Source: Coralloluteibacterium stylophorae (GTDB taxonomy: Bacteria; Pseudomonadota; Gammaproteobacteria; Xanthomonadales; Xanthomonadaceae). From it: 64,000 nt of DNA. This document shows positions 1-64,000 of the stretch, one piece after another. The notes under the pieces were generated by a model. That model saw only the letters and a program-made list of their open reading frames with translations, was not told where the DNA came from and did no database searches. Both the position numbers and the translations under genes were made by a program. The DNA lies in assembly GCF_018122625.2 (NCBI RefSeq), contig NZ_JAGQFT020000001.1, positions 62,001 to 126,000 of the forward strand, read 5' to 3'. Within the stretch, counting starts at the first letter, position 1. Each line of letters opens with the position of its first letter.

Positions 1-484
1 CGAAATCGAACGCGCGCGAAGCCGACACCTCGGCGCCGCCGCCGCCGAGGTTGGAGGCCGGCATCTGGCGGCCGTTCAACAGCACCAGGTTGAAGTCGGG
101 GCCGACGCCGCGGACGGTGACCTTGGAGCCTTCGCCGAGCGAGCGGTCGATCGACACGCCGCTGATGCGCTGCAGGCTCTCGGCAAGATTGGTGTCGGGA
201 AACTTGCCGATGTCCTCGGCGACGATGCCGTCGACGATGCCCTGCGCATCGCGCTTGAGGTTCATCGACGAGGTGAGGCTGCCGCGGATACCGGTGACGG
301 TGATCGCGTCGAGCGTGGTGGGCGAGGCCGAGGTCTGGACCTGGGCGCCCTGCGCCGGGTCGACCGTCTGCTCGTTGCGCTCGGTGTCCTGCTGCGCGAC
401 CTGGGCCATGGCCGGATGCGCGAGTGCCAGCAGCAGTGCGGACGTCAAGAGCCGCTTCTGTGGAACGGACTGCAGGTGCTTCAT
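1..484 (-). CDS. TonB-dependent receptor, N-terminal part (runs off left edge)
   Basis: Reading leftwards from 484, the first 161 codons of an outer-membrane TonB-dependent receptor are present; the rest lies outside the window. Residues 1-28 form a signal peptide ending in a PAMAQ cleavage site. A linker follows, then a TonB-box-like DAITVTG stretch and the start of the plug domain with the FPDTNLAESLQRISGVSIDR-type signature, which is typical of the large receptor family expanded in Xanthomonas and Caulobacter. Such receptors take up glycans or siderophores by TonB energy transduction. A strong GGGAGGGAG ribosome site precedes the ATG. A LacI-type operator about 100 bp upstream suggests sugar-controlled expression. 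Substrate cannot be told from this fragment. Confidence 0.93.
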   Translation of the reverse strand, partial: MKHLQSVPQKRLLTSALLLALAHPAMAQVAQQDTERNEQTVDPAQGAQVQTSASPTTLDAITVTGIRGSLTSSMNLKRDAQGIVDGIVAEDIGKFPDTNLAESLQRISGVSIDRSLGEGSKVTVRGVGPDFNLVLLNGRQMPASNLGGGGAEVSASRAFDF

Positions 485-584
485 GGTGCTCCCTCCCCGG
501 ACATCCCGGAATGTTGTTTCTGACGTTTCTATGAGCGCCGACTACTGACGTTCAGCGCGGATTCGGCGGCATTGAATGCGTTGC

Positions 585-598
585 TGACAGCGCTGTCA
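585..598. promoter_or_regulatory. LacI-family operator upstream of the TonB receptor
   Basis: TGACAGCGCTGTCA is a perfect 14-base palindrome centred on CG, the hallmark of LacI-family operators. Flanking bases extend the symmetry partly (GTT on the left, AAC on the right, with one interruption). It lies about 100 bp upstream of the receptor start. The core agrees with what I recall of the NagR-type consensus (TGACARCGYTGTCA), so amino-sugar control is possible, but other LacI-family repressors use similar cores and no regulator gene is in view. Confidence 0.7.
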
Positions 599-886
599 AC
601 ACGACTTCGGGCACAGTCGGCCGCCTCCGCGCATGTGACGCGCGGCACGTTCCACAGGGACGCAACTTCGATACAGGAATGTGCTGCGATGCAGCATCGT
701 GGCGACGAACGACGAGGACGCCGACGTCCGGCGAGCACGCCGACGCACGGCCCGTAGCGGCGCACCCGGAGAGTGCTTTTCCGCCGCCACTACACAGCCC
801 GATGCCGGGCTTCTGACGTGTGTGGGCGCCGGAGTCTGTTGCGATGCGGCATCGACCGGGTGCTGCCCGGCCGGCGCGGGCCGGTT

Positions 887-1069
887 CTACTTCTTCTTTT
901 CCTGGTTCGGGGCGTCGATGTTCGGCTGGCGCTGGGTGCCGCCCTGGAAGGTCTCCTTGCGCGGCTTCTTCGTCATCTGCGTGTTGCGGTCGCCGGAGGA
1001 GTGCGGGTACTCCCGCTGCGCGTGGCTGTCGTCGGTGACCGAGGGCGGTGTTCCGTTCTGCTTGCTCAT
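887..1069 (-). CDS. small hydrophilic, probably disordered protein (60 aa)
   Basis: A 60-residue protein starting MSKQNGTPPS and ending NQEKKK. It is rich in Q, N, K, P, T and S with almost no hydrophobic residues, so it is likely intrinsically disordered and soluble. The start is well supported by an AGGAG motif 6 bases before the ATG. No domain is recognised and I assign no function. A second protein of similar size and composition is at 40245-40424, though the two are not clearly homologous. Some short hydrophilic proteins of this kind are stress-related; that is only an analogy here. Confidence 0.6.
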   Translation of the reverse strand: MSKQNGTPPSVTDDSHAQREYPHSSGDRNTQMTKKPRKETFQGGTQRQPNIDAPNQEKKK

Positions 1070-1098
1070 GGCGTGCTCCTGATGCGGTGCGGGCGGGG

Positions 1099-2916
1099 TC
1101 ACTTCGTCGGTGGGGTCTGCTGCTGGTAGGTGCCCACCAGTTCACCGGCAGCGATGACGTGGCCTTCGGCGGCGGCAAGCACGGTGTCGCGGTCGGCACC
1201 GGGCTGGAGATCGAGCCGGGTGTCCAGCGCGAAGACCTGGAAGTGGTAGTGGTGCGGCGGATCGCCGACCGGCGGGCGCGGACCGAACCATCCGGTCGAC
1301 CCGCGGCTGGTGCGCCCCTGCAGGACCCCCTCGGGATCCGTCAGCCGGGCCTGTTCCTGCAGGCCCTGCGGCAGTTCGCTGAGGTCGCCGGGGATGTTCC
1401 AGGCGACCCAGTGCACGAATGGCGTGGTCGGCCGCGCATCGGGATCCTCGACGATGACGAGATAGGACGCCGCGCCCTCGACCGGCGACCAGCGCAGTGC
1501 CGGCGAAAGGCCTTCGCCATACTCGCTGAAGCGGGTGGGGATCGCCGCGCCGGAGCCGAGGTCGGGCGAGGACACCCGCAGGCTGCCCTCCGTCGCCAGC
1601 GCATCGCGCTCGATCGCGACAGGGACGCCGCTGCCCCGCCTGGCCTGGTCCTGCATCGGCCCGGCCGGCACCTCGCCGTCGTCGCGGGCGCGGCCGGCAC
1701 GGTCCGCGGCGGCGCCGGCGTCGCCGTCTTCGTGGCTGATCCGGTAGATCACGCCGTTGGCATCGTCGCTCATGAGCAGCGCGCCGTCGCCGGCGACGGC
1801 CAGGCCCACCGGCCGCGCGAAGTGGCTGCTGCCGTCGTCGGCGACGAAGCCGGTGACGAAGGGCTCGAACCCCTGCGGGCGGCCCTGGTCGTCGAAGCGC
1901 AGGCGCACCAGCTCGTAACCCGACGGCGGCTGCCGGTTCCACGAGCCGCGCATGGTGACGAAGGCATCGCCCTCGTATTCCGCGGGGAAGTCGCCGCCGG
2001 GGTAGAAGACCATCTGCATCGCCGCGGCATGCGCGGTGTAGCCCATCGCCATGGGCTCGCTCATCGACCTCCACTGCTGCTTGGCGATGTCGCCGGCTGG
2101 CGTGGTCCATGGCGTGATCCGGCCGTCGCCGTGGACGTGCGGCCACCCGTACTGCTTGCCCTGGACGATGCGGTTGAGTTCCTCCGGCTGCGCGTCGTCG
2201 CCGAGGAAGTCGATGCCCTGGTCCATGCCCCACAGCTCGCCGGTCTCGGGATTCCAGTCGTAGCCGATGGTGTTGCGCAGGCCGCTGGCGAAGATGGTGC
2301 GGCTCTTGCCGTCGGGCGAGATGCGCAGGAGCGTCGCGTTCTCCGGGTTGGTCTCGTTGCAGGCGTTGCAGGTCGAGCCGGCGCTGTAATAGATCTGCCC
2401 GTCCGGGCCGAAGGCGAGGACGCGATTGGCGTGCTGACCGCCGTCGGGCAGGTCGTCGATCAGCATGCGCAGCTCGCCGAGGCCGCCGTCCGGCTGGATC
2501 TCGGCGACGAACAGCTCCTTCACCGTGGCGAGGTAGAACCTGCCGTCGTGGATGGCGATGCCGTGGGCGCCGGGCCGCCGGGCGACCGTGCGCGGCTCGC
2601 CGTCCGCGCGGCCGTCGCCGTCGCGGTCCTCCAGCAGCAGCACGTCGCCCTCGTCGCGCCGGCTCAGGTAGACCCGGCCCTCGGGCGAGACCGCCAGGAT
2701 CCGCGCGTTCTTGAGCCCGGTGGCGAAGGGCGCGATGCGGAAGCCGTCCGGGACCTGCAGCGACCGGATCCGCGCCGGCGTCGCATCCGTCTTGGCGGGC
2801 ATCACCACGTGCGCCTGGGTGCTCACGCGCGTGGTCTCGTCCTGCTGGGCAAGGATCGGCGACGGCGCGGCGGCGAGGGCGAGCGCGATCGCGAGGCGGT
2901 TCGGCACGGGGAACAT
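1099..2916 (-). CDS. PQQ-dependent sugar dehydrogenase-like protein fused to a YbhB/PEBP domain
   Basis: A 605-residue exported protein. Residues 1-22 form a signal peptide (ALALAAAPSPILAQ). Residues about 45-385 are a six-bladed beta-propeller of the soluble glucose/sorbosone dehydrogenase type, with the GQHANR...FGPDGQIYYS signature near residue 160 and a CNAC pair just after it. Residues about 445-600 form a phosphatidylethanolamine-binding-protein domain of the YbhB/YbcL type, with DPDAR near 490 and an HW pair about ten residues later. The first half would oxidise sugars or aldehydes in the periplasm with PQQ; what the PEBP half binds is unknown. The Met at 2916 was chosen because it begins the signal peptide. 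It stands alone, with no PQQ biosynthesis genes in view. Confidence 0.85.
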   Translation of the reverse strand: MFPVPNRLAIALALAAAPSPILAQQDETTRVSTQAHVVMPAKTDATPARIRSLQVPDGFRIAPFATGLKNARILAVSPEGRVYLSRRDEGDVLLLEDRDGDGRADGEPRTVARRPGAHGIAIHDGRFYLATVKELFVAEIQPDGGLGELRMLIDDLPDGGQHANRVLAFGPDGQIYYSAGSTCNACNETNPENATLLRISPDGKSRTIFASGLRNTIGYDWNPETGELWGMDQGIDFLGDDAQPEELNRIVQGKQYGWPHVHGDGRITPWTTPAGDIAKQQWRSMSEPMAMGYTAHAAAMQMVFYPGGDFPAEYEGDAFVTMRGSWNRQPPSGYELVRLRFDDQGRPQGFEPFVTGFVADDGSSHFARPVGLAVAGDGALLMSDDANGVIYRISHEDGDAGAAADRAGRARDDGEVPAGPMQDQARRGSGVPVAIERDALATEGSLRVSSPDLGSGAAIPTRFSEYGEGLSPALRWSPVEGAASYLVIVEDPDARPTTPFVHWVAWNIPGDLSELPQGLQEQARLTDPEGVLQGRTSRGSTGWFGPRPPVGDPPHHYHFQVFALDTRLDLQPGADRDTVLAAAEGHVIAAGELVGTYQQQTPPTK

Positions 2917-3306
2917 GGGAACTCCGCTGGCAGGTGGACCGCACAGCAGCGGCCGCATCGGGGAATCGCGATCACGCCCGCCGCGGCGTGGCCGGCCCGT
3001 GACGGGGGTTCAGGGACGTCGGTACGGCATCAACTCCATCCGTCAGCCGCCTGCGGCATGGAATCGAGGCGACGCTGCCCCGCTGGTGGGGGCGAGTGCG
3101 CGGTGGTGGCGCACTGCACCCGTCGCGCCGGGTGCGGACGGGGGCGCAGCGCGCGTACCGGGACGCCTTCCGCGCGTGACACCGGCGTCATCCGGGCATG
3201 GCTAGCGTCGCGGCCGCAGGGGAGATCGACAAGGTGCGGAAGCGCACTCGTCGGGCGGCGCGCCCGGAGGATGCGCCGCGCGACCCGGACAGGAGCACAC
3301 ACGGAC
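2917..3306. other. 390-bp divergent intergenic region
   Basis: Lies between the divergent dehydrogenase/PEBP gene and the DUF3182 gene, so it should hold both promoters. I see no convincing operator, repeat or RNA structure. Short open frames here have no ribosome site and are GC-skew artefacts. Confidence 0.5.
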
Positions 3307-4452
3307 ATGCATGAGACGGCGCGGCAGGCGTGGTCGACCGCGGACCGCGGCGGCGTGGTGGCGGTGTACCAGGTGGAGGGCAGCGAGCTCGAGTGCGAGT
3401 ACGAGATCGAGAGCTGCATGCGCCTGGCACGCCGCATCGCAGGCCTCAAGGGCCTGGAATTCGCTGGTGCCCACCAGCCGGCGCTGCGCGCGAGCGGCCC
3501 GGTCTACCTGGTGCCGACCGACACCCTGGTCGGCACCGACTTCGCCGCCTCGCTCGGCGTGCGCGACGCGCACGACCTGTTCGGCGGCGTCGCGCCCGTG
3601 TCCTTCGTCGCGACCAAGGCGATCACCCAGCCGCTGGTGGCGGCGGAGGCCGCGGCACCGGCCGGATGGTCGCGGCTGTTCGCCGCCCGCGCCGCGGATG
3701 CGGTGCTGCGCGGCTACACCGTGTTCGATGCCGACGACGCCCGCATCGCGGCGCAGCGGCTGTTCGAGCTCGGCCCGCTGCGGCTGAAGCCGGTACATGC
3801 CCGTGGCGGCCTCGGCCAGGTCGTCGCCACGGACATGGACCAGGTCGAGGTCGCGCTCATGCATCTCGCCACCGCGAGCCTGGCCTGTGGCGGGCTGGTG
3901 CTGGAGGAGAACCTGGAGGAGGTGGTGACCTGCAGCGTCGGCCAGGTGCGCGTCGGCGGGCTCGTCGCCAGCTACCACGGCACCCAGCGGCTGACCACCA
4001 ACAACTTCGGCCAGGAGGTCTACGGCGGCACGCGCCTGACGGTGGTGCGCGGCGGCTTCGATCGCCTGCTGGAGCGCGACCTCGAGACGGCCGAACGCAC
4101 CGCCATCCGCCAGGCGCGGACCTACGAGGACGCAGCGCTCGCCGCCTACCCGGGACTGCTCCTGTCGCGCAGCAACTACGATGTCGCGCAGGGTCGCGAC
4201 GGCCGTGGCCGCTGGCGCTCCGGGGTGCTGGAACAGTCGTGGCGACTGGGCGGGGCCACCCCGGCCGAACTGGTCGCGCTCGAGGCCTTCGCTGCCGACC
4301 CGGCGCTCGCGGCGGTGCGCAGCGAGTGCATCGAGATCTACGGCGAGCACGAGACGCCTCCGGCCGGCGCCGACCTGCTGCTCGACATGGAGGATCCCAG
4401 GGCCGGACGGATCCGCAAGTACACGCTCTGCGAGGAGGTTCGAGATGCGTAG
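3307..4452 (+). CDS. DUF3182 family protein, ATP-grasp-like
   Basis: A 381-residue cytosolic protein that I recognise as the DUF3182 family, whose function is unknown. Two stretches look like ATP-grasp elements: LRLKPVHARGGLGQ, with Lys161 followed by a Gly-rich loop, and VLEENLEE around residues 198-204, resembling the acidic metal/ATP site. If so it would ligate a carboxylate to an amine or thiol using ATP; the substrates are unknown. The start ATG has AGGAG about 12 bases upstream. Its last codons overlap the start of the alpha/beta-hydrolase gene by 8 bases, so the two are probably translationally coupled and act together. Confidence 0.8.
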   Translation: MHETARQAWSTADRGGVVAVYQVEGSELECEYEIESCMRLARRIAGLKGLEFAGAHQPALRASGPVYLVPTDTLVGTDFAASLGVRDAHDLFGGVAPVSFVATKAITQPLVAAEAAAPAGWSRLFAARAADAVLRGYTVFDADDARIAAQRLFELGPLRLKPVHARGGLGQVVATDMDQVEVALMHLATASLACGGLVLEENLEEVVTCSVGQVRVGGLVASYHGTQRLTTNNFGQEVYGGTRLTVVRGGFDRLLERDLETAERTAIRQARTYEDAALAAYPGLLLSRSNYDVAQGRDGRGRWRSGVLEQSWRLGGATPAELVALEAFAADPALAAVRSECIEIYGEHETPPAGADLLLDMEDPRAGRIRKYTLCEEVRDA

Positions 4453-5233
4453 CAGTCCCACCGCGATCCACGTCGACGACCAGCACCTGGCGGCCACCAT
4501 CGCCGCGCCCTCGACGCGGATGCCCGGCCTGCTCTTCGTGCACGGCTGGAACGGCAGCCAGAAGCGCGACCTGATCCGCGCCAAGGAGATCGCCGCGCTG
4601 GGCTGCATCTGCCTGACCTTCGACATGCGCGGGCACGGCGACCTCGAGGGCCTGCGCGCGGACACCACGCGCGAGCACAACCTCAACGACGTGCTCGCCG
4701 CCTACGACCGGCTGGCCTGCCATCCCGAGGTGGACAGGTCGGCGATCGCGGTCGTGGGCTCGAGCTACGGCGGATATCTCGCGTCCATCCTCACCGCGCT
4801 GCGTCCCGTGCGCTGGCTGGCGCTGCGCGTGCCGGCGCTTTATCGCGACGAGCACTGGGAGACGCCGAAGGGCAGCCTCGACCGCGCCGACCTCGACCTC
4901 TACCGCAGCCAGGTCGTGCCGCCGGAGGACAACCGCGCGTTGGGCGCCTGCACCCAGTTCGAGGGCGACGTGCTGATCGTGGAGTCCGAGCACGACCGCC
5001 TCGTCCCGCACCCGAACATCGTCAGCTACATCGGCGCCTTTCGCCGCGCGCGCTCGATGACCTACCGCGTGATCGAGGGCGCAGACCACGCCCTCAGCAA
5101 CGTGACGCACCGTCGCGCCTACAGCACGCTGCTGACCCACTGGACCTCCGAGATGGTCCTCGGCGCCCGCCGCCGGCCAGGAGACCTCGAGCCGATGGGT
5201 GCCGAGCCCTACGCGCTCGCCTCCCCGGGTTGA
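4445..5233 (+). CDS. alpha/beta hydrolase, coupled to DUF3182 gene
   Basis: A 262-residue alpha/beta-hydrolase of the dienelactone-hydrolase/prolyl-oligopeptidase-like type. It has the oxyanion region LLFVHGWNGS near residue 25, the nucleophile elbow VGSSYGG with Ser107, an acidic residue in IVESEHDRLV and a histidine in EGADHALS. No signal peptide, so cytosolic. The ATG is inside the end of the DUF3182 gene and the ribosome site GAGGAGG lies 5-11 bases upstream. Tight coupling to a putative ATP-grasp enzyme suggests it hydrolyses the ligase product or a precursor; this is inference, and the substrate is unknown. Confidence 0.85.
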   Translation: MRSSPTAIHVDDQHLAATIAAPSTRMPGLLFVHGWNGSQKRDLIRAKEIAALGCICLTFDMRGHGDLEGLRADTTREHNLNDVLAAYDRLACHPEVDRSAIAVVGSSYGGYLASILTALRPVRWLALRVPALYRDEHWETPKGSLDRADLDLYRSQVVPPEDNRALGACTQFEGDVLIVESEHDRLVPHPNIVSYIGAFRRARSMTYRVIEGADHALSNVTHRRAYSTLLTHWTSEMVLGARRRPGDLEPMGAEPYALASPG

Positions 5234-5421
5234 GCCCCCGTTACCTGCGGACACCCGGGCGGCAGGATTGCCCAGCAGGCCCTCGGCGCTGGCACAATCG
5301 CGCGCCGCCGGCAGCTCAAGGTTCCTGCCGTCGGACCGATACCCCGGGCACTGCTGCCGCTGCGACGCGGTCGGCGGCGCCGCCGGATCGGCCCGGCTCA
5401 ACCCTCCAGGGACTCAGAACA

Positions 5422-7746
5422 ATGAAGAAGGTCGTCGCGCTCGCAGTTGCGGGCATGGCAGGTGCCGCTTGGTTCGCGCACGGGGGATCCGCCTCTGGTC
5501 CCGAACCCACGGCTGCGGGCCCGGCATCGCAGCCTTCCGGGACGGTGGAGCGGGTGCAGGGACGGAGCACGTCGGCATCGCTCATGCCCGTGGCGCCGTC
5601 GCGCCTGGATGCCGCAGGCACCGGCATCGCGACGGGCCCGGATCGAGGTGATCTGGTGCGATATGCAGGCCCCACCCGCGAGGAAGGCCCCGTCACGCTA
5701 CATCCCGTCGCCGTCAGCGAGGCCCACGCCATCGCAGCGACGGTAGGGGGAATCCTGCACTTCATCACTCCGGATGGTCAGCAACTGGCCATCCGCTACG
5801 ACCGCCGCAGCGAAAGCGCCGACGGCAACTGGAGCTGGATCGGACACGTCGAAAGCATGGATCCGCGCCGCAAGGCCGTCTTCACCTTCGGTCCGACCGC
5901 CGTGTTCGGCTCGATACCACGCCCCGACGGATCGACGCTGAAGCTGACCACGCGAGCGGGTGCGACCTACGTGGCGGTGATCGACAGCGCGCGCTTCGAC
6001 ACCCCTGCCTGGGGCGACGACGCAGTCGAGGCCTCGGGCTTCGCCGCACAGGCCGCAGATGCCCTGGCGCTCCGTACGGCGGAGCAGGCCGTCGCCGCAG
6101 CGACGGTTGCGGCGACGGCCGCCGAGGCCAAGACCCTCGACCTCGTCGCCGGCTACAGCAAATCGCTCGCCGACGGCCTGGGCGGCAGCGCTGCCGGCGC
6201 TACGCGTCTCAGCTTCCTGGTCGAGATGGCCAACCAGGTCCTGGAGAACACCGGCGTCGATGGCCGCATCCGCCTGGTCAAGGCCATCCAGGTGAACTAC
6301 GCCGACGACCATGCCGTCGACAGGTCGTTCGACGACCTGACCAGCGGCACGCATTCCAGCCTGCGGCCGATCCGCGATGCACGCGAGACCTACGGCGGCG
6401 ATCTCGTGAGCCTCGTGGTGAAGTTCACGGCCAACAGCGGGATCTGCGGCCTGGGCAACTGGCGGACCACCAATGGCGAACTGAGTGGCGGTGCGTATTC
6501 CACCGTCGCGGACGGCTGGGTCTGGGACTCGAACGGTTGGGGAACCGGCTGCAGCGACGACACCCTGGCCCATGAGATCGGGCACAACCTGGGCCTCAAC
6601 CACAACGCGGACGAAGGGGGCATCTACCCGTACGCCAATGGCTACGAATCGGTGGCCGGGAACTTCCACGACGTCATGAATTACGGACTGGAAGGCACCG
6701 ATTCGGTGCTCATGTTCACCAACCCGCTGCTGAAGTGCGGCGCGATGAACCTGCCCTGCGGGAACGCGGCCACCGCCGACGCCGCGAGGGCTCTGGCACG
6801 GACGATCCCGATCGCCGCCGCGTTCCGTTCAACGAAAGTTGCCATCGGCGGCCTGCAGACCGTTTCCGGACGGGTCAACGAGCAGAACAAGGACGACCTG
6901 GTCTTCGCAGACAACGACGCGGCCACGCTCCACGCCTGGTTGATGGTGGGAACCGACCGGCGTGCGCGCCTTGCGGGCGAAAGCGTGAACGGGAGCTGGC
7001 GTCTCGTCGGCTCCGGCGACCTGGACGGCGACGGACGCGTCGATCTTCTCTGGCAGTCCGCCAGCGGCGAGCTGTTCGCGGGCAGGACCCGCGGCGGCAT
7101 CGCCGGTATCGGCTACGCCGGTCTCGGCAAGGCCGGAAGCTGGGAAGGATGGCATGTCGGCGGCGTCGGCGATGTCGATGGCGACGGCAAGGACGACATC
7201 CTGTTCGTCAATCCGCTGCGCAAGCGCTACATGACCTGGCTGATGGACGGGACCCGCATCCGCAGGAAGAACGCCAGCGTGGCCTACAACGCGGCCTATA
7301 CCCTGGTCGCGCACGGCGACTTCAATGGCGACGGCAAGCTCGATGTGCTGTGGCAGCGGCCGAACACGACGCTCCGCATCTGGCTCGGCGACGGCAGGAC
7401 GCTCTCCGCGAGGAACGGCGAGCTGGGCGAGAAGCCGGCCAGCGGCTACACCGTCGCCGGAGCGGGCGATGTGACGGGCGACGGCAAGGACGACATCCTC
7501 GTCGTGAACGCGTCGCGCAACCGTGCCGCGTTCTGGACCGTGAGCGGAATGAAGGTCACCAGGCGCAATGCGAGCGTCGCCACGCTGCCGGGTGCCTCCC
7601 TGCTCACCACCGGCGACCTCAGCGGCGACAGGAAGCTCGACCTGGTCTGGAAGACGCCCGCCGGCGACGTCTGGGCCTGGCTGGGCGACGGCAGGGTCCT
7701 GAACGCCAGGACCCGGAAGATCGGGAGCATCCACGACCTGGACTGA
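5422..7746 (+). CDS. secreted metzincin zinc metalloprotease with C-terminal FG-GAP repeats
   Basis: A 774-residue exported protein starting MKKVVALAVAGMAGAAW, a signal peptide. A propeptide-like region runs to about residue 200. The catalytic domain has the zinc motif HEIGHNLGLNH (His384, Glu385, His388, His394) and the Met-turn VMNYG with Met419, which together define a metzincin resembling reprolysin-like M12 enzymes. The C-terminal 220 residues carry five calcium-binding-like FG-GAP/VCBS repeats of the GDxDGDGxxD type, the fifth degenerate (GDLSGDRKLD). Such repeats often fold as a propeller and mediate adhesion. Likely an extracellular protein- or matrix-degrading enzyme, fitting a lytic or predatory lifestyle. 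Confidence 0.9.
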   Translation: MKKVVALAVAGMAGAAWFAHGGSASGPEPTAAGPASQPSGTVERVQGRSTSASLMPVAPSRLDAAGTGIATGPDRGDLVRYAGPTREEGPVTLHPVAVSEAHAIAATVGGILHFITPDGQQLAIRYDRRSESADGNWSWIGHVESMDPRRKAVFTFGPTAVFGSIPRPDGSTLKLTTRAGATYVAVIDSARFDTPAWGDDAVEASGFAAQAADALALRTAEQAVAAATVAATAAEAKTLDLVAGYSKSLADGLGGSAAGATRLSFLVEMANQVLENTGVDGRIRLVKAIQVNYADDHAVDRSFDDLTSGTHSSLRPIRDARETYGGDLVSLVVKFTANSGICGLGNWRTTNGELSGGAYSTVADGWVWDSNGWGTGCSDDTLAHEIGHNLGLNHNADEGGIYPYANGYESVAGNFHDVMNYGLEGTDSVLMFTNPLLKCGAMNLPCGNAATADAARALARTIPIAAAFRSTKVAIGGLQTVSGRVNEQNKDDLVFADNDAATLHAWLMVGTDRRARLAGESVNGSWRLVGSGDLDGDGRVDLLWQSASGELFAGRTRGGIAGIGYAGLGKAGSWEGWHVGGVGDVDGDGKDDILFVNPLRKRYMTWLMDGTRIRRKNASVAYNAAYTLVAHGDFNGDGKLDVLWQRPNTTLRIWLGDGRTLSARNGELGEKPASGYTVAGAGDVTGDGKDDILVVNASRNRAAFWTVSGMKVTRRNASVATLPGASLLTTGDLSGDRKLDLVWKTPAGDVWAWLGDGRVLNARTRKIGSIHDLD

Positions 7747-7780
7747 CTGGCGCCGGGTGTCGTCCGTCGCCGTCGCCCTG

Positions 7781-7794
7781 TTGATCAGGATCAA
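7781..7794. promoter_or_regulatory. FNR/Anr box upstream of universal stress protein genes
   Basis: TTGATCAGGATCAA matches the FNR/Anr consensus TTGATnnnnATCAA at all ten defined positions. Its centre is about 66 bp before the start codon at 7854. A TCCAAT hexamer at 7817-7822 is correctly placed for a -10 element if the box is centred at -41.5, the class II activator position, giving a leader of about 25 nt. This predicts oxygen-limited activation of the downstream usp genes. Confidence 0.85.
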
Positions 7795-7853
7795 TGCCGC
7801 CAGCGCGGGGACCCGGTCCAATGCCTCCACCGCAACCGCGTTGGAGGCTGGAG

Positions 7854-8696
7854 ATGATCAGGGACATCGTCGTTCCGATGACGTCGACCGCGGCGGACAG
7901 CGATGCGCTGGACGTCGCGCTCGATCTCGCCACCCACCACCAGGCCCACCTGACGGTGCTGGAGATGCTCAACCTGCCGCTGCCGACGGTCGGGCCCTGG
8001 GGTTTCGTGTCCGAGATCTCGCTCGGCAACATCTACGAAAAGCTCCGCGAGCAGGGCCGGCGCAACGCCGAGGCGCTGCGCGAACGGCTGCGCACCTCCA
8101 CGGTTTCGCACGAGGTGCGGCTGGTCGAGGCGCCGCTGCAGGGCCCGCTGGGCATGGCCGCGCAGTGCGCGCAGTACGGCGACCTCAGCGTGCTGGCCGG
8201 TGCCCATGGCGACACGGCCGAGGCGGAGACCACGCGCGCCTACTTCGGCGCACTGCTGCTCGAGTCGGGACGCCCGGTGCTGGTGGTGCCGTCGCGCTGC
8301 AAGGTGCCGGTGCCGTCGCGGCGCGCGGTGGTCGGCTGGCGCCCGACGCCGGACGCGACGCGCGCCCTGCACGACGCCCTGCCGCTGCTGCGCACCGCGG
8401 CGCAGGTCGACGTGGTGATGGTCGACCCCATGGACGGCGCCGGTGGCGAGGGCGACGAGCCGGGGGCGGAGATCGCCACCCACCTCGCGCGCCATGGGCT
8501 GAAGGTGGACGTGGTGAGCTACGCCGCCGGGCATCGCGACGCCAGCGCCGTCCTGCTCGACCACGTCCGCAGGGTCCATGCCGACCTGCTGGTGGTCGGC
8601 GGCTACGGTCACTCGAAGCTGCGCGAATGGGCGATGGGCGGGATGACCCGCGAGCTGCTGTTCGGCGCGCACATCCCGGTGCTGTTCTCGCACTGA
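7854..8696 (+). CDS. universal stress protein, tandem UspA domains
   Basis: A 280-residue cytosolic protein with two UspA-fold domains (about 1-145 and 150-280). The second domain carries an ATP-loop-like GGYGHSKLREWAMGG, following the G-2x-G-9x-G pattern but with Gly instead of Ser/Thr at the end; the first domain's loop is degenerate. Start at 7854 is preceded by GGAGG at a good distance. Preceded by a perfect FNR box and followed 45 bp later by a related usp gene, so the two are likely co-transcribed. In Pseudomonas, Anr-controlled usp genes support survival without oxygen; a similar role is inferred here. Confidence 0.9.
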   Translation: MIRDIVVPMTSTAADSDALDVALDLATHHQAHLTVLEMLNLPLPTVGPWGFVSEISLGNIYEKLREQGRRNAEALRERLRTSTVSHEVRLVEAPLQGPLGMAAQCAQYGDLSVLAGAHGDTAEAETTRAYFGALLLESGRPVLVVPSRCKVPVPSRRAVVGWRPTPDATRALHDALPLLRTAAQVDVVMVDPMDGAGGEGDEPGAEIATHLARHGLKVDVVSYAAGHRDASAVLLDHVRRVHADLLVVGGYGHSKLREWAMGGMTRELLFGAHIPVLFSH

Positions 8697-8741
8697 GCCC
8701 GCAGGCCGACGCACGCCGGAGGCGGGGACGGAGGAGTGGCC

Positions 8742-9578
8742 ATGTACAGATCGATCCTGGTGCCGTTGCTGCGGGGCGAGGCCGAGGCCGCGCCCCTGCA
8801 GGCCGCATGCGCGCTTACCGCCCAGCTCGGGGCGGAGCTGCGCGTGCTGGTAGGAATGGATGTCGGCCGGGCCCGGGCCTTCGGCTGGGAGTTCATGCCG
8901 GCCGGACCCGACGAGGCATCCGACCTGGCGGCCCGCGCCGGCGCCGAGGCGCTGGCCGAGGACGTGCGCCGCCTGCTGGAGGGACATCGGCCGCCCTGCA
9001 AGGTCGTGGTCGGCGACGCCCGCTGGGCCTCGCCGGCACGGCAGGCGGTCGAACATGCACAGGTGGCCGACCTCGTGGTCATGGGTCGCCCGCTGCAGCC
9101 GACCGCGGGCGAGAGCGCGGCGTTCGGCATGATCCTGCTGGAGTCCGGCCGACCGGTGCTCGTGATTCCCTCCACCGCAAGGACCGACCGCCGCTATGGG
9201 ACGGTCGTGCTGGCCTGGACGCCGACACGCGAGGCGACGCGTGCGCTGCACGACGCTCTGCCGCTGCTGGCGGTGGCGCGGGCGGTCCACGTGCTCACCC
9301 TCGCGGAGGGCGCGGCCGGCACCGCCCGTTTCGCGGATGTCGAGGCGGCGTCCGTGCTGCCGCTGCTCGCACGGCACGGCGTGGCCGCGCGGCACCTGGT
9401 GGAGCCCCGGGGCGACCGGGAGGCCGGCGAGGCGATCCTCGAGCATGCGCTGCGCATCGGCGCCGACCTGATCGTCGCTGGCGGCCATGGCCGCTCGCGT
9501 CTCGCCGAGCTCGTCTTCGGCGGCGCAACCCGGACGCTGTACCTGCAGGCGCCGATCCCGGTGCTGTTCTCGCATTGA
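8742..9578 (+). CDS. universal stress protein, tandem UspA domains (second copy)
   Basis: A 278-residue paralogue of the preceding gene, again two UspA domains. The C-terminal domain has GGHGRSRLAELVFGG, matching the G-2x-G-9x-G nucleotide loop with a terminal Gly, and both proteins end in IPVLFSH. ATG at 8742 is preferred over the in-frame GTG at 8736 because AGGAG at 8732-8736 is then correctly spaced. It lies 45 bp after the first usp gene with no visible terminator, so the FNR box at 7781 probably controls both. Role: low-oxygen or stationary-phase stress protection, inferred from the family and the operator. Confidence 0.9.
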   Translation: MYRSILVPLLRGEAEAAPLQAACALTAQLGAELRVLVGMDVGRARAFGWEFMPAGPDEASDLAARAGAEALAEDVRRLLEGHRPPCKVVVGDARWASPARQAVEHAQVADLVVMGRPLQPTAGESAAFGMILLESGRPVLVIPSTARTDRRYGTVVLAWTPTREATRALHDALPLLAVARAVHVLTLAEGAAGTARFADVEAASVLPLLARHGVAARHLVEPRGDREAGEAILEHALRIGADLIVAGGHGRSRLAELVFGGATRTLYLQAPIPVLFSH

Positions 9579-9769
9579 CCGGCTCCCCGCGTGGGAGCAT
9601 CGGCGCCGCAGCTTCCGATGGACTGTCCGGCTTTCGATCCTGTGCGCCCGGTGGATCCGCAGCACGATGGGACCCTGACGCTGCGGACGGATCGCGCACG
9701 AAACCACGAGCGCGCGGCTCAGCCCGCACGGATGCTGGGCCGGCCGCCGGGACACCTCGCGCCGGCGGC

Positions 9770-9796
9770 TGTCACGAAGTACATGTCCGGGACGTC
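9770..9796 (+). promoter_or_regulatory. candidate ECF41 sigma-factor promoter (autoregulation)
   Basis: TGTCACG at 9770-9776, a 16-bp spacer, then CGTC at 9793-9796. This matches the promoter described for ECF41 sigma factors (TGTCACA at -35, CGTC at -10) with one mismatch. It lies about 30 bp before the start of an ECF41-type gene, so the sigma factor probably activates its own transcription. A second overlapping CGTC at 9796-9799 is a possible alternative -10. Confidence 0.7.
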
Positions 9797-9827
9797 GTCT
9801 GGGAAGGCGACCGGCGCGGAGGAGGCG

Positions 9828-10733
9828 ATGAAGCAGGTATCAGGCACCGACGAGCGCCGGCCCGGCCAGCTCCAGGCTTTCGAGGCCGTCCGGCCGCGGC
9901 TGCTGGGGCTGGCCTATCGCATCCTGGGCTCGCATGCGGATGCCGAGGATGCGGTGCAGGACACGTTCCTGAAATGGCAGGCGGACGAGCGCGAGGCGGT
10001 CGCCAATCCCGCCGCCTGGCTCACCACCGTCTGCACCCGGCATTGCCTGGACATGTTGCGTGCGGGCGACCGCGCGCGGGTGGACTACGTGGGGCCGTGG
10101 CTGCCGGAGCCGGTGCAGACCGCGGCGGACGCAGGCGAGGATGTCGCCATGGCCGCGTCCCTGACCACCGCCTTCCTGCTCGCGTTGCAGCGCCTGACCC
10201 CGAAGGAGCGGGCGGCCTACCTGCTGTACGAGATCTTCGACATGCCGTATCCGGACGTCGCCCGCACGCTCGGCCTGCAGGAGCCGGCCTGCCGCCAGCT
10301 GGTGGCGCGCGCGCGGGGCCACATCGAGCGCGGGAAGGTGCGCCAGGTGACCCCGCCGGACCGGCAGCGGCGCCTGCTCGACGCCTTCGGCGAGGCCGTC
10401 GCGACCGGCTCCACGTCCCGCCTGGCGCGGCTGCTCGCCGCGGACGTGCGCCTGTCCGCGGACGGCGGCGGCAAGGTCTCGGCCACGCGCAGGATCATGC
10501 GCGGGCCTGCCGAGGTGCTGCGCTTCGTCGAGGCGGGCCTGCACGTGTGGTGGGCGGGGGCGGCGATCGAGGAGGTGGCCCTCAACGGCGGTCGTGGCCT
10601 CCTGGTCCGGGATGGCGGCGGCATCACCGCGGCGGTGTCGTTCGGCTACGACGCCGACGGCCGGCTCGGTGACATCTTCGTCATGCGCAATCCGGACAAG
10701 CTCGCGCGGCTGGACCCGGCCGCGCTGCACTAG
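9828..10733 (+). CDS. ECF41-type RNA polymerase sigma factor (SigJ-like) with SnoaL-like C-terminal domain
   Basis: A 301-residue sigma-70 factor of the extracytoplasmic-function class. Sigma2 covers about 12-85 (LGLAYRILGSHADAEDAVQD), sigma4 about 105-170. It has the ECF41 hallmarks: WLPEP linker at residues 91-95, then a SnoaL_2-like C-terminal extension carrying DGGGK (212-216) and NPDKL (288-292), which in studied members controls activity in place of an anti-sigma factor. GGAGGAGG just before the ATG is a strong ribosome site. Family members usually sit beside a carboxymuconolactone decarboxylase, oxidoreductase or epimerase gene; none is adjacent here. The stop codon overlaps that of the convergent DUF5916 gene. 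Confidence 0.93.
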   Translation: MKQVSGTDERRPGQLQAFEAVRPRLLGLAYRILGSHADAEDAVQDTFLKWQADEREAVANPAAWLTTVCTRHCLDMLRAGDRARVDYVGPWLPEPVQTAADAGEDVAMAASLTTAFLLALQRLTPKERAAYLLYEIFDMPYPDVARTLGLQEPACRQLVARARGHIERGKVRQVTPPDRQRRLLDAFGEAVATGSTSRLARLLAADVRLSADGGGKVSATRRIMRGPAEVLRFVEAGLHVWWAGAAIEEVALNGGRGLLVRDGGGITAAVSFGYDADGRLGDIFVMRNPDKLARLDPAALH

Positions 10734-12961
10734 ATCTCGAAGCGGTAGCTCAGCTTGACCAGGAGCTGCTCGTCGTCGCGCAGGTCGAAGGCGTCGCCCA
10801 GCAGGGCGCCGGTGCCCTGGTCGGCGTAGGGGTCCTCGGCATAGCCGCCGCGGCCGTAGACCACGTACAGGAACGACAGCGGCGCGAGCTCGTAGCGGTA
10901 GCGGAGCTGGACGCCGAGGGTGCGCACGCTGAGATCGTCCACCGTCTCGGCGCTCGCCAGCGCCTCGCCGTCGGGCGCGATGCGATAAGCCTGGCGCAGC
11001 TCGCCCTCCAGCGCGATCGCCTGCAGCTTGAGCCGCAGCTCCTGGCGCCGGCCGAGGAGCCAGGTGAATCCGGCATCGATATGCGCCTCGCGCGCGTCGT
11101 ACTCGCCGATCAGGGTGTCGCGCTGCCAGACCAGCCACGACGGCGTGTGCTCCAGATAGCCGCCGAGGTAGACGTTGAGCGCGTCGCTGACGAAGTACAG
11201 CGGCGTATAGGCCAGGCTGTAGCCGAGACGGTCGTTGCCGGCGAGGCCGCCGCCGTAGAGTTCGGCCTCCAGCTCGTGCGCCCAGTCGCCCTTGCGCGGC
11301 CGGCTGTACTCGACATACGCGCCGAAGCTCGGCGGCAGCCGCACCGGACCGTTGCCGCGGGTGAGCAGGTCGTCGACGCGCGCGCTGTTGACGTTGATCT
11401 GCGCGTACTCGCTGCTGCCGTTGCGGAGCTGGCTGTCGCGGCTGATGCGGAACTGGTGGTTGAGGCGTTCGCCGTGGTCGTTGTAGTTGCCGGAGACGCG
11501 CCAGCGCCAGTCCTTGGCGGCGTAGCGCGAGTCGGCGGGCAGCTCGGTGAAGCGGCGCTGCACCTGCCAGTGCGCGTAGTTGGTGCTGTTGCGCGCCAGG
11601 TAGCCGGCGTCGTTGAGTTCGAGCTCGTCGCCGAAGTGCATGGCGATCCACTGCTGGCGCCAGCCGCGGTCCATCTCGTAGTCGGCCCAGACGGTGGCGC
11701 CGGTGTCGCGGGCGGTGGCGCCGTCGTCGCGGATGTCGCTGCCGATGAGGCGCGTGCGCACGTTCCAGCGCGGCGTCGGGCGCCAGTCGTGGTCGATGCC
11801 GACGACCGTCGCCTCGCGGTCCAGGAACGGGCGGTCGACGTGCGTCGCCATCAGGCCCAGGTTCTGCGTCGGAAAGTCGCGCACCAGGCGCAGCGCCTGG
11901 AAGCTGCGACCGGCTTCGCCGGCCTCCTCGGCACTGAACACGCCGTACTTGGTCGCCCCGAAGCTGCCGTTGAGCTTGAGCGCGGCATCGATGTCGGCCG
12001 CGCCGCTGCCGTCGTCGGCCGGGCCGCCGATGCGGCGCGTGTAGAGGAGCTGACTGTAGTCGGAGGGCGTGGTGAATTCGAACAGGCCCTGGTTCTCGGT
12101 GAAGAACGGGCGCTTGTCGCTGAAGAAGATCTCGGTGGCATCGAAGTTCACCACCAGGTCGTCGCTCTCGACCTGCCCGAAGTCCGGATTGACCGTGGCG
12201 GTGAGCTGGAACTGGCCGTTGGGCTTCCAGAACACGTCGCCGCCGAACTTGGTCTCGCCGCTGCCGTCGACCTTGTCGTACAGCGCCGAGGCGTAGGGCG
12301 TGATCGCCAGCAGCGACTGGCTGTACTTGCGCAGCTCGACCGGCGCGAACTCGGAGACGAAGCGCGGGCGCTCGTAGCTCGCCAGCGGCCAGGCCATGCG
12401 CTCGCCGGTGGCGCCGACGACGCGGTCCAGGTACAGGCCGAGCGTGCGCAGTTCGCCCTCGGCGCCGCGCATGGGCGCGATGTGCCAGGGCACCAGCATC
12501 TCGACCGACCAGCCGTCGGCGTCCTCGGCGACCGCATGCCGCCAGTCGCCGTCCCAGTCGTCGTTGAAGCTCGACTCGTTGCTGATGATCGCGTCGTAGA
12601 TGTCGTCGGTGGAGCTCACCGTGAAGTTGTAGGCGGTGCGCCCGTCGCCGTCGAAGTCGACCATCAGGTTCACCCGGTCGACCTGCTCGTCGAAGTCGCG
12701 CTGCACGCGCTGGCGGGTCCGCGGAACGCTGGCCGGCTGCACGTTGCGGAAGGCGATCGCCAGCCCGTCCGGCGTAGCGAGGATCCAGGCTTCCGTCGGC
12801 AGCGAACCCGGCTCGCCGTTGAGCGGCTGGGTCTTGCGGAAGTCGGTGACGTGCCGCGCGCCGGACCATTCGTCGGGATCGATGCGCCCATCGACCTCGA
12901 TGGCCAGCGCCGGGGCCAGGGGCAGGACGGTCAGGAACGCCAGCAGGCGGACGGTGGACAT
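10730..12961 (-). CDS. DUF5916 family protein with CBM9-like N-terminal domain
   Basis: A 743-residue exported protein. Residues 1-19 form a signal peptide (MSTVRLLAFLTVLPLAPALA). Residues 20-220 resemble the carbohydrate-binding CBM9-like domain that opens DUF5916 proteins (VDGRIDPDEW, YNFTVSSTDDIYDA). The rest is the DUF5916 domain, rich in alternating beta strands and ending in a strand with a terminal phenylalanine region (LSYRFEI), as in outer-membrane beta-barrels. The PDFGQVESD and FFSDKRPFFTENQGLF stretches are typical of the family. Function unknown; it is common in Bacteroidetes and xanthomonads and suspected in outer-membrane binding or transport. Transcribed alone, tail to tail with the sigma factor. 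Confidence 0.88.
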   Translation of the reverse strand: MSTVRLLAFLTVLPLAPALAIEVDGRIDPDEWSGARHVTDFRKTQPLNGEPGSLPTEAWILATPDGLAIAFRNVQPASVPRTRQRVQRDFDEQVDRVNLMVDFDGDGRTAYNFTVSSTDDIYDAIISNESSFNDDWDGDWRHAVAEDADGWSVEMLVPWHIAPMRGAEGELRTLGLYLDRVVGATGERMAWPLASYERPRFVSEFAPVELRKYSQSLLAITPYASALYDKVDGSGETKFGGDVFWKPNGQFQLTATVNPDFGQVESDDLVVNFDATEIFFSDKRPFFTENQGLFEFTTPSDYSQLLYTRRIGGPADDGSGAADIDAALKLNGSFGATKYGVFSAEEAGEAGRSFQALRLVRDFPTQNLGLMATHVDRPFLDREATVVGIDHDWRPTPRWNVRTRLIGSDIRDDGATARDTGATVWADYEMDRGWRQQWIAMHFGDELELNDAGYLARNSTNYAHWQVQRRFTELPADSRYAAKDWRWRVSGNYNDHGERLNHQFRISRDSQLRNGSSEYAQINVNSARVDDLLTRGNGPVRLPPSFGAYVEYSRPRKGDWAHELEAELYGGGLAGNDRLGYSLAYTPLYFVSDALNVYLGGYLEHTPSWLVWQRDTLIGEYDAREAHIDAGFTWLLGRRQELRLKLQAIALEGELRQAYRIAPDGEALASAETVDDLSVRTLGVQLRYRYELAPLSFLYVVYGRGGYAEDPYADQGTGALLGDAFDLRDDEQLLVKLSYRFEI

Positions 12962-13164
12962 CGGCGTGGTCCGGGTGGGCCGGTCGATCCGGCTGCGGCA
13001 CCGTAGCGGCGCCTGCGCGTGCGCCGAACTGCCATCGGTCATTGCAACCCTTCGGCGCCGGGCTGCATCGCGAAGGGCGAAGGGCGAAGGGCGTGGGGCG
13101 ACGAGCGAGGGGCGATGGCCGGGGCCAGCGCCGAATGCAAGGGCCGCTGTCGCGAGGCGCTCCT

Positions 13165-13248
13165 CTGTGGGAGGGGCTTCAGCCCCGACCGCGCGGCAGG
13201 CTGAGCTGTCGGGGCTGAAGCCCCTCCCACAGAAGTGGACAGCGCGCG
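13165..13248. repeat. extragenic palindrome module, copy 1
   Basis: Arms 13165-13189 (CTGTGGGAGGGGCTTCAGCC...) and 13208-13232 are perfect 25-nt inverted complements separated by an 18-nt loop, followed by a 16-nt tail ending GTGGACAGCGCGC. Transcripts would fold into a very stable hairpin. Copy 2 at 13421 shares arms, loop and tail. Confidence 0.85.
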
Positions 13249-13360
13249 GATTCGCACGAGGCCCGGACGTCCGAGCCCGAGCCAAGGGCGAGGATTCGAA
13301 GTTCCCGGCTCCAAGCCTCAGCCGTCCGTCGCTGCAGGACAGCTGATCGGAGCTCAAACC

Positions 13361-13383
13361 GTAGGAGCGGCTTCAGCCGCGAC
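13361..13383 (+). repeat. extragenic palindrome unit (GTAGGAGCGG type)
   Basis: A 23-nt GTAGGAGCGG...CCGCGAC unit with the internal palindrome GCGGCTTCAGCCGC. The complementary orientation is at 13656-13678, and further copies occur at 54034, 63120 and in variant form at 52218. Confidence 0.8.
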
Positions 13384-13420
13384 ACGTCGATGTGCGAGGA
13401 CCTTGTTCCGACGCGCTCTC

Positions 13421-13504
13421 TTGTGGGAGGGGCTTTAGCCCCGACTGCGCGGCAGGCGGAGCTGTCGGGGGCTGAAGCCCCTCCCACAGAAGTGGACAGC
13501 GCGC
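13421..13504. repeat. extragenic palindrome module, copy 2
   Basis: Near-duplicate of the 13165 module: arms 13421-13445 and 13464-13488, the same CGCGGCAGGC-type loop and the same GTGGACAGCGCGC tail. It differs by a C-to-T change in the left arm (GGCTTTAGCC) and one extra G in the right arm, so the stem has small imperfections. Confidence 0.85.
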
Positions 13505-13655
13505 TAACCCGCCCCGGGCTCAGATCCCCGAGCCCAGTCAAGGTTGAGGCTCCGAAGGCCCAGAGTTCAAGGCCCGGGACGCAAGCCCGAGCCTCGAGTC
13601 TAACCCGATCTCCGAGCCCCAGGCCCGAAGCCCCCCAACGCCTAACCCGCATCCC

Positions 13656-13678
13656 GTCGCGGCTGAAGCCGCTCCTAC
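13656..13678 (-). repeat. extragenic palindrome unit (GTAGGAGCGG type, reverse)
   Basis: Exact reverse complement of the 13361-13383 unit, 16 bp beyond the end of hutU. The two form an inverted pair enclosing the second hairpin module. It could act as a transcript-end stabiliser for hutHU. Confidence 0.8.
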
Positions 13679-13693
13679 GGCGGGGCGTGGCGG

Positions 13694-15355
13694 TCAGAGC
13701 ATCGGCAGGTCGAGGCCCCTTTCGCGGGCGCAGTCGATGGCGATGTCGTAGCCGGCATCGGCGTGGCGCATGACGCCGGTGGCGGGGTCGTTCCACAGGA
13801 CGCGGGCGATGCGGCGGTCGGCGGCCTCGCTGCCGTCGCAGACGACGACCACGCCGGAATGCTGCGAGTAGCCCATGCCGACGCCGCCACCGTGGTGCAG
13901 CGAAACCCAGGTCGCGCCGCCGGCGACGTTGAGCATGGCGTTGAGCAGCGGCCAGTCGGAGACCGCGTCGGAGCCGTCGCGCATCGCCTCCGTCTCGCGG
14001 TTGGGCGAGGCGACCGAGCCGGAATCGAGATGGTCGCGGCCGATCACCACCGGCGCCTTGAGCTCGCCCTTGCGCACCATCTCGTTGAAGGCGAGGCCGA
14101 GCCGGTCGCGCAGGCCCAGGCCGACCCAGCAGATCCGCGCCGGCAGGCCCTGGAAGGCGATGCGCTCGGCGGCCATGTCCAGCCAGCGGTGCAGGTGCGG
14201 ATCGTCGGGGATCAGTTCCTTGACCTTGGCATCGGTCTTCGCGATGTCCTCCGGGTCGCCCGACAGCGCCACCCAGCGGAACGGGCCCACGCCGCGGCAG
14301 AACAGCGGGCGCACGTAGGCCGGCACGAAGCCGGGGAAGGCGAAGGCGTCGGCGCAGCCGGCGTCGTGGGCCATCTGCCGGATGTTGTTGCCGTAGTCGA
14401 CCGTCGGCACGCCTTGCGCATGCATCGCCAGCATCGCCTCGACGTGCACGCGCATGGACGCCTTCGCCGCGTCGCGTACGGCATCCGGGTCGGCCGCCTG
14501 TTCGCGCTGCCACCGTTCCACGCTCCAGCCGGCGGGCAGGTAGCCGTGCACCGGATCGTGGGCCGAGGTCTGGTCGGTGAGCGCGTCCGGGCGCACCCCG
14601 CGGCGCACCAGCTCGGGCAGGATCTCGGCGGCGTTGCCGAGCAGGGCGATCGACCTCGCCTCGCCGGCCTGCGTGCAGCGCGCGATGCGCGCCAGCGCGT
14701 CGTCGAGGTCGCTCGCCTGCTCGTCGACGTAGCGCGTCTTCAGGCGCATGTCGATGCGGCTCTGCTGGCATTCGATGGCGAGCATGGATGCGCCGGCCAT
14801 GACCGCGGCAAGCGGCTGTGCGCCGCCCATGCCGCCGAGGCCGGCGGTGAGGATCCAGCGCCCGCCGAGGTCGCCGCCGTAGTGCTGGCGGCCCATCTCG
14901 ACGAAGGTTTCGTAGGTGCCCTGCACGATGCCCTGCGAGCCGATGTAGATCCACGAGCCCGCGGTCATCTGCCCGTACATCATCAGGCCCTGGCGGTCGA
15001 GCGCGTGGAAGTGCTCCCAGTTGGCCCAGGCCGGCACCAGGTTGGAGTTGGCGATCAGCACGCGCGGGGCGTCGACGTGGGTGCGGAACACGCCCACCGG
15101 CTTGCCCGACTGCACCAGCAGGGTCTGGTCGTCGTCCATGCGCGCGAGCGTGGCGACGATGCGGTCGAAGCTCTCCCAGTCTCGCGCGGCGCGGCCGATG
15201 CCGCCGTAGACGACCAGGTCCTCGGGCCGCTCGGCGACCTCGGGGTCGAGGTTGTTCATCAGCATGCGCAGCGGCGCCTCGGTCAGCCAGCTCCTTGCGG
15301 TGAGGGCGCTGCCGCGCGGGGCGCGGATGCGGCGGGACGGATCGGTGCGGGTCAT
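13694..15355 (-). CDS. hutU: urocanate hydratase
   Basis: A 553-residue cytosolic enzyme, full length for the family. It converts urocanate to imidazolonepropionate, step two of histidine degradation, using tightly bound NAD. Recognised from the family-wide blocks [37 protein letters not shown] and the C-terminal [20 protein letters not shown]. The start at 15355 lies 13 bp after the stop of hutH, so the two form an operon transcribed away from hutFC. The preceding spacer holds the HutC operator. Downstream is a palindrome cluster that may stabilise or end the transcript. Confidence 0.98.
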
Positions 15356-15368
15356 GCGGCCTCCGGCT

Positions 15369-16913
15369 TCAGGCGAGTTCGGGATCGACGGCGGGCAGGC
15401 CGATGCCGGCCGCGCGCGGCAGTGCGCCGGCACGCACCAGCGCCGCGGCCTGCGCCATGTCGGGGTGGAAGAAGCGGTCGTCGTCGAGGCGCGGCACCGC
15501 CTCGCGCAGGCGGTGGCGCACCGCTTCCAGCGCCTCGCTGGAGCGCAGCGGCGCGTGGAAGTCGCAGCCCTGGACCGCGGCGAGCAGCTCGATCGCGACC
15601 ACGTTGGCCGCGTTCTCGGCCATCGCCAGCAGCCGGCGCGCGCCGTGCGCGGCCATGGACACGTGGTCCTCCTGGTTGGCCGAGGTCGGGATCGAATCGA
15701 CGCTCGCCGGATGCGCGCGCTGCTTGTTTTCCGAGACCAGCGCGGCGGCGGTGACCTGCGGGATCATGAAGCCCGAGTTGAGGCCCGGGTCCGGGGTCAG
15801 GAAGGCGGGCAGGGCGGACATCGCCGGGTCGACCAGCATCGCCGTGCGCCGCTCCGAGATCGAGCCGATCTCGCAGACGGCGAGCGCCAGCATGTCGGCG
15901 GCGAAGGCCACCGGCTCGGCGTGGAAGTTGCCGCCGGACAGGGCCTCGCCGCTGTCGGTGAATACCAGCGGGTTGTCGGAGACGCCGTTGGCCTCGGTCG
16001 CAAGCGTAGTGGCGGCCTGGCGGATGACGTCGAGCGCCGCGCCCATGACCTGCGGCTGGCAGCGCAGGCAGTAGGGATCCTGCACGCGCACGTCGTCGGT
16101 GCGGTGCGATTCGCGGATCGCCGAGCCGGTCATCAGTGCGCGCAGCGCGGCGGCCACCTCGATCTGCCCGGGCTGCCGGCGCAGGGCATGGATGCGCGGG
16201 TCGAACGGCGTGTCGGAGCCCTTGGCGGCTTCGGTCGACAGCGCGCCGGTGACCAGCGCGGCCTGGAACACGTCCTCGATCGCGAACAGCCCGGCCAGCG
16301 CGCAGGCGGTGGAGAACTGGGTACCGTTGAGCAGGGCCAGGCCCTCCTTGGGCCCGAGCGTGAGCGGTGCCAGCCCGGCGCGCGCCAGCGCCTCGCCCGC
16401 GGGCAGGCGCTCGCCGCGGTGGAAGGCCTCGCCGGCGCCGATCAGGGTGCAGGCCAGGTGCGCCAGCGGCGCGAGGTCGCCCGAGGCGCCGACCGAGCCC
16501 TGCGCCGGGACCAGCGGCAGCACGTCGTGGGCGAGCAGGGCCTCGAGCAGGCGCAGCGTCTCTGTTGCCACGCCCGAGGCGCCCTGGGCGAGGCTGGTGA
16601 GCTTGAGCGCGAGCATCAGCCGCACCACCGGCGCGGGCGTCGGCTCGCCGACGCCGGCGGCGTGCGAGAGCACGATGTTGCGCTGGAGCGCGGCGAGATC
16701 CCCGGCGGCGATGCGCACGCTGGCGAGCTTGCCGAAGCCGGTATTGATCCCGTAGACCGGCTCGCCGCGCGCCACGATCGCCTGCACAGTGGCCGCGCTG
16801 GCCTCCACCGCGGCATAGGCCGCGGGATCCAGACGGGCGCCGGCGCCGGCGTGGACGGCGCGCCACTGCGCCAGGCGCACCTGGCCGGGGACGAGGGTGA
16901 GGGTGTCGCTCAT
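15369..16913 (-). CDS. hutH: histidine ammonia-lyase
   Basis: A 514-residue enzyme that deaminates histidine to urocanate, the first step of the pathway. The Ala143-Ser144-Gly145 triad in [14 protein letters not shown] cyclises to the MIO electrophile. Other family blocks are [11 protein letters not shown] near the N terminus and GNFHAEP, plus the C-terminal [11 protein letters not shown]. First gene of the hutHU operon; its start is 40 bp from the HutC-type operator, where repressor binding would block transcription. Confidence 0.98.
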
Positions 16914-16953
16914 GCGGGCTCCGGGAGCACCGCGCGCGGCGGTGCAGGCGTCG

Positions 16954-16967
16954 ATTGTCTATACAAT
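16954..16967. promoter_or_regulatory. HutC-type operator between divergent hut operons
   Basis: ATTGTCTATACAAT, an inverted repeat of ATTGT/ACAAT around a 4-base centre, sits in the 96-bp gap between hutH and hutF. It resembles the TTGTATAGACAA-type sites bound by the GntR-family repressor HutC in pseudomonads. The AT-rich site stands out in an otherwise GC-rich spacer, and one site could repress both operons. Urocanate is the known inducer of HutC. Confidence 0.8.
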
Positions 16968-17009
16968 ACTGGGCGCGTCCGGCCCGGCCTGTCCAGCACG
17001 AGGAGCCCC

Positions 17010-18380
17010 ATGTCCGATCCCGAGATCCAGCGCTTCCACCTCGAGCGTGCGCTGCTGCCGGAGGGCTGGGCGCGCGACGTGGCGCTGGAGGCGCGCGACG
17101 GCAGGATCGTGCGCGTGGAAGCCGGCGCGACAGCGGACGCGCGCGCCGAGCGTCTCGCGATCGCGCTGCCCGGGCTCGGCAACCTGCACAGCCACGCCTT
17201 CCAGCGCGGCATGGCCGGCCTGGCCGAGCACGGTGGCGGCCGCGGCGACAGCTTCTGGACCTGGCGCGAGCTGATGTACCGCTTCCTGGCCCGGCTCGAC
17301 CCGGAGCGCATGCAGGCGATCGCGGCGATGGCCTACGTCGAGATGCTCGAATCCGGCTTCACCCGCGTGGGCGAGTTCCATTACCTGCACCACGACTCCG
17401 ATGGCCGGCCCTACGCCGACCGCGCCGAAATGGCGGCACGCCTGGCCGCGGCGGCGCAGGACACCGGCATCGGCCTGACCCTGCTGCCGGTGTTCTACGC
17501 CCATGCCGGCTTCGGCGGAGCCCCGCCGTCGCCGGCGCAGCGGCGCCTGGTGCACGACGTCGACGGCTTCTCCGCCCTGCTCGAGGCCAGCGCGACGGCG
17601 CTGCGGGCGCTGCCGGACGCCGTGCTCGGCCTCGCCCCGCACAGCCTGCGTGCGGTCACGCCGGAGGAACTCGGCGCGCTGCTGCCGCTGGCCGCGGGCC
17701 CGGTGCACATCCACATTGCCGAGCAGGTGAAGGAAGTCGAGGACTGCGTGGCATGGTCGGGCCAGCGCCCGGTCGCGTGGCTGCTCGACCACGCCGAGAT
17801 CGGCCCGCGCTGGTGCCTGGTGCACGCCACCCACATGGACGCCGGCGAGTGTGCGCGGCTGGCGGCGAGCGGCGCGGTCGCCGGGCTGTGCCCGATCACC
17901 GAAGCCAACCTCGGCGACGGATTGTTCCCGATGCGCGACTTCGTCGCGGCGGGCGGCCGCTTCGGCGTCGGTTCGGATTCGAACGTGCTGATCGACGCCG
18001 CCGAGGAACTGCGCCTGCTCGAGTACGGGCAGCGGCTGGCGGCGCGGGCGCGCAACGTGCTGGTGCCGGACGGCCGCGGATCGAGCGGGCGCTTCCTCTA
18101 CGCCGGCGCGCTCGCCGGCGGGGCGCAGGCGCTGGGCGCGTCCGCGGGGCTGGCCGTGGGCGCGGCGGCGGACCTGGTCGAACTCGACGCCGCGCATCCC
18201 GCGCTCGCCGCGCGCGACGGCGATGCGCTGCTCGACAGCCTGGTGTTCGCCGCGCGTGGCGGGGCGGTGCGCACGGTGTGGCGGCGCGGTCGGCGGGTGG
18301 TCGCCGACGGGCGCCATCGCAACCGCGACGCCGTCGCCGCGCGCTTCACCGCGGCCGTCGCCGGGCTGCTGCGGGACTGA
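17010..18380 (+). CDS. hutF: formimidoylglutamate deiminase
   Basis: A 456-residue amidohydrolase-superfamily enzyme that deiminates N-formimidoyl-glutamate to N-formyl-glutamate and ammonia. It has the metal-binding HSHAFQRG motif near residue 60, HIHIAEQ in the middle strand, and the GVGSDSNVLIDAAEELRLLEYGQR block specific to HutF. AGGAG lies 5 bases before the ATG. It is co-transcribed with hutC, one base apart. Presence of HutF implies the five-step histidine route ending with HutG (formylglutamate amidohydrolase); neither hutG nor hutI is in this window. Confidence 0.96.
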   Translation: MSDPEIQRFHLERALLPEGWARDVALEARDGRIVRVEAGATADARAERLAIALPGLGNLHSHAFQRGMAGLAEHGGGRGDSFWTWRELMYRFLARLDPERMQAIAAMAYVEMLESGFTRVGEFHYLHHDSDGRPYADRAEMAARLAAAAQDTGIGLTLLPVFYAHAGFGGAPPSPAQRRLVHDVDGFSALLEASATALRALPDAVLGLAPHSLRAVTPEELGALLPLAAGPVHIHIAEQVKEVEDCVAWSGQRPVAWLLDHAEIGPRWCLVHATHMDAGECARLAASGAVAGLCPITEANLGDGLFPMRDFVAAGGRFGVGSDSNVLIDAAEELRLLEYGQRLAARARNVLVPDGRGSSGRFLYAGALAGGAQALGASAGLAVGAAADLVELDAAHPALAARDGDALLDSLVFAARGGAVRTVWRRGRRVVADGRHRNRDAVAARFTAAVAGLLRD

Positions 18381-18381
18381 C

Positions 18382-19098
18382 GTGGCGACCAGCCTGCACC
18401 AGCGCATCCGCGGCGACATCGAGGCGCGCATCCGCAGCGGCGAATGGCCGCCGGGGCACCGGGTGCCGCCCGAGCACGCGCTGATGGCGCGCTACGGCTG
18501 CTCCCGCATGACCGTCAACAAGGCGCTGAGCCTGCTCGCCGACGCGGGCGCGGTCGTGCGCAGGCGCGGCGCGGGTTCCTTCGTCGCCACGCCGCATCCG
18601 CACATCGAATCGGTGGCCCTGGCGATTCCCGACATCGCCCACGAAGTCGCCTCGCGCGGCTGGCGCTATGGCTTCCGTCTGGTCGCCCGCCGGCTGCGCG
18701 CGCCGCGCCGGCGCGACGCGCAGGAGCTCGAACTGGCGGGCGCGGGCAGGCTGCTCGCGCTGCAGGGCCTGCACCTGGCCGACGGCCGCCCGATCGCGCT
18801 GGAGGACCGGCTGGTCGCGGTGGCCGCGGTGCCGGAGGCGGCGACGGCGACCTTCGACAGCGAGCCGCCCGGAAGCTGGCTGCTGCAGCGGGTGCCGTGG
18901 ACGCGCGCCGAGCACCGCATCAGCGCGGCCAGCGCGGACGCGGACGCGGCCGCGCTGCTCGAGGTCGAACCGGGCACCGCCTGCCTGGTGCTCGAGCGCG
19001 GCACCTGGCGCGGCGAGCAGGCGGTCACCCGCGTGCGGCAGCGCTTCCGCGGCGATGCCTGGGACCTGGTGGCGCGCTTCGAGCCCGGGCTGCGCTGA
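18382..19098 (+). CDS. hutC: histidine utilisation repressor, GntR family
   Basis: A 238-residue regulator with an N-terminal winged helix (residues about 5-70, including VPPEHALMARYGCSRMTVNKAL) and a C-terminal UbiC-like ligand domain. It starts at GTG one base after the hutF stop codon, so it is translationally coupled. By homology it binds the ATTGTCTATACAAT site between hutH and hutF and is released by urocanate, giving negative autoregulation of its own operon and of hutHU. Confidence 0.95.
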   Translation: MATSLHQRIRGDIEARIRSGEWPPGHRVPPEHALMARYGCSRMTVNKALSLLADAGAVVRRRGAGSFVATPHPHIESVALAIPDIAHEVASRGWRYGFRLVARRLRAPRRRDAQELELAGAGRLLALQGLHLADGRPIALEDRLVAVAAVPEAATATFDSEPPGSWLLQRVPWTRAEHRISAASADADAAALLEVEPGTACLVLERGTWRGEQAVTRVRQRFRGDAWDLVARFEPGLR

Positions 19099-19110
19099 GC
19101 GATCGCCGGA

Positions 19111-19554
19111 TCAGCGCCGCGCGAAGCGCAGCACCAGCCACAGCGTGAGGGCGAGCAGGTTCACGCCCAGGTGCACCGTCGACGGGCCGGCCAGCGCGAA
19201 GCGCCAGCCTGCGGAGGGGATCGCCCAGTCGAGATCGGCGCTGACTGAACGGCCGAAGGCGATGCTCAGCGGAACGGTGGCGCCGACATGCCAGGCGTAG
19301 CTGAGCCAGGGGGTGCCGATCAGCGGGATCTGCAGCGCCTGGACGATGCGCGACAGGCGTGCGCCCTGGGCCTGGTTCTCCATCAGCATGACCCCTGCCA
19401 CCAGCGCCAGCGCCGACAGCACCAGGCCGACGACCAGCAGCAGCGCGCCGCTGCCGCCGAAGCCACCCAGCAGCAGCCGCTTGCAGGCGGTGGCGAGGCC
19501 GTAGAAGCCGCCTGCGATCTCGAGGATCGCGACGAGCCGGAACAGGATGGACAT
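19111..19554 (-). CDS. small integral membrane protein, unknown function
   Basis: A 147-residue protein with about four transmembrane helices (including LLLVVGLVLSALALVAGVML and VHLGVNLLALTLWLVLRF) and a basic RFARR tail. I do not recognise the family. It converges with hutC 12 bp away and its 5' end faces motA. No special regulatory signal is visible. Confidence 0.75.
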   Translation of the reverse strand: MSILFRLVAILEIAGGFYGLATACKRLLLGGFGGSGALLLVVGLVLSALALVAGVMLMENQAQGARLSRIVQALQIPLIGTPWLSYAWHVGATVPLSIAFGRSVSADLDWAIPSAGWRFALAGPSTVHLGVNLLALTLWLVLRFARR

Positions 19555-19671
19555 GCGCGGGCGCCAAAGGAAAGGTCGGCGATTGTGGCCACCCGGCGCG
19601 GGCCGCTCAAGGCGGGCCGGGCGATCCCGCTCCGCCCATGCAGGCGCGGCGTGAAAACGGTGTCGCGGCGC

Positions 19672-19699
19672 TAAACCTCCGGCGGACTCCGGCCGATAA
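19672..19699 (+). promoter_or_regulatory. sigma-28 (FliA) promoter of motAB
   Basis: TAAA at 19672-19675, a 16-bp gap, and a perfect GCCGATAA at 19692-19699. The FliA consensus is TAAA-N15-GCCGATAA, so only the spacer is off by one. Transcription would start about 28 bp before motA. This predicts class III flagellar control of the stator genes away from the main flagellar cluster. Confidence 0.88.
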
Positions 19700-19733
19700 C
19701 CCAGGCGACCCCTTCCGCAGCGGCGCCAGCTCC

Positions 19734-20600
19734 ATGCTCCTCATCATCGGTTTCGTCGTCGTGATCGCCAGCGTCCTCGGCGGCTACGTCATGTCCCACG
19801 GCCACCTCGCCGCGCTGTGGCAGCCCTACGAGCTGGTCATCATCGGCGGCGCCGCGCTCGGTGCCTTCATCGCGGCCAATCCGATGAAGACGGTCAAGGC
19901 CGTGCTTTCGAGCATTCCGCACCTGCTCAAGGGCGCCAAGTACAAGCGCGAGGACTTCGTCGACATCCTGTCGATGGTCTACGACGTGCTTTCCAAGATG
20001 CGCAAGGAGGGCCTGATCGCGGTCGAGGCCGACATCGAGAAGCCCGATTCCAGCCCGCTGTTCGCCAAGTACCCCAAGGTGCAGGCGGACACCCACCTGA
20101 TGGAATTCACCACCGACTGCCTGCGCCTGATCGTGGCCGGCAGCATGAATCCGCACGAGCTCGAGCAGCTGCTCGACATCGAGCTGGAAACCCACCAGAA
20201 GGAGGCCGCCGAGCCGGCGCACGCGGTGCAGACGCTGTCCGACGGCCTGCCCGGCTTCGGCATCGTCGCCGCGGTGCTGGGCATCGTCATCACCATGGGC
20301 TCGCTCGACGGCGGCGACACCGCGGCGATCGGCGCGCACGTCGGCGCGGCGCTGGTCGGCACCTTCCTCGGCATCCTCCTGGCCTACGGCTTCGCCAGTC
20401 CGCTGGCCGCGGCGATGGCCCACCACGCGCACGAGGAGGGCAAGGCCTTCGAGATCGTGAAGATGGCCTTCGTCTGCAGCGTGCGCGGCTATCCGCCGAC
20501 GATCTCGGTGGAGTTCGCGCGCAAGCTGCTGTTCTCCGACGTGCGCCCGTCGTTCGCCGACCTCGAGACCCACCTGCGCGGCCAGCGCAAGGCGGCCTGA
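19734..20600 (+). CDS. motA: flagellar motor stator protein MotA
   Basis: A 288-residue inner-membrane protein with four transmembrane helices and a large cytoplasmic loop, as in E. coli MotA (295 aa). Together with MotB it forms the proton channel that powers the flagellar motor. The conserved channel proline in GLPGFGIVAAVLGIV is Pro173, the same number as in E. coli. The ATG at 19734 gives the expected short N terminus (MLLIIGFVVVI). A strong sigma-28 promoter precedes it and motB follows one base after the stop. Confidence 0.97.
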   Translation: MLLIIGFVVVIASVLGGYVMSHGHLAALWQPYELVIIGGAALGAFIAANPMKTVKAVLSSIPHLLKGAKYKREDFVDILSMVYDVLSKMRKEGLIAVEADIEKPDSSPLFAKYPKVQADTHLMEFTTDCLRLIVAGSMNPHELEQLLDIELETHQKEAAEPAHAVQTLSDGLPGFGIVAAVLGIVITMGSLDGGDTAAIGAHVGAALVGTFLGILLAYGFASPLAAAMAHHAHEEGKAFEIVKMAFVCSVRGYPPTISVEFARKLLFSDVRPSFADLETHLRGQRKAA

Positions 20601-20601
20601 G

Positions 20602-21639
20602 GTGGAGGCCGAACCCACCATCGTCATCCGCCGGGTCAAGAAGGTCGCCGGCGGACACCACGGCGGCGCCTGGAAAGTGGCCTACGCGGACTTCGTGACC
20701 GCGATGATGGCCTTCTTCATGGTGATGTGGCTGCTGGGCGCGGCGACCAAGGAGCAGAAGGCGGCGATCTCGGAGTACTTCCGCAATCCGAGCCCCATCC
20801 AGGGCCAGAGCCTGGTGCCGGCGGCCGGCTCGATCGGCGACGGCGGCGCCGCCAACGACGTCATCCGCACCAGCGGCGCGATGGACCTGCCGTCGGGCAT
20901 GGGCCCCGACATCGGCGCCAAGGCCATCGACGGCGCCGATGCGAAGCGCCTGGCGCAGGCGGCCGAGAAGGCGAGGATGGAGGACCTCAAGCAGGAGATC
21001 GAGGCGGCGATCGCGGCCAGCCAGGCGATGGCGCCATTCAAGGACCAGCTGCTGCTCGACATCACCCCGGAAGGCCTGCGCATCCAGATCATCGACAAGC
21101 TCAACCGGCCGATGTTCGACTCCGGCAGCGCCAACCTGAAGCCCTACGCCTCGGCGATCCTGAACGACCTGGTCGAGTCGCTGGACGCGGTGCCGAACCG
21201 TGTCAGCCTGTCCGGGCACACCGATGCCACGCCCTACCAGGGCAGCCAGGACGGCTACACCAACTGGGAGCTCTCGGCCGACCGCGCCAATGCCGCGCGG
21301 CGTGCGCTGCGCGGCGGCGGGATGCCGGACGAGAAGATGGCGCGCGTGGTCGGACTGGGCTCGTCGGTACTGTTCGACAAGGTCGACCCGCGCAGCCCGA
21401 CCAACCGCCGGATCAGCATCATCGTGATGAACAGCCTGGCCGAAGAGGCCGCGGCCGACGGTGCCTTCGGCATCGCCGCGGATGCGCCGCCGGCGGTGGG
21501 GGAGGAGGCAGGCGTCGTGCCCGGGCTCGCGCCCGCCGATGATGCGCCGACGCCGGCTCCCGTCGCCGCGGACGCAGTGCCGGGCCCGGTCGCGGGCGCC
21601 GCGGTCATTGGCGCCGCGGCCGCTCCCGGAACACACTGA
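20602..21639 (+). CDS. motB: flagellar motor stator protein MotB
   Basis: A 345-residue stator protein starting at GTG, directly after the motA stop. The single transmembrane helix (about 27-48) contains the proton-carrying Asp30 in YADFVTAMMAFFMVMWLL. A plug and linker follow, then an OmpA-like peptidoglycan-binding domain (about 150-280) with LSGHTDATPY and NWELSADRANAARRAL. The C-terminal 60 residues are Ala/Pro-rich and probably disordered. Anchors the MotA4B2 complex to the cell wall. Confidence 0.97.
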   Translation: MEAEPTIVIRRVKKVAGGHHGGAWKVAYADFVTAMMAFFMVMWLLGAATKEQKAAISEYFRNPSPIQGQSLVPAAGSIGDGGAANDVIRTSGAMDLPSGMGPDIGAKAIDGADAKRLAQAAEKARMEDLKQEIEAAIAASQAMAPFKDQLLLDITPEGLRIQIIDKLNRPMFDSGSANLKPYASAILNDLVESLDAVPNRVSLSGHTDATPYQGSQDGYTNWELSADRANAARRALRGGGMPDEKMARVVGLGSSVLFDKVDPRSPTNRRISIIVMNSLAEEAAADGAFGIAADAPPAVGEEAGVVPGLAPADDAPTPAPVAADAVPGPVAGAAVIGAAAAPGTH

Positions 21640-21752
21640 CGCAGCGCCGGGCGCCGCTGGACGGGTCCGTCACGGCGCCGGGGGGAGCATGACGCGGTAA
21701 GGTCGTCGCGCAGGCGCGACGCGCCGTCCGTTCCCCCGGAGTTCCAGACCCG

Positions 21753-22820
21753 ATGCCCCCAGAAGAGGCGCTGCAGGCGCCGACCGTCGCGTTGCCGCGA
21801 GCGACCGCCGAGGTCCCCGCCGCCTGGCCGCAGTGGCCGGTCGGCGCGCTCGTCGACGACGTGCGTCCCCATCTGTTCGACGCCCTGCGCGACGGCGAGT
21901 CCTGCGCGGTCGCGACCCTCGTCCATGCCAGCGGCCCGACGCCGCGCCCGGTCGGCGCGCAGATGCTGATCCGCGCCGACGGCCGCAGCTTCGGCGCGGT
22001 GTCCGGCGGCTGCGTCGAGGCCGCGGTCGCCGCGCTGGCGCGGCCGACGCTCGAAAGCGGCGCCGCGCAGCGGCTGGTGTTCGGCCGCGGCAGTCCCTTC
22101 GTCGACATCCAGCTCGCCTGCGGTTCCCGGATCGAGGTGGACCTGCGCCGGGTCGGCCCCGAGGATGCCGACATGCGCCTGCTGTCGGATGCCACGCGCA
22201 CTCGCCGGCCGGCGATCTGGGGCGTGGCCGACGACGGCGTGTCGCGGTTCTGCCTCGTGGATCCGGCGGTTTCGGTGCTCGATGCCGGCGCCGGTGCCGA
22301 CGAGGACGAGAGCCGGGGCGACGCCGCCGGCGTCGGCTGGTGCGTCCCGTTCGTGCCGGCCACGCGCCTGGTCCTGGTCGGCGGCGATGCGGTCGCCCTG
22401 GCCCTGGCCGGGCTCGCCCGGAGCAGCGGCTACGAGGTGCTCCTGATCCGGCCCAACGGGCCGGAGGCGCCGCCGCCGGACCTGGACATCGGCTATGCGC
22501 GCGACACCGCGGACTCCGCGCTGTCGCGGCACCCGCCGGACGCATGGACGGCGGTGGTGGTCTGTACCCACGACCTCTCGCTGGACGAGCCGGTCCTGGT
22601 CGACGCCCTGCGCTCGGACGCCTTCTACGTCGGCGCGCTCGGCAGCCGCAGCCGCCGCGACGAGCGCGTCGCACGGCTGGAGGCGGCGGGGGTCGAGGCC
22701 CACGACATCGTGCGCCTGCACGCGCCGGTGGGCCTGCCGATCGGCGCGGCGACGCCGATGGAGATCGCGCTGTCGATCCTGGCCGACGTCGTGCGGGTGT
22801 CGCGGGAACGGGCGGGATGA
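21753..22820 (+). CDS. XdhC/PaoD-type molybdenum cofactor chaperone
   Basis: A 355-residue cytosolic protein of the XdhC/CoxI family. The N-terminal XdhC domain has the signature ATLVHASGPTPRPVGAQM and AVSGGCVEAAV; the C-terminal part is a Rossmann-like domain with VVCTHDLSLDEPVL and the GALGSRSRRDER block. Such proteins bind and help sulfurate molybdenum cofactor and insert it into xanthine-dehydrogenase-type enzymes. It is first in an operon with mocA and paoABC, whose starts overlap or lie close, so it probably matures PaoC. Confidence 0.9.
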   Translation: MPPEEALQAPTVALPRATAEVPAAWPQWPVGALVDDVRPHLFDALRDGESCAVATLVHASGPTPRPVGAQMLIRADGRSFGAVSGGCVEAAVAALARPTLESGAAQRLVFGRGSPFVDIQLACGSRIEVDLRRVGPEDADMRLLSDATRTRRPAIWGVADDGVSRFCLVDPAVSVLDAGAGADEDESRGDAAGVGWCVPFVPATRLVLVGGDAVALALAGLARSSGYEVLLIRPNGPEAPPPDLDIGYARDTADSALSRHPPDAWTAVVVCTHDLSLDEPVLVDALRSDAFYVGALGSRSRRDERVARLEAAGVEAHDIVRLHAPVGLPIGAATPMEIALSILADVVRVSRERAG

Positions 22821-23440
22821 ACGCGCTGCGCGGCACCGCGGCGGTGGTCCTCGCAGCGGGGCTGTCGCGGCGCATGGACGGACGCAAGCTGCTGCTGTCC
22901 GCCGACGGCAGCAGCCTGCTGGAGCAGGCCATGCGCCCGCTGCGCGACCTCGGGCTCGACCAGGTCGTGCTGGTCACCAGCGAGGCGGCGGGCACCAGCG
23001 ATCTCGACCTGCCGTGTCCACACCTGCAGCGCATCGCCAATCCCACGCCCGAGGCGGGCCTGGCCGGATCGCTGCGCCGTGGCCTGGACGCGCTGCGCGA
23101 GGACATCGACCAGGCCTTCGTGGTCCTCGCCGACATGCCCAGCGTGCAGGAGGAGACCTACCGCCGCCTGCGCGAGGCTTACGAGGCCGACCGCGAGGAG
23201 AGGATCGCCGCGATCCCGGTGCACGCCGGCGCGCCGGGCAATCCGGTGCTGCTCGGGCGCAGCGCCATCGGCATGGCGAGGCGCCTCGACGGCGACGCCG
23301 GCCTGCGCAGTGTGCTGCGCGACGCCGGGCACCACGTGCTGCGGGTCGAGGTCGACGACCCGGGCATCCACGTCGACATCGACACGCCCGAGGACCTCGA
23401 GCGCTGGCGCGGCACACATGGAGCACACGGCGGCGGGTAG
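22817..23440 (+). CDS. mocA: molybdenum cofactor cytidylyltransferase (MocA-like)
   Basis: A 207-residue nucleotidyltransferase of the MobA/MocA type. The N-terminal VVLAAGLSRRMDGRKLLL is the nucleotide-binding loop, with VVLADMPSV and HVDIDTPEDLE further on. MocA transfers CMP to molybdopterin, making the cytosine dinucleotide used by PaoC-type enzymes. The start overlaps the xdhC stop as ATGA. Neighbouring paoABC supports MCD rather than guanine dinucleotide synthesis. MobA-family relatives of unknown nucleotide preference remain possible. Confidence 0.88.
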   Translation: MNALRGTAAVVLAAGLSRRMDGRKLLLSADGSSLLEQAMRPLRDLGLDQVVLVTSEAAGTSDLDLPCPHLQRIANPTPEAGLAGSLRRGLDALREDIDQAFVVLADMPSVQEETYRRLREAYEADREERIAAIPVHAGAPGNPVLLGRSAIGMARRLDGDAGLRSVLRDAGHHVLRVEVDDPGIHVDIDTPEDLERWRGTHGAHGGG

Positions 23441-23474
23441 AGCATCGCTGGCGTCGCCCCCTCAGGTGCAAGCC

Positions 23475-24044
23475 ATGTCCACCGCCAGCTCCGATGCGCG
23501 GACGGACGCCGCCAGCGCGTCCCTCCACCAGCGCCGCATCCGCCTCAACGTCAACGGCAGCGAGCACGCGCTCGACCTCGACACCCGCACCTCGCTGCTC
23601 GACGCCCTGCGCGAGCACCTGCGCCTGACCGGGAGCAAGAAGGGCTGCGACCACGGCCAGTGCGGCGCCTGCACGGTGCTGATCGACGGCCGCCGCATCA
23701 ACGCCTGCCTGACCCTGGCGGTGATGCACGAGGGCGACGCCATCACCACCATCGAGGGCCTGGGCGAACCGGAGGCGCTGCATCCGATGCAGGCGGCGTT
23801 CGTGAAGCACGACGGCTTCCAGTGCGGCTACTGCACGCCCGGGCAGATCTGCTCGGCGGTCGGGATGCTCGACGAGGTCCGCGCCGGCTGGCCGAGCCAT
23901 GCCAGCGCCGATGTCGCGACGCGGCCGCAGCTCAGCGACGACGAGATCCGCGAGCGCATGAGCGGCAACCTCTGCCGCTGCGCGGCCTACACCAACATCC
24001 TCGGCGCGATCCGCGAGGTGGCGGACGGGGAGGGCGTGCGATGA
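23475..24044 (+). CDS. paoA: aldehyde dehydrogenase iron-sulfur subunit (2Fe-2S)
   Basis: A 189-residue small subunit of a heterotrimeric molybdenum hydroxylase. The N-terminal plant-type ferredoxin domain has [13 protein letters not shown] and the C-terminal helical domain QCGYCTPGQ with CRCAAY, eight cysteines ligating two [2Fe-2S] clusters. It relays electrons from PaoC to PaoB. Unlike E. coli PaoA, which carries a Tat signal, this protein begins [14 protein letters not shown] without a twin-arginine motif, so the complex is probably cytoplasmic. The ATG at 23475 gives a normal family length. Confidence 0.93.
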
Positions 24045-25039
24045 GGCCGTTCTCCTACGACCGCGCCGCGGACGCGCGCGGCGCGGTGGCCGCGCTGCAG
24101 GCGCATCCCGGCGGGCGCTTCATCGCCGGCGGCACCAACCTGCTCGACCTGATGAAGCTGCAGATCGAGACGCCGCCGCACCTGGTCGACATCAGCCGCC
24201 TGCCGCTGGACCGCATCGAGGACGGCGAGGACGGCGGCCTGCGCATCGGCGCGCAGGTGCGCAACAGCGACCTCGCCGCCGACATGCGCGTGCGCCAGCG
24301 CTGGCCGCTGCTGGCGGAGGCCCTGCTGGCCGGTGCGTCTGGGCAGCTGCGCAACAAGGCCTCGACCGGCGGCAACCTGCTGCAGCGCACGCGCTGCTAC
24401 TACTTCTACGACGTCGCCGCGCCCTGCAACAAGCGCGAGCCGGGCAGCGGCTGCGGCGCGATCGGCGGCGTCAACCGCATCCACGCCATCCTCGGTGCGA
24501 GCGCGCATTGCATCGCCACCCATCCTTCCGACATGGCGGTGGCGCTGAACGCGCTGGATGCGCAGATCGAGACCCTGCGCCCCGACGGTGGCGGCCGCCG
24601 CATCGCCATCGACGAGCTGCACCGCCTGCCGGGCGACACGCCCCACCGCGAGACCGTGCTCGAGGAGGGCGAACTGATCGTGGCCGTGCACCTGCCCGCG
24701 CCGCCGGGCCCGCGCCAGCGCTACCGCAAGGTGCGCGACCGCGCCTCCTATGCCTTCGCCCTGGTGTCGGTCGCGGTGGCGCTGGACCTGGACGGGGACA
24801 CCGTGCGCGACGCCCGCATCGCGCTCGGTGGCGTCGCGCACAAGCCGTGGCGCGCGCACCGCGCGGAGAAGGCGATCGTCGGCCGGCCCGCGAGCCACGA
24901 CGCCTTCCTGGCCGCGGCCGAGGCCGAGCTCGAGCCTGCGCGCGGGCAGGGCGGGAACGACTTCAAGATCCCGCTGGCGCGGCGCACGCTGGCACGCACG
25001 CTCGCCGATGCCGCCGGCATCGAGGCGGGTGCGGCATGA
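24041..25039 (+). CDS. paoB: aldehyde dehydrogenase FAD subunit
   Basis: A 332-residue FAD-binding subunit of the CO dehydrogenase/xanthine dehydrogenase medium-subunit family. It has [14 protein letters not shown] for FAD binding, and [20 protein letters not shown] plus a following GSGC, the extra cysteine segment that holds a [4Fe-4S] cluster in E. coli PaoB. It passes electrons from the 2Fe-2S subunit to the final acceptor. Its start overlaps the paoA stop (ATGA) and its stop overlaps the paoC start, indicating translational coupling. Confidence 0.93.
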
Positions 25040-27306
25040 ACGCGCGGCTTCGCGAGGTGACGCCCGGGCTGGCCGGCGATGCGCAGATTGGCCGCGCCCT
25101 CGATCGCGTCGACGGGCCGCTCAAGGTCGCCGGTCGCGCGCCCTACGCCTACGAGTTCGCCGGGAGCGGCGAGACCGCCTACGGCTACGTCGTCGGCGCC
25201 ACCGTCGCCCGTGGCCGCATCCGCCGCATCGATACTTCCGCGGCGGAGCGCGCGCCGGGCGTGGTCCTGGTCCTGACCCACGAGAACGCGCCCGAGCTGG
25301 CGCCGTTCGGCCCGCGCGTGGCCAAGAGCCGCCTGAGCCGGCCGCGCCCCTACCTGCAGGGCACCCAGGTGCGGCACTGGGGCGACCCGGTCGCCTTCGT
25401 GGTCGCCGAGAGCTTCGAGCAGGCGCGGGCGGCCGCGTTCCTGGTGCGGGTCGAGTACGAGGTGGAGAAGGCCGACCTGGACACCCGGGTCGAGCCGCAT
25501 CGCGACGAGGGCTTCGAGGGCGGTGGCCTGCCCGATTCGGAGATCGGCGACCTCGACGCCGCCTGCGCCGCGGCCGCGCACGTGGTCGACGTCACCTACA
25601 CCACGCCCTACCAGCACCACAACGCGATGGAGCCGCACGCGACGCTCGCGGCCTGGGACGGCGAACGCCTCACCCTCCACGTCGCCCACCAGATGCTGGC
25701 CGAGGGCCGCACCAGCGTGGCCGACACCCTGCGCATGTCGAAGGAGCAGGTGCGCATCGTCGCCCGCTACATCGGCGGCGGCTTCGGCGGCAAGCTCACC
25801 ACCGAGTGCGACGCCATCCTGTCGGCCGTCGCGGCACGCCGGCTCGGGCGTCCGGTCAAGACCGCGCTGAGCCGGCAGCAGACCTTCCACAACTGCACCC
25901 ATCGCAACGAGTCGGTGCAGCGCCTGCGCCTGGCCGCCGACGCGGACGGGCGCCTCACCGGCATCGGCCACACCAGCTGGCAGCAGACCGCCTGGTTCGA
26001 CGACCACATCGAGCCGACCGTCACCTGCACGCGCGCGCTCTACGCCGCGGCGAACCGCAGCACGCGCCTGCGGCTGGTGCGGCTGGACCTGCCGATGTCG
26101 GATTCGATGCGCGCGCCGGGCGAGGCGATCGGCATGCTGACGCTCGAGTGCGCGATGGACGAGCTCGCCGAGAAGCTGGGCATGGATCCGCTCGAACTGC
26201 GCCGGCGCAACGACACCGACGTGCACCCGGAGAAGGGCAAGCCCTTCAGCAGCCGGCATCTGGTGGAATGCCTGGACGAGGGCGCGCGCCGCTTCGGCTG
26301 GGACCAGCGCCCGCGCACGCCGGCCTCGCGTCGCGAGGGACGCAGCCTGATCGGCTACGGCATGGCGTCCGCGATCCGTCCGAACATGCTGATGGCCTCC
26401 AGCGCCAGCGTGCACCTGGACGCCGGTGGGCGGCTGGTCGCGCGCCAGGCGATGACCGACATCGGCACCGGCACCTACACGATCCTGACCCAGATCGCCG
26501 CCGACGCGCTGGGGCTGGATCCGGCCGCGGTGCGGATCGAGATGGGCGACACCGACTTCCCCAAGGCCTCGGGCTCCGGCGGCTCGGTCGGCGCGGCCAG
26601 CGCGGGCAACGCGCTGCACCGCGCCTGCCTCGACGTGCGCCGGCAGCTGCTCGATCTGGCGGCGGGCGATGCGCATTCGGCCCTGTTCGGGGTCGACGCC
26701 GGCGCGCGCAGTTCCGCACGTTTCGCCGGCGGCTGGATCGAAGCCGCCGGCAGGCGCGAGGAGCTGGTCCGCCTGCTCGCGCGGCAGGCGGCGGCGGGCG
26801 TCGACGGACAGGGCCGGATCGAGCCCGGCGACGTGTCCCAGGACTACGACCAGCAGACCTTCGGCGCGCACTTCGCCGAAGTGGCGGTCGATGCCGATAC
26901 CGGCGAGATCCGGTTGCGGCGCATGCTCGGCGTGTTCGCGGCCGGGCGCATCCTCAATCCCAAGACCGCGCGCTCGCAGGCGCTGGGCGGGCTGGTGTGG
27001 GGCATCGGCTCGGCGCTGACCGAGGAGACCTTCGTCGACGCGCGCAGCGGCGCCTACGTCAACCGCGACCTCGCCGAATACCACATCCCGGTGCATGCCG
27101 ACGCGCCCGAGGTGGAGGCGATCTTCCTCGAGGAGCACGACGACATCGTCAACGCGCTCGGCGCCAAGGGCATCGGCGAACTCGGCATCTGCGGCGCCGG
27201 CGCGGCGGTGGCCAACGCCGTCTACAACGCCAGCGGCGTGCGCATCCGCGAGTTCCCGCTGACGCTCGACAAGGTGCTGGCGGGCTGGGCGGCGCAGGGA
27301 CGCTGA
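25036..27306 (+). CDS. paoC: aldehyde dehydrogenase molybdopterin-binding subunit
   Basis: A 756-residue catalytic subunit. It binds molybdopterin cytosine dinucleotide and oxidises aldehydes, often aromatic, to acids. Family blocks seen are [31 protein letters not shown] and the active-site Glu715 in KGIGELGI. No signal peptide. It is the last gene of the xdhC-mocA-paoABC operon; a possible bidirectional terminator follows. Aldehyde detoxification is the likely job, but substrate range cannot be read from the sequence. Confidence 0.95.
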
Positions 27307-27352
27307 CAGGCGGGCTGCGCCTGCCGCATCGCGATCGACCCCGGCCAGGGGG

Positions 27353-27385
27353 AGGGAGCGGAAGCGCAGGCGCGGATCGCTCCCT
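27353..27385. terminator. possible bidirectional terminator between paoC and ABC exporter
   Basis: AGGGAGCG (27353-27360) pairs with CGCTCCCT (27378-27385) across a 17-nt loop, in the 90-bp gap between convergent genes. There is no U-tract, so efficiency is uncertain. Confidence 0.4.
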
Positions 27386-27396
27386 TCCGCACGGCC

Positions 27397-29214
27397 TCAG
27401 GTCGAGAACTGCAGGCGGGCGAGGTCGGCGTAGAGGCCGCCGGCGGCGACGAGTTCCTCGTGCCGGCCCTGGGCGACGATGCGGCCGCGGTCCATCACCA
27501 CGATCCGGTCGGCGCGCTTGACCGTCGCCAGGCGGTGCGCGATGACGAGGGTGGTGCGGCCCTGCATCAGGCCGTCGAGGGCCTGCTGGACCAGGCGCTC
27601 GCTCTGCGCGTCGAGGGCGCTGGTGGCCTCGTCGAGCAGCAGCACCGGCGCATCGCGCAGGATCGCCCTCGCGATCGCCAGGCGCTGCTGCTGGCCGCCG
27701 GACAGGCGCACGCCGCGTTCGCCGAGCGAGGTCGCATAGCCTTCCGGCATGGCCTGGATGAACTCCTCCGCGGCGGCGGCACGGGCGGCGGCGTGCATGT
27801 CGGCGTCGCTGGCGTCGGTCCGACCGAAGCGCAGGTTCTCGGCGGCGGAGGCGCCGAACAGGATCGGGTCCTGCGGCACCAGCGCGAACGCGCCGCGCAA
27901 CTCGGGCAGGGCGAGCGCGCGCAGGTCGATGCCGTCGAGGGTGACGCGGCCGCCGGCCGGGTCGTGGAAGCGCAGCAGGAGCTGGAATACCGTCGACTTG
28001 CCGGCGCCCGACGGTCCCACCAGGGCCACCGTCTCGCCGGGGCGGACCGCCAGGTCGAAGTCGGCCAAGGCCGGCGTGTCCGGCCGCGTGGGGTAGAAGA
28101 AGCGCACGTCCTCGAACGCCAGCGCACCGCGCACCGGCCGCGGCAGCGGCTCCGGCGCGGCCGGCGAACGGATCGCCGGCTGCGCGTCCATCAGCTCGCC
28201 GATGCGCCCGAGCGCACCGGCGGTGCGCAGGATCTCGCCCCACACCTCCGACAGCCCGCCCACCGATCCGGCCGCGATCACCGCGTACAGCACGAACTGG
28301 CCGAGCACGCCGGCGTCCATGCTGCCGTCGAGCACCTTGTGCGCGCCGGCCCACAGCACCAGCGTGATCGCGCCGAACGACAGCAGGATCACGATGGCGG
28401 TCAGCACCGCGGTCATGCGGATGCGGCGCAGCGCGGTGCGCAGCGAATCGCGCACCGCACCGAGATAGCGGGCGCTTTCCCGCTCCTCGCGCGAATAGGC
28501 CTGCACCGTGTGGATGGCGCCGAGCGACTCCGAGGCCACGGCGGTGGCGTCGGCGACGCGGTCCTGGCTCTCGCGCGACAGCCGCTCCACGCGGCGGCCC
28601 ATGATCACGATCGGCAGGATCACCGCCGGGATCACCAGCGCGGTCAGGCCCGCCAGCGCGGGGCTGGTCACCAGCAGCATCACGCCGGAGCCGATCAGGG
28701 TCACGCCCGAGCGCAGCGCCAGCGACAGGGTCGAGCCGACCATGCTCTGCACGCGTTCGGTGTCGGCCGACAGCCGCGAGACCAGCTCGCCCGAGCGGGT
28801 GCCTTCGTAGAAGGCCTGGTCGAGATGCAGCAGGTGGTCGTAGAGGTCGGTGCGCACGTCGGCGGCGACGCGCTCGCCGAGCAGGGTCACGCAGAAGTAG
28901 CGCGCCGCGCCGGCGAAGGCGAGCAGGCAGGCGACCGCGAACAGCGCGACGAAGCCCGCGTTGAGCAGGGCAGGGTCGGTCTGGCCGAAGCCGCGGTCGA
29001 TCATGAAGCGCGCCGCCACCGGCAGCCCCAGCGTCGCCGCCGAGGACAGCGCCAGGAACGCCAGCCAGCCCGCGATCAGGGCGCGGTGCCGGCGCGCGTA
29101 GGGCAGCAGCCGGCGGTAGGCGGAGACGCGGCCCTTGGGCGCGTCGGTGTCGGGACGGCGGCGTCGGCCGCGGCGCGGCGCTTCGGCGCGCGCCTCGGAT
29201 GCAGTGTCGGTCAC
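27397..29214 (-). CDS. MsbA-like ABC exporter (TMD-NBD half-transporter)
   Basis: A 605-residue half-transporter. A basic, Arg-rich cytosolic leader (1-30) precedes six transmembrane helices (about 38-320), then a nucleotide-binding domain with Walker A GPSGAGKST, the signature LSGGQQQR, Walker B VLLLDEATSALD and the switch His in IAHRLAT. It would homodimerise to export lipid, drug or peptide. The start is taken as the GTG at 29214; no good ribosome site is visible and an upstream extension exists in frame, so the true N terminus is uncertain. No lipid A, haemolysin or biosynthetic partner gene is adjacent, so substrate stays open. Confidence 0.9.
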   Translation of the reverse strand: MTDTASEARAEAPRRGRRRRPDTDAPKGRVSAYRRLLPYARRHRALIAGWLAFLALSSAATLGLPVAARFMIDRGFGQTDPALLNAGFVALFAVACLLAFAGAARYFCVTLLGERVAADVRTDLYDHLLHLDQAFYEGTRSGELVSRLSADTERVQSMVGSTLSLALRSGVTLIGSGVMLLVTSPALAGLTALVIPAVILPIVIMGRRVERLSRESQDRVADATAVASESLGAIHTVQAYSREERESARYLGAVRDSLRTALRRIRMTAVLTAIVILLSFGAITLVLWAGAHKVLDGSMDAGVLGQFVLYAVIAAGSVGGLSEVWGEILRTAGALGRIGELMDAQPAIRSPAAPEPLPRPVRGALAFEDVRFFYPTRPDTPALADFDLAVRPGETVALVGPSGAGKSTVFQLLLRFHDPAGGRVTLDGIDLRALALPELRGAFALVPQDPILFGASAAENLRFGRTDASDADMHAAARAAAAEEFIQAMPEGYATSLGERGVRLSGGQQQRLAIARAILRDAPVLLLDEATSALDAQSERLVQQALDGLMQGRTTLVIAHRLATVKRADRIVVMDRGRIVAQGRHEELVAAGGLYADLARLQFST

Positions 29215-29308
29215 GCGAGGATCCGCGCAGGAACGGGACGCGGAGGGTGGGGGCGGCGCCGGAGCGATGCAAGCGCCGGCGCCCGTGGCGGGCGCCGGCG
29301 ATGCCGGC

Positions 29309-30949
29309 TCAGGCCGCGCCGATCGCGGCGCCGACGATGGCCCTGGCTTCCTCCTGGATCCGCGCCAGGTGCGCGGCGTCGCGGAAGCTCTCGGCGTAGA
29401 TCTTGTAGATGTCCTCGGTGCCCGAGGGCCGCGCGGCGAACCAGCCGTGGGCGCTCGACACCTTGATCCCGCCCAGCGCCGCGTCGTTGCCCGGCGCATG
29501 GGTCAGTACCGACTCGATGGTGTCGCCGGCCAGCTCGCCCGCGGTGACGGCGTCGCTGGACAGCTTCCCGATCGCGGCACGCTCGGCCGCCGAGGCCGGC
29601 GCGTCGATGCGTGCATAGTGCGCGCGGCCGAGGCACTCCTCGATGCCGGCATAGACCTCGCCGGGATCGCGGCCGCGGCGCGCGGTGATCTCCGCCGCCA
29701 GCAGGCCCAGCGCGATGCCGTCCTTGTCGGTCGTCCACACGCCGCCGTCGCGGCGCAGCAGGGTCGCGCCGGCGCTCTCCTCGCCGGCGAAGCCGAGGCT
29801 GCCGTCCAGCAGGCCGCCGACGAACCACTTGAAGCCCGCCGGCACCTCCACCACGCCGCGGCCGAGGTCGGCGGCGACGCGGTCGATCATCGCGCTCGAC
29901 ACCGCGGTCTTGCCGATGCCGACCGCCTCGCGCCACTGCCCGCGCTCGCGGAACAGGTAGTCGACGCACACGGCGAGGAAGTGGTTGGAGGGCAGGAGGC
30001 CCACGCTCGGAGCGACGATGCCGTGGCGGTCGTGGTCGGTGTCGCAGCCAAAGGCGACGTCGAAGCGGTCGCGCAGCTCGAGCAGCTGCGCCATGGCGTG
30101 CCTGGACGAGGGGTCCATCCGGATCTTGCCGTCCCAGTCCAGCGGCATGAAGCGGAAGGTGCCGTCGACGGTGGCATCGGTCACCGTCAGGTCGAGTCCG
30201 TAGCGTTCGGCGATGCGCGGCCAGTAGTCGATGCCGGCGCCGCCGAGCGGGTCGACGCCGAGCTTCAGGCCGGCGCCGCGGATTGCGTCCATGTCGATCA
30301 GCGCGCCCAGGTCCTCGACGTAGGCGCCGAGGACGTCGTGCCGCACCAGGCCCGCCTGCGCGCGCTCCCAGGGCGTGCGCCGGACCTCGCGCAACCCTTG
30401 GGCGATCAGGGCGTTGGCGCGCGCCTGGATCGCCTTGGTCGCTTCGGCTTCGGCCGGGCCGCCGGTGGTCGGGTCGTACTTGAAGCCGCCGTCGGCGGGC
30501 GGATTGTGCGAGGGCGTGATCACGATGCCGTCGGCGAGGCCGCCGCGGCGGCCGCGGTTGTGCACCAGGATGGCGTGCGAGACCGCGGGCGTCGGCGTGT
30601 AGGCGCTGCCGCCGTCCACGCGGACCTCGACCTCGTTGGCGACCAGCACCTCGACCGCGCTGCGCAGCGCCGGCCCGGAGAGGGCGTGGGTGTCGCGGCC
30701 GATGTAGAGCGGCCCGTCGATCCCCTGCTGGCGCCGGTAGTCGCACACCGCCTGGGTCACCGCGAGGATGTGCGCCTCGTTGAAGCTCGCGCGCAGCGAC
30801 GAGCCGCGGTGCCCGGAGGTGCCGAAGGCGATCTGCTGCTCGGCGCGCGCGGCATCGGGAGTGACCGCGTAGTACGCCTTCTCCAGCTCGTCGAGATCGA
30901 CCAGGTCGGAAGCCTGCGGCAGCTGGCCGGCGCGGGGATGGATGCTCAT
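29309..30949 (-). CDS. pgm: phosphoglucomutase (alpha-D-glucose phosphate-specific)
   Basis: A 546-residue cytosolic enzyme, the same length as E. coli Pgm. It interconverts glucose 1-phosphate and glucose 6-phosphate. All four family motifs are present: IAFGTSGHRGSS near the N terminus, the phosphoserine loop VITPSHNPP, the magnesium loop FGCDTDHDRHG, and sugar/phosphate contacts GFAGEESAGA and ARPSGTEDIYK. It links glycolysis to glycogen, trehalose and envelope polysaccharides. Transcribed alone, divergent from the histidine kinase gene. Confidence 0.97.
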   Translation of the reverse strand: MSIHPRAGQLPQASDLVDLDELEKAYYAVTPDAARAEQQIAFGTSGHRGSSLRASFNEAHILAVTQAVCDYRRQQGIDGPLYIGRDTHALSGPALRSAVEVLVANEVEVRVDGGSAYTPTPAVSHAILVHNRGRRGGLADGIVITPSHNPPADGGFKYDPTTGGPAEAEATKAIQARANALIAQGLREVRRTPWERAQAGLVRHDVLGAYVEDLGALIDMDAIRGAGLKLGVDPLGGAGIDYWPRIAERYGLDLTVTDATVDGTFRFMPLDWDGKIRMDPSSRHAMAQLLELRDRFDVAFGCDTDHDRHGIVAPSVGLLPSNHFLAVCVDYLFRERGQWREAVGIGKTAVSSAMIDRVAADLGRGVVEVPAGFKWFVGGLLDGSLGFAGEESAGATLLRRDGGVWTTDKDGIALGLLAAEITARRGRDPGEVYAGIEECLGRAHYARIDAPASAAERAAIGKLSSDAVTAGELAGDTIESVLTHAPGNDAALGGIKVSSAHGWFAARPSGTEDIYKIYAESFRDAAHLARIQEEARAIVGAAIGAA

Positions 30950-31121
30950 GGTTCGGTGCGTTCCGGGTGGGGCAAAGCGCCCGAGGGTAGCCGCGGATGT
31001 GTTAAGGCCGTGCACGGTCCTGCGTCTGGCGCCGACGCTGCCGCCTCGTGTCATACTCGTCCGGTTACGCCGGGGCAGCCCGGCGCGCTTGCGTGGACGG
31101 ACTGGGAGTACGGGGAGGCGA

Positions 31122-32906
31122 ATGGCGGTCTCGGTGGCACAAGACGGTTTCCGGTTGCGGCTCGGCCTGCTCGCCGCCGCGGTGATCCTGATCGTCACCG
31201 TCCCGTTCTGGCTCAGTCGGCAGGAGACCGACCGCGCGCTGGCCTCGTCCGAGTGGGTCGCGCACACCAGCGAGGTGCGCAGCGCGCTCAACGACCTCCT
31301 CTACGGGATCCGCGACAGCGAGGCCGTGGTCTACCGCTACCGCCTCGGCCTGCTCGACACGCTCGACAGGGCGACGATTGCCCAGAACCGCGACAGCGTC
31401 CTCGAAGGCCTGCAGCGCGTGGCCCTGCTGACCCGCGACGATTCCAACCAGCAGGTCCGGGTCGGCGAGCTGCGCAGCATGCTGCAGGCGCGCCTGCGCC
31501 TGATCGACGAGGCGGTCGTGGCGATCGAGGCGGGCGACATCGCCGCGGCGGACGTGGCCATGATCACCGCGGTGCAGGAGTTCCCGTTCCGCCCGCTGGC
31601 CGAGAGCCTGCTCCGCGACGAGGAGGCGAAGCTGCAGCAGCGGGAGGCGGCCGCGGCCAGCAACGTCAAGCGACTCGACGTGATCAACGTCGTGGCGATG
31701 CTGCTGCAGCTGGCGCTGCTCGCGGTCGTGCTGATGCTGACCGAGCGCCAGCTGCGCCATCGCCTGGCCGCGGAGCGCGCCTCGCAGCAGGCGATCGCGC
31801 GCGCGCAGGCGATCTTCGAGACCGCGCGCGAGCCGATCGCGCTGATCGACGGCCAGCTCGACGTGGTCCTGCACAACGACGCCTTCGCCGAGTTCTACGG
31901 GCTCGACGAGGTGGCGCGCGACCAGCGCGTAGCGCTGGCCGACATCGCCGGCAACTGGTTCGATTCCGCCCTGCTGCAGCGCCTGAGCGACGTGCTCGGC
32001 CGCGACCGCGAGCTCTGGGACTACGAGCTGCGCCAGCTCAATGCCGAAGGCGCCGAGCGGGTGCTGCTGGTCAACGCGCGACGCATGCGCCTGCCCGACA
32101 GCGCCGACCGCGTCGCCCTGCTCACCACCGGCGACGTCACCGCGCTCAAGCGCGCGGAGGACGACGTCCGCGACCTCAACCGCCAGCTGGCCGGCCGCGT
32201 CGACCAGGTCACCGAGGTCAACCGCGAGCTCGAGGCCTTCAGCTATTCCGTCTCCCACGACCTGCGCGCGCCGCTGCGCCACGTCGGCGGCTTCGCCGAC
32301 AAGCTGCGCCGCCACCTGGGCGAGGACGCGGACGAGAAGACCACGCACTACCTCAGGGTGATCGGCGACTCCGCCGCGCGCATGGCGGCGCTGATCGACG
32401 ACCTGCTGGTCTATTCGCGCCTGGGCCGCGGCGCGATGCGGCTGCAACCGGTCGACATGCAGGCGGTGGTCGAGGAGACCCGCGCCATCGTCTCGGCCGA
32501 CCTCGGCGAGCGCGACGTGCGCTGGCGGATCCAGCCGCTGCCGGTGGTGATGGGCGACGAGAACATGATGCGCGCGGTCTGGCAGAACCTGATGGGCAAC
32601 GCGGTGAAGTACACGGCCAGGCGCGAGGTCGCCGAGATCGAGATCGGCGCGGCGCGCCGCGACGACGGCAGCCACGAGTTCTTCATCCGCGACAACGGCG
32701 CCGGTTTCGACATGACCTACGCCGACAAGCTCTTCGGCGTGTTCCAGCGCCTGCACAAGGCCAGCGAGTATCCCGGCACCGGTATCGGCCTCGCCAGCGT
32801 CCGCCGTATCCTCGCCCGCCATGGCGGGCGCATCGACGCCGAGGCCGCGCCCGAGGCCGGCGCCACCTTCCGCTTCACCCTGCCTGGCAACACCACCCAC
32901 TCCTGA
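31122..32906 (+). CDS. membrane sensor histidine kinase (CHASE3-like/PAS/HisKA/HATPase)
   Basis: A 594-residue sensor kinase. Transmembrane helix 1 (about 13-31) and helix 2 (about 188-208) flank a helical periplasmic domain resembling CHASE3. Then come a PAS domain (about 225-335), a HisKA domain with phospho-acceptor His379 in FSYSVSHDLRAPLRH, and an ATPase domain with N, G1 and G2 boxes (NLMGNAVKYT, DNGAGFD, GTGIGLA). This arrangement resembles the bacteriophytochrome-like kinases. GGAGG lies 5 bases before the ATG. It is followed 14 bp on by a stand-alone receiver and then a receiver-kinase hybrid, forming one phosphorelay. Confidence 0.93.
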   Translation: MAVSVAQDGFRLRLGLLAAAVILIVTVPFWLSRQETDRALASSEWVAHTSEVRSALNDLLYGIRDSEAVVYRYRLGLLDTLDRATIAQNRDSVLEGLQRVALLTRDDSNQQVRVGELRSMLQARLRLIDEAVVAIEAGDIAAADVAMITAVQEFPFRPLAESLLRDEEAKLQQREAAAASNVKRLDVINVVAMLLQLALLAVVLMLTERQLRHRLAAERASQQAIARAQAIFETAREPIALIDGQLDVVLHNDAFAEFYGLDEVARDQRVALADIAGNWFDSALLQRLSDVLGRDRELWDYELRQLNAEGAERVLLVNARRMRLPDSADRVALLTTGDVTALKRAEDDVRDLNRQLAGRVDQVTEVNRELEAFSYSVSHDLRAPLRHVGGFADKLRRHLGEDADEKTTHYLRVIGDSAARMAALIDDLLVYSRLGRGAMRLQPVDMQAVVEETRAIVSADLGERDVRWRIQPLPVVMGDENMMRAVWQNLMGNAVKYTARREVAEIEIGAARRDDGSHEFFIRDNGAGFDMTYADKLFGVFQRLHKASEYPGTGIGLASVRRILARHGGRIDAEAAPEAGATFRFTLPGNTTHS

Positions 32907-32920
32907 GAGACCGGCACCCT

Positions 32921-33364
32921 ATGAGCAAGATCCTGCGTCCCATCCTGCTGGCCGAGGACAGCCCCGCCGACGCGGAGATGGCGATCGACGCGCTGAACGA
33001 GGCGCGCCTGGCCAACCCGATCGTGCATGTGGAGGACGGTGTCGAAGCGCTGGACTGGCTGTTCTCGCGCGGCGCGTTCGCCGACCGCGGCGACGAGATG
33101 CCGGCGGTGGTCCTGCTCGATATCAAGATGCCGCGCATGGACGGCCTCGAGGTCCTGCGCCAGATGCGCGACGACCCGCACCTGCGCAAGGTCCCGGTGG
33201 TGATCCTGTCCTCCTCGCGCGAGGAGAGCGACCTCGCCCGCAGCTGGGACCTCGGGGTCAACGCCTACGTGGTGAAGCCGGTCGACGTCGACCAGTTCTT
33301 CCGCGCCGTGCAGACCCTCGGCCAGTTCTGGGCCGTGCTCAACGAAAGCCCGCTGGAGCTCTGA
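32921..33364 (+). CDS. single-domain response regulator (Rcp1-like)
   Basis: A 147-residue stand-alone receiver with no output domain. It has the acidic AEDSPAD pocket, phospho-acceptor Asp67 in VLLDIKMPRMDG, SSS after strand 4 and the conserved Lys in VVKPVDVD. Its length and sequence match the Rcp1/CheY-like partners of phytochrome-type kinases. Sitting 14 bp after the kinase and 7 bp before a hybrid receiver-kinase, it probably shuttles phosphate between them. Confidence 0.93.
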   Translation: MSKILRPILLAEDSPADAEMAIDALNEARLANPIVHVEDGVEALDWLFSRGAFADRGDEMPAVVLLDIKMPRMDGLEVLRQMRDDPHLRKVPVVILSSSREESDLARSWDLGVNAYVVKPVDVDQFFRAVQTLGQFWAVLNESPLEL

Positions 33365-33371
33365 CCCGGCC

Positions 33372-34946
33372 ATGATGCGCCGCCTGCTCGAGGTCCATCC
33401 CGGCACCATCCGCGTCCTGCACCTGGAGGACGATCCCCAGGACGCGGAGCTGATCGCGGATCTGCTGCGCGAGGACGGGCTCGACGTCGAGGTCCGCTGC
33501 GTCGAGGACGAGGCGGGCCTGCGCGCGGCGCTGGCCGACTTCCAGCCGGACATCGTGCTGTCCGACCTCGCCATGCCCGGCTTCAGCGGGCATGCGGCGC
33601 TGGCGATCGTGCGCGAGGCCAGCCCGCGCATGCCGTTCCTGTTCGTGTCGGGGACGATGGGCGAGGAGACCGCGATCGAGGCGCTGCGCCAGGGCGCGAC
33701 CGACTACATCCTCAAGAACCAGCCGGCGCGGCTCGGCGCCGCGACCCAGCGTGCCCTGATCGAGGCGGCCGAGCAGCGTGCGCGCGACCAGGCCGAATCG
33801 GAACTGGTGCGCTCGCAGCGCTACGAGAGCCTGGCGCTGCTGGCCGGCGGACTGTCGCACGACCTGCGCAACATCCTGCAGCCGCTGCTGATCGCGGCGC
33901 CGATGATCGCCGAGCGGGCCGGCACCGATCCCAGCGTCAGGAAGTTCGCGACCATGATCGAGACCTGCGCCAAGCGCGGGATGGACATGGTCGCGTCGAT
34001 GCTGTCGTTCGCCCGCGGCGCGCGTCAGATCAATCCGCACCTGGTGGTCGCGCAGCTGTTCCGCGCCACCGACCTGCTGCTGCAGGGCACGCGGCCGCGC
34101 ACGATGGCGCTGGAGATCGAGGTCGAGGACGAGGACCTGTCGGTCGCCGGCAACGAGACCGAGCTGCAGCAGTGCCTGCTCAACCTCTGCCTGAATGCGA
34201 TCCAGGCCATGCCGCCGGACGGCACCCTGACCCTGGCCGCCGGGCGCAGCGAACTCGGCCGCGGCGACATCCTCGAGGACGAGGCGGCGGTTCCGGGCGA
34301 GTACGTCCGGCTGTCGGTGATCGACACCGGCATGGGCATGAGCGAGGAGGTGCGCGCGCGCCTGTTCACCCCGTTCTTCACCACCAAGGAGGGCGGCACC
34401 GGCCTCGGACTGCTGTCGTGCCGCCGGATCGTGGAGAACCACCAGGGCGTGCTGCGCGTGCACAGCCGGCCCGGCATGGGCACGCGCTTCGACATCCATC
34501 TGCCGCTGAGGAACGTGCTGCCCGCGGCGGCGCAGGAGCGCGCCTTCGACGGCGCCGGCCGTCACGTGCTGGTGGTGGGCGAGGAGGCATCGCGGCTGTC
34601 GATCATCGCCGACGGCCTGCGCCTGCATAACTACCGCTGCACGGTGATGCGCAGCGGTGCGGCGGCGCTGGTGTTCCTGGACGACGCTCCGCCGGCAGAC
34701 GGCGAGGGCGGTGGCCCGCCGGACGCCATCGTGCTCGACAGCGAGATGCAGCTGCTGCCGGTGGGGCGCGTGCTGACCGAGCTGCGCTACCGGCACTACG
34801 AGGGTTCCGTGGTGCTGGCGGGCGATCCCGGCGAGCTGCCGGAGTCGGCGCGTTCGGGCCTGGCGCTGCTGAGCGTCGAGCGCGCGCTGGCGATGCCCGA
34901 GCTGCTCGCGGCGCTGGAGCGCGGCAAGGACGCGACCGCGGGCTGA
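33372..34946 (+). CDS. hybrid receiver-histidine kinase with degenerate C-terminal receiver
   Basis: A 524-residue soluble protein. N-terminal receiver (1-130) with Asp65 in VLSDLAMPGF; HisKA-type dimerisation helix with His163 in AGGLSHDLRNILQP; ATPase domain (about 265-385) with NLCLNAIQAM, DTGMGM and GTGLGL; and a C-terminal receiver-like domain (about 395-520). That last domain has VGEE instead of the usual acidic pair and no clear conserved Lys, so it is probably a pseudo-receiver. No membrane segment. It lies 7 bp after the single-domain regulator and likely ends the phosphorelay. Confidence 0.9.
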   Translation: MMRRLLEVHPGTIRVLHLEDDPQDAELIADLLREDGLDVEVRCVEDEAGLRAALADFQPDIVLSDLAMPGFSGHAALAIVREASPRMPFLFVSGTMGEETAIEALRQGATDYILKNQPARLGAATQRALIEAAEQRARDQAESELVRSQRYESLALLAGGLSHDLRNILQPLLIAAPMIAERAGTDPSVRKFATMIETCAKRGMDMVASMLSFARGARQINPHLVVAQLFRATDLLLQGTRPRTMALEIEVEDEDLSVAGNETELQQCLLNLCLNAIQAMPPDGTLTLAAGRSELGRGDILEDEAAVPGEYVRLSVIDTGMGMSEEVRARLFTPFFTTKEGGTGLGLLSCRRIVENHQGVLRVHSRPGMGTRFDIHLPLRNVLPAAAQERAFDGAGRHVLVVGEEASRLSIIADGLRLHNYRCTVMRSGAAALVFLDDAPPADGEGGGPPDAIVLDSEMQLLPVGRVLTELRYRHYEGSVVLAGDPGELPESARSGLALLSVERALAMPELLAALERGKDATAG

Positions 34947-34990
34947 GCCGCTCACGGGGCGCTGGCGCCGGTGCCGGCAGGCTCGGTCGC

Positions 34991-36361
34991 ATGGCCGGCG
35001 CCCCTCCGTCCCGCATCCTGTTCGCCACCGTCGGCTCCCTCGGCGACCTGTTTCCGTTCCTGGCGGTCGGGCGGGCGCTGGCCGCCCGCGGGCATGCGGT
35101 GACGGTGGCGAGCCACGCCGTGCACGCGCCGCACGTCGCCGCCGCCGGGCTCGACTTCGTCGCCGCCGGCACGCTGTCCGCGGAGGCGGCCGCCGGCCAT
35201 GTCGAGCACGCCTTCGCGCCGCTGCGCGGGCCGCGCTTCCTGGTCGACCTGGTCGCGCGCGATGCCGGGCCGGCGTATGCGGCCATCGAGCCCGTCGCGC
35301 GCGAGGCGGCGCTGATCGCGACCAGCAGCCTCGCGTTCGCCGGACAGGTCGCGGCCGAGCGCTGGGCGCGACCGTGGATGTCGGCGGTGCTGTCGCCGAT
35401 GGTGTTCCTGTCGGCGCACCAGTTCCCGCCGCTGGGTCCGTTCACGCCGCTGCATCGCGGCACGCATCCCGCGCGCGCGCAGGGACACATGCTGCGCTGG
35501 CTCGCGCAGCACGGCACCGCGGGCTGGACGCGGCCGCTGCGCCGGCTCCGGGCACGCCTCGGCCTGCCGGTGCGCAACCCGCGGGGCAATCCGCTGTTCG
35601 ATGCGCAGCACGGACCCGACGGCGTGCTCGCCCTGTTTCCCGAGGCCTTCGCGCCGCCGCAGCCGGACTGGCCGCCGGGCACCGACTGCACCGGCTTCGC
35701 GCTGTACGACAGCGACCTGCCGATGCCGGACGCGGTGCGCGGCTTCCTCGCCGCCGGACCGCCGCCGCTGGTGTTCACCCTGGGCTCGGCGGCGGTCGCG
35801 GTCGCCGGCCGCTTCTTCCACGAGAGCGTGCGCGCGGCACGCGCGGTCGGCAGGCGGGCGCTGCTGGTCGGCGCCGGCGCGCACGCGGCGGTGCCGGCGG
35901 GTGCCGACGACCTGATGGCGGTGGATGCGGTGCCCTACGAACGCGTGTTCCCGCATGCGGCCGTCCTCGTGCATCAGGGCGGCATCGGGACCTGCGCACG
36001 GGCCCTGCAGGCCGCGCGACCGATGCTGGTGGTGCCGCACGGCTTCGACCAGCCCGACAACGCCGCGCGCCTGACCGCGCTGGGCGTGGCGCGGGCGCTG
36101 CCGGCGCGTCGCTACGGCGCCGAACGCGCTGCCGCCGAACTGCGCAGCCTGCTGAGGGAGCCGGGCTTCGCCAAGCGCGCGCGCCGCGGCGCGGCGATGA
36201 CCGCGCCCGACGGCGCGACGGCCGCCGCCGACCGGATCGAGGCGACGCTGCGGCGGAACGCCGGCGCCGGCAGTGCAGGCGAGGCCGTCGCCTCGACATC
36301 GGCTGCACGACGACAGCCCGACTCTGGCGGTTCCGCCGGACCGCCACGACACCATGGGTGA
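34991..36361 (+). CDS. GT1/UGT-like glycosyltransferase
   Basis: A 456-residue glycosyltransferase of the UGT/MGT superfamily. The N-terminal half begins with the ATVGSLGDLFPFLAVGRAL acceptor-side motif; the C-terminal half has a donor-binding block VLVHQGGIGTCARALQAARPMLVVPHG, like the plant PSPG box. Members glucosylate or rhamnosylate small hydrophobic acceptors, lipids or antibiotics. The acceptor here is unknown. Its last 30 residues are low complexity, and its stop overlaps the DUF2243 start by 8 bases. Confidence 0.88.
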   Translation: MAGAPPSRILFATVGSLGDLFPFLAVGRALAARGHAVTVASHAVHAPHVAAAGLDFVAAGTLSAEAAAGHVEHAFAPLRGPRFLVDLVARDAGPAYAAIEPVAREAALIATSSLAFAGQVAAERWARPWMSAVLSPMVFLSAHQFPPLGPFTPLHRGTHPARAQGHMLRWLAQHGTAGWTRPLRRLRARLGLPVRNPRGNPLFDAQHGPDGVLALFPEAFAPPQPDWPPGTDCTGFALYDSDLPMPDAVRGFLAAGPPPLVFTLGSAAVAVAGRFFHESVRAARAVGRRALLVGAGAHAAVPAGADDLMAVDAVPYERVFPHAAVLVHQGGIGTCARALQAARPMLVVPHGFDQPDNAARLTALGVARALPARRYGAERAAAELRSLLREPGFAKRARRGAAMTAPDGATAAADRIEATLRRNAGAGSAGEAVASTSAARRQPDSGGSAGPPRHHG

Positions 36362-36833
36362 GCCGTTCGTCCCGAACGATGCGCATGCCCCCGTCCGCAC
36401 CCTGCGCGCAGCGGCGGTCCTGGGGGTGGGGCTGATGGCGGCGGTCGACGAGATCGTGTTCCACCAGATCCTGGCCTGGCACCACTTCTTCGACCGTTCC
36501 ACGCCCGCCATCGGCCTGCTCTCCGACGGCCTGCTGCACTCGGCGGAGCTGATCCTTCTGGTCGCCGGCTTCTTCCTCCTCGGCGAGCTGCGCCAGCGCG
36601 GGATGCTGGTGCGGCGCGCGGTCTGGGCGGGCCTGTTCCTGGGCGCGGGCGGCTTCCAGCTGTTCGACGGCCTGGTGGACCACAAGCTGCTGCGCCTGCA
36701 CCAGGTCCGCTACGTCGAGCCGCTGTGGCCCTACGACCTGGCCTGGAACGGCGGCGCCCTGGTGCTGCTGGCGATCGGCCTGGTGCTCGCCCGGCGCGTA
36801 CGGCGCGAAGCGGGCGGGAGCCGGGGAGCTTGA
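36354..36833 (+). CDS. DUF2243 membrane protein
   Basis: A 159-residue inner-membrane protein with four predicted helices. The block AAVDEIVFHQILAWHHFFD near residue 30 and DGLVDHKLLRLHQVR identify DUF2243; several histidines lie at membrane edges and could bind metal or haem. Start ATG at 36354 overlaps the preceding stop (ATGGGTGA). DUF2243 genes are often next to CtaG-type genes, as here, suggesting a role in copper handling or oxidase assembly, but function is unproven. Confidence 0.88.
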   Translation: MGEPFVPNDAHAPVRTLRAAAVLGVGLMAAVDEIVFHQILAWHHFFDRSTPAIGLLSDGLLHSAELILLVAGFFLLGELRQRGMLVRRAVWAGLFLGAGGFQLFDGLVDHKLLRLHQVRYVEPLWPYDLAWNGGALVLLAIGLVLARRVRREAGGSRGA

Positions 36834-37645
36834 ACCAGCACGCGCACGCCGCGGCGCCGGACGCGGCCGCGGCGCTGTTCGTGCTCCTGGTCGTGGTGCC
36901 GCTGCTGGCCCTGGGCGGCTACCTGGTGCTGGTGCTGCGCGAGCGCCGCGCGGGGCGCTGGTCGCGATGGCGGACGGCGGCCTTCGCCGGCGGCGTGCTG
37001 CTGGTGGTCGCGGTGATGGCGGGGCCGGTCGCGGCCTGGGCGCACCACGACCTGCGCGGCCACATGCTGCAGCACCTCGTGCTCGGCATGTTCGCGCCGC
37101 TCGGGCTGGTGCTCGGCGCGCCGGGCACGCTGCTGCTGCGGGCGCTGCCGGCGGTCGCGGCGCGGCGGGTGGTCGGCTTCTTCGGGGCGCCGCCGCTGCG
37201 CGTGCTGGTGCATCCGCTGACCGCGCTCCTGCTCGACATCGGCGGCATGTACGTGCTCTACCTCACGCCGCTGTTCGCGCTGGGCATGTCCGACCCGGTG
37301 CTGCACGTGCTGCTGCACGTCCATTTCCTGGTCTCCGGCTACCTCTTCGCCTGGGCCATCGCCGGTCCCGATCCGGCGCCGCACCGCCCGGGCGCGGCGA
37401 TGCGGCTGGCGGTGCTGTTCGTCGGCACCGCCGCGCACGCGAACCTCGGCAAGCTCATGTACGGCTACGGGTTCCCGCGCGGTACCGGCGTCGGGAGGGC
37501 CGAGCTCGAATCCGCGGCGCAGTGGATGTACTACGGCGGCGACCTCGCCGAACTGCTGCTGACGGTGGCCTTCTTCGCCGCCTGGTTCGCCCGCCGCCGG
37601 CGGCGCGACCGTGGCGGCGCCGGGCCGGACCTCGCGCCGGCGTGA
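36830..37645 (+). CDS. CtaG-type cytochrome c oxidase assembly membrane protein
   Basis: A 271-residue polytopic protein with about seven helices of the caa3-type CtaG family (unrelated to Cox11). Histidine pairs in AWAHHDLRGHMLQHLVLGM and LLHVHFLVSGYLFAW are typical. It starts at TTG sharing bases with the DUF2243 stop (TTGA), with GGGGAG just upstream, so it depends on translational coupling. By family it assists copper insertion into terminal oxidases or periplasmic copper supply. No oxidase gene lies in this window. Confidence 0.88.
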   Translation: MNQHAHAAAPDAAAALFVLLVVVPLLALGGYLVLVLRERRAGRWSRWRTAAFAGGVLLVVAVMAGPVAAWAHHDLRGHMLQHLVLGMFAPLGLVLGAPGTLLLRALPAVAARRVVGFFGAPPLRVLVHPLTALLLDIGGMYVLYLTPLFALGMSDPVLHVLLHVHFLVSGYLFAWAIAGPDPAPHRPGAAMRLAVLFVGTAAHANLGKLMYGYGFPRGTGVGRAELESAAQWMYYGGDLAELLLTVAFFAAWFARRRRRDRGGAGPDLAPA

Positions 37646-37657
37646 GCGCCCGCGCCC

Positions 37658-39430
37658 TTACTCGAGCGGCCGCTCGACCCTGAGCACGGGATAGAGGTCG
37701 AGGCGCTCGTCCCAGGCGCTGTGGCGGCGATAGAAGAAGTCGAGCCGCGCCTGCGGGTCGGCGGCGAAGCCCGGATCCCGCAGCCTGGCCTCGAACGCGC
37801 GGCGCACGGCCGGGTCGCGCAGCATGTCGCGGGCGACGTCCTCGGCCACGTAGTCCTCCATGTATTCCTTGCGCTCGAAGGCGTTGTTGAACTCGCCCCA
37901 GGCGGCCAGCGAATCCGGCGCCTGCGGTTCCAGCAGGGCCATCGCCAGGCGCGCGCGCGGCTGCGCGATCGGCACGAACAGCGCACCCGCGCCGACGTCC
38001 TGGGCCTCGGGTGCCCAGCCGCCGGCGAGGGTCGCACGCTGGTGGCCCTCGAACGGACGCGCGCCGAACGCCACCGAAGTGGCGCGGAAGACCTCGGTCG
38101 CGGCCTGCGGATGCGCGCCCTGCAGGGTCGAGAAGATCACCCCATGGTGGCGAAGCTTCTCGCCGACCCAGGCGGCGTGCGCGGCGGGGACGACATAGCC
38201 CGCCCCCGGCGCTGCCACCTCGACGCTGGGTTCGACCGCGGTGCGCAGCGGCACGCGCCAGACCTGCGGCGTCGTTTCGTCGTAGCGGGTCATGGTCGCG
38301 CCCGAGACGTCGGACGGCGTCCGCGTGTAGGCATAGCCGCGGAATTCGATTGTCCGCGCCGGGCCTGCGACGGCCCAGTCCAGCGGCACCGGGGTGCCGG
38401 CGAGCGCCTGCGCGCGGCGATCGGCGGCCTGCGCGACCCGGCGCCAGCGCGCGCCATGCTCGGCCATCAGCTCGAGCACCGCGACGATGGTGTTGCGGGT
38501 GGTGCGCACGCGCTCTGGGTAGGGCTTCCAGCTGTGCGTCTCCACCAGCATGCCGAGCCGGTTGGCGAGCACCATGAAGCCGTTGGAGAACCGCGGCGTC
38601 GGCACGCCGTCCTCGAAGCCCGAGGACGGGTCGTCGCCGACGACGAAGGAGGGATAGAAGTCCAGCGGCAGCGAGCCCTCGTCGCGCAGCGCCGCGATGA
38701 CACCGTCGCGGAACTGCCGCCCGACCTCGCGCAGCGGCACGTCGCCGGATTTCACCGGCTCGACCTGGATCGAGACGTCGTGCTCGAACTGGGCGCCATC
38801 GGTGGCGTGCAGGTCGACCAGCGCGAGCACGTCCCAGCGCCGCATCAGGGCCAGCATCGCCTGCATCTCCGGCGCGTCGGCCTTGAGGTAGTCGCGGTTG
38901 AGGTTGAGGTTCTGCGCGGTCGTGCGCCAGCCCATCTCCTCGGGGCCGCGCTGGTTCGGGCGGTTCCAGGCGGCGAAGCGCTCGTGGCCGTCGACGTTGA
39001 ACACCGGCACGAACAGCAGCACCTGGCGCCCGAGCGCGCCCGGCGCCGCCTCGCCGTCCAGGAGCTGGCGCAGGGCGAGGAAGCCGGCGTCCTTGCCGTC
39101 GATCTCGCCGGCGTGGATCCCGCCCTGGATCAGGGTGACCGGCAGGCCCTGCGCCTGTGCGGCCTCCGGCGTCAGCGCACCGCTGCGGCTGGCGACCAGG
39201 ACCAGCATCGGCCGGCCCTCGGGGGTGGTGCCGAAGCGCTCGCAGCGCACCGCGTCGGGATGCCGCGCGGCGAAGGCCTCGCACAGCGCGATCGTCTCCT
39301 CGTAGCGGCCGGTGCGCTGGAATCCGGAGCGTTCGGCCACGGTGGTCAGCGGCGCATCGGCGGCAGGCGCGGCGACCGGCAGCAGGAGGGAGGCGGCGAG
39401 GGCGGCGGCGAGCACGGTGCGTGGCTGCAT
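37658..39430 (-). CDS. M14 family zinc carboxypeptidase, exported
   Basis: A 590-residue secreted peptidase. Residues 1-24 form a signal peptide (MQPRTVLAAALAASLLLPVAAPA). The M14 domain has the zinc ligands in GGIHAGEIDGKD, the arginine/asparagine block LNLNRDYLKAD, the third ligand His in LVDLHATDG and the catalytic glutamate region MLVETHSWKPY. The C-terminal half is a family-specific extension. It would cleave C-terminal residues from peptides in the periplasm or outside. An in-frame ATG 33 bases earlier is possible, but the chosen start begins the signal peptide directly. Confidence 0.9.
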   Translation of the reverse strand: MQPRTVLAAALAASLLLPVAAPAADAPLTTVAERSGFQRTGRYEETIALCEAFAARHPDAVRCERFGTTPEGRPMLVLVASRSGALTPEAAQAQGLPVTLIQGGIHAGEIDGKDAGFLALRQLLDGEAAPGALGRQVLLFVPVFNVDGHERFAAWNRPNQRGPEEMGWRTTAQNLNLNRDYLKADAPEMQAMLALMRRWDVLALVDLHATDGAQFEHDVSIQVEPVKSGDVPLREVGRQFRDGVIAALRDEGSLPLDFYPSFVVGDDPSSGFEDGVPTPRFSNGFMVLANRLGMLVETHSWKPYPERVRTTRNTIVAVLELMAEHGARWRRVAQAADRRAQALAGTPVPLDWAVAGPARTIEFRGYAYTRTPSDVSGATMTRYDETTPQVWRVPLRTAVEPSVEVAAPGAGYVVPAAHAAWVGEKLRHHGVIFSTLQGAHPQAATEVFRATSVAFGARPFEGHQRATLAGGWAPEAQDVGAGALFVPIAQPRARLAMALLEPQAPDSLAAWGEFNNAFERKEYMEDYVAEDVARDMLRDPAVRRAFEARLRDPGFAADPQARLDFFYRRHSAWDERLDLYPVLRVERPLE

Positions 39431-39565
39431 GGGCGGCGGGCTGGATGGGGACGGACCGGCCATGGTACGTGCCCGTGCGGGCGGGTGCGGCCCGGACGCG
39501 CCGTCGCCCGCGCATCACCGCACCGCCGTATCCTGCGCGGCCCTGGCCTGCCGCGGAGTCCGCCG

Positions 39566-40234
39566 ATGATCGTCGTCCATCACCTCGACAACTCGCGCTC
39601 GCAGCGCGTCGTCTGGCTGCTGGAGGAGCTCGGCCTCGACTATTCGATCCGCGAGTACAGGCGCGGCAAGGACATGCGCGCGCCCGAGTCGCTGAAGCAG
39701 GTGCACCCGCTGGGCAAGGCGCCGGTGCTGGAGGACGGCGGCGTGGTCGTCGCCGAGTCCGGGGCGATCATCGAGTACCTGCTGCAGCGCTACGACACGG
39801 AAGGGCGGCTGGCGCCGCCGCGCGACAGCGAGGACGGGCGGCGCTTCACCTACTGGCTGCACTTCGCGGAGGGCTCGCTGATGCCGCCGCTGCTGCTCAC
39901 CCTGGTGTTCGGTCAGGTCAAGGCCAGGGCGCCGGCGCTGGTGCGGCCGATCGCGCGCGGCATCGCCGACAAGGTGCTGGGCGGGTTCGTCCGCCCGCAG
40001 CTGTCCGCGCAGTTCGACTTCATGGAACGCACGCTGGCCGGGCAGGCCTGGTTCGCCGGCGAGCGCTTCAGCGCCGCCGACATCCAGATGAGCTTCCCGC
40101 TGGAGGCCGCGGCCGCCCGCGGCGGCCTCGACCAGCGCTACCCGCACCTGCGCGGGTTCCTGGCGCGGATACGCGAGCGGCCCGCGTGGAAGCGGGCCGC
40201 TGAGAAGGGTGGAGAGTTCGGCGCACTCGGCTGA
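39566..40234 (+). CDS. glutathione S-transferase
   Basis: A 222-residue cytosolic protein. The N-terminal thioredoxin-fold domain has the active-site region HLDNSRSQRVVWLLEELGLDY, the cis-proline in KAPVLEDGG and the glutathione-contacting ESGAIIEYLL. The C-terminal helical domain ends with a capping-like FSAADIQMSF. It conjugates or reduces small electrophiles with glutathione; the class is closest to the yeast Gtt1-like group. Divergent from the M14 gene and convergent with the small protein gene that follows. Confidence 0.92.
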   Translation: MIVVHHLDNSRSQRVVWLLEELGLDYSIREYRRGKDMRAPESLKQVHPLGKAPVLEDGGVVVAESGAIIEYLLQRYDTEGRLAPPRDSEDGRRFTYWLHFAEGSLMPPLLLTLVFGQVKARAPALVRPIARGIADKVLGGFVRPQLSAQFDFMERTLAGQAWFAGERFSAADIQMSFPLEAAAARGGLDQRYPHLRGFLARIRERPAWKRAAEKGGEFGALG

Positions 40235-40244
40235 GCGCGGTGCT

Positions 40245-40424
40245 TCAGGCGCCGCTTTCCGGCTTCTTGTCGCCGACGCCGCCTTCGGGATTCTCGAAGT
40301 TCTTCGCCGGCTTCGGCGCCGGCTGCTGGGCCTCGTCCCTGGTGCCCGCCTCCTCTTCGGCGTAGCCGGGATTCTGGTCCTTGCGGTGGTCGGTGGAGAT
40401 GCCGGGTGCGGGGGGCTTGTTCAT
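40245..40424 (-). CDS. small hydrophilic, probably disordered protein (59 aa)
   Basis: A 59-residue protein (MNKPPAPGIS...KKPESGA) rich in P, E, K, D, G and A, without hydrophobic stretches. The family is not recognised. Its stop lies 10 bp from that of the convergent glutathione transferase. Composition parallels the 60-residue protein at 887-1069, though the sequences do not align well. No function is assigned. Confidence 0.55.
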   Translation of the reverse strand: MNKPPAPGISTDHRKDQNPGYAEEEAGTRDEAQQPAPKPAKNFENPEGGVGDKKPESGA

Positions 40425-40680
40425 GGGCTGCCTCGTCGAAATCGCCGCGGGGAGGGCGGCACGTCGCATGCTGGGACGGGGGGCGTGGGCGGTGCGTCAG
40501 TGCGCGGCGACGTTGACGGGACGCTCGCCCGTGCGCTGCCATCGTGCCCGGCGCCCGCCCACCCCGGCGCACTGGAGCAACGATGCGCGACGCCCGCATG
40601 CGCCCGACCCGATCCGTGCACGGCCACCGCCGTGCTCCCGTCTCCGGTTCCACCGGACCTTCCATGGCCGGGGGAACGCC

Positions 40681-42372
40681 ATGAGCGACAACGGCAATCC
40701 CAGCGGCATGCGCCGCTACCTCGACATCGCGCGGCTCCTGATGCGCTACCGCAAGGCCGGGCTGTTCAACGGCCTGAGCCTCGACGACGCGGCCCTGGCC
40801 GCGACCGTCGAGGGCGAGGCCCAGGCGCCGGAAGAACCCGGGCAGCTCGCTGCCGACCTCGAGGCGCTCGGTCCCACCTTCATCAAGCTCGGGCAGTCGC
40901 TGTCGACCCGGCCCGACCTGGTGCCGCCGCCCTACATGGCGGCTCTGGAACGCATGCAGGACGACGTCGCCCCGGTGCCGTTCGAAGCGATCCGCGAGCA
41001 GGTCGAGAGCGAGCTCGGAGTGCGCCTGAGCAAGGCGTTCGAGACGTTCGACGAGAAGCCGCTGGCCGCCGCTTCGCTGGCGCAGGTGCACGCGGCGACC
41101 CTCCGCGGTGGGCGGCGGGTGGCGGTCAAGGTCCAGCGGCCCGGCATCGACGGCATCATCCGCAGCGACCTCGCGCTGCTGGCGCGCCTGGCGGGCACGG
41201 TCGACCGGGTCTCGGATGTCGGCCGCCGCTACCGCTTCGCCGACTGGGTGGCGGAGTTCCGCAAGACCCTGGTCGCCGAGCTCGACTACCGGATCGAGGC
41301 CGAGAACCTCGCGCGCTTCGCCGAGAACCTCGAGAGCTATCCCGAGCTGCGCGTGCCCAGGCCGGTGTGGGACCTGAGCAGCACGCGGGTGCTGACCATG
41401 GACCTGCTCGACGGGGCCAAGATCACCCGCGTCGCCGACCTCAGGCGCATGGAGGAACCGCTGGAGCGGCTGGCCGAGACGCTGATGCGGGCCTACCTGG
41501 ACCAGGTGTTCGTGCACGGCCTGATCCACGCCGATCCGCATCCCGGCAACGTGCTGCTGATGCAGGACAACACCCTGGCGCTGCTCGACCTGGGCATGGT
41601 CGCGCACGTGCCGCCGCGCATGCGCGACCGCCTGCTCAAGCTGATCCTGGCTGCGGTCGACGACCGCGGCGAGGAGGTCGCAGAGCTGTTCATGGCGATC
41701 GGCACGCGGCTGCAGGACTTCCGCGAGACCGAGTTCATCCGCGAGGCCGGGCGCCTGATCGCGCAGTACTGCAACCTGTCGGACTCCGATCTCATGTCCG
41801 AAGGACGGATGGTGATGGAGCTGACCCGGGTGGGCGCGGCGCACGGCCTGCGCACGCCGCCGGAGCTGACCCTGCTGGCCAAGACCCTGCTCAATCTCGA
41901 GGCGGTGTCGCGCGCGCTCGGCCCCGAGATGAACGTGCGCCGCGTGGTCGAGCAGCACCTGCAGAGCGTGATGCGCAAACGCATGATGCGCTCGTTCTCG
42001 CCCTCGGCGATCGCCAGCGAGATGATGGAGATGCAGGAACTCACCCGCGACATGCCGCGGCGGGTGTCCTCGATCCTGAACCTGCTCTCCGAGAACCGGC
42101 TGCGCGTGCACCTGGCCGGGCTCGAGGAGACCTACCTCATGGAGAGCCTGCAGAAGATCGCCAACCGCATCTGCGCGGGCGTGATCATCGCGGCGCTGAT
42201 CGTGGGCGCGGCGATGATGATGAGCGTCGACACCGACCTCCGCCTGTTCGGCTATCCGGCGCTGGCGCTGGCGCTGTTCCTGCTGGCGGCGGCCTTCGGC
42301 GTGGTGCTGGTGGCGACGATGCTGTTCACCGACCGCAAGGCGCGCCCGCGCGAACGCAGCGGCCCGGGCTGA
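40681..42372 (+). CDS. AarF/UbiB family atypical kinase
   Basis: A 563-residue protein-kinase-like ATPase of the ADCK/UbiB family. It has the invariant KxGQ region in PTFIKLGQSLSTRPDLVPP, the Ala-rich loop PLAAASLAQVHAA, the invariant Lys in VAVKVQRPG, the catalytic block HADPHPGN and the metal Asp in LLDLGMVA. Two C-terminal transmembrane helices (about 495-555) anchor it to the inner membrane. Family members support ubiquinone synthesis. No other ubi gene is nearby, so it may be a paralogue rather than the main UbiB. Confidence 0.92.
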   Translation: MSDNGNPSGMRRYLDIARLLMRYRKAGLFNGLSLDDAALAATVEGEAQAPEEPGQLAADLEALGPTFIKLGQSLSTRPDLVPPPYMAALERMQDDVAPVPFEAIREQVESELGVRLSKAFETFDEKPLAAASLAQVHAATLRGGRRVAVKVQRPGIDGIIRSDLALLARLAGTVDRVSDVGRRYRFADWVAEFRKTLVAELDYRIEAENLARFAENLESYPELRVPRPVWDLSSTRVLTMDLLDGAKITRVADLRRMEEPLERLAETLMRAYLDQVFVHGLIHADPHPGNVLLMQDNTLALLDLGMVAHVPPRMRDRLLKLILAAVDDRGEEVAELFMAIGTRLQDFRETEFIREAGRLIAQYCNLSDSDLMSEGRMVMELTRVGAAHGLRTPPELTLLAKTLLNLEAVSRALGPEMNVRRVVEQHLQSVMRKRMMRSFSPSAIASEMMEMQELTRDMPRRVSSILNLLSENRLRVHLAGLEETYLMESLQKIANRICAGVIIAALIVGAAMMMSVDTDLRLFGYPALALALFLLAAAFGVVLVATMLFTDRKARPRERSGPG

Positions 42373-42379
42373 GGGCGCG

Positions 42380-42414
42380 GCGGCCGGCCGGTCTCCAGTA
42401 GACTTGCCGGCCGC
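42380..42414. terminator. hairpin between UbiB-like kinase and rhomboid genes
   Basis: GCGGCCGGC (42380-42388) pairs with GCCGGCCGC (42406-42414) over a 17-nt loop, right after the kinase stop codon. There is no strong U-tract, so it may be an attenuating or RNA-stabilising hairpin rather than a full terminator. Confidence 0.45.
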
Positions 42415-42436
42415 TCCTACGGGCCTCGTCCAGCGC

Positions 42437-43045
42437 ATGTTCGTCACCCTCGGCATCATCGTCGTCACCTGCGCGGTGACCATCCTCGGCTGGAAGAACC
42501 CGCGGCTGATCGCGCGCCTGATCCTGTGGCCGCCGGCGGTGCGCAAGGCGCACCAGTACGACCGCCTGGTGACCTCGGGCTTCATCCACGCCGACGTCGC
42601 CCACCTCGCGTTCAACATGATCACGCTGTTCTTCTTCGGCCGCATCATGGAGCAGGTGCTGGGCCAGCTGATCGGGCCGGTAGGCTTCGCGCTGTTCTAC
42701 CTGAGCGCGCTGCTGGTCTCCTCGCTGCCGAGCTACCTCAAGCACCGCGCCGACCCGAACTACCGCAGCCTCGGCGCCTCCGGCGCGGTGACCTCGGTGC
42801 TGTTCGCCTTCATCCTGGTCGACCCGTGGTCGCTGATCTTCGTGTTCTTCCTGCCGGTGCCGGCGATCGTCTACGCCGTGTTCTACGTCGGCTACAGCAT
42901 CTACATGGACCGCAAGGGCGGCGACAACATCAACCACAGCGCGCATCTGGCCGGCGCGATCTACGGCGTGCTGTTCATGCTGCTGCTGGAGCCGCGCGTC
43001 CTCGGGCACTTCCTGAGCGTGCTGGCCCAGCCGCGGTTCGGCTGA
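42437..43045 (+). CDS. rhomboid family intramembrane serine protease
   Basis: A 202-residue protein with six predicted transmembrane helices. The catalytic dyad is Ser115 in RSLGASGAVTS and His170 in NHSAHLAGA; the HADVAHLAFNMITLFFFG segment is the oxyanion-side helix. It cleaves single-span membrane proteins within the bilayer. Smaller and without the N-terminal cytosolic domain of GlpG. Substrate is unknown. It follows the UbiB-like kinase on the same strand after a hairpin. Confidence 0.93.
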   Translation: MFVTLGIIVVTCAVTILGWKNPRLIARLILWPPAVRKAHQYDRLVTSGFIHADVAHLAFNMITLFFFGRIMEQVLGQLIGPVGFALFYLSALLVSSLPSYLKHRADPNYRSLGASGAVTSVLFAFILVDPWSLIFVFFLPVPAIVYAVFYVGYSIYMDRKGGDNINHSAHLAGAIYGVLFMLLLEPRVLGHFLSVLAQPRFG

Positions 43046-43069
43046 GCCGGCAGGCGCGGCCGCACGGGC

Positions 43070-44713
43070 TCAGCCCGCGTCGGCGTCGGCGTCCCCGCTC
43101 CCGACCGGCGCCAGGCGCAGGTCCTGGAAGTCGAAGCTGAAGTCGGTGAGCGGCGAGACGGGTTCCATGCGCGCCTCGCGAATGGCGCCGTCGGGCGTCA
43201 GCGCGAAGCTCAGGAACGCATCGGCGTTGAGCTGGCGGTCTCGCCAGCGCACCAGGAAGGTGTCGTGCTGCCAGTGCTCGAGGTCGCCGACGAGCTGGGC
43301 GGTCTTCGAGAAGCGGATCGCCAGGCCCGTGCCGCTGCGTTCGACGCGGACGTCGCCGTACCAGGGATCGCGGTAGGTGCCGGCGTAGTCGGCGAGCGGA
43401 AGCGACGGCTCGGAATCCGCATCGCGCGCGGCGAGGTGCCGCTCCCAGTCGGCCGTGGCCTCCTCCTGCTGCCTGCCGAGCCCGGCGGCATAGGCGGCGG
43501 TCCAGTCGGTGTCCGGCGCACCCAGCATCGCGTCGAGCGCGCGCATGGTGACCGCCTGGAACGCGGCGCCGGCCTCGGCGTTGGTCAACACGACGATGCC
43601 GATCTTCCTCGACGGCACCAGGGTCACCCGCGAGACCATGCCGGGCCAGCCGCCGGTGTGCCAGACCAGCTTCTCCCCGCGGTAGTCGGAGATGTTCCAG
43701 CCCTCGCCGTAACCGAGGAAGTTCGGCGTCGCCGCGGCCAGCGCCGGCACCTGCGGGGGCCGGATCGCGCGCGGCGTGACCACGGTCCACATCGCCTCGT
43801 GCCGCGCCTGGCTGAAGAGACGGCGGGCGCCGTCGCCTTCGCCCTCGATCACGCCGCCGTCGAGCTGCACGCGCATCCAGGTGGCGAGGTCGTGCACGCT
43901 GGAATAGATGCCGCCGGCGCCGGCGACGTTGGACCAGGTCATCGGCGCGACCGGGGCGAGGTCGGTGAAGTCGGCCCTGGCGTGGCCGGTCGCGGCGGCG
44001 TCGCCGGGGCGCAGGTGGTCGGCGTTGAAGCGGGTCTCGTCCATGCCCAGCGGCTCGAAGATCCGCGTGCGCAGGAACTCGGCGTAGGACTGCCCGCCGA
44101 CCGTCTCGATCACCTGCTGGGCGACGCCGTAGAGGATGTTGTCGTAGGCGTAGCCGGCGCGGAACCCGCCGGCCAGCGGCACGTGGGCGAGGCGCTCGAC
44201 CACCTCGCGGTTGCTGTAGCTGGTGGTCGGCCAGTAGAGCAGGTCGCCGGCGCCGAGGCCGAGGCCGCTGTGGTGCACCAGCAGATCGCGCAGGCGCATC
44301 TCGCGGGTCACGTAGGCATCGGCCATGCGGAACCAGGGCAGGTGGTCGATCACCCGGTCGTCGAGGGACAGCCGGCCCTCGTCGGCGAGGATCGACAGGG
44401 ACGCCGAGGTGAAGGCCTTGGTGTTGGAGGCGATCGCGAACAGCGTGTGCGCGTCGACCGGCGCCGGCTTGCCCAGCTCGCGCACGCCCCAGCCGCGTTC
44501 GAGCACGGTGCCCTCCGCATCGATGATCGCGACCGCGATACCGGGTACGTCGAAGGTCTCCTGGACGCCGGCGACGTAGGCGTCGAACCCGGCGAGGCCG
44601 GCGGGGACGGGCGCCGTGGCGTGGGCGGACGGCGCGTCCTGGGCCGCTGCGGCAAACGCGCAGGGCCCGGCGAGGAGCACGCAGAGGAGGGCGGGGCGGA
44701 GCAGGTCGGGCAT
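43070..44713 (-). CDS. exported serine hydrolase, beta-lactamase/class C PBP family
   Basis: A 547-residue protein with a signal peptide (1-24). The penicillin-binding-like domain has the nucleophile motif SNTK (IASNTKAFTSASL), a YDN triad element in GYAYDNILYG, and HTGG (VWHTGGWPGM) in place of KTG. A C-terminal DUF3471-like beta domain (about 425-535) follows. Such enzymes act as esterases, D-aminopeptidases or amidases; being a true beta-lactamase is unlikely. Acts in the periplasm or at the surface. Confidence 0.92.
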   Translation of the reverse strand: MPDLLRPALLCVLLAGPCAFAAAAQDAPSAHATAPVPAGLAGFDAYVAGVQETFDVPGIAVAIIDAEGTVLERGWGVRELGKPAPVDAHTLFAIASNTKAFTSASLSILADEGRLSLDDRVIDHLPWFRMADAYVTREMRLRDLLVHHSGLGLGAGDLLYWPTTSYSNREVVERLAHVPLAGGFRAGYAYDNILYGVAQQVIETVGGQSYAEFLRTRIFEPLGMDETRFNADHLRPGDAAATGHARADFTDLAPVAPMTWSNVAGAGGIYSSVHDLATWMRVQLDGGVIEGEGDGARRLFSQARHEAMWTVVTPRAIRPPQVPALAAATPNFLGYGEGWNISDYRGEKLVWHTGGWPGMVSRVTLVPSRKIGIVVLTNAEAGAAFQAVTMRALDAMLGAPDTDWTAAYAAGLGRQQEEATADWERHLAARDADSEPSLPLADYAGTYRDPWYGDVRVERSGTGLAIRFSKTAQLVGDLEHWQHDTFLVRWRDRQLNADAFLSFALTPDGAIREARMEPVSPLTDFSFDFQDLRLAPVGSGDADADAG

Positions 44714-44781
44714 CGGCGGGCACCTGAGGGCGGACCCGGCACCTTAACGCCACGCCCGCAGACCCGTACGGCCGGAAGGTC

Positions 44782-45366
44782 ATGCCCGCGATCGACGCCG
44801 GGCCCACGTCCCGCGGCCCAGTATGGGCCACCGCGACGGCGGCGCAGGAGCGGAGCGTGGATCGAGGTCGGGACGTGCAGTCGCCGCCGGCGCAGGGCGG
44901 TGCGGCCTTCCTGGCCGACGCCATGCTCGCCCGGCTCGCGCGCTGGCTCAGGACGCTCGGCTGCGACACCCTGCTCGAACCGCAGCGTCCGGACCGCGAG
45001 CTGGTCGCGATCGCCGCGTGCGAGGACCGCGTGCTGCTGACCCGCGACCGCCACCTCGTCGCCTTCCTGCGGCCGGCGAAGGTGTTCATCCCCGCCAGCG
45101 ACGTACCGTTGGAGCAGCTCGCGGAGGTCGTCGCCCACTGTGCGCTGCCGGCGCCCACGGAGCTGTTCACCCGCTGCCTGGTCTGCAACGCACCGCTGCG
45201 CGCGGCCACCGCGGAGGAGGCCGCCGCGCACGTGCCGCCGACGGTGCAGGGTTCGCCCGACCCGGTGCGGCGCTGTCCCGGCTGCGGCCGCGTCTACTGG
45301 CAGGGCTCGCACACCCGCCGCATGCGCGAGGCGCTGTGGCGGGCCCTGCCGGAGTGGGCGCCGTGA
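44782..45366 (+). CDS. Mut7-C RNase-domain protein with zinc ribbon
   Basis: A 194-residue protein. A PIN-like Mut7-C domain starts at FLADAMLARLARWLRTLG (Asp46) and includes LLTRDRHLVAFL. A C-terminal zinc ribbon has Cys132-x2-Cys135 and Cys165-x2-Cys168 (CLVC, CPGC). Suggested ribonuclease activity is from the family only. The first 40 residues before the domain are unlike homologues, so the real start may be an internal GTG around codon 26. Divergent from the serine hydrolase. Confidence 0.8.
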   Translation: MPAIDAGPTSRGPVWATATAAQERSVDRGRDVQSPPAQGGAAFLADAMLARLARWLRTLGCDTLLEPQRPDRELVAIAACEDRVLLTRDRHLVAFLRPAKVFIPASDVPLEQLAEVVAHCALPAPTELFTRCLVCNAPLRAATAEEAAAHVPPTVQGSPDPVRRCPGCGRVYWQGSHTRRMREALWRALPEWAP

Positions 45367-45372
45367 GCGCCC

Positions 45373-46629
45373 TCAGGCCTGCTTGAGCGCCTCGACGATG
45401 GCGTAGCCGCGCAGCAGCTCCTCGCGGCTGCGGCGGTAGTCGGACTCGAACGGCATCGTCCGCCCGCTGCGCGCCGCCTCGTAGATCGCAAGCATCAGGC
45501 GCACGTCCTGGCGGCCTTCCGCGCCGGGCGTCTTCGGCGTGGTGTCCGCGCGGATGCATTCGCAGAGGTGGTCGATCTCCTGCGCGAACTGGTTGTCCTC
45601 GCGCAGCCCCAGCTCGCGGGTGCCGTCCTTCGAACTCACCGACAGCGAGTGCCGGTAGTAGTCGGTGGCCGGCTCCATGGTCAGCACCGCATCCGCGCCG
45701 ACCGCAGTGGCGCGGTTCATGCTGGCGGTGCTGAACCCGCTGGAGCAGTTGGCGATCACGCCGCTGGGGAACTCGAGGCGGAACAGCACCAGGTCCTCGA
45801 CCTCCCTGAAGCGCGGGTCGGAGGCGTCGGAGTGGATGCTCGCGGAGATCCGCACCGGCTCCTCGCCGGAGAGGTAGCGCGCGGCGTTGAGACTGTAGAT
45901 GCCGATGTCGAACAGCGAGCCGCCGCCGGCCATCTCCTTCTGCAGCCGCCACTGGTCGGCCGGCTCCTCGGGATTGGTGTTGCGCGAATGCGCCGAGGTG
46001 ATGTACTTCAGCGCGCCCAGCTCGCCGTCCTGGATCATGCGGATCGCCTCCAGGTTGTGCGCCTGGTACTGCGCGCGGTAGGCGATCATCAGCTTGCGCC
46101 CGGCGCGGTCGGCGGCCTCGATCATCGCGTCGCATTCGGCGACCGTCGGCGCCATCGGCTTCTCGCACAGCACGTGCTTGCCGGCTTCGAGCGCGCGGAT
46201 GGTGTAGTCGGCATGCAGCGCGGGCGGCAGCACGATGTAGACCACGTCGATGGCGTCGTTCTCGGCGATGCGGTCGAAGTCGTCGTAGCCGTAGATGTTG
46301 TCGTCCTCGACGCCGTAGTGCCCGGCGACCTCGCGCGCCTTGTCGCGATTGCCGCTGACCAGCGCCACCAGCCTGGCGTGCTTGCTGTCGGCGAACGACG
46401 GCAGCATCTGGTTGAGCGCGAAGTTGCCCAGGCCCACCACCGCCCAGCCCAGCCGCCGCTGCGGACCGGCCGGCAGCGGACGCGCAAGCTCCGGCATCGG
46501 CTGCCCGCTGGCGCGCTCGGGCACCCGCGTCTGCGCGCCGGCCGCGCCGAGCGCGGAGGCGGCGAGGAGGGACCCGCCGGCACCCTGGAGCAGGCGACGG
46601 CGCAGGAGGTCGGGGGCCACGGCGTTCAT
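45373..46629 (-). CDS. Gfo/Idh/MocA family oxidoreductase with twin-arginine-like signal
   Basis: A 418-residue NAD(P)-binding oxidoreductase similar to glucose-fructose oxidoreductase. The N terminus has RRRLLQGAGGSLLAASALGAA, a likely Tat signal, so the folded protein with bound cofactor would be exported. The Rossmann motif is VVGLGNFALNQ, the active-site Lys lies in HVLCEKPMAPT and the family His-containing segment is near GGGSLFDIGIYSLN. It oxidises or dehydrates sugars in the periplasm. Convergent with the Mut7-C gene, 6 bp apart. Confidence 0.9.
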   Translation of the reverse strand: MNAVAPDLLRRRLLQGAGGSLLAASALGAAGAQTRVPERASGQPMPELARPLPAGPQRRLGWAVVGLGNFALNQMLPSFADSKHARLVALVSGNRDKAREVAGHYGVEDDNIYGYDDFDRIAENDAIDVVYIVLPPALHADYTIRALEAGKHVLCEKPMAPTVAECDAMIEAADRAGRKLMIAYRAQYQAHNLEAIRMIQDGELGALKYITSAHSRNTNPEEPADQWRLQKEMAGGGSLFDIGIYSLNAARYLSGEEPVRISASIHSDASDPRFREVEDLVLFRLEFPSGVIANCSSGFSTASMNRATAVGADAVLTMEPATDYYRHSLSVSSKDGTRELGLREDNQFAQEIDHLCECIRADTTPKTPGAEGRQDVRLMLAIYEAARSGRTMPFESDYRRSREELLRGYAIVEALKQA

Positions 46630-46696
46630 GCGGGCGCTCTCGGCGGGACGGGGGCGATCGACTGTGGGTGCGCGGGCGTGACTGTGGTGTCGGGCT

Positions 46697-46824
46697 CGGG
46701 GTGGGGGATGGGGAAGCGGGGATGGGGAAGCGGGAATGGGACTGGGGAACAGGGAACAGGGAACAGGGAATGGGGGATGGGGGATGGGGATGGGGAGCGG
46801 GGAATGGGGATTGGGGAATGGGGC
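46697..46824. repeat. G-rich degenerate tandem tract, quadruplex-prone
   Basis: About 128 bp of GGGG or GGG runs spaced by 2-4 bases (units like GGGGAAT, GGGGATG, GGGAACA), all on the + strand. More than 15 runs of three or more G could form G-quadruplexes. It fills most of the 279-bp gap between the divergent oxidoreductase and TRIC genes. Related G-rich repeats are common in xanthomonad genomes. The reverse frame is proline-rich but not a gene. Confidence 0.85.
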
Positions 46825-46908
46825 GGCCTCGCCCGGGCCCGGACCGGGCTGGTGGGTGCATGCGGCGGACGGGGCCGGCATGCTGGCGCGCCCCGCATGT
46901 GCCCGCCC

Positions 46909-47526
46909 ATGGATCTCTTCCTCGTCGTCCTGGATCTGGTCGGCTCGTTCGTCTTCGCCATCAGCGGGGCGACGGTCGGCGTGCGCCACCGCCTCGACCT
47001 GTTCGGCGTGCTGGTGCTGTCGTTCGCGGCCGCGGTGTCGGGTGGGATCGCGCGCGACGTGCTGATCGGCGCGGTGCCGCCCGCCGCCTTCGCCGATTGG
47101 CGCTACCTCGGCGTGGCGATCCTGGCAGGCGCGATCACCTTCTTCCGCTACGAGGACATCGAGCGGCTGCGCAACCCGGTGCAGCTGTTCGACGCGGCGG
47201 GCCTGGCGCTGTTCGCGGTGGCCGGCGCCACCAAGGCGCTGGCCTGGGGCCTGCATCCGGTGATGGCGGTCCTGCTCGGCATGCTTTCGGGCATCGGCGG
47301 CGGCATCGCCCGCGACATGCTGGTCGCGCAGGTGCCGGTGGTGCTGCGTGCGGAGCTCTACGCGGTGGCCGCCGCGCTGGGGGCGGCGGTCGCGGTACTG
47401 GGCGCCTGGCTGGCGCTGCCGCCGGCGGCGGGCATGGTCGCCGGCGCACTGCTGTGCTTCGGGCTGAGGTTCATGGCGATTCGCCACGGCTGGTCGCTGC
47501 CGGTCCCGCGACCGCGCGAGCCCTGA
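46909..47526 (+). CDS. TRIC cation channel/UPF0126 family membrane protein
   Basis: A 205-residue protein with seven helices built as two inverted three-helix repeats. Each repeat has the glycine-rich motif: GGIARDVLIG near residue 48 and GGIARDMLVAQVP near residue 138. This is the UPF0126/TRIC fold; prokaryotic members form trimeric cation channels, probably for potassium. ATG at 46909 gives the usual length. Its promoter must lie in or beside the G-rich tract about 85 bp upstream. Confidence 0.92.
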   Translation: MDLFLVVLDLVGSFVFAISGATVGVRHRLDLFGVLVLSFAAAVSGGIARDVLIGAVPPAAFADWRYLGVAILAGAITFFRYEDIERLRNPVQLFDAAGLALFAVAGATKALAWGLHPVMAVLLGMLSGIGGGIARDMLVAQVPVVLRAELYAVAAALGAAVAVLGAWLALPPAAGMVAGALLCFGLRFMAIRHGWSLPVPRPREP

Positions 47527-47654
47527 GAACCTCCTGCCCGCCTGGATCCATTCGGACGCGCCCCGAAGGCGATCCGCGCAGCCTGCCGGCACTGCGGCCG
47601 CGCCGCCCGAGCACGCTCACGGAAGGCGGGCGGCCAGCGAACCCTCGTTGCCTG

Positions 47655-48230
47655 TCAGCCGTGCGTGCTGGCGCGCGGCAGCGCGGTGCCATCGCGCTCT
47701 CGATCCCGACCGGCCTGCGGAACTCCGGTCAGCGCCGCATCGTCGGCGCCGTCCGCGTCCGCGGGGATGACGCTGAAGGTGCCGTCGGTCTCCAGCACCA
47801 CCGCATGGGCCCGGGCGACGCCGCCGGTGCCGGCGGCACGGACGGCGGCGCGCAGGTCGTCCTCGTTGACGCGCGCCCGGCGCATCGCGTCCTCCAGGAG
47901 GGCGCCGCGGTGCACGAGCAGGACCGGTTCGCCGGTCACCACGCGCCGCACCCAGGGCAGGCGCACGCTCGACCAGGTGACCGCGAACTGCATGGCCACC
48001 AGCAGCGCGAACGCCAGCAGGCCCTGCGCGAGGCTGACGTCCTTGCTCAGCAGGATGGTGGCGAGCGTCGAGCCGAGCGCGACCGTCACCACCAGGTCGA
48101 AGGCGTTCATCTTCGCCAGCGTGCGCGCCCCCGACATCCGCAGCAGGATGACGAGCCCGGCATAGGCCAGCACGCCGACCAGCGCCGTGCGCGCCAGCGG
48201 CTGCCAGCCGTCGAACAGCATGGGGTCCAT
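47655..48230 (-). CDS. DUF421 (YetF-like) membrane protein
   Basis: A 191-residue protein: three N-terminal transmembrane helices (about 8-85) then a cytosolic DUF421 domain with GEPVLLVHRGALLEDAMRRARVNEDDLRAA. Start Met at 48230 is chosen for family length. The C-terminal 30 residues are low complexity. Function unknown; Bacillus YetF/YdfS relatives are linked to spore-membrane and stress processes. Converges with the TRIC gene across 128 bp in which I see nothing. Confidence 0.88.
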   Translation of the reverse strand: MDPMLFDGWQPLARTALVGVLAYAGLVILLRMSGARTLAKMNAFDLVVTVALGSTLATILLSKDVSLAQGLLAFALLVAMQFAVTWSSVRLPWVRRVVTGEPVLLVHRGALLEDAMRRARVNEDDLRAAVRAAGTGGVARAHAVVLETDGTFSVIPADADGADDAALTGVPQAGRDRERDGTALPRASTHG

Positions 48231-48341
48231 CGGTGCCTCCCGGTCTCGCGACACGCGTCGCTGGCGCGAGACTAGGCCCGGGGGTGTGGTGAAACGATCA
48301 GGCGCCGGTGCGGAGCGCATGCCGCGCACCGGCGCCGGCGA

Positions 48342-50180
48342 TCAGGCGGCGGCGTCGCGCTGCGCCTCGATCCAGCGGCCGATCTTGGCCTCGAGCACGT
48401 CCAGCGGCACCGAGCCGTCCTTCAGCACCTCGGCGTGGAAGGCGCGGATGTCGAAGGCGTCGCCGAGTTCGGCCTCGGCGCGGGTGCGCAGTTCCCTGAT
48501 CTTGAGCTCGCCGATCTTGTAGGCCAGCGCCTGGCCGGGGATCGCCATGTAGCGCTCGGTCTCCGACACCGCCTCGGTGTCGGTGGTGGCCGAGTTCTCC
48601 TTCATGTAGGCGATGACCTGGTCGCGGCTCCAGCCCTTGCTGTGCAGGCCGGTGTCGACGACCAGGCGGATCGCGCGCCAGAGTTCCGCCTGCAGCCGGC
48701 CGAAGTAGTGGTAGGGATCGTCGTAGACGCCCAGTTCCTTGCCCAGCGACTCGGCGTAAAGGCCCCAGCCCTCGATGAAGGCGGTCTGCCCGCCGAAGCG
48801 GCGGAACGCCGGCAGGTCGAGCTCCTGCTGCAGCGCGATCTGGAAGTGGTGGCCCGGGATCGCCTCGTGCAGGAACAGGGAGTCGCGGTCCCAGGTCTTG
48901 CGCGAGGGCAGGTCGTAGGTGTTGACGTAGAAGATGCCCGGGCGGCTGCCGTCCTCGCTCGGGCGCATGTAGGAGCCGCCGGCGGCGGACTTCGCGCGGA
49001 AGGCCTCCACCGGCCGGATCTCGAAGCCGGCCTCGGGCGTCAGCGAGAACAGCTGCGGCACCGCGCGGTTCACCTCGTCCTCGAACTGCCGGTAGTCGGC
49101 CAGCAGCGCGTCCTCGCTCGGGTAGGTGAACTCCGGATCGCTGGTGACGTGGGCGAAGAAGTCCTGCAGCGAACCTTCGAAGCCGACCTGCCGCATCACT
49201 TCGCGCATCTCGCCGTGGATGCGCTCGACCTCGGCCAGGCCGATGTCGTGGATCTGCGCGGGCGTGAGGTCGGTGGTGGTGATGGTGCGCACGTTGTGCG
49301 CGTACCACTCTGCGCCCTGCGGCAGGGCGTCGAGGCCGACGCTGTCGCGCGCGGCGGGCAGGTACTCGTCGGCGACAAAGGCGCGCAGCTCGCGGTAGGC
49401 GGGCATGAGCCGGTCGGCGACGAGGCTGCGGTAGGCCTCGGTGAGACGCTCGCGGTCGGCGTCGGAGAACGATTCCGGCATCTCCGCGATCGGGCGCCAG
49501 AACAGGGTCTCGGTGGGATCGTCCTTGATCAGGCCGTCGAGCTGGTCGAGCGTCTTCTCCATCAGCACCTTCGGCTGCACCACGCCGCTGGCCATGCCCT
49601 CGCGCATGTTGGCGATCGAGGAGTCGAACAGCGCCGGCAGCTGCCCCGCGCGCGACAGCCAGGCGTCGTAGTCGGCGACCGTTTCGAACGGCTGCGCACC
49701 GGTGCCCGAGCCCAGCATCGCGAAGGTGCTGGGGAAGCTGTAGAACTGGTTGAGCGGCTGCTGCCAGCCGGGGAAGCGCTCGCCCTCGAGTTCGTCCTGC
49801 AGCTCCTCGACGAAGATGTCGTAGGACAGGCGGTCCTGGCCCTCGAGCCCGCTGCTGTCGATGGCGCGGGCGCGCTCCAGCCACTTCGTCAGGAAGGCGT
49901 GCTCCTTCTCGCGGAACTCGGCGCTGGCGGTGTCGGGAAGACGGTCGTTGTAGCGGTCGTCGCCGACGAAGGTCGCCTGCAGCGGGTGCAGGGCGAGCGA
50001 CTCCTCCCAGAACTCCGCGTAGAGCGTCTGCAGGCGCGCGGCGGCGTCGCCGGTATCGGCGGTGGTGCCGGCAGCGGTCGCGGCGGCCCCCTTTCCGTCG
50101 GCGGGCGTGGCGGCGTCGTGGTCCGCGCCACAGCCGGCGAGGGCGGCGGCAAGGGCGAGGGCGAGCAGGTGGCGGGTCAT
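48342..50180 (-). CDS. DUF885 family lipoprotein, probable zinc peptidase
   Basis: A 612-residue lipoprotein; the signal peptide ends in LAGC, so Cys17 would be lipidated. After a disordered Ala/Thr-rich linker, the DUF885 domain fills the protein and has the metallopeptidase motif HEAIPGHH with a downstream glutamate in FIEGWGLYAESLG, as in M32-like zinc carboxypeptidases. Acts in the periplasm, substrate unknown. Transcribed alone, divergent from the pseudouridine synthase. Confidence 0.92.
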   Translation of the reverse strand: MTRHLLALALAAALAGCGADHDAATPADGKGAAATAAGTTADTGDAAARLQTLYAEFWEESLALHPLQATFVGDDRYNDRLPDTASAEFREKEHAFLTKWLERARAIDSSGLEGQDRLSYDIFVEELQDELEGERFPGWQQPLNQFYSFPSTFAMLGSGTGAQPFETVADYDAWLSRAGQLPALFDSSIANMREGMASGVVQPKVLMEKTLDQLDGLIKDDPTETLFWRPIAEMPESFSDADRERLTEAYRSLVADRLMPAYRELRAFVADEYLPAARDSVGLDALPQGAEWYAHNVRTITTTDLTPAQIHDIGLAEVERIHGEMREVMRQVGFEGSLQDFFAHVTSDPEFTYPSEDALLADYRQFEDEVNRAVPQLFSLTPEAGFEIRPVEAFRAKSAAGGSYMRPSEDGSRPGIFYVNTYDLPSRKTWDRDSLFLHEAIPGHHFQIALQQELDLPAFRRFGGQTAFIEGWGLYAESLGKELGVYDDPYHYFGRLQAELWRAIRLVVDTGLHSKGWSRDQVIAYMKENSATTDTEAVSETERYMAIPGQALAYKIGELKIRELRTRAEAELGDAFDIRAFHAEVLKDGSVPLDVLEAKIGRWIEAQRDAAA

Positions 50181-50294
50181 GGTGGATCCCCTGGCAAAGC
50201 GTCCGAGCGTCGCAGGCCGACGGGGGCGGCTCATGGGCCAGACGTCACGGGCATTGCGCCCATGGTTGCCGGCCAAGGCTCTACCATCGTCGCG

Positions 50295-51176
50295 ATGCAG
50301 TCGCCCGAGCCAGACGCCCGCAGCACCCTCGATCTGCCGCCCGGGCCGTGGACGACCGTGCTCGACTGCCTGGCCGCGCGCTTCCCGCGCATCGACCGCG
50401 AGACCTGGCGCGCGCGGATGCGGCGCGGCCGCGTGCTCGACGCCGAGGGCCGGGCGCTCGCCGAGGATGCGGCGCACAGCGCCGGCCTGCGCGTGCACTA
50501 CTTCCGCGAGGTCGAGCACGAGCCGCCGATCCCGTTCGAGGCCGAGGTCCTGCACGTCGACCGCCACCTGGTGGTGGTCGACAAGCCGCACTTCCTGCCG
50601 GTGGTGCCGGCCGGCCGCTTCGTCCGCGAGACGCTGCTGGCACGGCTGACGCGGCGCCTGGGCAACGCCGACCTGGTCCCGCTGCACCGCATCGACCGCG
50701 AGACCGCGGGACTGGTGCTGTTCTCCGCCTCGCGCGACAGCCGCGCGGCCTACCAGGCGCTGTTCCGCGAACGCCGCATCCGCAAGCAGTACGAGGCGCT
50801 CGCGCCGGCGCTGCCGGGGCTGGCGTTCCCGTGCGAGCGTCGCTCACGGCTGATGCCGGGCGAGCCGTTCTTCCGCATGTGCGAGGAGCCGGGCACCGCG
50901 AATGCGCACACGCGCATCGACGTGCTGGCGCGCGAGGACGACGTGTGGCGCTACGCGCTCGAGCCCGTCTCGGGCCGCAAGCACCAGCTCCGCGTGCACA
51001 TGGCGGCGCTCGGTGCGCCGATCGCGGGTGATCGCCTGTATCCGGAGCTGGGCGTGCACGCCGACGACGACTTCGACGCCCCGCTGGCCCTGCTGGCCCG
51101 GCGGCTGGCCTTCGTCGACCCGCTCGACGGGCGCCCGCGCAGCTTCGAGAGCCGACGCCGCCTGACGTCCCGCTGA
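50295..51176 (+). CDS. RluA-family pseudouridine synthase
   Basis: A 293-residue enzyme that isomerises uridine to pseudouridine in RNA. The catalytic Asp134 is in LHRIDRETAGLVLF; other family blocks are VVDKPHFLPVVP and SGRKHQLRVHMAALG. The N-terminal 70 residues look like a divergent S4-like region. Which RNA site it modifies cannot be read from sequence. Start ATG at 50295 gives family length. Confidence 0.92.
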   Translation: MQSPEPDARSTLDLPPGPWTTVLDCLAARFPRIDRETWRARMRRGRVLDAEGRALAEDAAHSAGLRVHYFREVEHEPPIPFEAEVLHVDRHLVVVDKPHFLPVVPAGRFVRETLLARLTRRLGNADLVPLHRIDRETAGLVLFSASRDSRAAYQALFRERRIRKQYEALAPALPGLAFPCERRSRLMPGEPFFRMCEEPGTANAHTRIDVLAREDDVWRYALEPVSGRKHQLRVHMAALGAPIAGDRLYPELGVHADDDFDAPLALLARRLAFVDPLDGRPRSFESRRRLTSR

Positions 51177-51218
51177 CGCCGCCGCCGACACCCTGCGCAT
51201 CGTCCCGAAGGAACCCGC

Positions 51219-52220
51219 ATGGCCTGGCGCAACCCGCACTACGACCCGCACAAGCCGCACCACACGCCGCAGGGCTTCCGCAATCCGGACCCCGACACGC
51301 GCGGCAGCGGCGATCTCCGGCGCTGGCGCCGCGAACGCCGCGAGCAGGGCCTGCCGAAGCCGCCCGCCGGGGGCTACGACGCGTTCCGTAGCGCCTGGTG
51401 CGGGCAGGCCGACTTCGGCGGCGGCGAGGACGCGGCGTGGTGGCTGGGGCATGCCAGCGTGCTGCTGCGGGTCGGCGAGCGCACGGTGCTCACCGATCCG
51501 ATACTGTCCGGGCGCGCCTCGCCGCTGCGCTTCGCAGGCCCGCAGCGGCGGACGCCGCCGGCGGCGACGGTGGCGACGCTGCCGCCGATCGACGCGGTCC
51601 TGCTCTCGCACAACCACTACGACCATCTCGACTACGACAGCATCCGGCGCCTGGTGCGGCGTTTTCCCGACGCGGCGTTCCTGGTTCCGCTGGGCCTGGG
51701 CGACTGGCTGCGCCGGCGCGGCGCGCGCAGCGTGCACGAACTCGACTGGTGGGACGCGACCGAAGTCCACGGCCTTCGCTTCGACTGCGCGCCGGCGCGC
51801 CACTGGAGCGCGCGGACGCCGTGGGACACGAACCGCTCGCTGTGGTGCGGCTGGACCGTGCGCCGCGCGGCGTTCGCCTTCTACTTCGCCGGCGACACCG
51901 GCTGGAGCGAGCGCCTGGGCGAGATCGCGCGGCTCGGACCCTTCGACCTCGCCGCGATCCCGATCGGCGCGTATTCGCCGCGCTGGTTCATGCGCGGCCA
52001 GCACATCGATCCGGCCGAGGCGGTGCGCCTGCACCGCGCGGTCGGCGCGCGGCGCAGCATCGGCATCCACTGGGGCACCTTCGAGCTGGCCGACGATGCG
52101 CTCGACGAGCCGCCGCGCCTGCTCGCCGATGCCCGTCGCGCGGCCAGCCTCGCCGACGAGGCCTTCCGCACGGTGCGCATCGGCGAGCGCATCGTCTGGG
52201 CGAACGCGAGCTCCGTATAG
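51219..52220 (+). CDS. MBL-fold metal-dependent hydrolase (NAPE-PLD/UlaG-like)
   Basis: A 333-residue metallo-beta-lactamase-fold protein. The metal site is SHNHYDHLD with His131, His133, Asp135, His136; further ligands lie in APARHWS, AGDTGWS and IGIHWGTF. Best resemblance is to NAPE-phospholipase D/UlaG-like enzymes. No signal peptide. GAAGGA precedes the ATG. The TAG stop codon lies inside an extragenic palindrome at 52218. Confidence 0.92.
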   Translation: MAWRNPHYDPHKPHHTPQGFRNPDPDTRGSGDLRRWRRERREQGLPKPPAGGYDAFRSAWCGQADFGGGEDAAWWLGHASVLLRVGERTVLTDPILSGRASPLRFAGPQRRTPPAATVATLPPIDAVLLSHNHYDHLDYDSIRRLVRRFPDAAFLVPLGLGDWLRRRGARSVHELDWWDATEVHGLRFDCAPARHWSARTPWDTNRSLWCGWTVRRAAFAFYFAGDTGWSERLGEIARLGPFDLAAIPIGAYSPRWFMRGQHIDPAEAVRLHRAVGARRSIGIHWGTFELADDALDEPPRLLADARRAASLADEAFRTVRIGERIVWANASSV

Positions 52221-52239
52221 GAGCCGCTTCAGCCGCGAC
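52218..52239 (+). repeat. extragenic palindrome (variant) supplying the stop codon of the MBL gene
   Basis: TAGGAGCCGCTTCAGCCGCGAC, the GTAGGAGCGG-type unit with one extra internal change. Its first three bases are the MBL gene's TAG stop. It lies between two convergent genes and may also act as a transcript-end hairpin. Confidence 0.8.
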
Positions 52240-52271
52240 CGGTCCCGCAGGTCAGCCGGATCTTCCGCGGC

Positions 52272-53264
52272 TCACGCCGCCAGGCGCTCGCGCACCTGCG
52301 CGGTCAGTTCGAAGGACCGCAGCCGCGCCGCGTGATCGAAGATCTGGCCGTTGACCATCAGCTCGTCCACGCGCGTGCGCTCGAGGAAGCGGCGCAGGCC
52401 CGCGGTCACGGTGTCGACGGTGCCGACGAAGGACTCGGCCAGCGCATGCTCCACGCCCTGGCGTTCCAGCGGCGTCCAGTCCAGCGCCTCGGGCTCTACC
52501 GGCGGTGGCAGCAGGCCCGGCACGTTGCGGCGCAGGTTGACGAAGGACTGCTGCATCGAGGTGAAGACGCGACGGGCCTCGGCGTCGCTGTCGGCCGCGG
52601 CGACGTTCACGCAGGCCATCGCGTAGGGCTCCGGCCACTGCTCCGACGGCTGGTAGCGGGCGCGGTACACCGCCAGCGCCTGGTCGAGCGCGTCCGGCGC
52701 GAAATGCGAGGCGAAGGCATAGGGCAGGCCCAGCGCCGCAGCGAGCTGGGCGCCGAACAGGCTGGACCCGAGGATCCACATCGGCACCTCCAGCCCCGCG
52801 CCCGGCACCGCATTGATGCCGCCGGGCACGGCTTCGCGGAAGTAGTTGCGCAGCTCCACCACGTCCTGCGGGAACTGCTCGGCGCTGCTGTCGAGGTCGC
52901 GGCGCAGGGCGTGCGCGGTGCGACGGTCGCTGCCCGGCGCGCGGCCGAGGCCGAGGTCGATCCGTCCCGGGTGCAGGGCGGCCAGCGTGCCGAACTGCTC
53001 GGCGATCACCAGCGGCGCGTGGTTGGGCAGCATCACGCCGCCGGCGCCGACGCGGATGGTCGAAGTGCCGGCGGCGACGTGGGCGATCACCACGGCGGTG
53101 GCGGCGCTGGCGATGCCGGGGATGTTGTGGTGCTCGGCGAGCCAGTAGCGGCGGAACCCCCAGCGCTCGGCGTGCTGCGCGAGATCCAGCGTGTTGCGGA
53201 AGGAATCGCTCGCGGTGCCACCTTCGACGATGGGCGCGAGATCGAGGACGGAGAAGGGAATCAT
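52272..53264 (-). CDS. LLM-class flavin-dependent oxidoreductase
   Basis: A 330-residue TIM-barrel protein of the bacterial luciferase-like family, FMN- or F420-type. It begins [15 protein letters not shown], with [38 protein letters not shown] and [10 protein letters not shown], the blocks of the group that includes E. coli YhbW. A second in-frame ATG two codons upstream (53270) is equally possible; neither has a clear ribosome site. Substrate unknown. Divergent from yceH. Confidence 0.92.
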
Positions 53265-53380
53265 GGCCATGTCCGAGCATGTGGAGCCGTCCGCGCCGCA
53301 TGCAAGCGCGCGAGGGCGCCACCGGCGGGTCACAGTGTTCGGGCATCATGGTCGGCCGACCCGAGCGAGGAGCCGCGCGC

Positions 53381-54037
53381 ATGAGCGAGGCCGAAGCGAG
53401 CGAGAGCGCCGTGCTGAGCGGCAGCGAGGTGCGCGTACTGGCGTGCCTGGTGGAGAAGGAGGCGACCACGCCCGAGACCTATCCGCTGACCGAGAACGCG
53501 GTGCAGCTGGCCTGCAACCAGAAGAGCAACCGCGAGCCGGTGCTGGAACTGGGCGTGGGCGAGGTCGGCCATGCGTTGCGCTCGCTGGAGACGCGCGGGC
53601 TCGCGCGCGGCGTGCACGGGGCGCGTGCGCAGCGCTGGGAGCATCGCTTCGCGGACGGCTACTCGCTCACGCGCGCGCAGCAGGCCCTGCTCGCGGTGCT
53701 GATGCTGCGCGGTGCGCAGACCGCGTCGGAACTGTTCGCACGCGGCGAGCGGCTCGCGAAGCTGTCCGATCTCGACGAGGCCCGCCACTGCCTCGAACGC
53801 CTGGCCGCGCGCGAGCCGGCGCTGGTGGTGAACGTCGGCCGCGGCGCCGGGCAGCGCGAGGACCGCTGGATGCACCTGCTCGCCGGCCCCGTCGAAGTGG
53901 AGGCCGTGCGCGCGGCCGCTCCCGCGTCCGGTCCTGCGCGCGGCGCCCTGGACGCACGCGTCGAGGCGCTGGAGGCCGAAGTCGCGCGGCTGCGCGAGCT
54001 GGTCGAGCGCGTCGCGGGCCAGCCACCCGACCTGTAG
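53381..54037 (+). CDS. yceH: YceH (DUF480) family protein
   Basis: A 218-residue protein with two winged-helix-like DUF480 domains. The blocks [15 protein letters not shown]-like ([15 protein letters not shown]) and [10 protein letters not shown] identify YceH. The C-terminal 25 residues form a coiled coil ([17 protein letters not shown]). It is widespread in proteobacteria; function is not established. The stop codon is provided by an extragenic palindrome at 54034. Confidence 0.93.
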
Positions 54038-54056
54038 GAGCGGCTTCAGCCGCGAC
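54034..54056 (+). repeat. extragenic palindrome supplying the stop codon of yceH
   Basis: Exact copy of the 23-nt GTAGGAGCGG...CCGCGAC unit seen at 13361. The TAG within it (54035-54037) is the yceH stop. A second, TGTGGGAGCGG-type unit follows 35 bp later. Confidence 0.85.
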
Positions 54057-54091
54057 CGCACGTCGACGGTCCCCGCCGCGGGCGCCCTCGG

Positions 54092-54157
54092 TGTGGGAGC
54101 GGCTTCAGCCGCGACCGCCGACACGCGGACCGCCGTCCGGGCTGAAGCCCCTCCCAC
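54092..54157. repeat. pair of facing extragenic palindrome arms
   Basis: TGTGGGAGCGGCTTCAGCCGCGAC at 54092-54115 and, in the opposite orientation, GTCCGGGCTGAAGCCCCTCCCAC at 54135-54157. The arms are imperfect complements, mixing the GCGG and GGGG variants of the core. They lie between yceH and selO. Confidence 0.8.
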
Positions 54158-54250
54158 GGAAGATCCCGGCGGCGCGGCCCTCGGCTGTCGTGCCTTGAAC
54201 TGCACGCACTGCGGGGCAATCTCGGTGGGCCGTGCAGACAGGGCATCCCG

Positions 54251-55810
54251 ATGCTGGACCTCACCTTCGACAACGCCTTCATCCGCGAGCTGCCGGGCGA
54301 TCCCGAGCGCGGACCGCAGCGCCGGCAGGTGCACGGCGCCGCCTGGTCGGCGGTGGCGCCGACGCCGGTGGCGGCGCCGCGCCTGGTCGCGCATTCGCGC
54401 GAGATGGCCGAGGCCCTGGGCCTGACCGATGCCGACATCGCCTCGCCGCACTTCGCCGAGATCTTCGGCGGCAACGCGCTGGCGGCGGGCATGCAGCCCT
54501 TCGCCGCGAACTACGGCGGGCACCAGTTCGGGAACTGGGCCGGCCAGCTCGGCGACGGCCGCGCCATCGGCCTCGGCGAGGCGCTCGGTCGCGACGGCAG
54601 GCGCTGGGAACTGCAGCTCAAGGGCGCGGGACCGACGCCGTATTCGCGCACCGCCGACGGCCGCGCGGTGCTGCGCTCCTCGGTGCGCGAGTTCCTGTGC
54701 AGCGAGGCGATGCACCATCTCGGCATCCCGACCACGCGCGCGCTGAGCCTGGTGGCCACCGGCGACACGGTGATCCGCGACATGTTCTACGACGGCCGCC
54801 CGGAGCCCGAGCCCGGCGCCATCGTGTGCCGGGTCGCGCCCTCGTTCCTCCGCTTCGGCAGCTTCGAGCTGCCCGCCTCGCGCGGCGACGGCGATCTCCT
54901 GCGCACGCTGATCGAGTTCTGCATCCGCCGCGACTTCCCGCACCTGGGCTTCGCCGACGAGACGCGCTGGGGCGACTGGTTCGTCGAGGTGTGCGAGCGC
55001 ACCGCGGTGATGGTCGACGGCTGGATGCGGGTGGGCTTCGTCCACGGCGTGATGAACACCGACAACATGTCCATCCTCGGCCAGACCATCGACTACGGCC
55101 CCTACGGCTGGATCGACGACTACGACCCGGACTGGACGCCCAACACCACCGACGCCGGGCGGCGCCGCTACCGCTTCGGGCAGCAGCCGAACATCGCGTT
55201 CTGGAACCTGCACCAGCTCGCCAACGCGCTGGCGACGGTGTTCCCCGGCCACGACCCGCTCTACGCCGGGCTCGACCGCTACGTCGAGCGCTTCGGCGAG
55301 GCCGAGCGCGACAGCGTGGCGCGCAAGCTCGGGCTGGCGGAGTTCCGCGAGGCAGACGGCGTGCTGATGAAGGACCTGCAGGCGCTGATGCAGGCGGCGG
55401 AGATCGACATGACGCTGTGGTTCCGCGGCCTGATCGATCTCGACGCGGACGCGCCCGCGCTGGCGCCGATGGAAACCGCCTTCTACGACGCCGACAAGCG
55501 TGCGAAGCACGAGCCGGCGCTGCGCGAGTGGCTCGACCGCTACGCCGCGCGCCTGCGCGAGGATCCGCTCGATGCTGCGGCCCGTCGCGAGCGCATGCGC
55601 CTGGCGAATCCGCGCTACGTGCTGCGCAACTACCTCGCGCAGCAGGCGATCGACCGCGCCGCCGAGGGCGACGCGGGCGGCATCCACGAGCTGCTCGAGG
55701 TCATGCGCCGCCCCTACGACGAGCAGCCGGGAAGGGAGGCGTTCGCGGCCCGGCGGCCGGACTGGGCGCGGACCAGGGCGGGCTGCTCGCAGCTGTCCTG
55801 CAGCTCCTGA
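54251..55810 (+). CDS. selO: protein adenylyltransferase SelO
   Basis: A 519-residue pseudokinase-fold enzyme that transfers AMP from ATP to Ser/Thr/Tyr of proteins, linked to redox stress. Family blocks: [22 protein letters not shown], the ATP-flipping pocket [14 protein letters not shown], and the catalytic and metal acids in [10 protein letters not shown] and [10 protein letters not shown]. It ends SCSS; the Cys three from the end corresponds to the selenocysteine position of eukaryotic SELENOO. Start ATG at 54251. Confidence 0.96.
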
Positions 55811-55881
55811 CGCCGCGGCGCTTGCGGAGCGGCCGGCGGATGCGCATCGTCCTTCCGCTTCGCCACCCGCCGGAGCACGCC

Positions 55882-57432
55882 ATGATCCGAACCGCCTTCG
55901 CGACGCTCGTCCTGCTCGTCGCGCCGCTCGCCGCCGCGGCCCCGGCCGATCCGCTCGCCCTCGACGGCACGGCGCTGGCGCAGCGGCTCGAGGCGGGCGC
56001 GACCGGGGCCGACCGGGTCACCGCCCTCGCACTGGAACGCATCGAGCGTCTCGACCCGCGCATCGACGCGGTGATCGCGACCAATCCCGATGCGCGGGAA
56101 CAGGCGCGCGCCAGCGATGCCCGCCGCGCCGCCGGCGCTGCGCGCGGTCCGCTCGACGGCCTGCCGCTGCTGGTCAAGGACAACATCGAGAGCCGCGACC
56201 CGATGCCGACCACCGCCGGATCGCTGGCGCTGGCCGACAACCTCGCCGGCCGCGACGCGCCGGTCGTGGCGCGGCTGCGCGCCGCGGGCATGGTGATCCT
56301 CGGCAAGACCAATCTCTCGGAGTGGGCCAACATCCGCGACGCCGACTCGATCAGCGGCTGGAGCGCGACGGGCGGGCAGACGCGCAATCCGCACGTGCTC
56401 GACCGCAATCCCTGCGGCTCGTCCTCGGGCTCGGGCGCGGCGGTGGCGGCGGGCTTCGCGCCCTTCGCGCTGGGCACCGAGACGAACGGCTCGATCACCT
56501 GTCCGGCGGCGGTCGCCGGCATCGTCGGGCTGAAGCCGACGGTGGGCCTGGTCCCGCGCACCCACATCGTGCCGATCAGCAGCAGCCAGGACACCGCCGG
56601 GCCGATGACCCGCAGCGTCGCCGACGCCGCGCTGCTGCTCACCGCGCTGGCGGGTTCGGATCCGGCCGATCCGGCCACCGCCGAGGCCGATGCGCGGCGC
56701 ACCGACTACGCCGCCGCGCTCGATCCCGATGCGCTCGCCGGTGCGCGGCTCGGCGTGCTGCGCAGCGCCGCCGGCTTCCACGCCGCGACCGACGCGGTGT
56801 TCGAGCGCGCGCTGGACACGCTGCGCGGGCAGGGCGCGGTGCTGGTCGAGGTCGAGGCGTTCCCGGAGGAGGCGGCGCTCGACGCGCACCAGCTTCCGAT
56901 CCTGCTGAGCGAGCTCAAGGCCACGCTCGACGCCTATCTCGCCTCGACCGATCCGCAGCGCGTGGCGACGCGGTCGCTGGCCGACGTGATCGCCTTCAAC
57001 CGCGCTTATGCGGAGGTCGAGCTGGCGCCGTTCGGGCAGTCGCTGTTCGAGGAGGCGGTGGCGACGACGGGCCTCGACGATCCGGACTATCTCGCGCATC
57101 GCGATGCCGCACGCCGCATCGCCGCGGGCGGCATCGACCGGCTGCTGGCCGGGCACGACCTCGTCGCGCTCGTCGCACCGACCATGGGTCCGGCCTGGCC
57201 CACCGACCCGGTGCTGAAGGACCGCTACGTCGGTGGCGGCATCGGCAACCCGGCGGCGATCGCCGGCTATCCGCACCTGACCGTGCCGATGGGTGCGGTG
57301 CGCGGGTTGCCGGTCGGGCTGTCCTTCGTCGGCGCGGCATGGAGCGAGGCGCGCCTGCTGGCGCTGGGCCACGCCTTCGAGCAGGCGGCGCAGGCGCGCG
57401 TGCGTCCGCGATGGCTGGGGACGCTGCGCTGA
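55882..57432 (+). CDS. exported amidase (amidase signature family)
   Basis: A 516-residue enzyme with a Ser-cisSer-Lys triad: Lys99 in PLLVKDNIE, the Gly/Ser loop CGSSSGSGAAVAAGF, and the nucleophile Ser204 in TETNGSITCPA. Residues 1-19 form a signal peptide (MIRTAFATLVLLVAPLAAAA), so it acts in the periplasm. It hydrolyses amide bonds; GatA-type tRNA amidotransferase function is excluded by export and the lack of GatB/C. It ends overlapping the yhhQ start by one base. Confidence 0.93.
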   Translation: MIRTAFATLVLLVAPLAAAAPADPLALDGTALAQRLEAGATGADRVTALALERIERLDPRIDAVIATNPDAREQARASDARRAAGAARGPLDGLPLLVKDNIESRDPMPTTAGSLALADNLAGRDAPVVARLRAAGMVILGKTNLSEWANIRDADSISGWSATGGQTRNPHVLDRNPCGSSSGSGAAVAAGFAPFALGTETNGSITCPAAVAGIVGLKPTVGLVPRTHIVPISSSQDTAGPMTRSVADAALLLTALAGSDPADPATAEADARRTDYAAALDPDALAGARLGVLRSAAGFHAATDAVFERALDTLRGQGAVLVEVEAFPEEAALDAHQLPILLSELKATLDAYLASTDPQRVATRSLADVIAFNRAYAEVELAPFGQSLFEEAVATTGLDDPDYLAHRDAARRIAAGGIDRLLAGHDLVALVAPTMGPAWPTDPVLKDRYVGGGIGNPAAIAGYPHLTVPMGAVRGLPVGLSFVGAAWSEARLLALGHAFEQAAQARVRPRWLGTLR

Positions 57433-57959
57433 TGCGGGCGGTGCGCGCGAGGCAGGCCCTGGGCGTGCTGGCGATGGGCGCCATCGTGCTGGCGTCCAAC
57501 GTGCTGGTGCAGTTCCCGATCAACGACTGGCTGACCTGGGGCGCCTTCACCTATCCGGCGGCGTTCCTGGTCACCGACGTGGTCAACCGTCGCTTCGGCC
57601 CGGATGCCGCACGCAGGGTCGCCTGGGCCGGCTTCGCGCTCGCGGTGCTGCTGTCGGTCTGGGTGGCGACGCCGCGTATCGCGCTGGCCTCGTGCACCGC
57701 CTTCATCGCCGCGCAGCTCCTCGACATCCGCGTGTTCGACCGGCTGCGGGCCGGGCGCTGGTGGCGCGCGCCGCTGGTCTCGAGCGCGGCCGGGTCGGTG
57801 CTCGACACCGCGCTGTTCTGGAGCATCGCCTTCGCCGGCTCGGCGCTGCCCTGGCCGAGCTGGGCGGCAGGCGATCTCGCGGTCAAGCTGGGCATCGCCG
57901 TGCTGCTGCTGGCACCCTTCCGGGCCCTGCTGGGACGCCGCGCGCCGGCGCGCGGCTGA
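57432..57959 (+). CDS. yhhQ: queuosine precursor transporter (YhhQ/VUT family)
   Basis: A 175-residue membrane protein with about five helices of the DUF165/VUT family. The SNVLVQFPIN and YPAAFLVTDVVNRRFG segments and AGSVLDTALFWSIAF are family hallmarks. E. coli YhhQ imports queuosine precursors preQ0 and preQ1 for tRNA modification. The ATG overlaps the amidase TGA (TGATG), so the two are translationally coupled, though no functional link is known. Confidence 0.92.
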   Translation: MRAVRARQALGVLAMGAIVLASNVLVQFPINDWLTWGAFTYPAAFLVTDVVNRRFGPDAARRVAWAGFALAVLLSVWVATPRIALASCTAFIAAQLLDIRVFDRLRAGRWWRAPLVSSAAGSVLDTALFWSIAFAGSALPWPSWAAGDLAVKLGIAVLLLAPFRALLGRRAPARG

Positions 57960-57981
57960 AGCGAATCTTCGAGGAGAGCAC

Positions 57982-58968
57982 ATGCGCTACATCACCCACG
58001 GCAAGGGCGGCGATCCCGACGTCCTGCAGATCGCCGAGATGCCGCGGCCCGCGGTGCGCGCGGGCGAGGTGCTGGTCGAGGTGGCCTACGCCGGCGTCAA
58101 CCGCCCCGACGTGCAGCAGCGCAAGGGCCTGTATCCGCCGCCGCCGGGCGCGTCGCCGGTGCTGGGCCTGGAGATCTCGGGCACCGTGGTCGCCCTCGGC
58201 GAGGGCGTCGACCGCTGGACGGTGGGCGACCGCGTCTGCGCGCTCACCCCGGGTGGCGGCTACGCCGAGTTCTGCGCGGTGCCCGCGGCGCACTGCCTGC
58301 CGGTACCGGACGGAGTCGGCATGGACGAGGCCGCCGCGGTGCCGGAGAACGCCTTCACCGTCTGGCACAACGTGTTCGAGCGCGGCCGCCTGCGCGCCGG
58401 CGAGACCCTGCTCGTGCACGGCGGCTCCAGCGGGATCGGCACCACCGCGATCCAGCTCGCCAGCGCCTTCGGCGCGACCGTCTACGCCACCGTCGGCAAT
58501 GGCGAGAAGGCGGCCGCCTGCCTGCGCCTCGGCGCCGACCACGCCATCGTCTACCGCGACGAGGATTTCGAACCTGCCGTGCGCCGTCTCACCGACGGCC
58601 GCGGCGTCGACGTCGTCCTCGACATGGTCGGCGCCGCCTACACGGCCAGGAACCTGGACGCGCTGGCGCTCGAGGGCCGGCTGGTGCAGATCGCGACGAT
58701 GGAAGGCCGCGAGGCGGAGATCGACCTCGCCCGCATCATGACCCGGCGCCTGACCCTGACCGGCTCGACGCTGCGCCCGCAGAGCGTGGAGGCCAAGGCC
58801 GGCATCGCCGCCGCCCTGCTCGAGCACGTCTGGCCGCTGCTCGCCGAGGGACGCTACCGTCCGCCGCTGCATGCGACCTATCCGATGCATCGCGCGGACG
58901 AGGCGCATGCGCTCATGGAATCGAGCACGCACATCGGCAAGATCCTGATCCAGATCGCGGGCGCCTGA
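57982..58968 (+). CDS. NAD(P)H quinone oxidoreductase (zeta-crystallin/QOR type)
   Basis: A 328-residue medium-chain dehydrogenase lacking structural zinc. GroES-like half (1-125) with VLGLEISGTVV and a Rossmann half with LLVHGGSSGIGTTAIQLA for NAD(P)H. Zeta-crystallin members perform one-electron quinone reduction or enal reduction. GAGGAG sits 5 bases before the ATG, and the gene is 22 bp after yhhQ in the same direction. Confidence 0.93.
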   Translation: MRYITHGKGGDPDVLQIAEMPRPAVRAGEVLVEVAYAGVNRPDVQQRKGLYPPPPGASPVLGLEISGTVVALGEGVDRWTVGDRVCALTPGGGYAEFCAVPAAHCLPVPDGVGMDEAAAVPENAFTVWHNVFERGRLRAGETLLVHGGSSGIGTTAIQLASAFGATVYATVGNGEKAAACLRLGADHAIVYRDEDFEPAVRRLTDGRGVDVVLDMVGAAYTARNLDALALEGRLVQIATMEGREAEIDLARIMTRRLTLTGSTLRPQSVEAKAGIAAALLEHVWPLLAEGRYRPPLHATYPMHRADEAHALMESSTHIGKILIQIAGA

Positions 58969-59070
58969 GACGCGCTTCACGCCTCGGACGGCGGCCGCTC
59001 GCGTGCCTGCCGGGGCGGGGCGTAGCATCCGGCACCAGGGGGGCCTCATCCGCGGGGCCGGAAGAGGACG

Positions 59071-60639
59071 ATGACGGGTCGCGCATCGGCAACGTCGAAG
59101 CACATGATCGCGCTGCTCGCCGCCGCGGGCTTCGCCTTCGGCGCGGCGCTCACCGTCCTCTTCGTCCACGCCGCGGCCGCCGGAGCCGCCCGCGAAGCCC
59201 TTGCCGACTATGCCGGGACGCTGCTGGTCTTCGGCCGCCGCATCGCCGCCGAGAGCGAGACGCTGGTGCGCGAGGTGGCCGCTTCGCCGGGCGAGGCCTG
59301 TTCCGCCGAGGATCTCCAGCACATGCGCACGCTGCTGTTCGGCGCCGCGCTGGTGCGGGACGTCGGGCGCATCCGCGACGATGCGCTGGTGTGCTCCGCC
59401 GCGCTCGGAAGGCTCCCCACGCCGGTGCCGATGCCGGCGCCGGACCTGGTCACCCCGGGGCGGCGGGCGGTCAGCGTCGGCACCACCACGCTGGTGCCGG
59501 GCGACGAGCCCGCGCTGGTGCTGCGGATCGGCGACGTCGGCGCGGTGATCAATCCCAACGTGGTGCGTGCGCTGGACCGCGCAGGCATGGACTACAGCCT
59601 GCTCATCGTCGACCGTGCGCGGCGGCGCATGGTGCTGGGCGACGGCCGCGACCTCGGCCTCGACGTCGACACCGTGCTCGACCGTCGCCACGTCTCGCGC
59701 AACGGGATGCTCTACGAGGTCCGCTGCCCGCCGCCCGGCGCGCTGTGCGTGGCCGCGGCCGCGGCCGCGCCGTCGCTGATCGGGCAGGGGCAGGGCGTGC
59801 GGCTGGCGTGGGCGGCGGGCGGCGGCATGCTCGGCGCCGCCTTCGCGCTCGCACTGGTGCCCTGGCTGCGTCGCCGCCGCGCGCCGGAGGCGCAGCTGCG
59901 CCAGGCGATCCGGCGCGGCGACATCGACGTGGTCTACCAGCCGCTGGTCGACGTCACGGACGGCAGGATCGTCGGCGTCGAGGCGCTGGCACGGTGGGAG
60001 TCGGACGAAGGGCCGGTGCCGCCGGACGTGTTCGTGCCGCTCGCCGAGCAGCACGGCTTCGTCGGCGAACTGACCCGCCTGGTGGTGCGCCGCAGCCTGG
60101 CCGAACTGGGCGCGCGGCTGCGTACGGGCGACCTGCACGTCGGCATCAACGTCGCCGCCGCCGACTTCCTCGACGAGACCTTTCCCGACTGGCTGCAGCG
60201 GCAGCTGGACGTGGCGGGCGTGCCGGCGGAGGCACTCGCCTTCGAGCTGACCGAACGCTCGACCGCGGACCACGCCAACATGCTCGCCACGATCACCGCA
60301 TTGCGTGCGCGCGGGCACCGCATCTATCTCGACGATTTCGGCACCGGCTACTCCAGCCTCTCCTACCTGTCGCGGCTGCACTTCGACGCGGTCAAGCTCG
60401 ACCGCGCATTCACCCACCTGCTCGGCTCGGACGCGCTGACCGCATCGATCGTGCCGCAGATCCTGGCGATGATCGACACCCTCGATACGCGGCTGGTGGT
60501 CGAGGGCGTGGAGACCTTCGCGCAGGCCGAGTTCCTCGCCAAGGCCAGGCCCGGCGCGCTCGCCCAGGGCTGGTACTACGGCAAGCCGATGCCGGCCGAG
60601 GCGCTGCTCGTCCTGCTGGGCGCGCGGCGCGAGGGCTGA
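59071..60639 (+). CDS. CSS-motif EAL-domain c-di-GMP phosphodiesterase
   Basis: A 522-residue inner-membrane enzyme. Helix 1 (about 12-35) and helix 2 (about 248-268) flank a periplasmic domain that contains CSAED near residue 75, the redox-sensing CSS motif. The cytosolic EAL domain (about 275-510) is catalytically complete: Glu304-Ala-Leu in GVEALARW, INVAAADF, ELTERS, DDFGTGYSS and VEGVET. It hydrolyses c-di-GMP, probably in response to periplasmic thiol state via DsbA/DsbB as in E. coli homologues. Confidence 0.95.
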   Translation: MTGRASATSKHMIALLAAAGFAFGAALTVLFVHAAAAGAAREALADYAGTLLVFGRRIAAESETLVREVAASPGEACSAEDLQHMRTLLFGAALVRDVGRIRDDALVCSAALGRLPTPVPMPAPDLVTPGRRAVSVGTTTLVPGDEPALVLRIGDVGAVINPNVVRALDRAGMDYSLLIVDRARRRMVLGDGRDLGLDVDTVLDRRHVSRNGMLYEVRCPPPGALCVAAAAAAPSLIGQGQGVRLAWAAGGGMLGAAFALALVPWLRRRRAPEAQLRQAIRRGDIDVVYQPLVDVTDGRIVGVEALARWESDEGPVPPDVFVPLAEQHGFVGELTRLVVRRSLAELGARLRTGDLHVGINVAAADFLDETFPDWLQRQLDVAGVPAEALAFELTERSTADHANMLATITALRARGHRIYLDDFGTGYSSLSYLSRLHFDAVKLDRAFTHLLGSDALTASIVPQILAMIDTLDTRLVVEGVETFAQAEFLAKARPGALAQGWYYGKPMPAEALLVLLGARREG

Positions 60640-61760
60640 TGGCGGCCGCGGCCGCGCGCATCGCGCTGTGCATCGGGCTGCTGGCGCTGGGCGGCTGCAG
60701 CACCCTCGGCTACTACGGACATCTCGCCCGCGGGCAGCTGGCCCTGCTCCGTGCGCGCACGCCGATCGAGCGCGTGCTCGCCGCGCCCGGGACCGATCCC
60801 GGGCTGCGCCTGCGGCTCGCCGAAGTGCTCGCCGCGCGCCGCTTCGCGGTCGCGCATCTCGGGCTGCCGGACAACGCCAGCTACACCGGCTACGTCGCGC
60901 TGGACCGGCCGTTCGTGAGCTGGGCGGTGTACGCGGCGCCGGAGTTCTCGGTGGAGCCGGTGCCGCAGTGCTTCCCGCTGGCGGGCTGCGTGCCGTATCG
61001 CGGCTACTTCGATCGCGGACGTGCGCGCGCCGCCGCACGCCGGCTCGAGGCGCAGGGACTGGAGACCTGGATCGGCGGCGTGCCCGCGTACTCCACGCTC
61101 GGCTGGTTCGACGATCCGGTGCTCAGCAGCATGCTCGCCGACGACCAGGACGCGCTGATCGAGACCCTGTTCCACGAGCTCGCGCACCAGTGGCTCTACG
61201 TGCGCGACGACGCCGGCTTCAACGAATCGCTCGCCAGCTTCGTCGGCCGCCAGGGCCTGGCCGAGTGGCGCGCGGCGCGTGGCGAGCCGGCGCCCGATCC
61301 CGCGGTGCGCGCTGCACGTTCCGCCTTCGTCGCCGACGTGCTCGCGCTGCGCGCGCGGCTCCGGGCGCTGTACCGTCAGCCGCTGCGGACCGAGGCCATG
61401 CGCGCACGCAAGCGCGAGGCGTTCGCGACGTTCGCCGCGCAGCAGCGCCACGCGAGCTCGGCGCCGCAGCCGGCGCTGGAGGCGTGGCTTGCGGAGGGGC
61501 TCAACAACGCCACCCTGGCGCCGTTCGGCATCTACGACCGCTGGGTGCCCGCGTTCGCCGCCCTGTTCGAACACGGCGGGCGCGACTGGAGCGCGTTCCG
61601 GGCCGCAGCCGAGGCGATCGCGCGGATGCCGGCGGACGAGCGGGTCCTCTACCTGGACGCCTGGCTCGCGGCCGCCGCGCGCGACGGGGCCGGCCGCGGG
61701 GCGCCGTCCGTCACCAGTCCGAGCGACCGGGAATCAACGCCCGCAGTTCGGGGTCGGTGA
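60639..61760 (+). CDS. putative aminopeptidase lipoprotein (PF10023-like)
   Basis: A 373-residue lipoprotein; signal peptide MAAAAARIALCIGLLALGGC ends in a lipobox Cys20. The gluzincin-like zinc motif HELAHQ (His179, His183) and NESLASFVGRQG downstream mark the COG4324 predicted aminopeptidase family. Start ATG overlaps the EAL stop (TGATG), so it is coupled to the phosphodiesterase. Its last 50 bases overlap the convergent rluF gene. Confidence 0.9.
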   Translation: MAAAAARIALCIGLLALGGCSTLGYYGHLARGQLALLRARTPIERVLAAPGTDPGLRLRLAEVLAARRFAVAHLGLPDNASYTGYVALDRPFVSWAVYAAPEFSVEPVPQCFPLAGCVPYRGYFDRGRARAAARRLEAQGLETWIGGVPAYSTLGWFDDPVLSSMLADDQDALIETLFHELAHQWLYVRDDAGFNESLASFVGRQGLAEWRAARGEPAPDPAVRAARSAFVADVLALRARLRALYRQPLRTEAMRARKREAFATFAAQQRHASSAPQPALEAWLAEGLNNATLAPFGIYDRWVPAFAALFEHGGRDWSAFRAAAEAIARMPADERVLYLDAWLAAAARDGAGRGAPSVTSPSDRESTPAVRGR

Positions 61761-62421
61761 GGTTGCGCCACTGCCCGGGCTTGAGCACGCCGAGGCGGAT
61801 GTTGTCGATGCGTACGCGGCGCAGCTGGGTCACGCGGTAGCCGAAGGCCGCTGCCATCAGCCGGATCTGCCGGTTCAGCCCCTGGGTCAGCACGATGCGG
61901 AAGCCGAACTTGGCGAGGCGTGCGGTGCGGCAGGGCAGGGTGGTCTGGTCGTGGATGCGCACGCCGCGCGCCATGCCGGTGAGGAACTCCGGCGTCACCG
62001 GCCTGTTGACCGCGACCAGGTACTCCTTCTCGTGCCGGTTCTCGGCGCGCAGGATCTCGTTGACGATGTCGCCGTTGCTGGTCATCAGGATCAGCCCCTC
62101 GGAGTCCTTGTCGAGGCGGCCGATCGGGAAGATGCGCCGTTCGTGGCCGACGAAGTCGACGATGTTGCCCTTGACCGCGGACTCGGTCGTGCAGGTGATG
62201 CCGACCGGCTTGTTCAGCGCGATGTAGACGTGGCGTCGCCCCGAGCGCGTCTCGCGCAGCGGCAGCGGGCGGCCGTCGAGGAGCACCTCGTCGCCCTCGG
62301 CGACCTCGGTGCCGATCCCGCCGGGGCGGCCGTTGACCGTGACCCGCCGGGCGGCGATCAGGCGATCGGCCTCGCGGCGCGAGCAGAAGCCGGTCTCGGC
62401 GATGTGTTTGTTGAGGCGCAT
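61711..62421 (-). CDS. rluF: 23S rRNA pseudouridine synthase RluF-like
   Basis: A 236-residue RsuA-family enzyme. An S4 RNA-binding domain (1-60; RLNKHIAETGFCSRREADRLI) precedes the catalytic domain with Asp104 in GRLDKDSEGL. The C-terminal QGLNRQIRLMAAAFGYRV resembles RluF (U2604) more than RsuA or RluB. Its 3' end overlaps the aminopeptidase gene by 50 bp. Exact target is inferred by similarity only. Confidence 0.9.
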   Translation of the reverse strand: MRLNKHIAETGFCSRREADRLIAARRVTVNGRPGGIGTEVAEGDEVLLDGRPLPLRETRSGRRHVYIALNKPVGITCTTESAVKGNIVDFVGHERRIFPIGRLDKDSEGLILMTSNGDIVNEILRAENRHEKEYLVAVNRPVTPEFLTGMARGVRIHDQTTLPCRTARLAKFGFRIVLTQGLNRQIRLMAAAFGYRVTQLRRVRIDNIRLGVLKPGQWRNLTDPELRALIPGRSDW

Positions 62422-62470
62422 GGCGGACCGCCGGCAGGGCCGCGCATCCTGCCAAAGCCGCGCAGCGGCG

Positions 62471-63037
62471 TCATCTGCCGTCGTCGGCGGGCCCGTCCCA
62501 GAGCGCGTCCCAGCCGGCGTGGCCCAGCCGGCGCAGGGTCTGGATGTTGCGTTCGTAGATCGCGTCGGTGTCGGGCACGGCGGCGACCGCGGCGTCGACC
62601 GAGGACTCGCGCAGCAGGTGCAGGATCGGGTGCGGCGAGCGGTTGCTGTGGTTCTCGATCGCGTCCGGCGCGGCGTCGGCGAAGCGGTAGTCGGGGTGGA
62701 AACTCGCGACCTGCACCACGCCCTCCAGCCCCTGCATGCGCACCGCCAGGTCGGCGATGTCGAGGAAGGCGTTGTAGGCCTCGAAGTCGCGCAGCACGCA
62801 AGGGTGGATCAGCAGGGTGGTCTCGACCCGCTCCGGATCGGCGTCGCGCAGCAGTGCGAGCTCCGCATCGAGGTCGCCGAGCAGGGCGTCCTCGTCCGTC
62901 GCCCGGCTCACCGCCATCCGCAGGCGTCCGCGCACCAGCGGCGCGCGTGCGAACGGGCAGAGGTTGAGGCCGATCACCGCGCGCTCCAGCCAGGTGCGGG
63001 TGGCGGCGAGGACGGCGCTGTCGTCGGGATCGGTCAC
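62471..63037 (-). CDS. DUF1415 family protein
   Basis: A 188-residue cytosolic protein. The segments VIGLNLCPFARAPLVRGRLR and ASFHPDYRFAD...SNRSPHPILHLLRESSV are the DUF1415 signature, with conserved Cys, His and Pro residues but no known activity. A palindrome pair follows upstream of its start. I assign no function. Confidence 0.93.
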   Translation of the reverse strand: MTDPDDSAVLAATRTWLERAVIGLNLCPFARAPLVRGRLRMAVSRATDEDALLGDLDAELALLRDADPERVETTLLIHPCVLRDFEAYNAFLDIADLAVRMQGLEGVVQVASFHPDYRFADAAPDAIENHSNRSPHPILHLLRESSVDAAVAAVPDTDAIYERNIQTLRRLGHAGWDALWDGPADDGR

Positions 63038-63069
63038 GTCGAGGTCCGGCTGGCTGTGAGAGCGGCTTC

Positions 63070-63142
63070 TGTGGGAGGGGCTTCAGCCCGGACGGCGGGT
63101 GCTCGGGTGACCAGCGCGGGTCGCGGCTGAAGCCGCTCCTAC
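63070..63142. repeat. extragenic palindrome pair between dbpA and DUF1415
   Basis: TGTGGGAGGGGCTTCAGCCCGGAC at 63070-63093 faces GTCGCGGCTGAAGCCGCTCCTAC at 63120-63142. The two arms are of different subtypes, as in the 54092 pair. Located downstream of dbpA and upstream of the DUF1415 gene. Confidence 0.8.
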
Positions 63143-63164
63143 GGCGGCGGTGTGGCGCGTCGGG

Positions 63165-64000
63165 TCAGATGCGGCGGATGCGGAAGCGGCGGCCCTTGAT
63201 GCCGTCGGCGCCGAGCGCGGCCGCGGCGGCGTCGGCCTTGCCGCGGTGCACGGCGACATAGGAACGGGTGGGGAAGATGTCGATCTTGCCGATGGCCTCG
63301 CCCTTGAGGCCCGCCGCGCCGGTCAGCGCGCCGAGGACGTCGCCGGGGCGGAGCTTGTCGGTGCGGCCGGCGTCGATGCGCAGCGTCGCCATCGGCGCGC
63401 GCGGCACGTCGCGCGGTGCGGCGCCGGCGGGCGTGGCCCGGACCCAGTGCAGCGGCGCGCCCTGGCGCTCCTCCAGCGCATGCGCGCGCTGGATCTCGCG
63501 CGGCGTGACCAGGTTCAGCACCAGGCCGGAGCGGCCGGCGCGTGCGGTGCGGCCGATGCGGTGCACGTAGACGTCCGGGTCGCTCGGCAGCTCGTAGTTG
63601 ACGACGCAGGCCAGCTCCTTGACGTCCAGGCCGCGCGCGGCGACGTCGCTGGCGACCAGCACCGACAGGCTGCGGTTGGCGAAGCGCACCAGTACCTCGT
63701 CACGGTCGCGCTGCTCGAGGTCGCCGTGCAGCGCCGCCGAGGCGAAGCCGGCGCGCGCGAGCGCCGCGGCGACGTCGTCGACGTCGCGCTTGGTGTTGCA
63801 GAAGACCACCGTCGACTCGGGGCGATGCTCCAGCAGCAGGCCCGCGAGCGCGGCCGGCTTCAGCGCGAGGTCGACCTCGTGGAAGCGCTGCTCGACCTCC
63901 GGCGCGTCGACCACGCCCTCGGCGCTGACCTCGACCGGGTCGCGCAGCGTGGCCGCCGCCATCCCGCGGATGGCCTCGGGCCAGGTCGCCGAGAACAGCA
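63165..64000 (-). CDS. dbpA: DEAD-box RNA helicase DbpA, C-terminal part (runs off right edge)
   Basis: The last 277 codons of an RNA helicase; the N-terminal RecA domain lies outside. Visible: motif III SAT, the second RecA domain with VFCNTKRDVDDVA, VASDVAARGLDV and the arginine-finger motif HRIGRTARAG, then the DbpA-specific C-terminal RNA-binding domain (GRTDKLRPGDVLGALTGAAG and GKIDIFPTRSYVAV), which targets hairpin 92 of 23S rRNA in E. coli. Role: late 50S subunit assembly. Confidence 0.95.
   Translation of the reverse strand, partial: LFSATWPEAIRGMAAATLRDPVEVSAEGVVDAPEVEQRFHEVDLALKPAALAGLLLEHRPESTVVFCNTKRDVDDVAAALARAGFASAALHGDLEQRDRDEVLVRFANRSLSVLVASDVAARGLDVKELACVVNYELPSDPDVYVHRIGRTARAGRSGLVLNLVTPREIQRAHALEERQGAPLHWVRATPAGAAPRDVPRAPMATLRIDAGRTDKLRPGDVLGALTGAAGLKGEAIGKIDIFPTRSYVAVHRGKADAAAAALGADGIKGRRFRIRRI

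Follow-up and report, generated by a model that had tools for sequence, protein, structure and literature searches.

A conserved FNR/Anr box and a predicted class II promoter before a tandem universal stress protein gene pair in Coralloluteibacterium stylophorae

Two adjacent universal stress protein (usp) genes of Coralloluteibacterium stylophorae are very likely, on comparative sequence evidence, under the control of an FNR-type regulator. The genes lie in the window analysed here, a contiguous stretch of 64 kb, and are preceded by a perfect FNR/Anr box. We consider it highly probable that a class II FNR-activated promoter drives the pair as a two-gene operon. This view draws on the box and its spacing, its conservation before usp orthologues, the presence of a matching regulator, and the identity of the other genes in the genome that carry the same box.

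The usp pair and its predicted promoter

The first gene, usp1 (7854..8696, + strand), encodes a tandem-domain universal stress protein of 280 aa. The second, usp2 (8742..9578, + strand), encodes a paralogous tandem-domain protein of 278 aa, and the two products share 40% identity. Both exceed the Pfam gathering score of 24 for PF00582, with 49.9 and 66.9 bits, respectively. Because homologues align from residue 1 at the ATG at 7854, this codon was taken as the start of usp1. An alternative ATG at 7794, which opens a 300-aa reading frame overlapping the FNR box, was rejected on the same alignment. On the 5' side, a gene for a reprolysin-like metallopeptidase with FG-GAP repeats (5449-7746) ends 34 bp before the box. 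On the 3' side of usp2, the same strand encodes an ECF-type sigma factor (9741-10733) that combines Sigma70_r2 and r4_2 with a long region at the C-terminus.

The FNR/Anr box, TTGATCAGGATCAA, occupies 7781..7794 on the + strand, within the 107 bp that separate the stop codon of the metalloprotease gene (7746) from the usp1 ATG. It is palindromic, shows no mismatch to TTGATNNNNATCAA, and is the sole match in the 64-kb window when up to one mismatch is allowed. At that tolerance a shuffled window yields a mean of 0.15 matches; for perfect boxes, the Markov estimate is 0.002 per 64 kb. The predicted -10 hexamer, TCCAAT (7817..7822, + strand), lies 22 nt 3' of the box, which is class II spacing. 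Its position places the approximate transcription start at 7829..7829 (+ strand), and a start near that nucleotide would give the box, whose midpoint is 7787.5, a position of about -41.5. The hexamer agrees with TATAAT at four of six positions, a weakness that counts against the class II FNR reading. A sigma-70 scan of 7600-9800 found no other promoter-like sites, and a scan of the same interval found no terminator-like sites. The usp2 gene also lacks an FNR box of its own. An earlier note was correct in stating that the pair has no further promoter signal, that the box fits the consensus at every defined base, and that it is spaced as a class II site from the TCCAAT at 7817. The interval marked in that note (7781-8696) takes in the box and usp1 and leaves usp2 outside.

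Conservation of the box in relatives

Homologues of usp1 were identified in 74 of the 247 genomes from the family. A match to TTGAYNNNNRTCAA starts 60-95 bp 5' of the start codon in 51 of 71 non-redundant upstream regions, compared with a mean of 0.005 and a maximum of 1 in 200 Markov resamplings. This footprint is the strongest evidence for FNR control, which is graded very likely. The strict box is missing from the expected place in 20 of the 71 relatives, which counts against the class II FNR reading. When the upstream regions are aligned on the box, AAT is almost confined to offsets of 24-26 nt, where 22 of the 51 have it, and this pattern points to a -10 element at the class II position.

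A second, GTDB-named set, which partly overlaps the first, carries the box in 47 of 79 cases. Box-bearing genera in this set include Lysobacter, Luteimonas, Pseudoxanthomonas, Arenimonas and Dokdonella, together with some Roseomonas-type Alphaproteobacteria. The set was obtained with an alignment query; a single-protein query of genome contigs gave no relatives. Over the 247 family genomes, perfect boxes number 1116 against 15 for the reversed control (sums of printed counts). In a class-wide search of 369 genomes, most distant Usp homologues from other families were without the box: the strict pattern was present in 4 of 25 and in none at -95..-60. This scarcity also counts against the class II FNR reading. 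The association therefore belongs to the usp1 orthologue group and not to Usp genes generally.

In several relatives a second box stands further 5', at a usual distance of about 60 or 70-90 bp. Such tandem boxes stand upstream in L018, L026, L028, L031, L036, L038 and L055, where the second is about 60 to 90 bp 5' of the class II site. The layout is reminiscent of E. coli promoters that bear a pair of FNR sites.

A cysteine-bearing FNR-type regulator

The Crp-type HTH family has three matches in the genome: an FNR-type protein, a Clp-type protein and one match below threshold. The FNR-type protein (G000:C1:438761-439519; L090:6762-7523) contains the motif C29-T-S-C32-x7-C40, a central C128 and the helix IETVSRSF. 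The three N-terminal cysteines and C128 are conserved in relatives. Its recognition helix, ETVSR, fits E-x-x-S-R, the reader of TTGAT, in which the roles of Glu, Ser and Arg have been described (PMC7713065).

The best model for this protein is FnrL (162 bits), with further matches to FixK and Fnr (121 bits). It falls under the curated NCBIfam cut-offs for FnrL (162 vs 300 bits) and Fnr (121 vs 228 bits), and its cluster chemistry was for that reason deduced from the cysteines. The protein aligns over its full length with a solved FNR-type regulator and over most of its length with FixK2. These comparisons describe an FNR-like, probably Fe-S regulator that is closest to the FnrN/FnrL lineage and is not filed as FnrL itself.

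Other boxes and a minimal regulon

The GC-rich genome (4.0 Mb) was searched by pattern and by family. Six perfect boxes were found, against 0.13 expected when the window is modelled as a first-order Markov chain (for at least six boxes, Poisson P is about 6e-9), and the reversed pattern gave 0. Four of the five boxes other than that of usp precede classic low-oxygen genes. They stand upstream of cydA-cydB-cydX-hemN (L086), of the cco cluster (ccoNOQP; L088), of an AdhP-type alcohol dehydrogenase gene (adhP; L089) and, at 6841, directly 5' of the gene for an ODP-type di-iron protein of the metallo-beta-lactamase fold (L087:5934-6800), a probable further regulon member. The fifth (L003) falls in a helicase-like gene, within coding-like sequence, and probably matches by chance.

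All four of these promoters show, 22 nt past the box, a hexamer whose second base is A and whose sixth is T (GAACAT, GAGACT, CACACT and GAGCAT), in a register identical to that of TCCAAT at usp. Judged by sequence, this common register is the expected look of a class II FNR promoter set. The relaxed pattern TTGAYNNNNRTCAA adds five sites in the same genome, where its reversed control gives two and the expectation is one. No clear low-oxygen genes occur in the surroundings of the five, and the regulon was accordingly limited to perfect boxes. Computational support for class II control by FNR comes from the cognate regulator, from the boxes before cyd-hemN, cco, adhP and the ODP gene, and from the conserved position and -10 spacing.

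A mechanism can be proposed on this basis. When oxygen drops, the sole Cys-ligated FNR-family protein of the genome would retain its [4Fe-4S] cluster and dimerise. The dimer would bind TTGATCAGGATCAA, centred about 41.5 bp 5' of the start, and contact RNA polymerase, presumably as an activator and not a repressor, at a promoter with a weak -10 (TCCAAT) and no -35. In this way usp1 would be switched on, and usp2 by read-through. The cbb3 and bd high-affinity oxidases, hemN (oxygen-independent haem synthesis), the alcohol dehydrogenase and the ODP-type di-iron protein would be co-activated, and the Usp proteins would probably aid survival of energy starvation in low oxygen.

Alternative explanations

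In a GC-rich genome the box could be a chance palindrome, with the usp genes transcribed by other means. The L003 box illustrates that a perfect match alone is no proof of function. However, the excess of perfect boxes over the 0.13 expected per genome, the near-zero reversed-pattern controls and above all the positional conservation (51/71 vs 0.005), which refutes this account statistically, make it extremely improbable. The box might instead be real and be read by a Clp-type or Cys-less Dnr/FixK-like protein, so that the signal would not be oxygen itself. Some relatives (L092/G115 and L097/G124) do keep the box though the FNR match found there is a Cys-less regulator. In the present genome, however, the Crp-type HTH matches are limited to the Cys-type FNR protein, Clp and the sub-threshold match. 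The Clp helix (CSREMAGRVLKQL) is CRP-like and does not fit E-x-x-S-R, and CRP-type sites have the different form TGTGA-N6-TCACA. A reader other than the FNR-type protein is very improbable on these grounds.

The extent of the transcription unit deserves separate attention. Several relatives (L030, L037 and L028) have an FNR box before the second usp gene, which usp2 here lacks, and the promoter could serve usp1 only, with usp2 controlled separately and the pair not forming one regulon unit. This arrangement is unlikely in the window, where the two genes lie on the same strand, separated by a 45-bp gap with no terminator or promoter match. Co-transcription of usp2 with usp1 is probable from this layout, and the two-gene operon is retained as the preferred reading.

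Possible regulator exchange and the usp island in relatives

The relatives differ in the regulator that they encode. An FnrN-like protein with C-x2-C-x7-C is found in the source genome and a few relatives, and an Anr-like protein with C-x2-C-x5-C in most. In others, for example G115, G216 and G124, the best FNR match is a Cys-less FNR-like protein with the helix LETVTRAL. With each genome classed by its best FNR match, 4/5 genomes with the FnrN-like, 31/41 with the Anr-like and 11/13 with the Cys-less type carry the box, where class boundaries are E-value cuts and the sequence check covers aligned examples only. G051 is the one genome that bears usp but gave no FNR match, and it lacks the box.

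In the Cys-less regulators at L092:8487-9227, L091:11113-11832 and L097:8962-9681, W replaces the central cysteine and LETVTRAL or LETVVRAL replaces ETVSR; their genomes retain perfect FNR boxes. G115 and G216 have a single FNR match each, with a score consistent with the Cys-less protein. It is possible, and we propose it tentatively, that the usp box was kept while its regulator was exchanged, so that one usp response would be coupled to different low-oxygen sensing mechanisms within the same family.

The Cys-less regulator is encoded in a usp-rich island, often adjoining a PAS histidine kinase and a response regulator. In L091, L092, L093, L094, L095, L097, L101 and L102, the usp orthologue region covers some 20-35 kb and holds many FNR-like boxes. 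It includes extra usp genes and genes for a 257-aa short-chain dehydrogenase and GNAT-like, Hsp20-like and BON-like proteins, as well as a P-type ATPase, adhP or terminal oxidases, the PAS histidine kinase/response regulator and the Cys-less FNR-like regulator; most of these names were assigned by eye from sequence. From its gene content, the region in relatives looks like a low-oxygen survival island; the window retains the usp pair alone.

Relation to known systems and significance

Control of usp genes by FNR/Anr is already known in other bacteria. The kind of control is therefore ordinary, which reduces the biological surprise. In Sphingopyxis granuli TFA, uspA (SGRAN_3353) has an FNR box at -41.5 of a mapped start and belongs to the FnrN/FixK regulon (PMC7713065). 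The two cases share a usp gene, the consensus TTGAY-N4-RTCAA and a class II position (here predicted), along with FnrN/FixK-type regulators and the presence of ccoN and hemN in the same regulon. S. granuli differs in being an Alphaproteobacterium with a mapped start, mutant data and a monocistronic uspA, whereas the present genome has a tandem-domain usp pair.

In Pseudomonas aeruginosa, uspK, uspL, uspM, uspN and uspO are Anr-dependent, four of them with tandem Usp domains, and uspK and uspN have anaerobic survival phenotypes (reviewed in PMC8509486). Low-oxygen usp genes with two Usp domains are thus common to both organisms (here as a prediction). The P. aeruginosa genes are separate and respond to Anr and the stringent response, whereas here the pair is adjacent and the regulator is of the C-x2-C-x7-C type. 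The core FNR/Anr/FnrN targets (cbb3 oxidase, cydAB, hemN and adh) likewise bear the other perfect boxes of this genome. Unlike that core regulon, perfect boxes are few here (five before genes), and the genes behind them include no nitrate respiration operon.

Usp proteins increase in micro-oxic Burkholderia cenocepacia (PMC3759415), and FNR family members have been noted in Stenotrophomonas maltophilia (PMC2643945). No published report of FNR control of usp in Xanthomonadaceae/Lysobacteraceae was found in a literature search that took in few subscription papers or regulon databases. The description of such control as little known is consistent with this search for the family itself, and does not extend to bacteria elsewhere, where it is well established. 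The new part, at the level of sequence, is the conservation of the box across Lysobacteraceae and across different FNR-type regulator lineages.

These findings do not alter current views on the action of FNR or of Usp proteins. For the genome, they provide an FNR motif validated by its footprint, together with a minimal regulon composed of the usp pair, cyd-hemN, cco, adhP and the ODP gene. The usp promoter prediction is precise and easy to test. For the family, usually regarded as aerobes, they place Usp genes in a conserved low-oxygen regulon of Lysobacteraceae.
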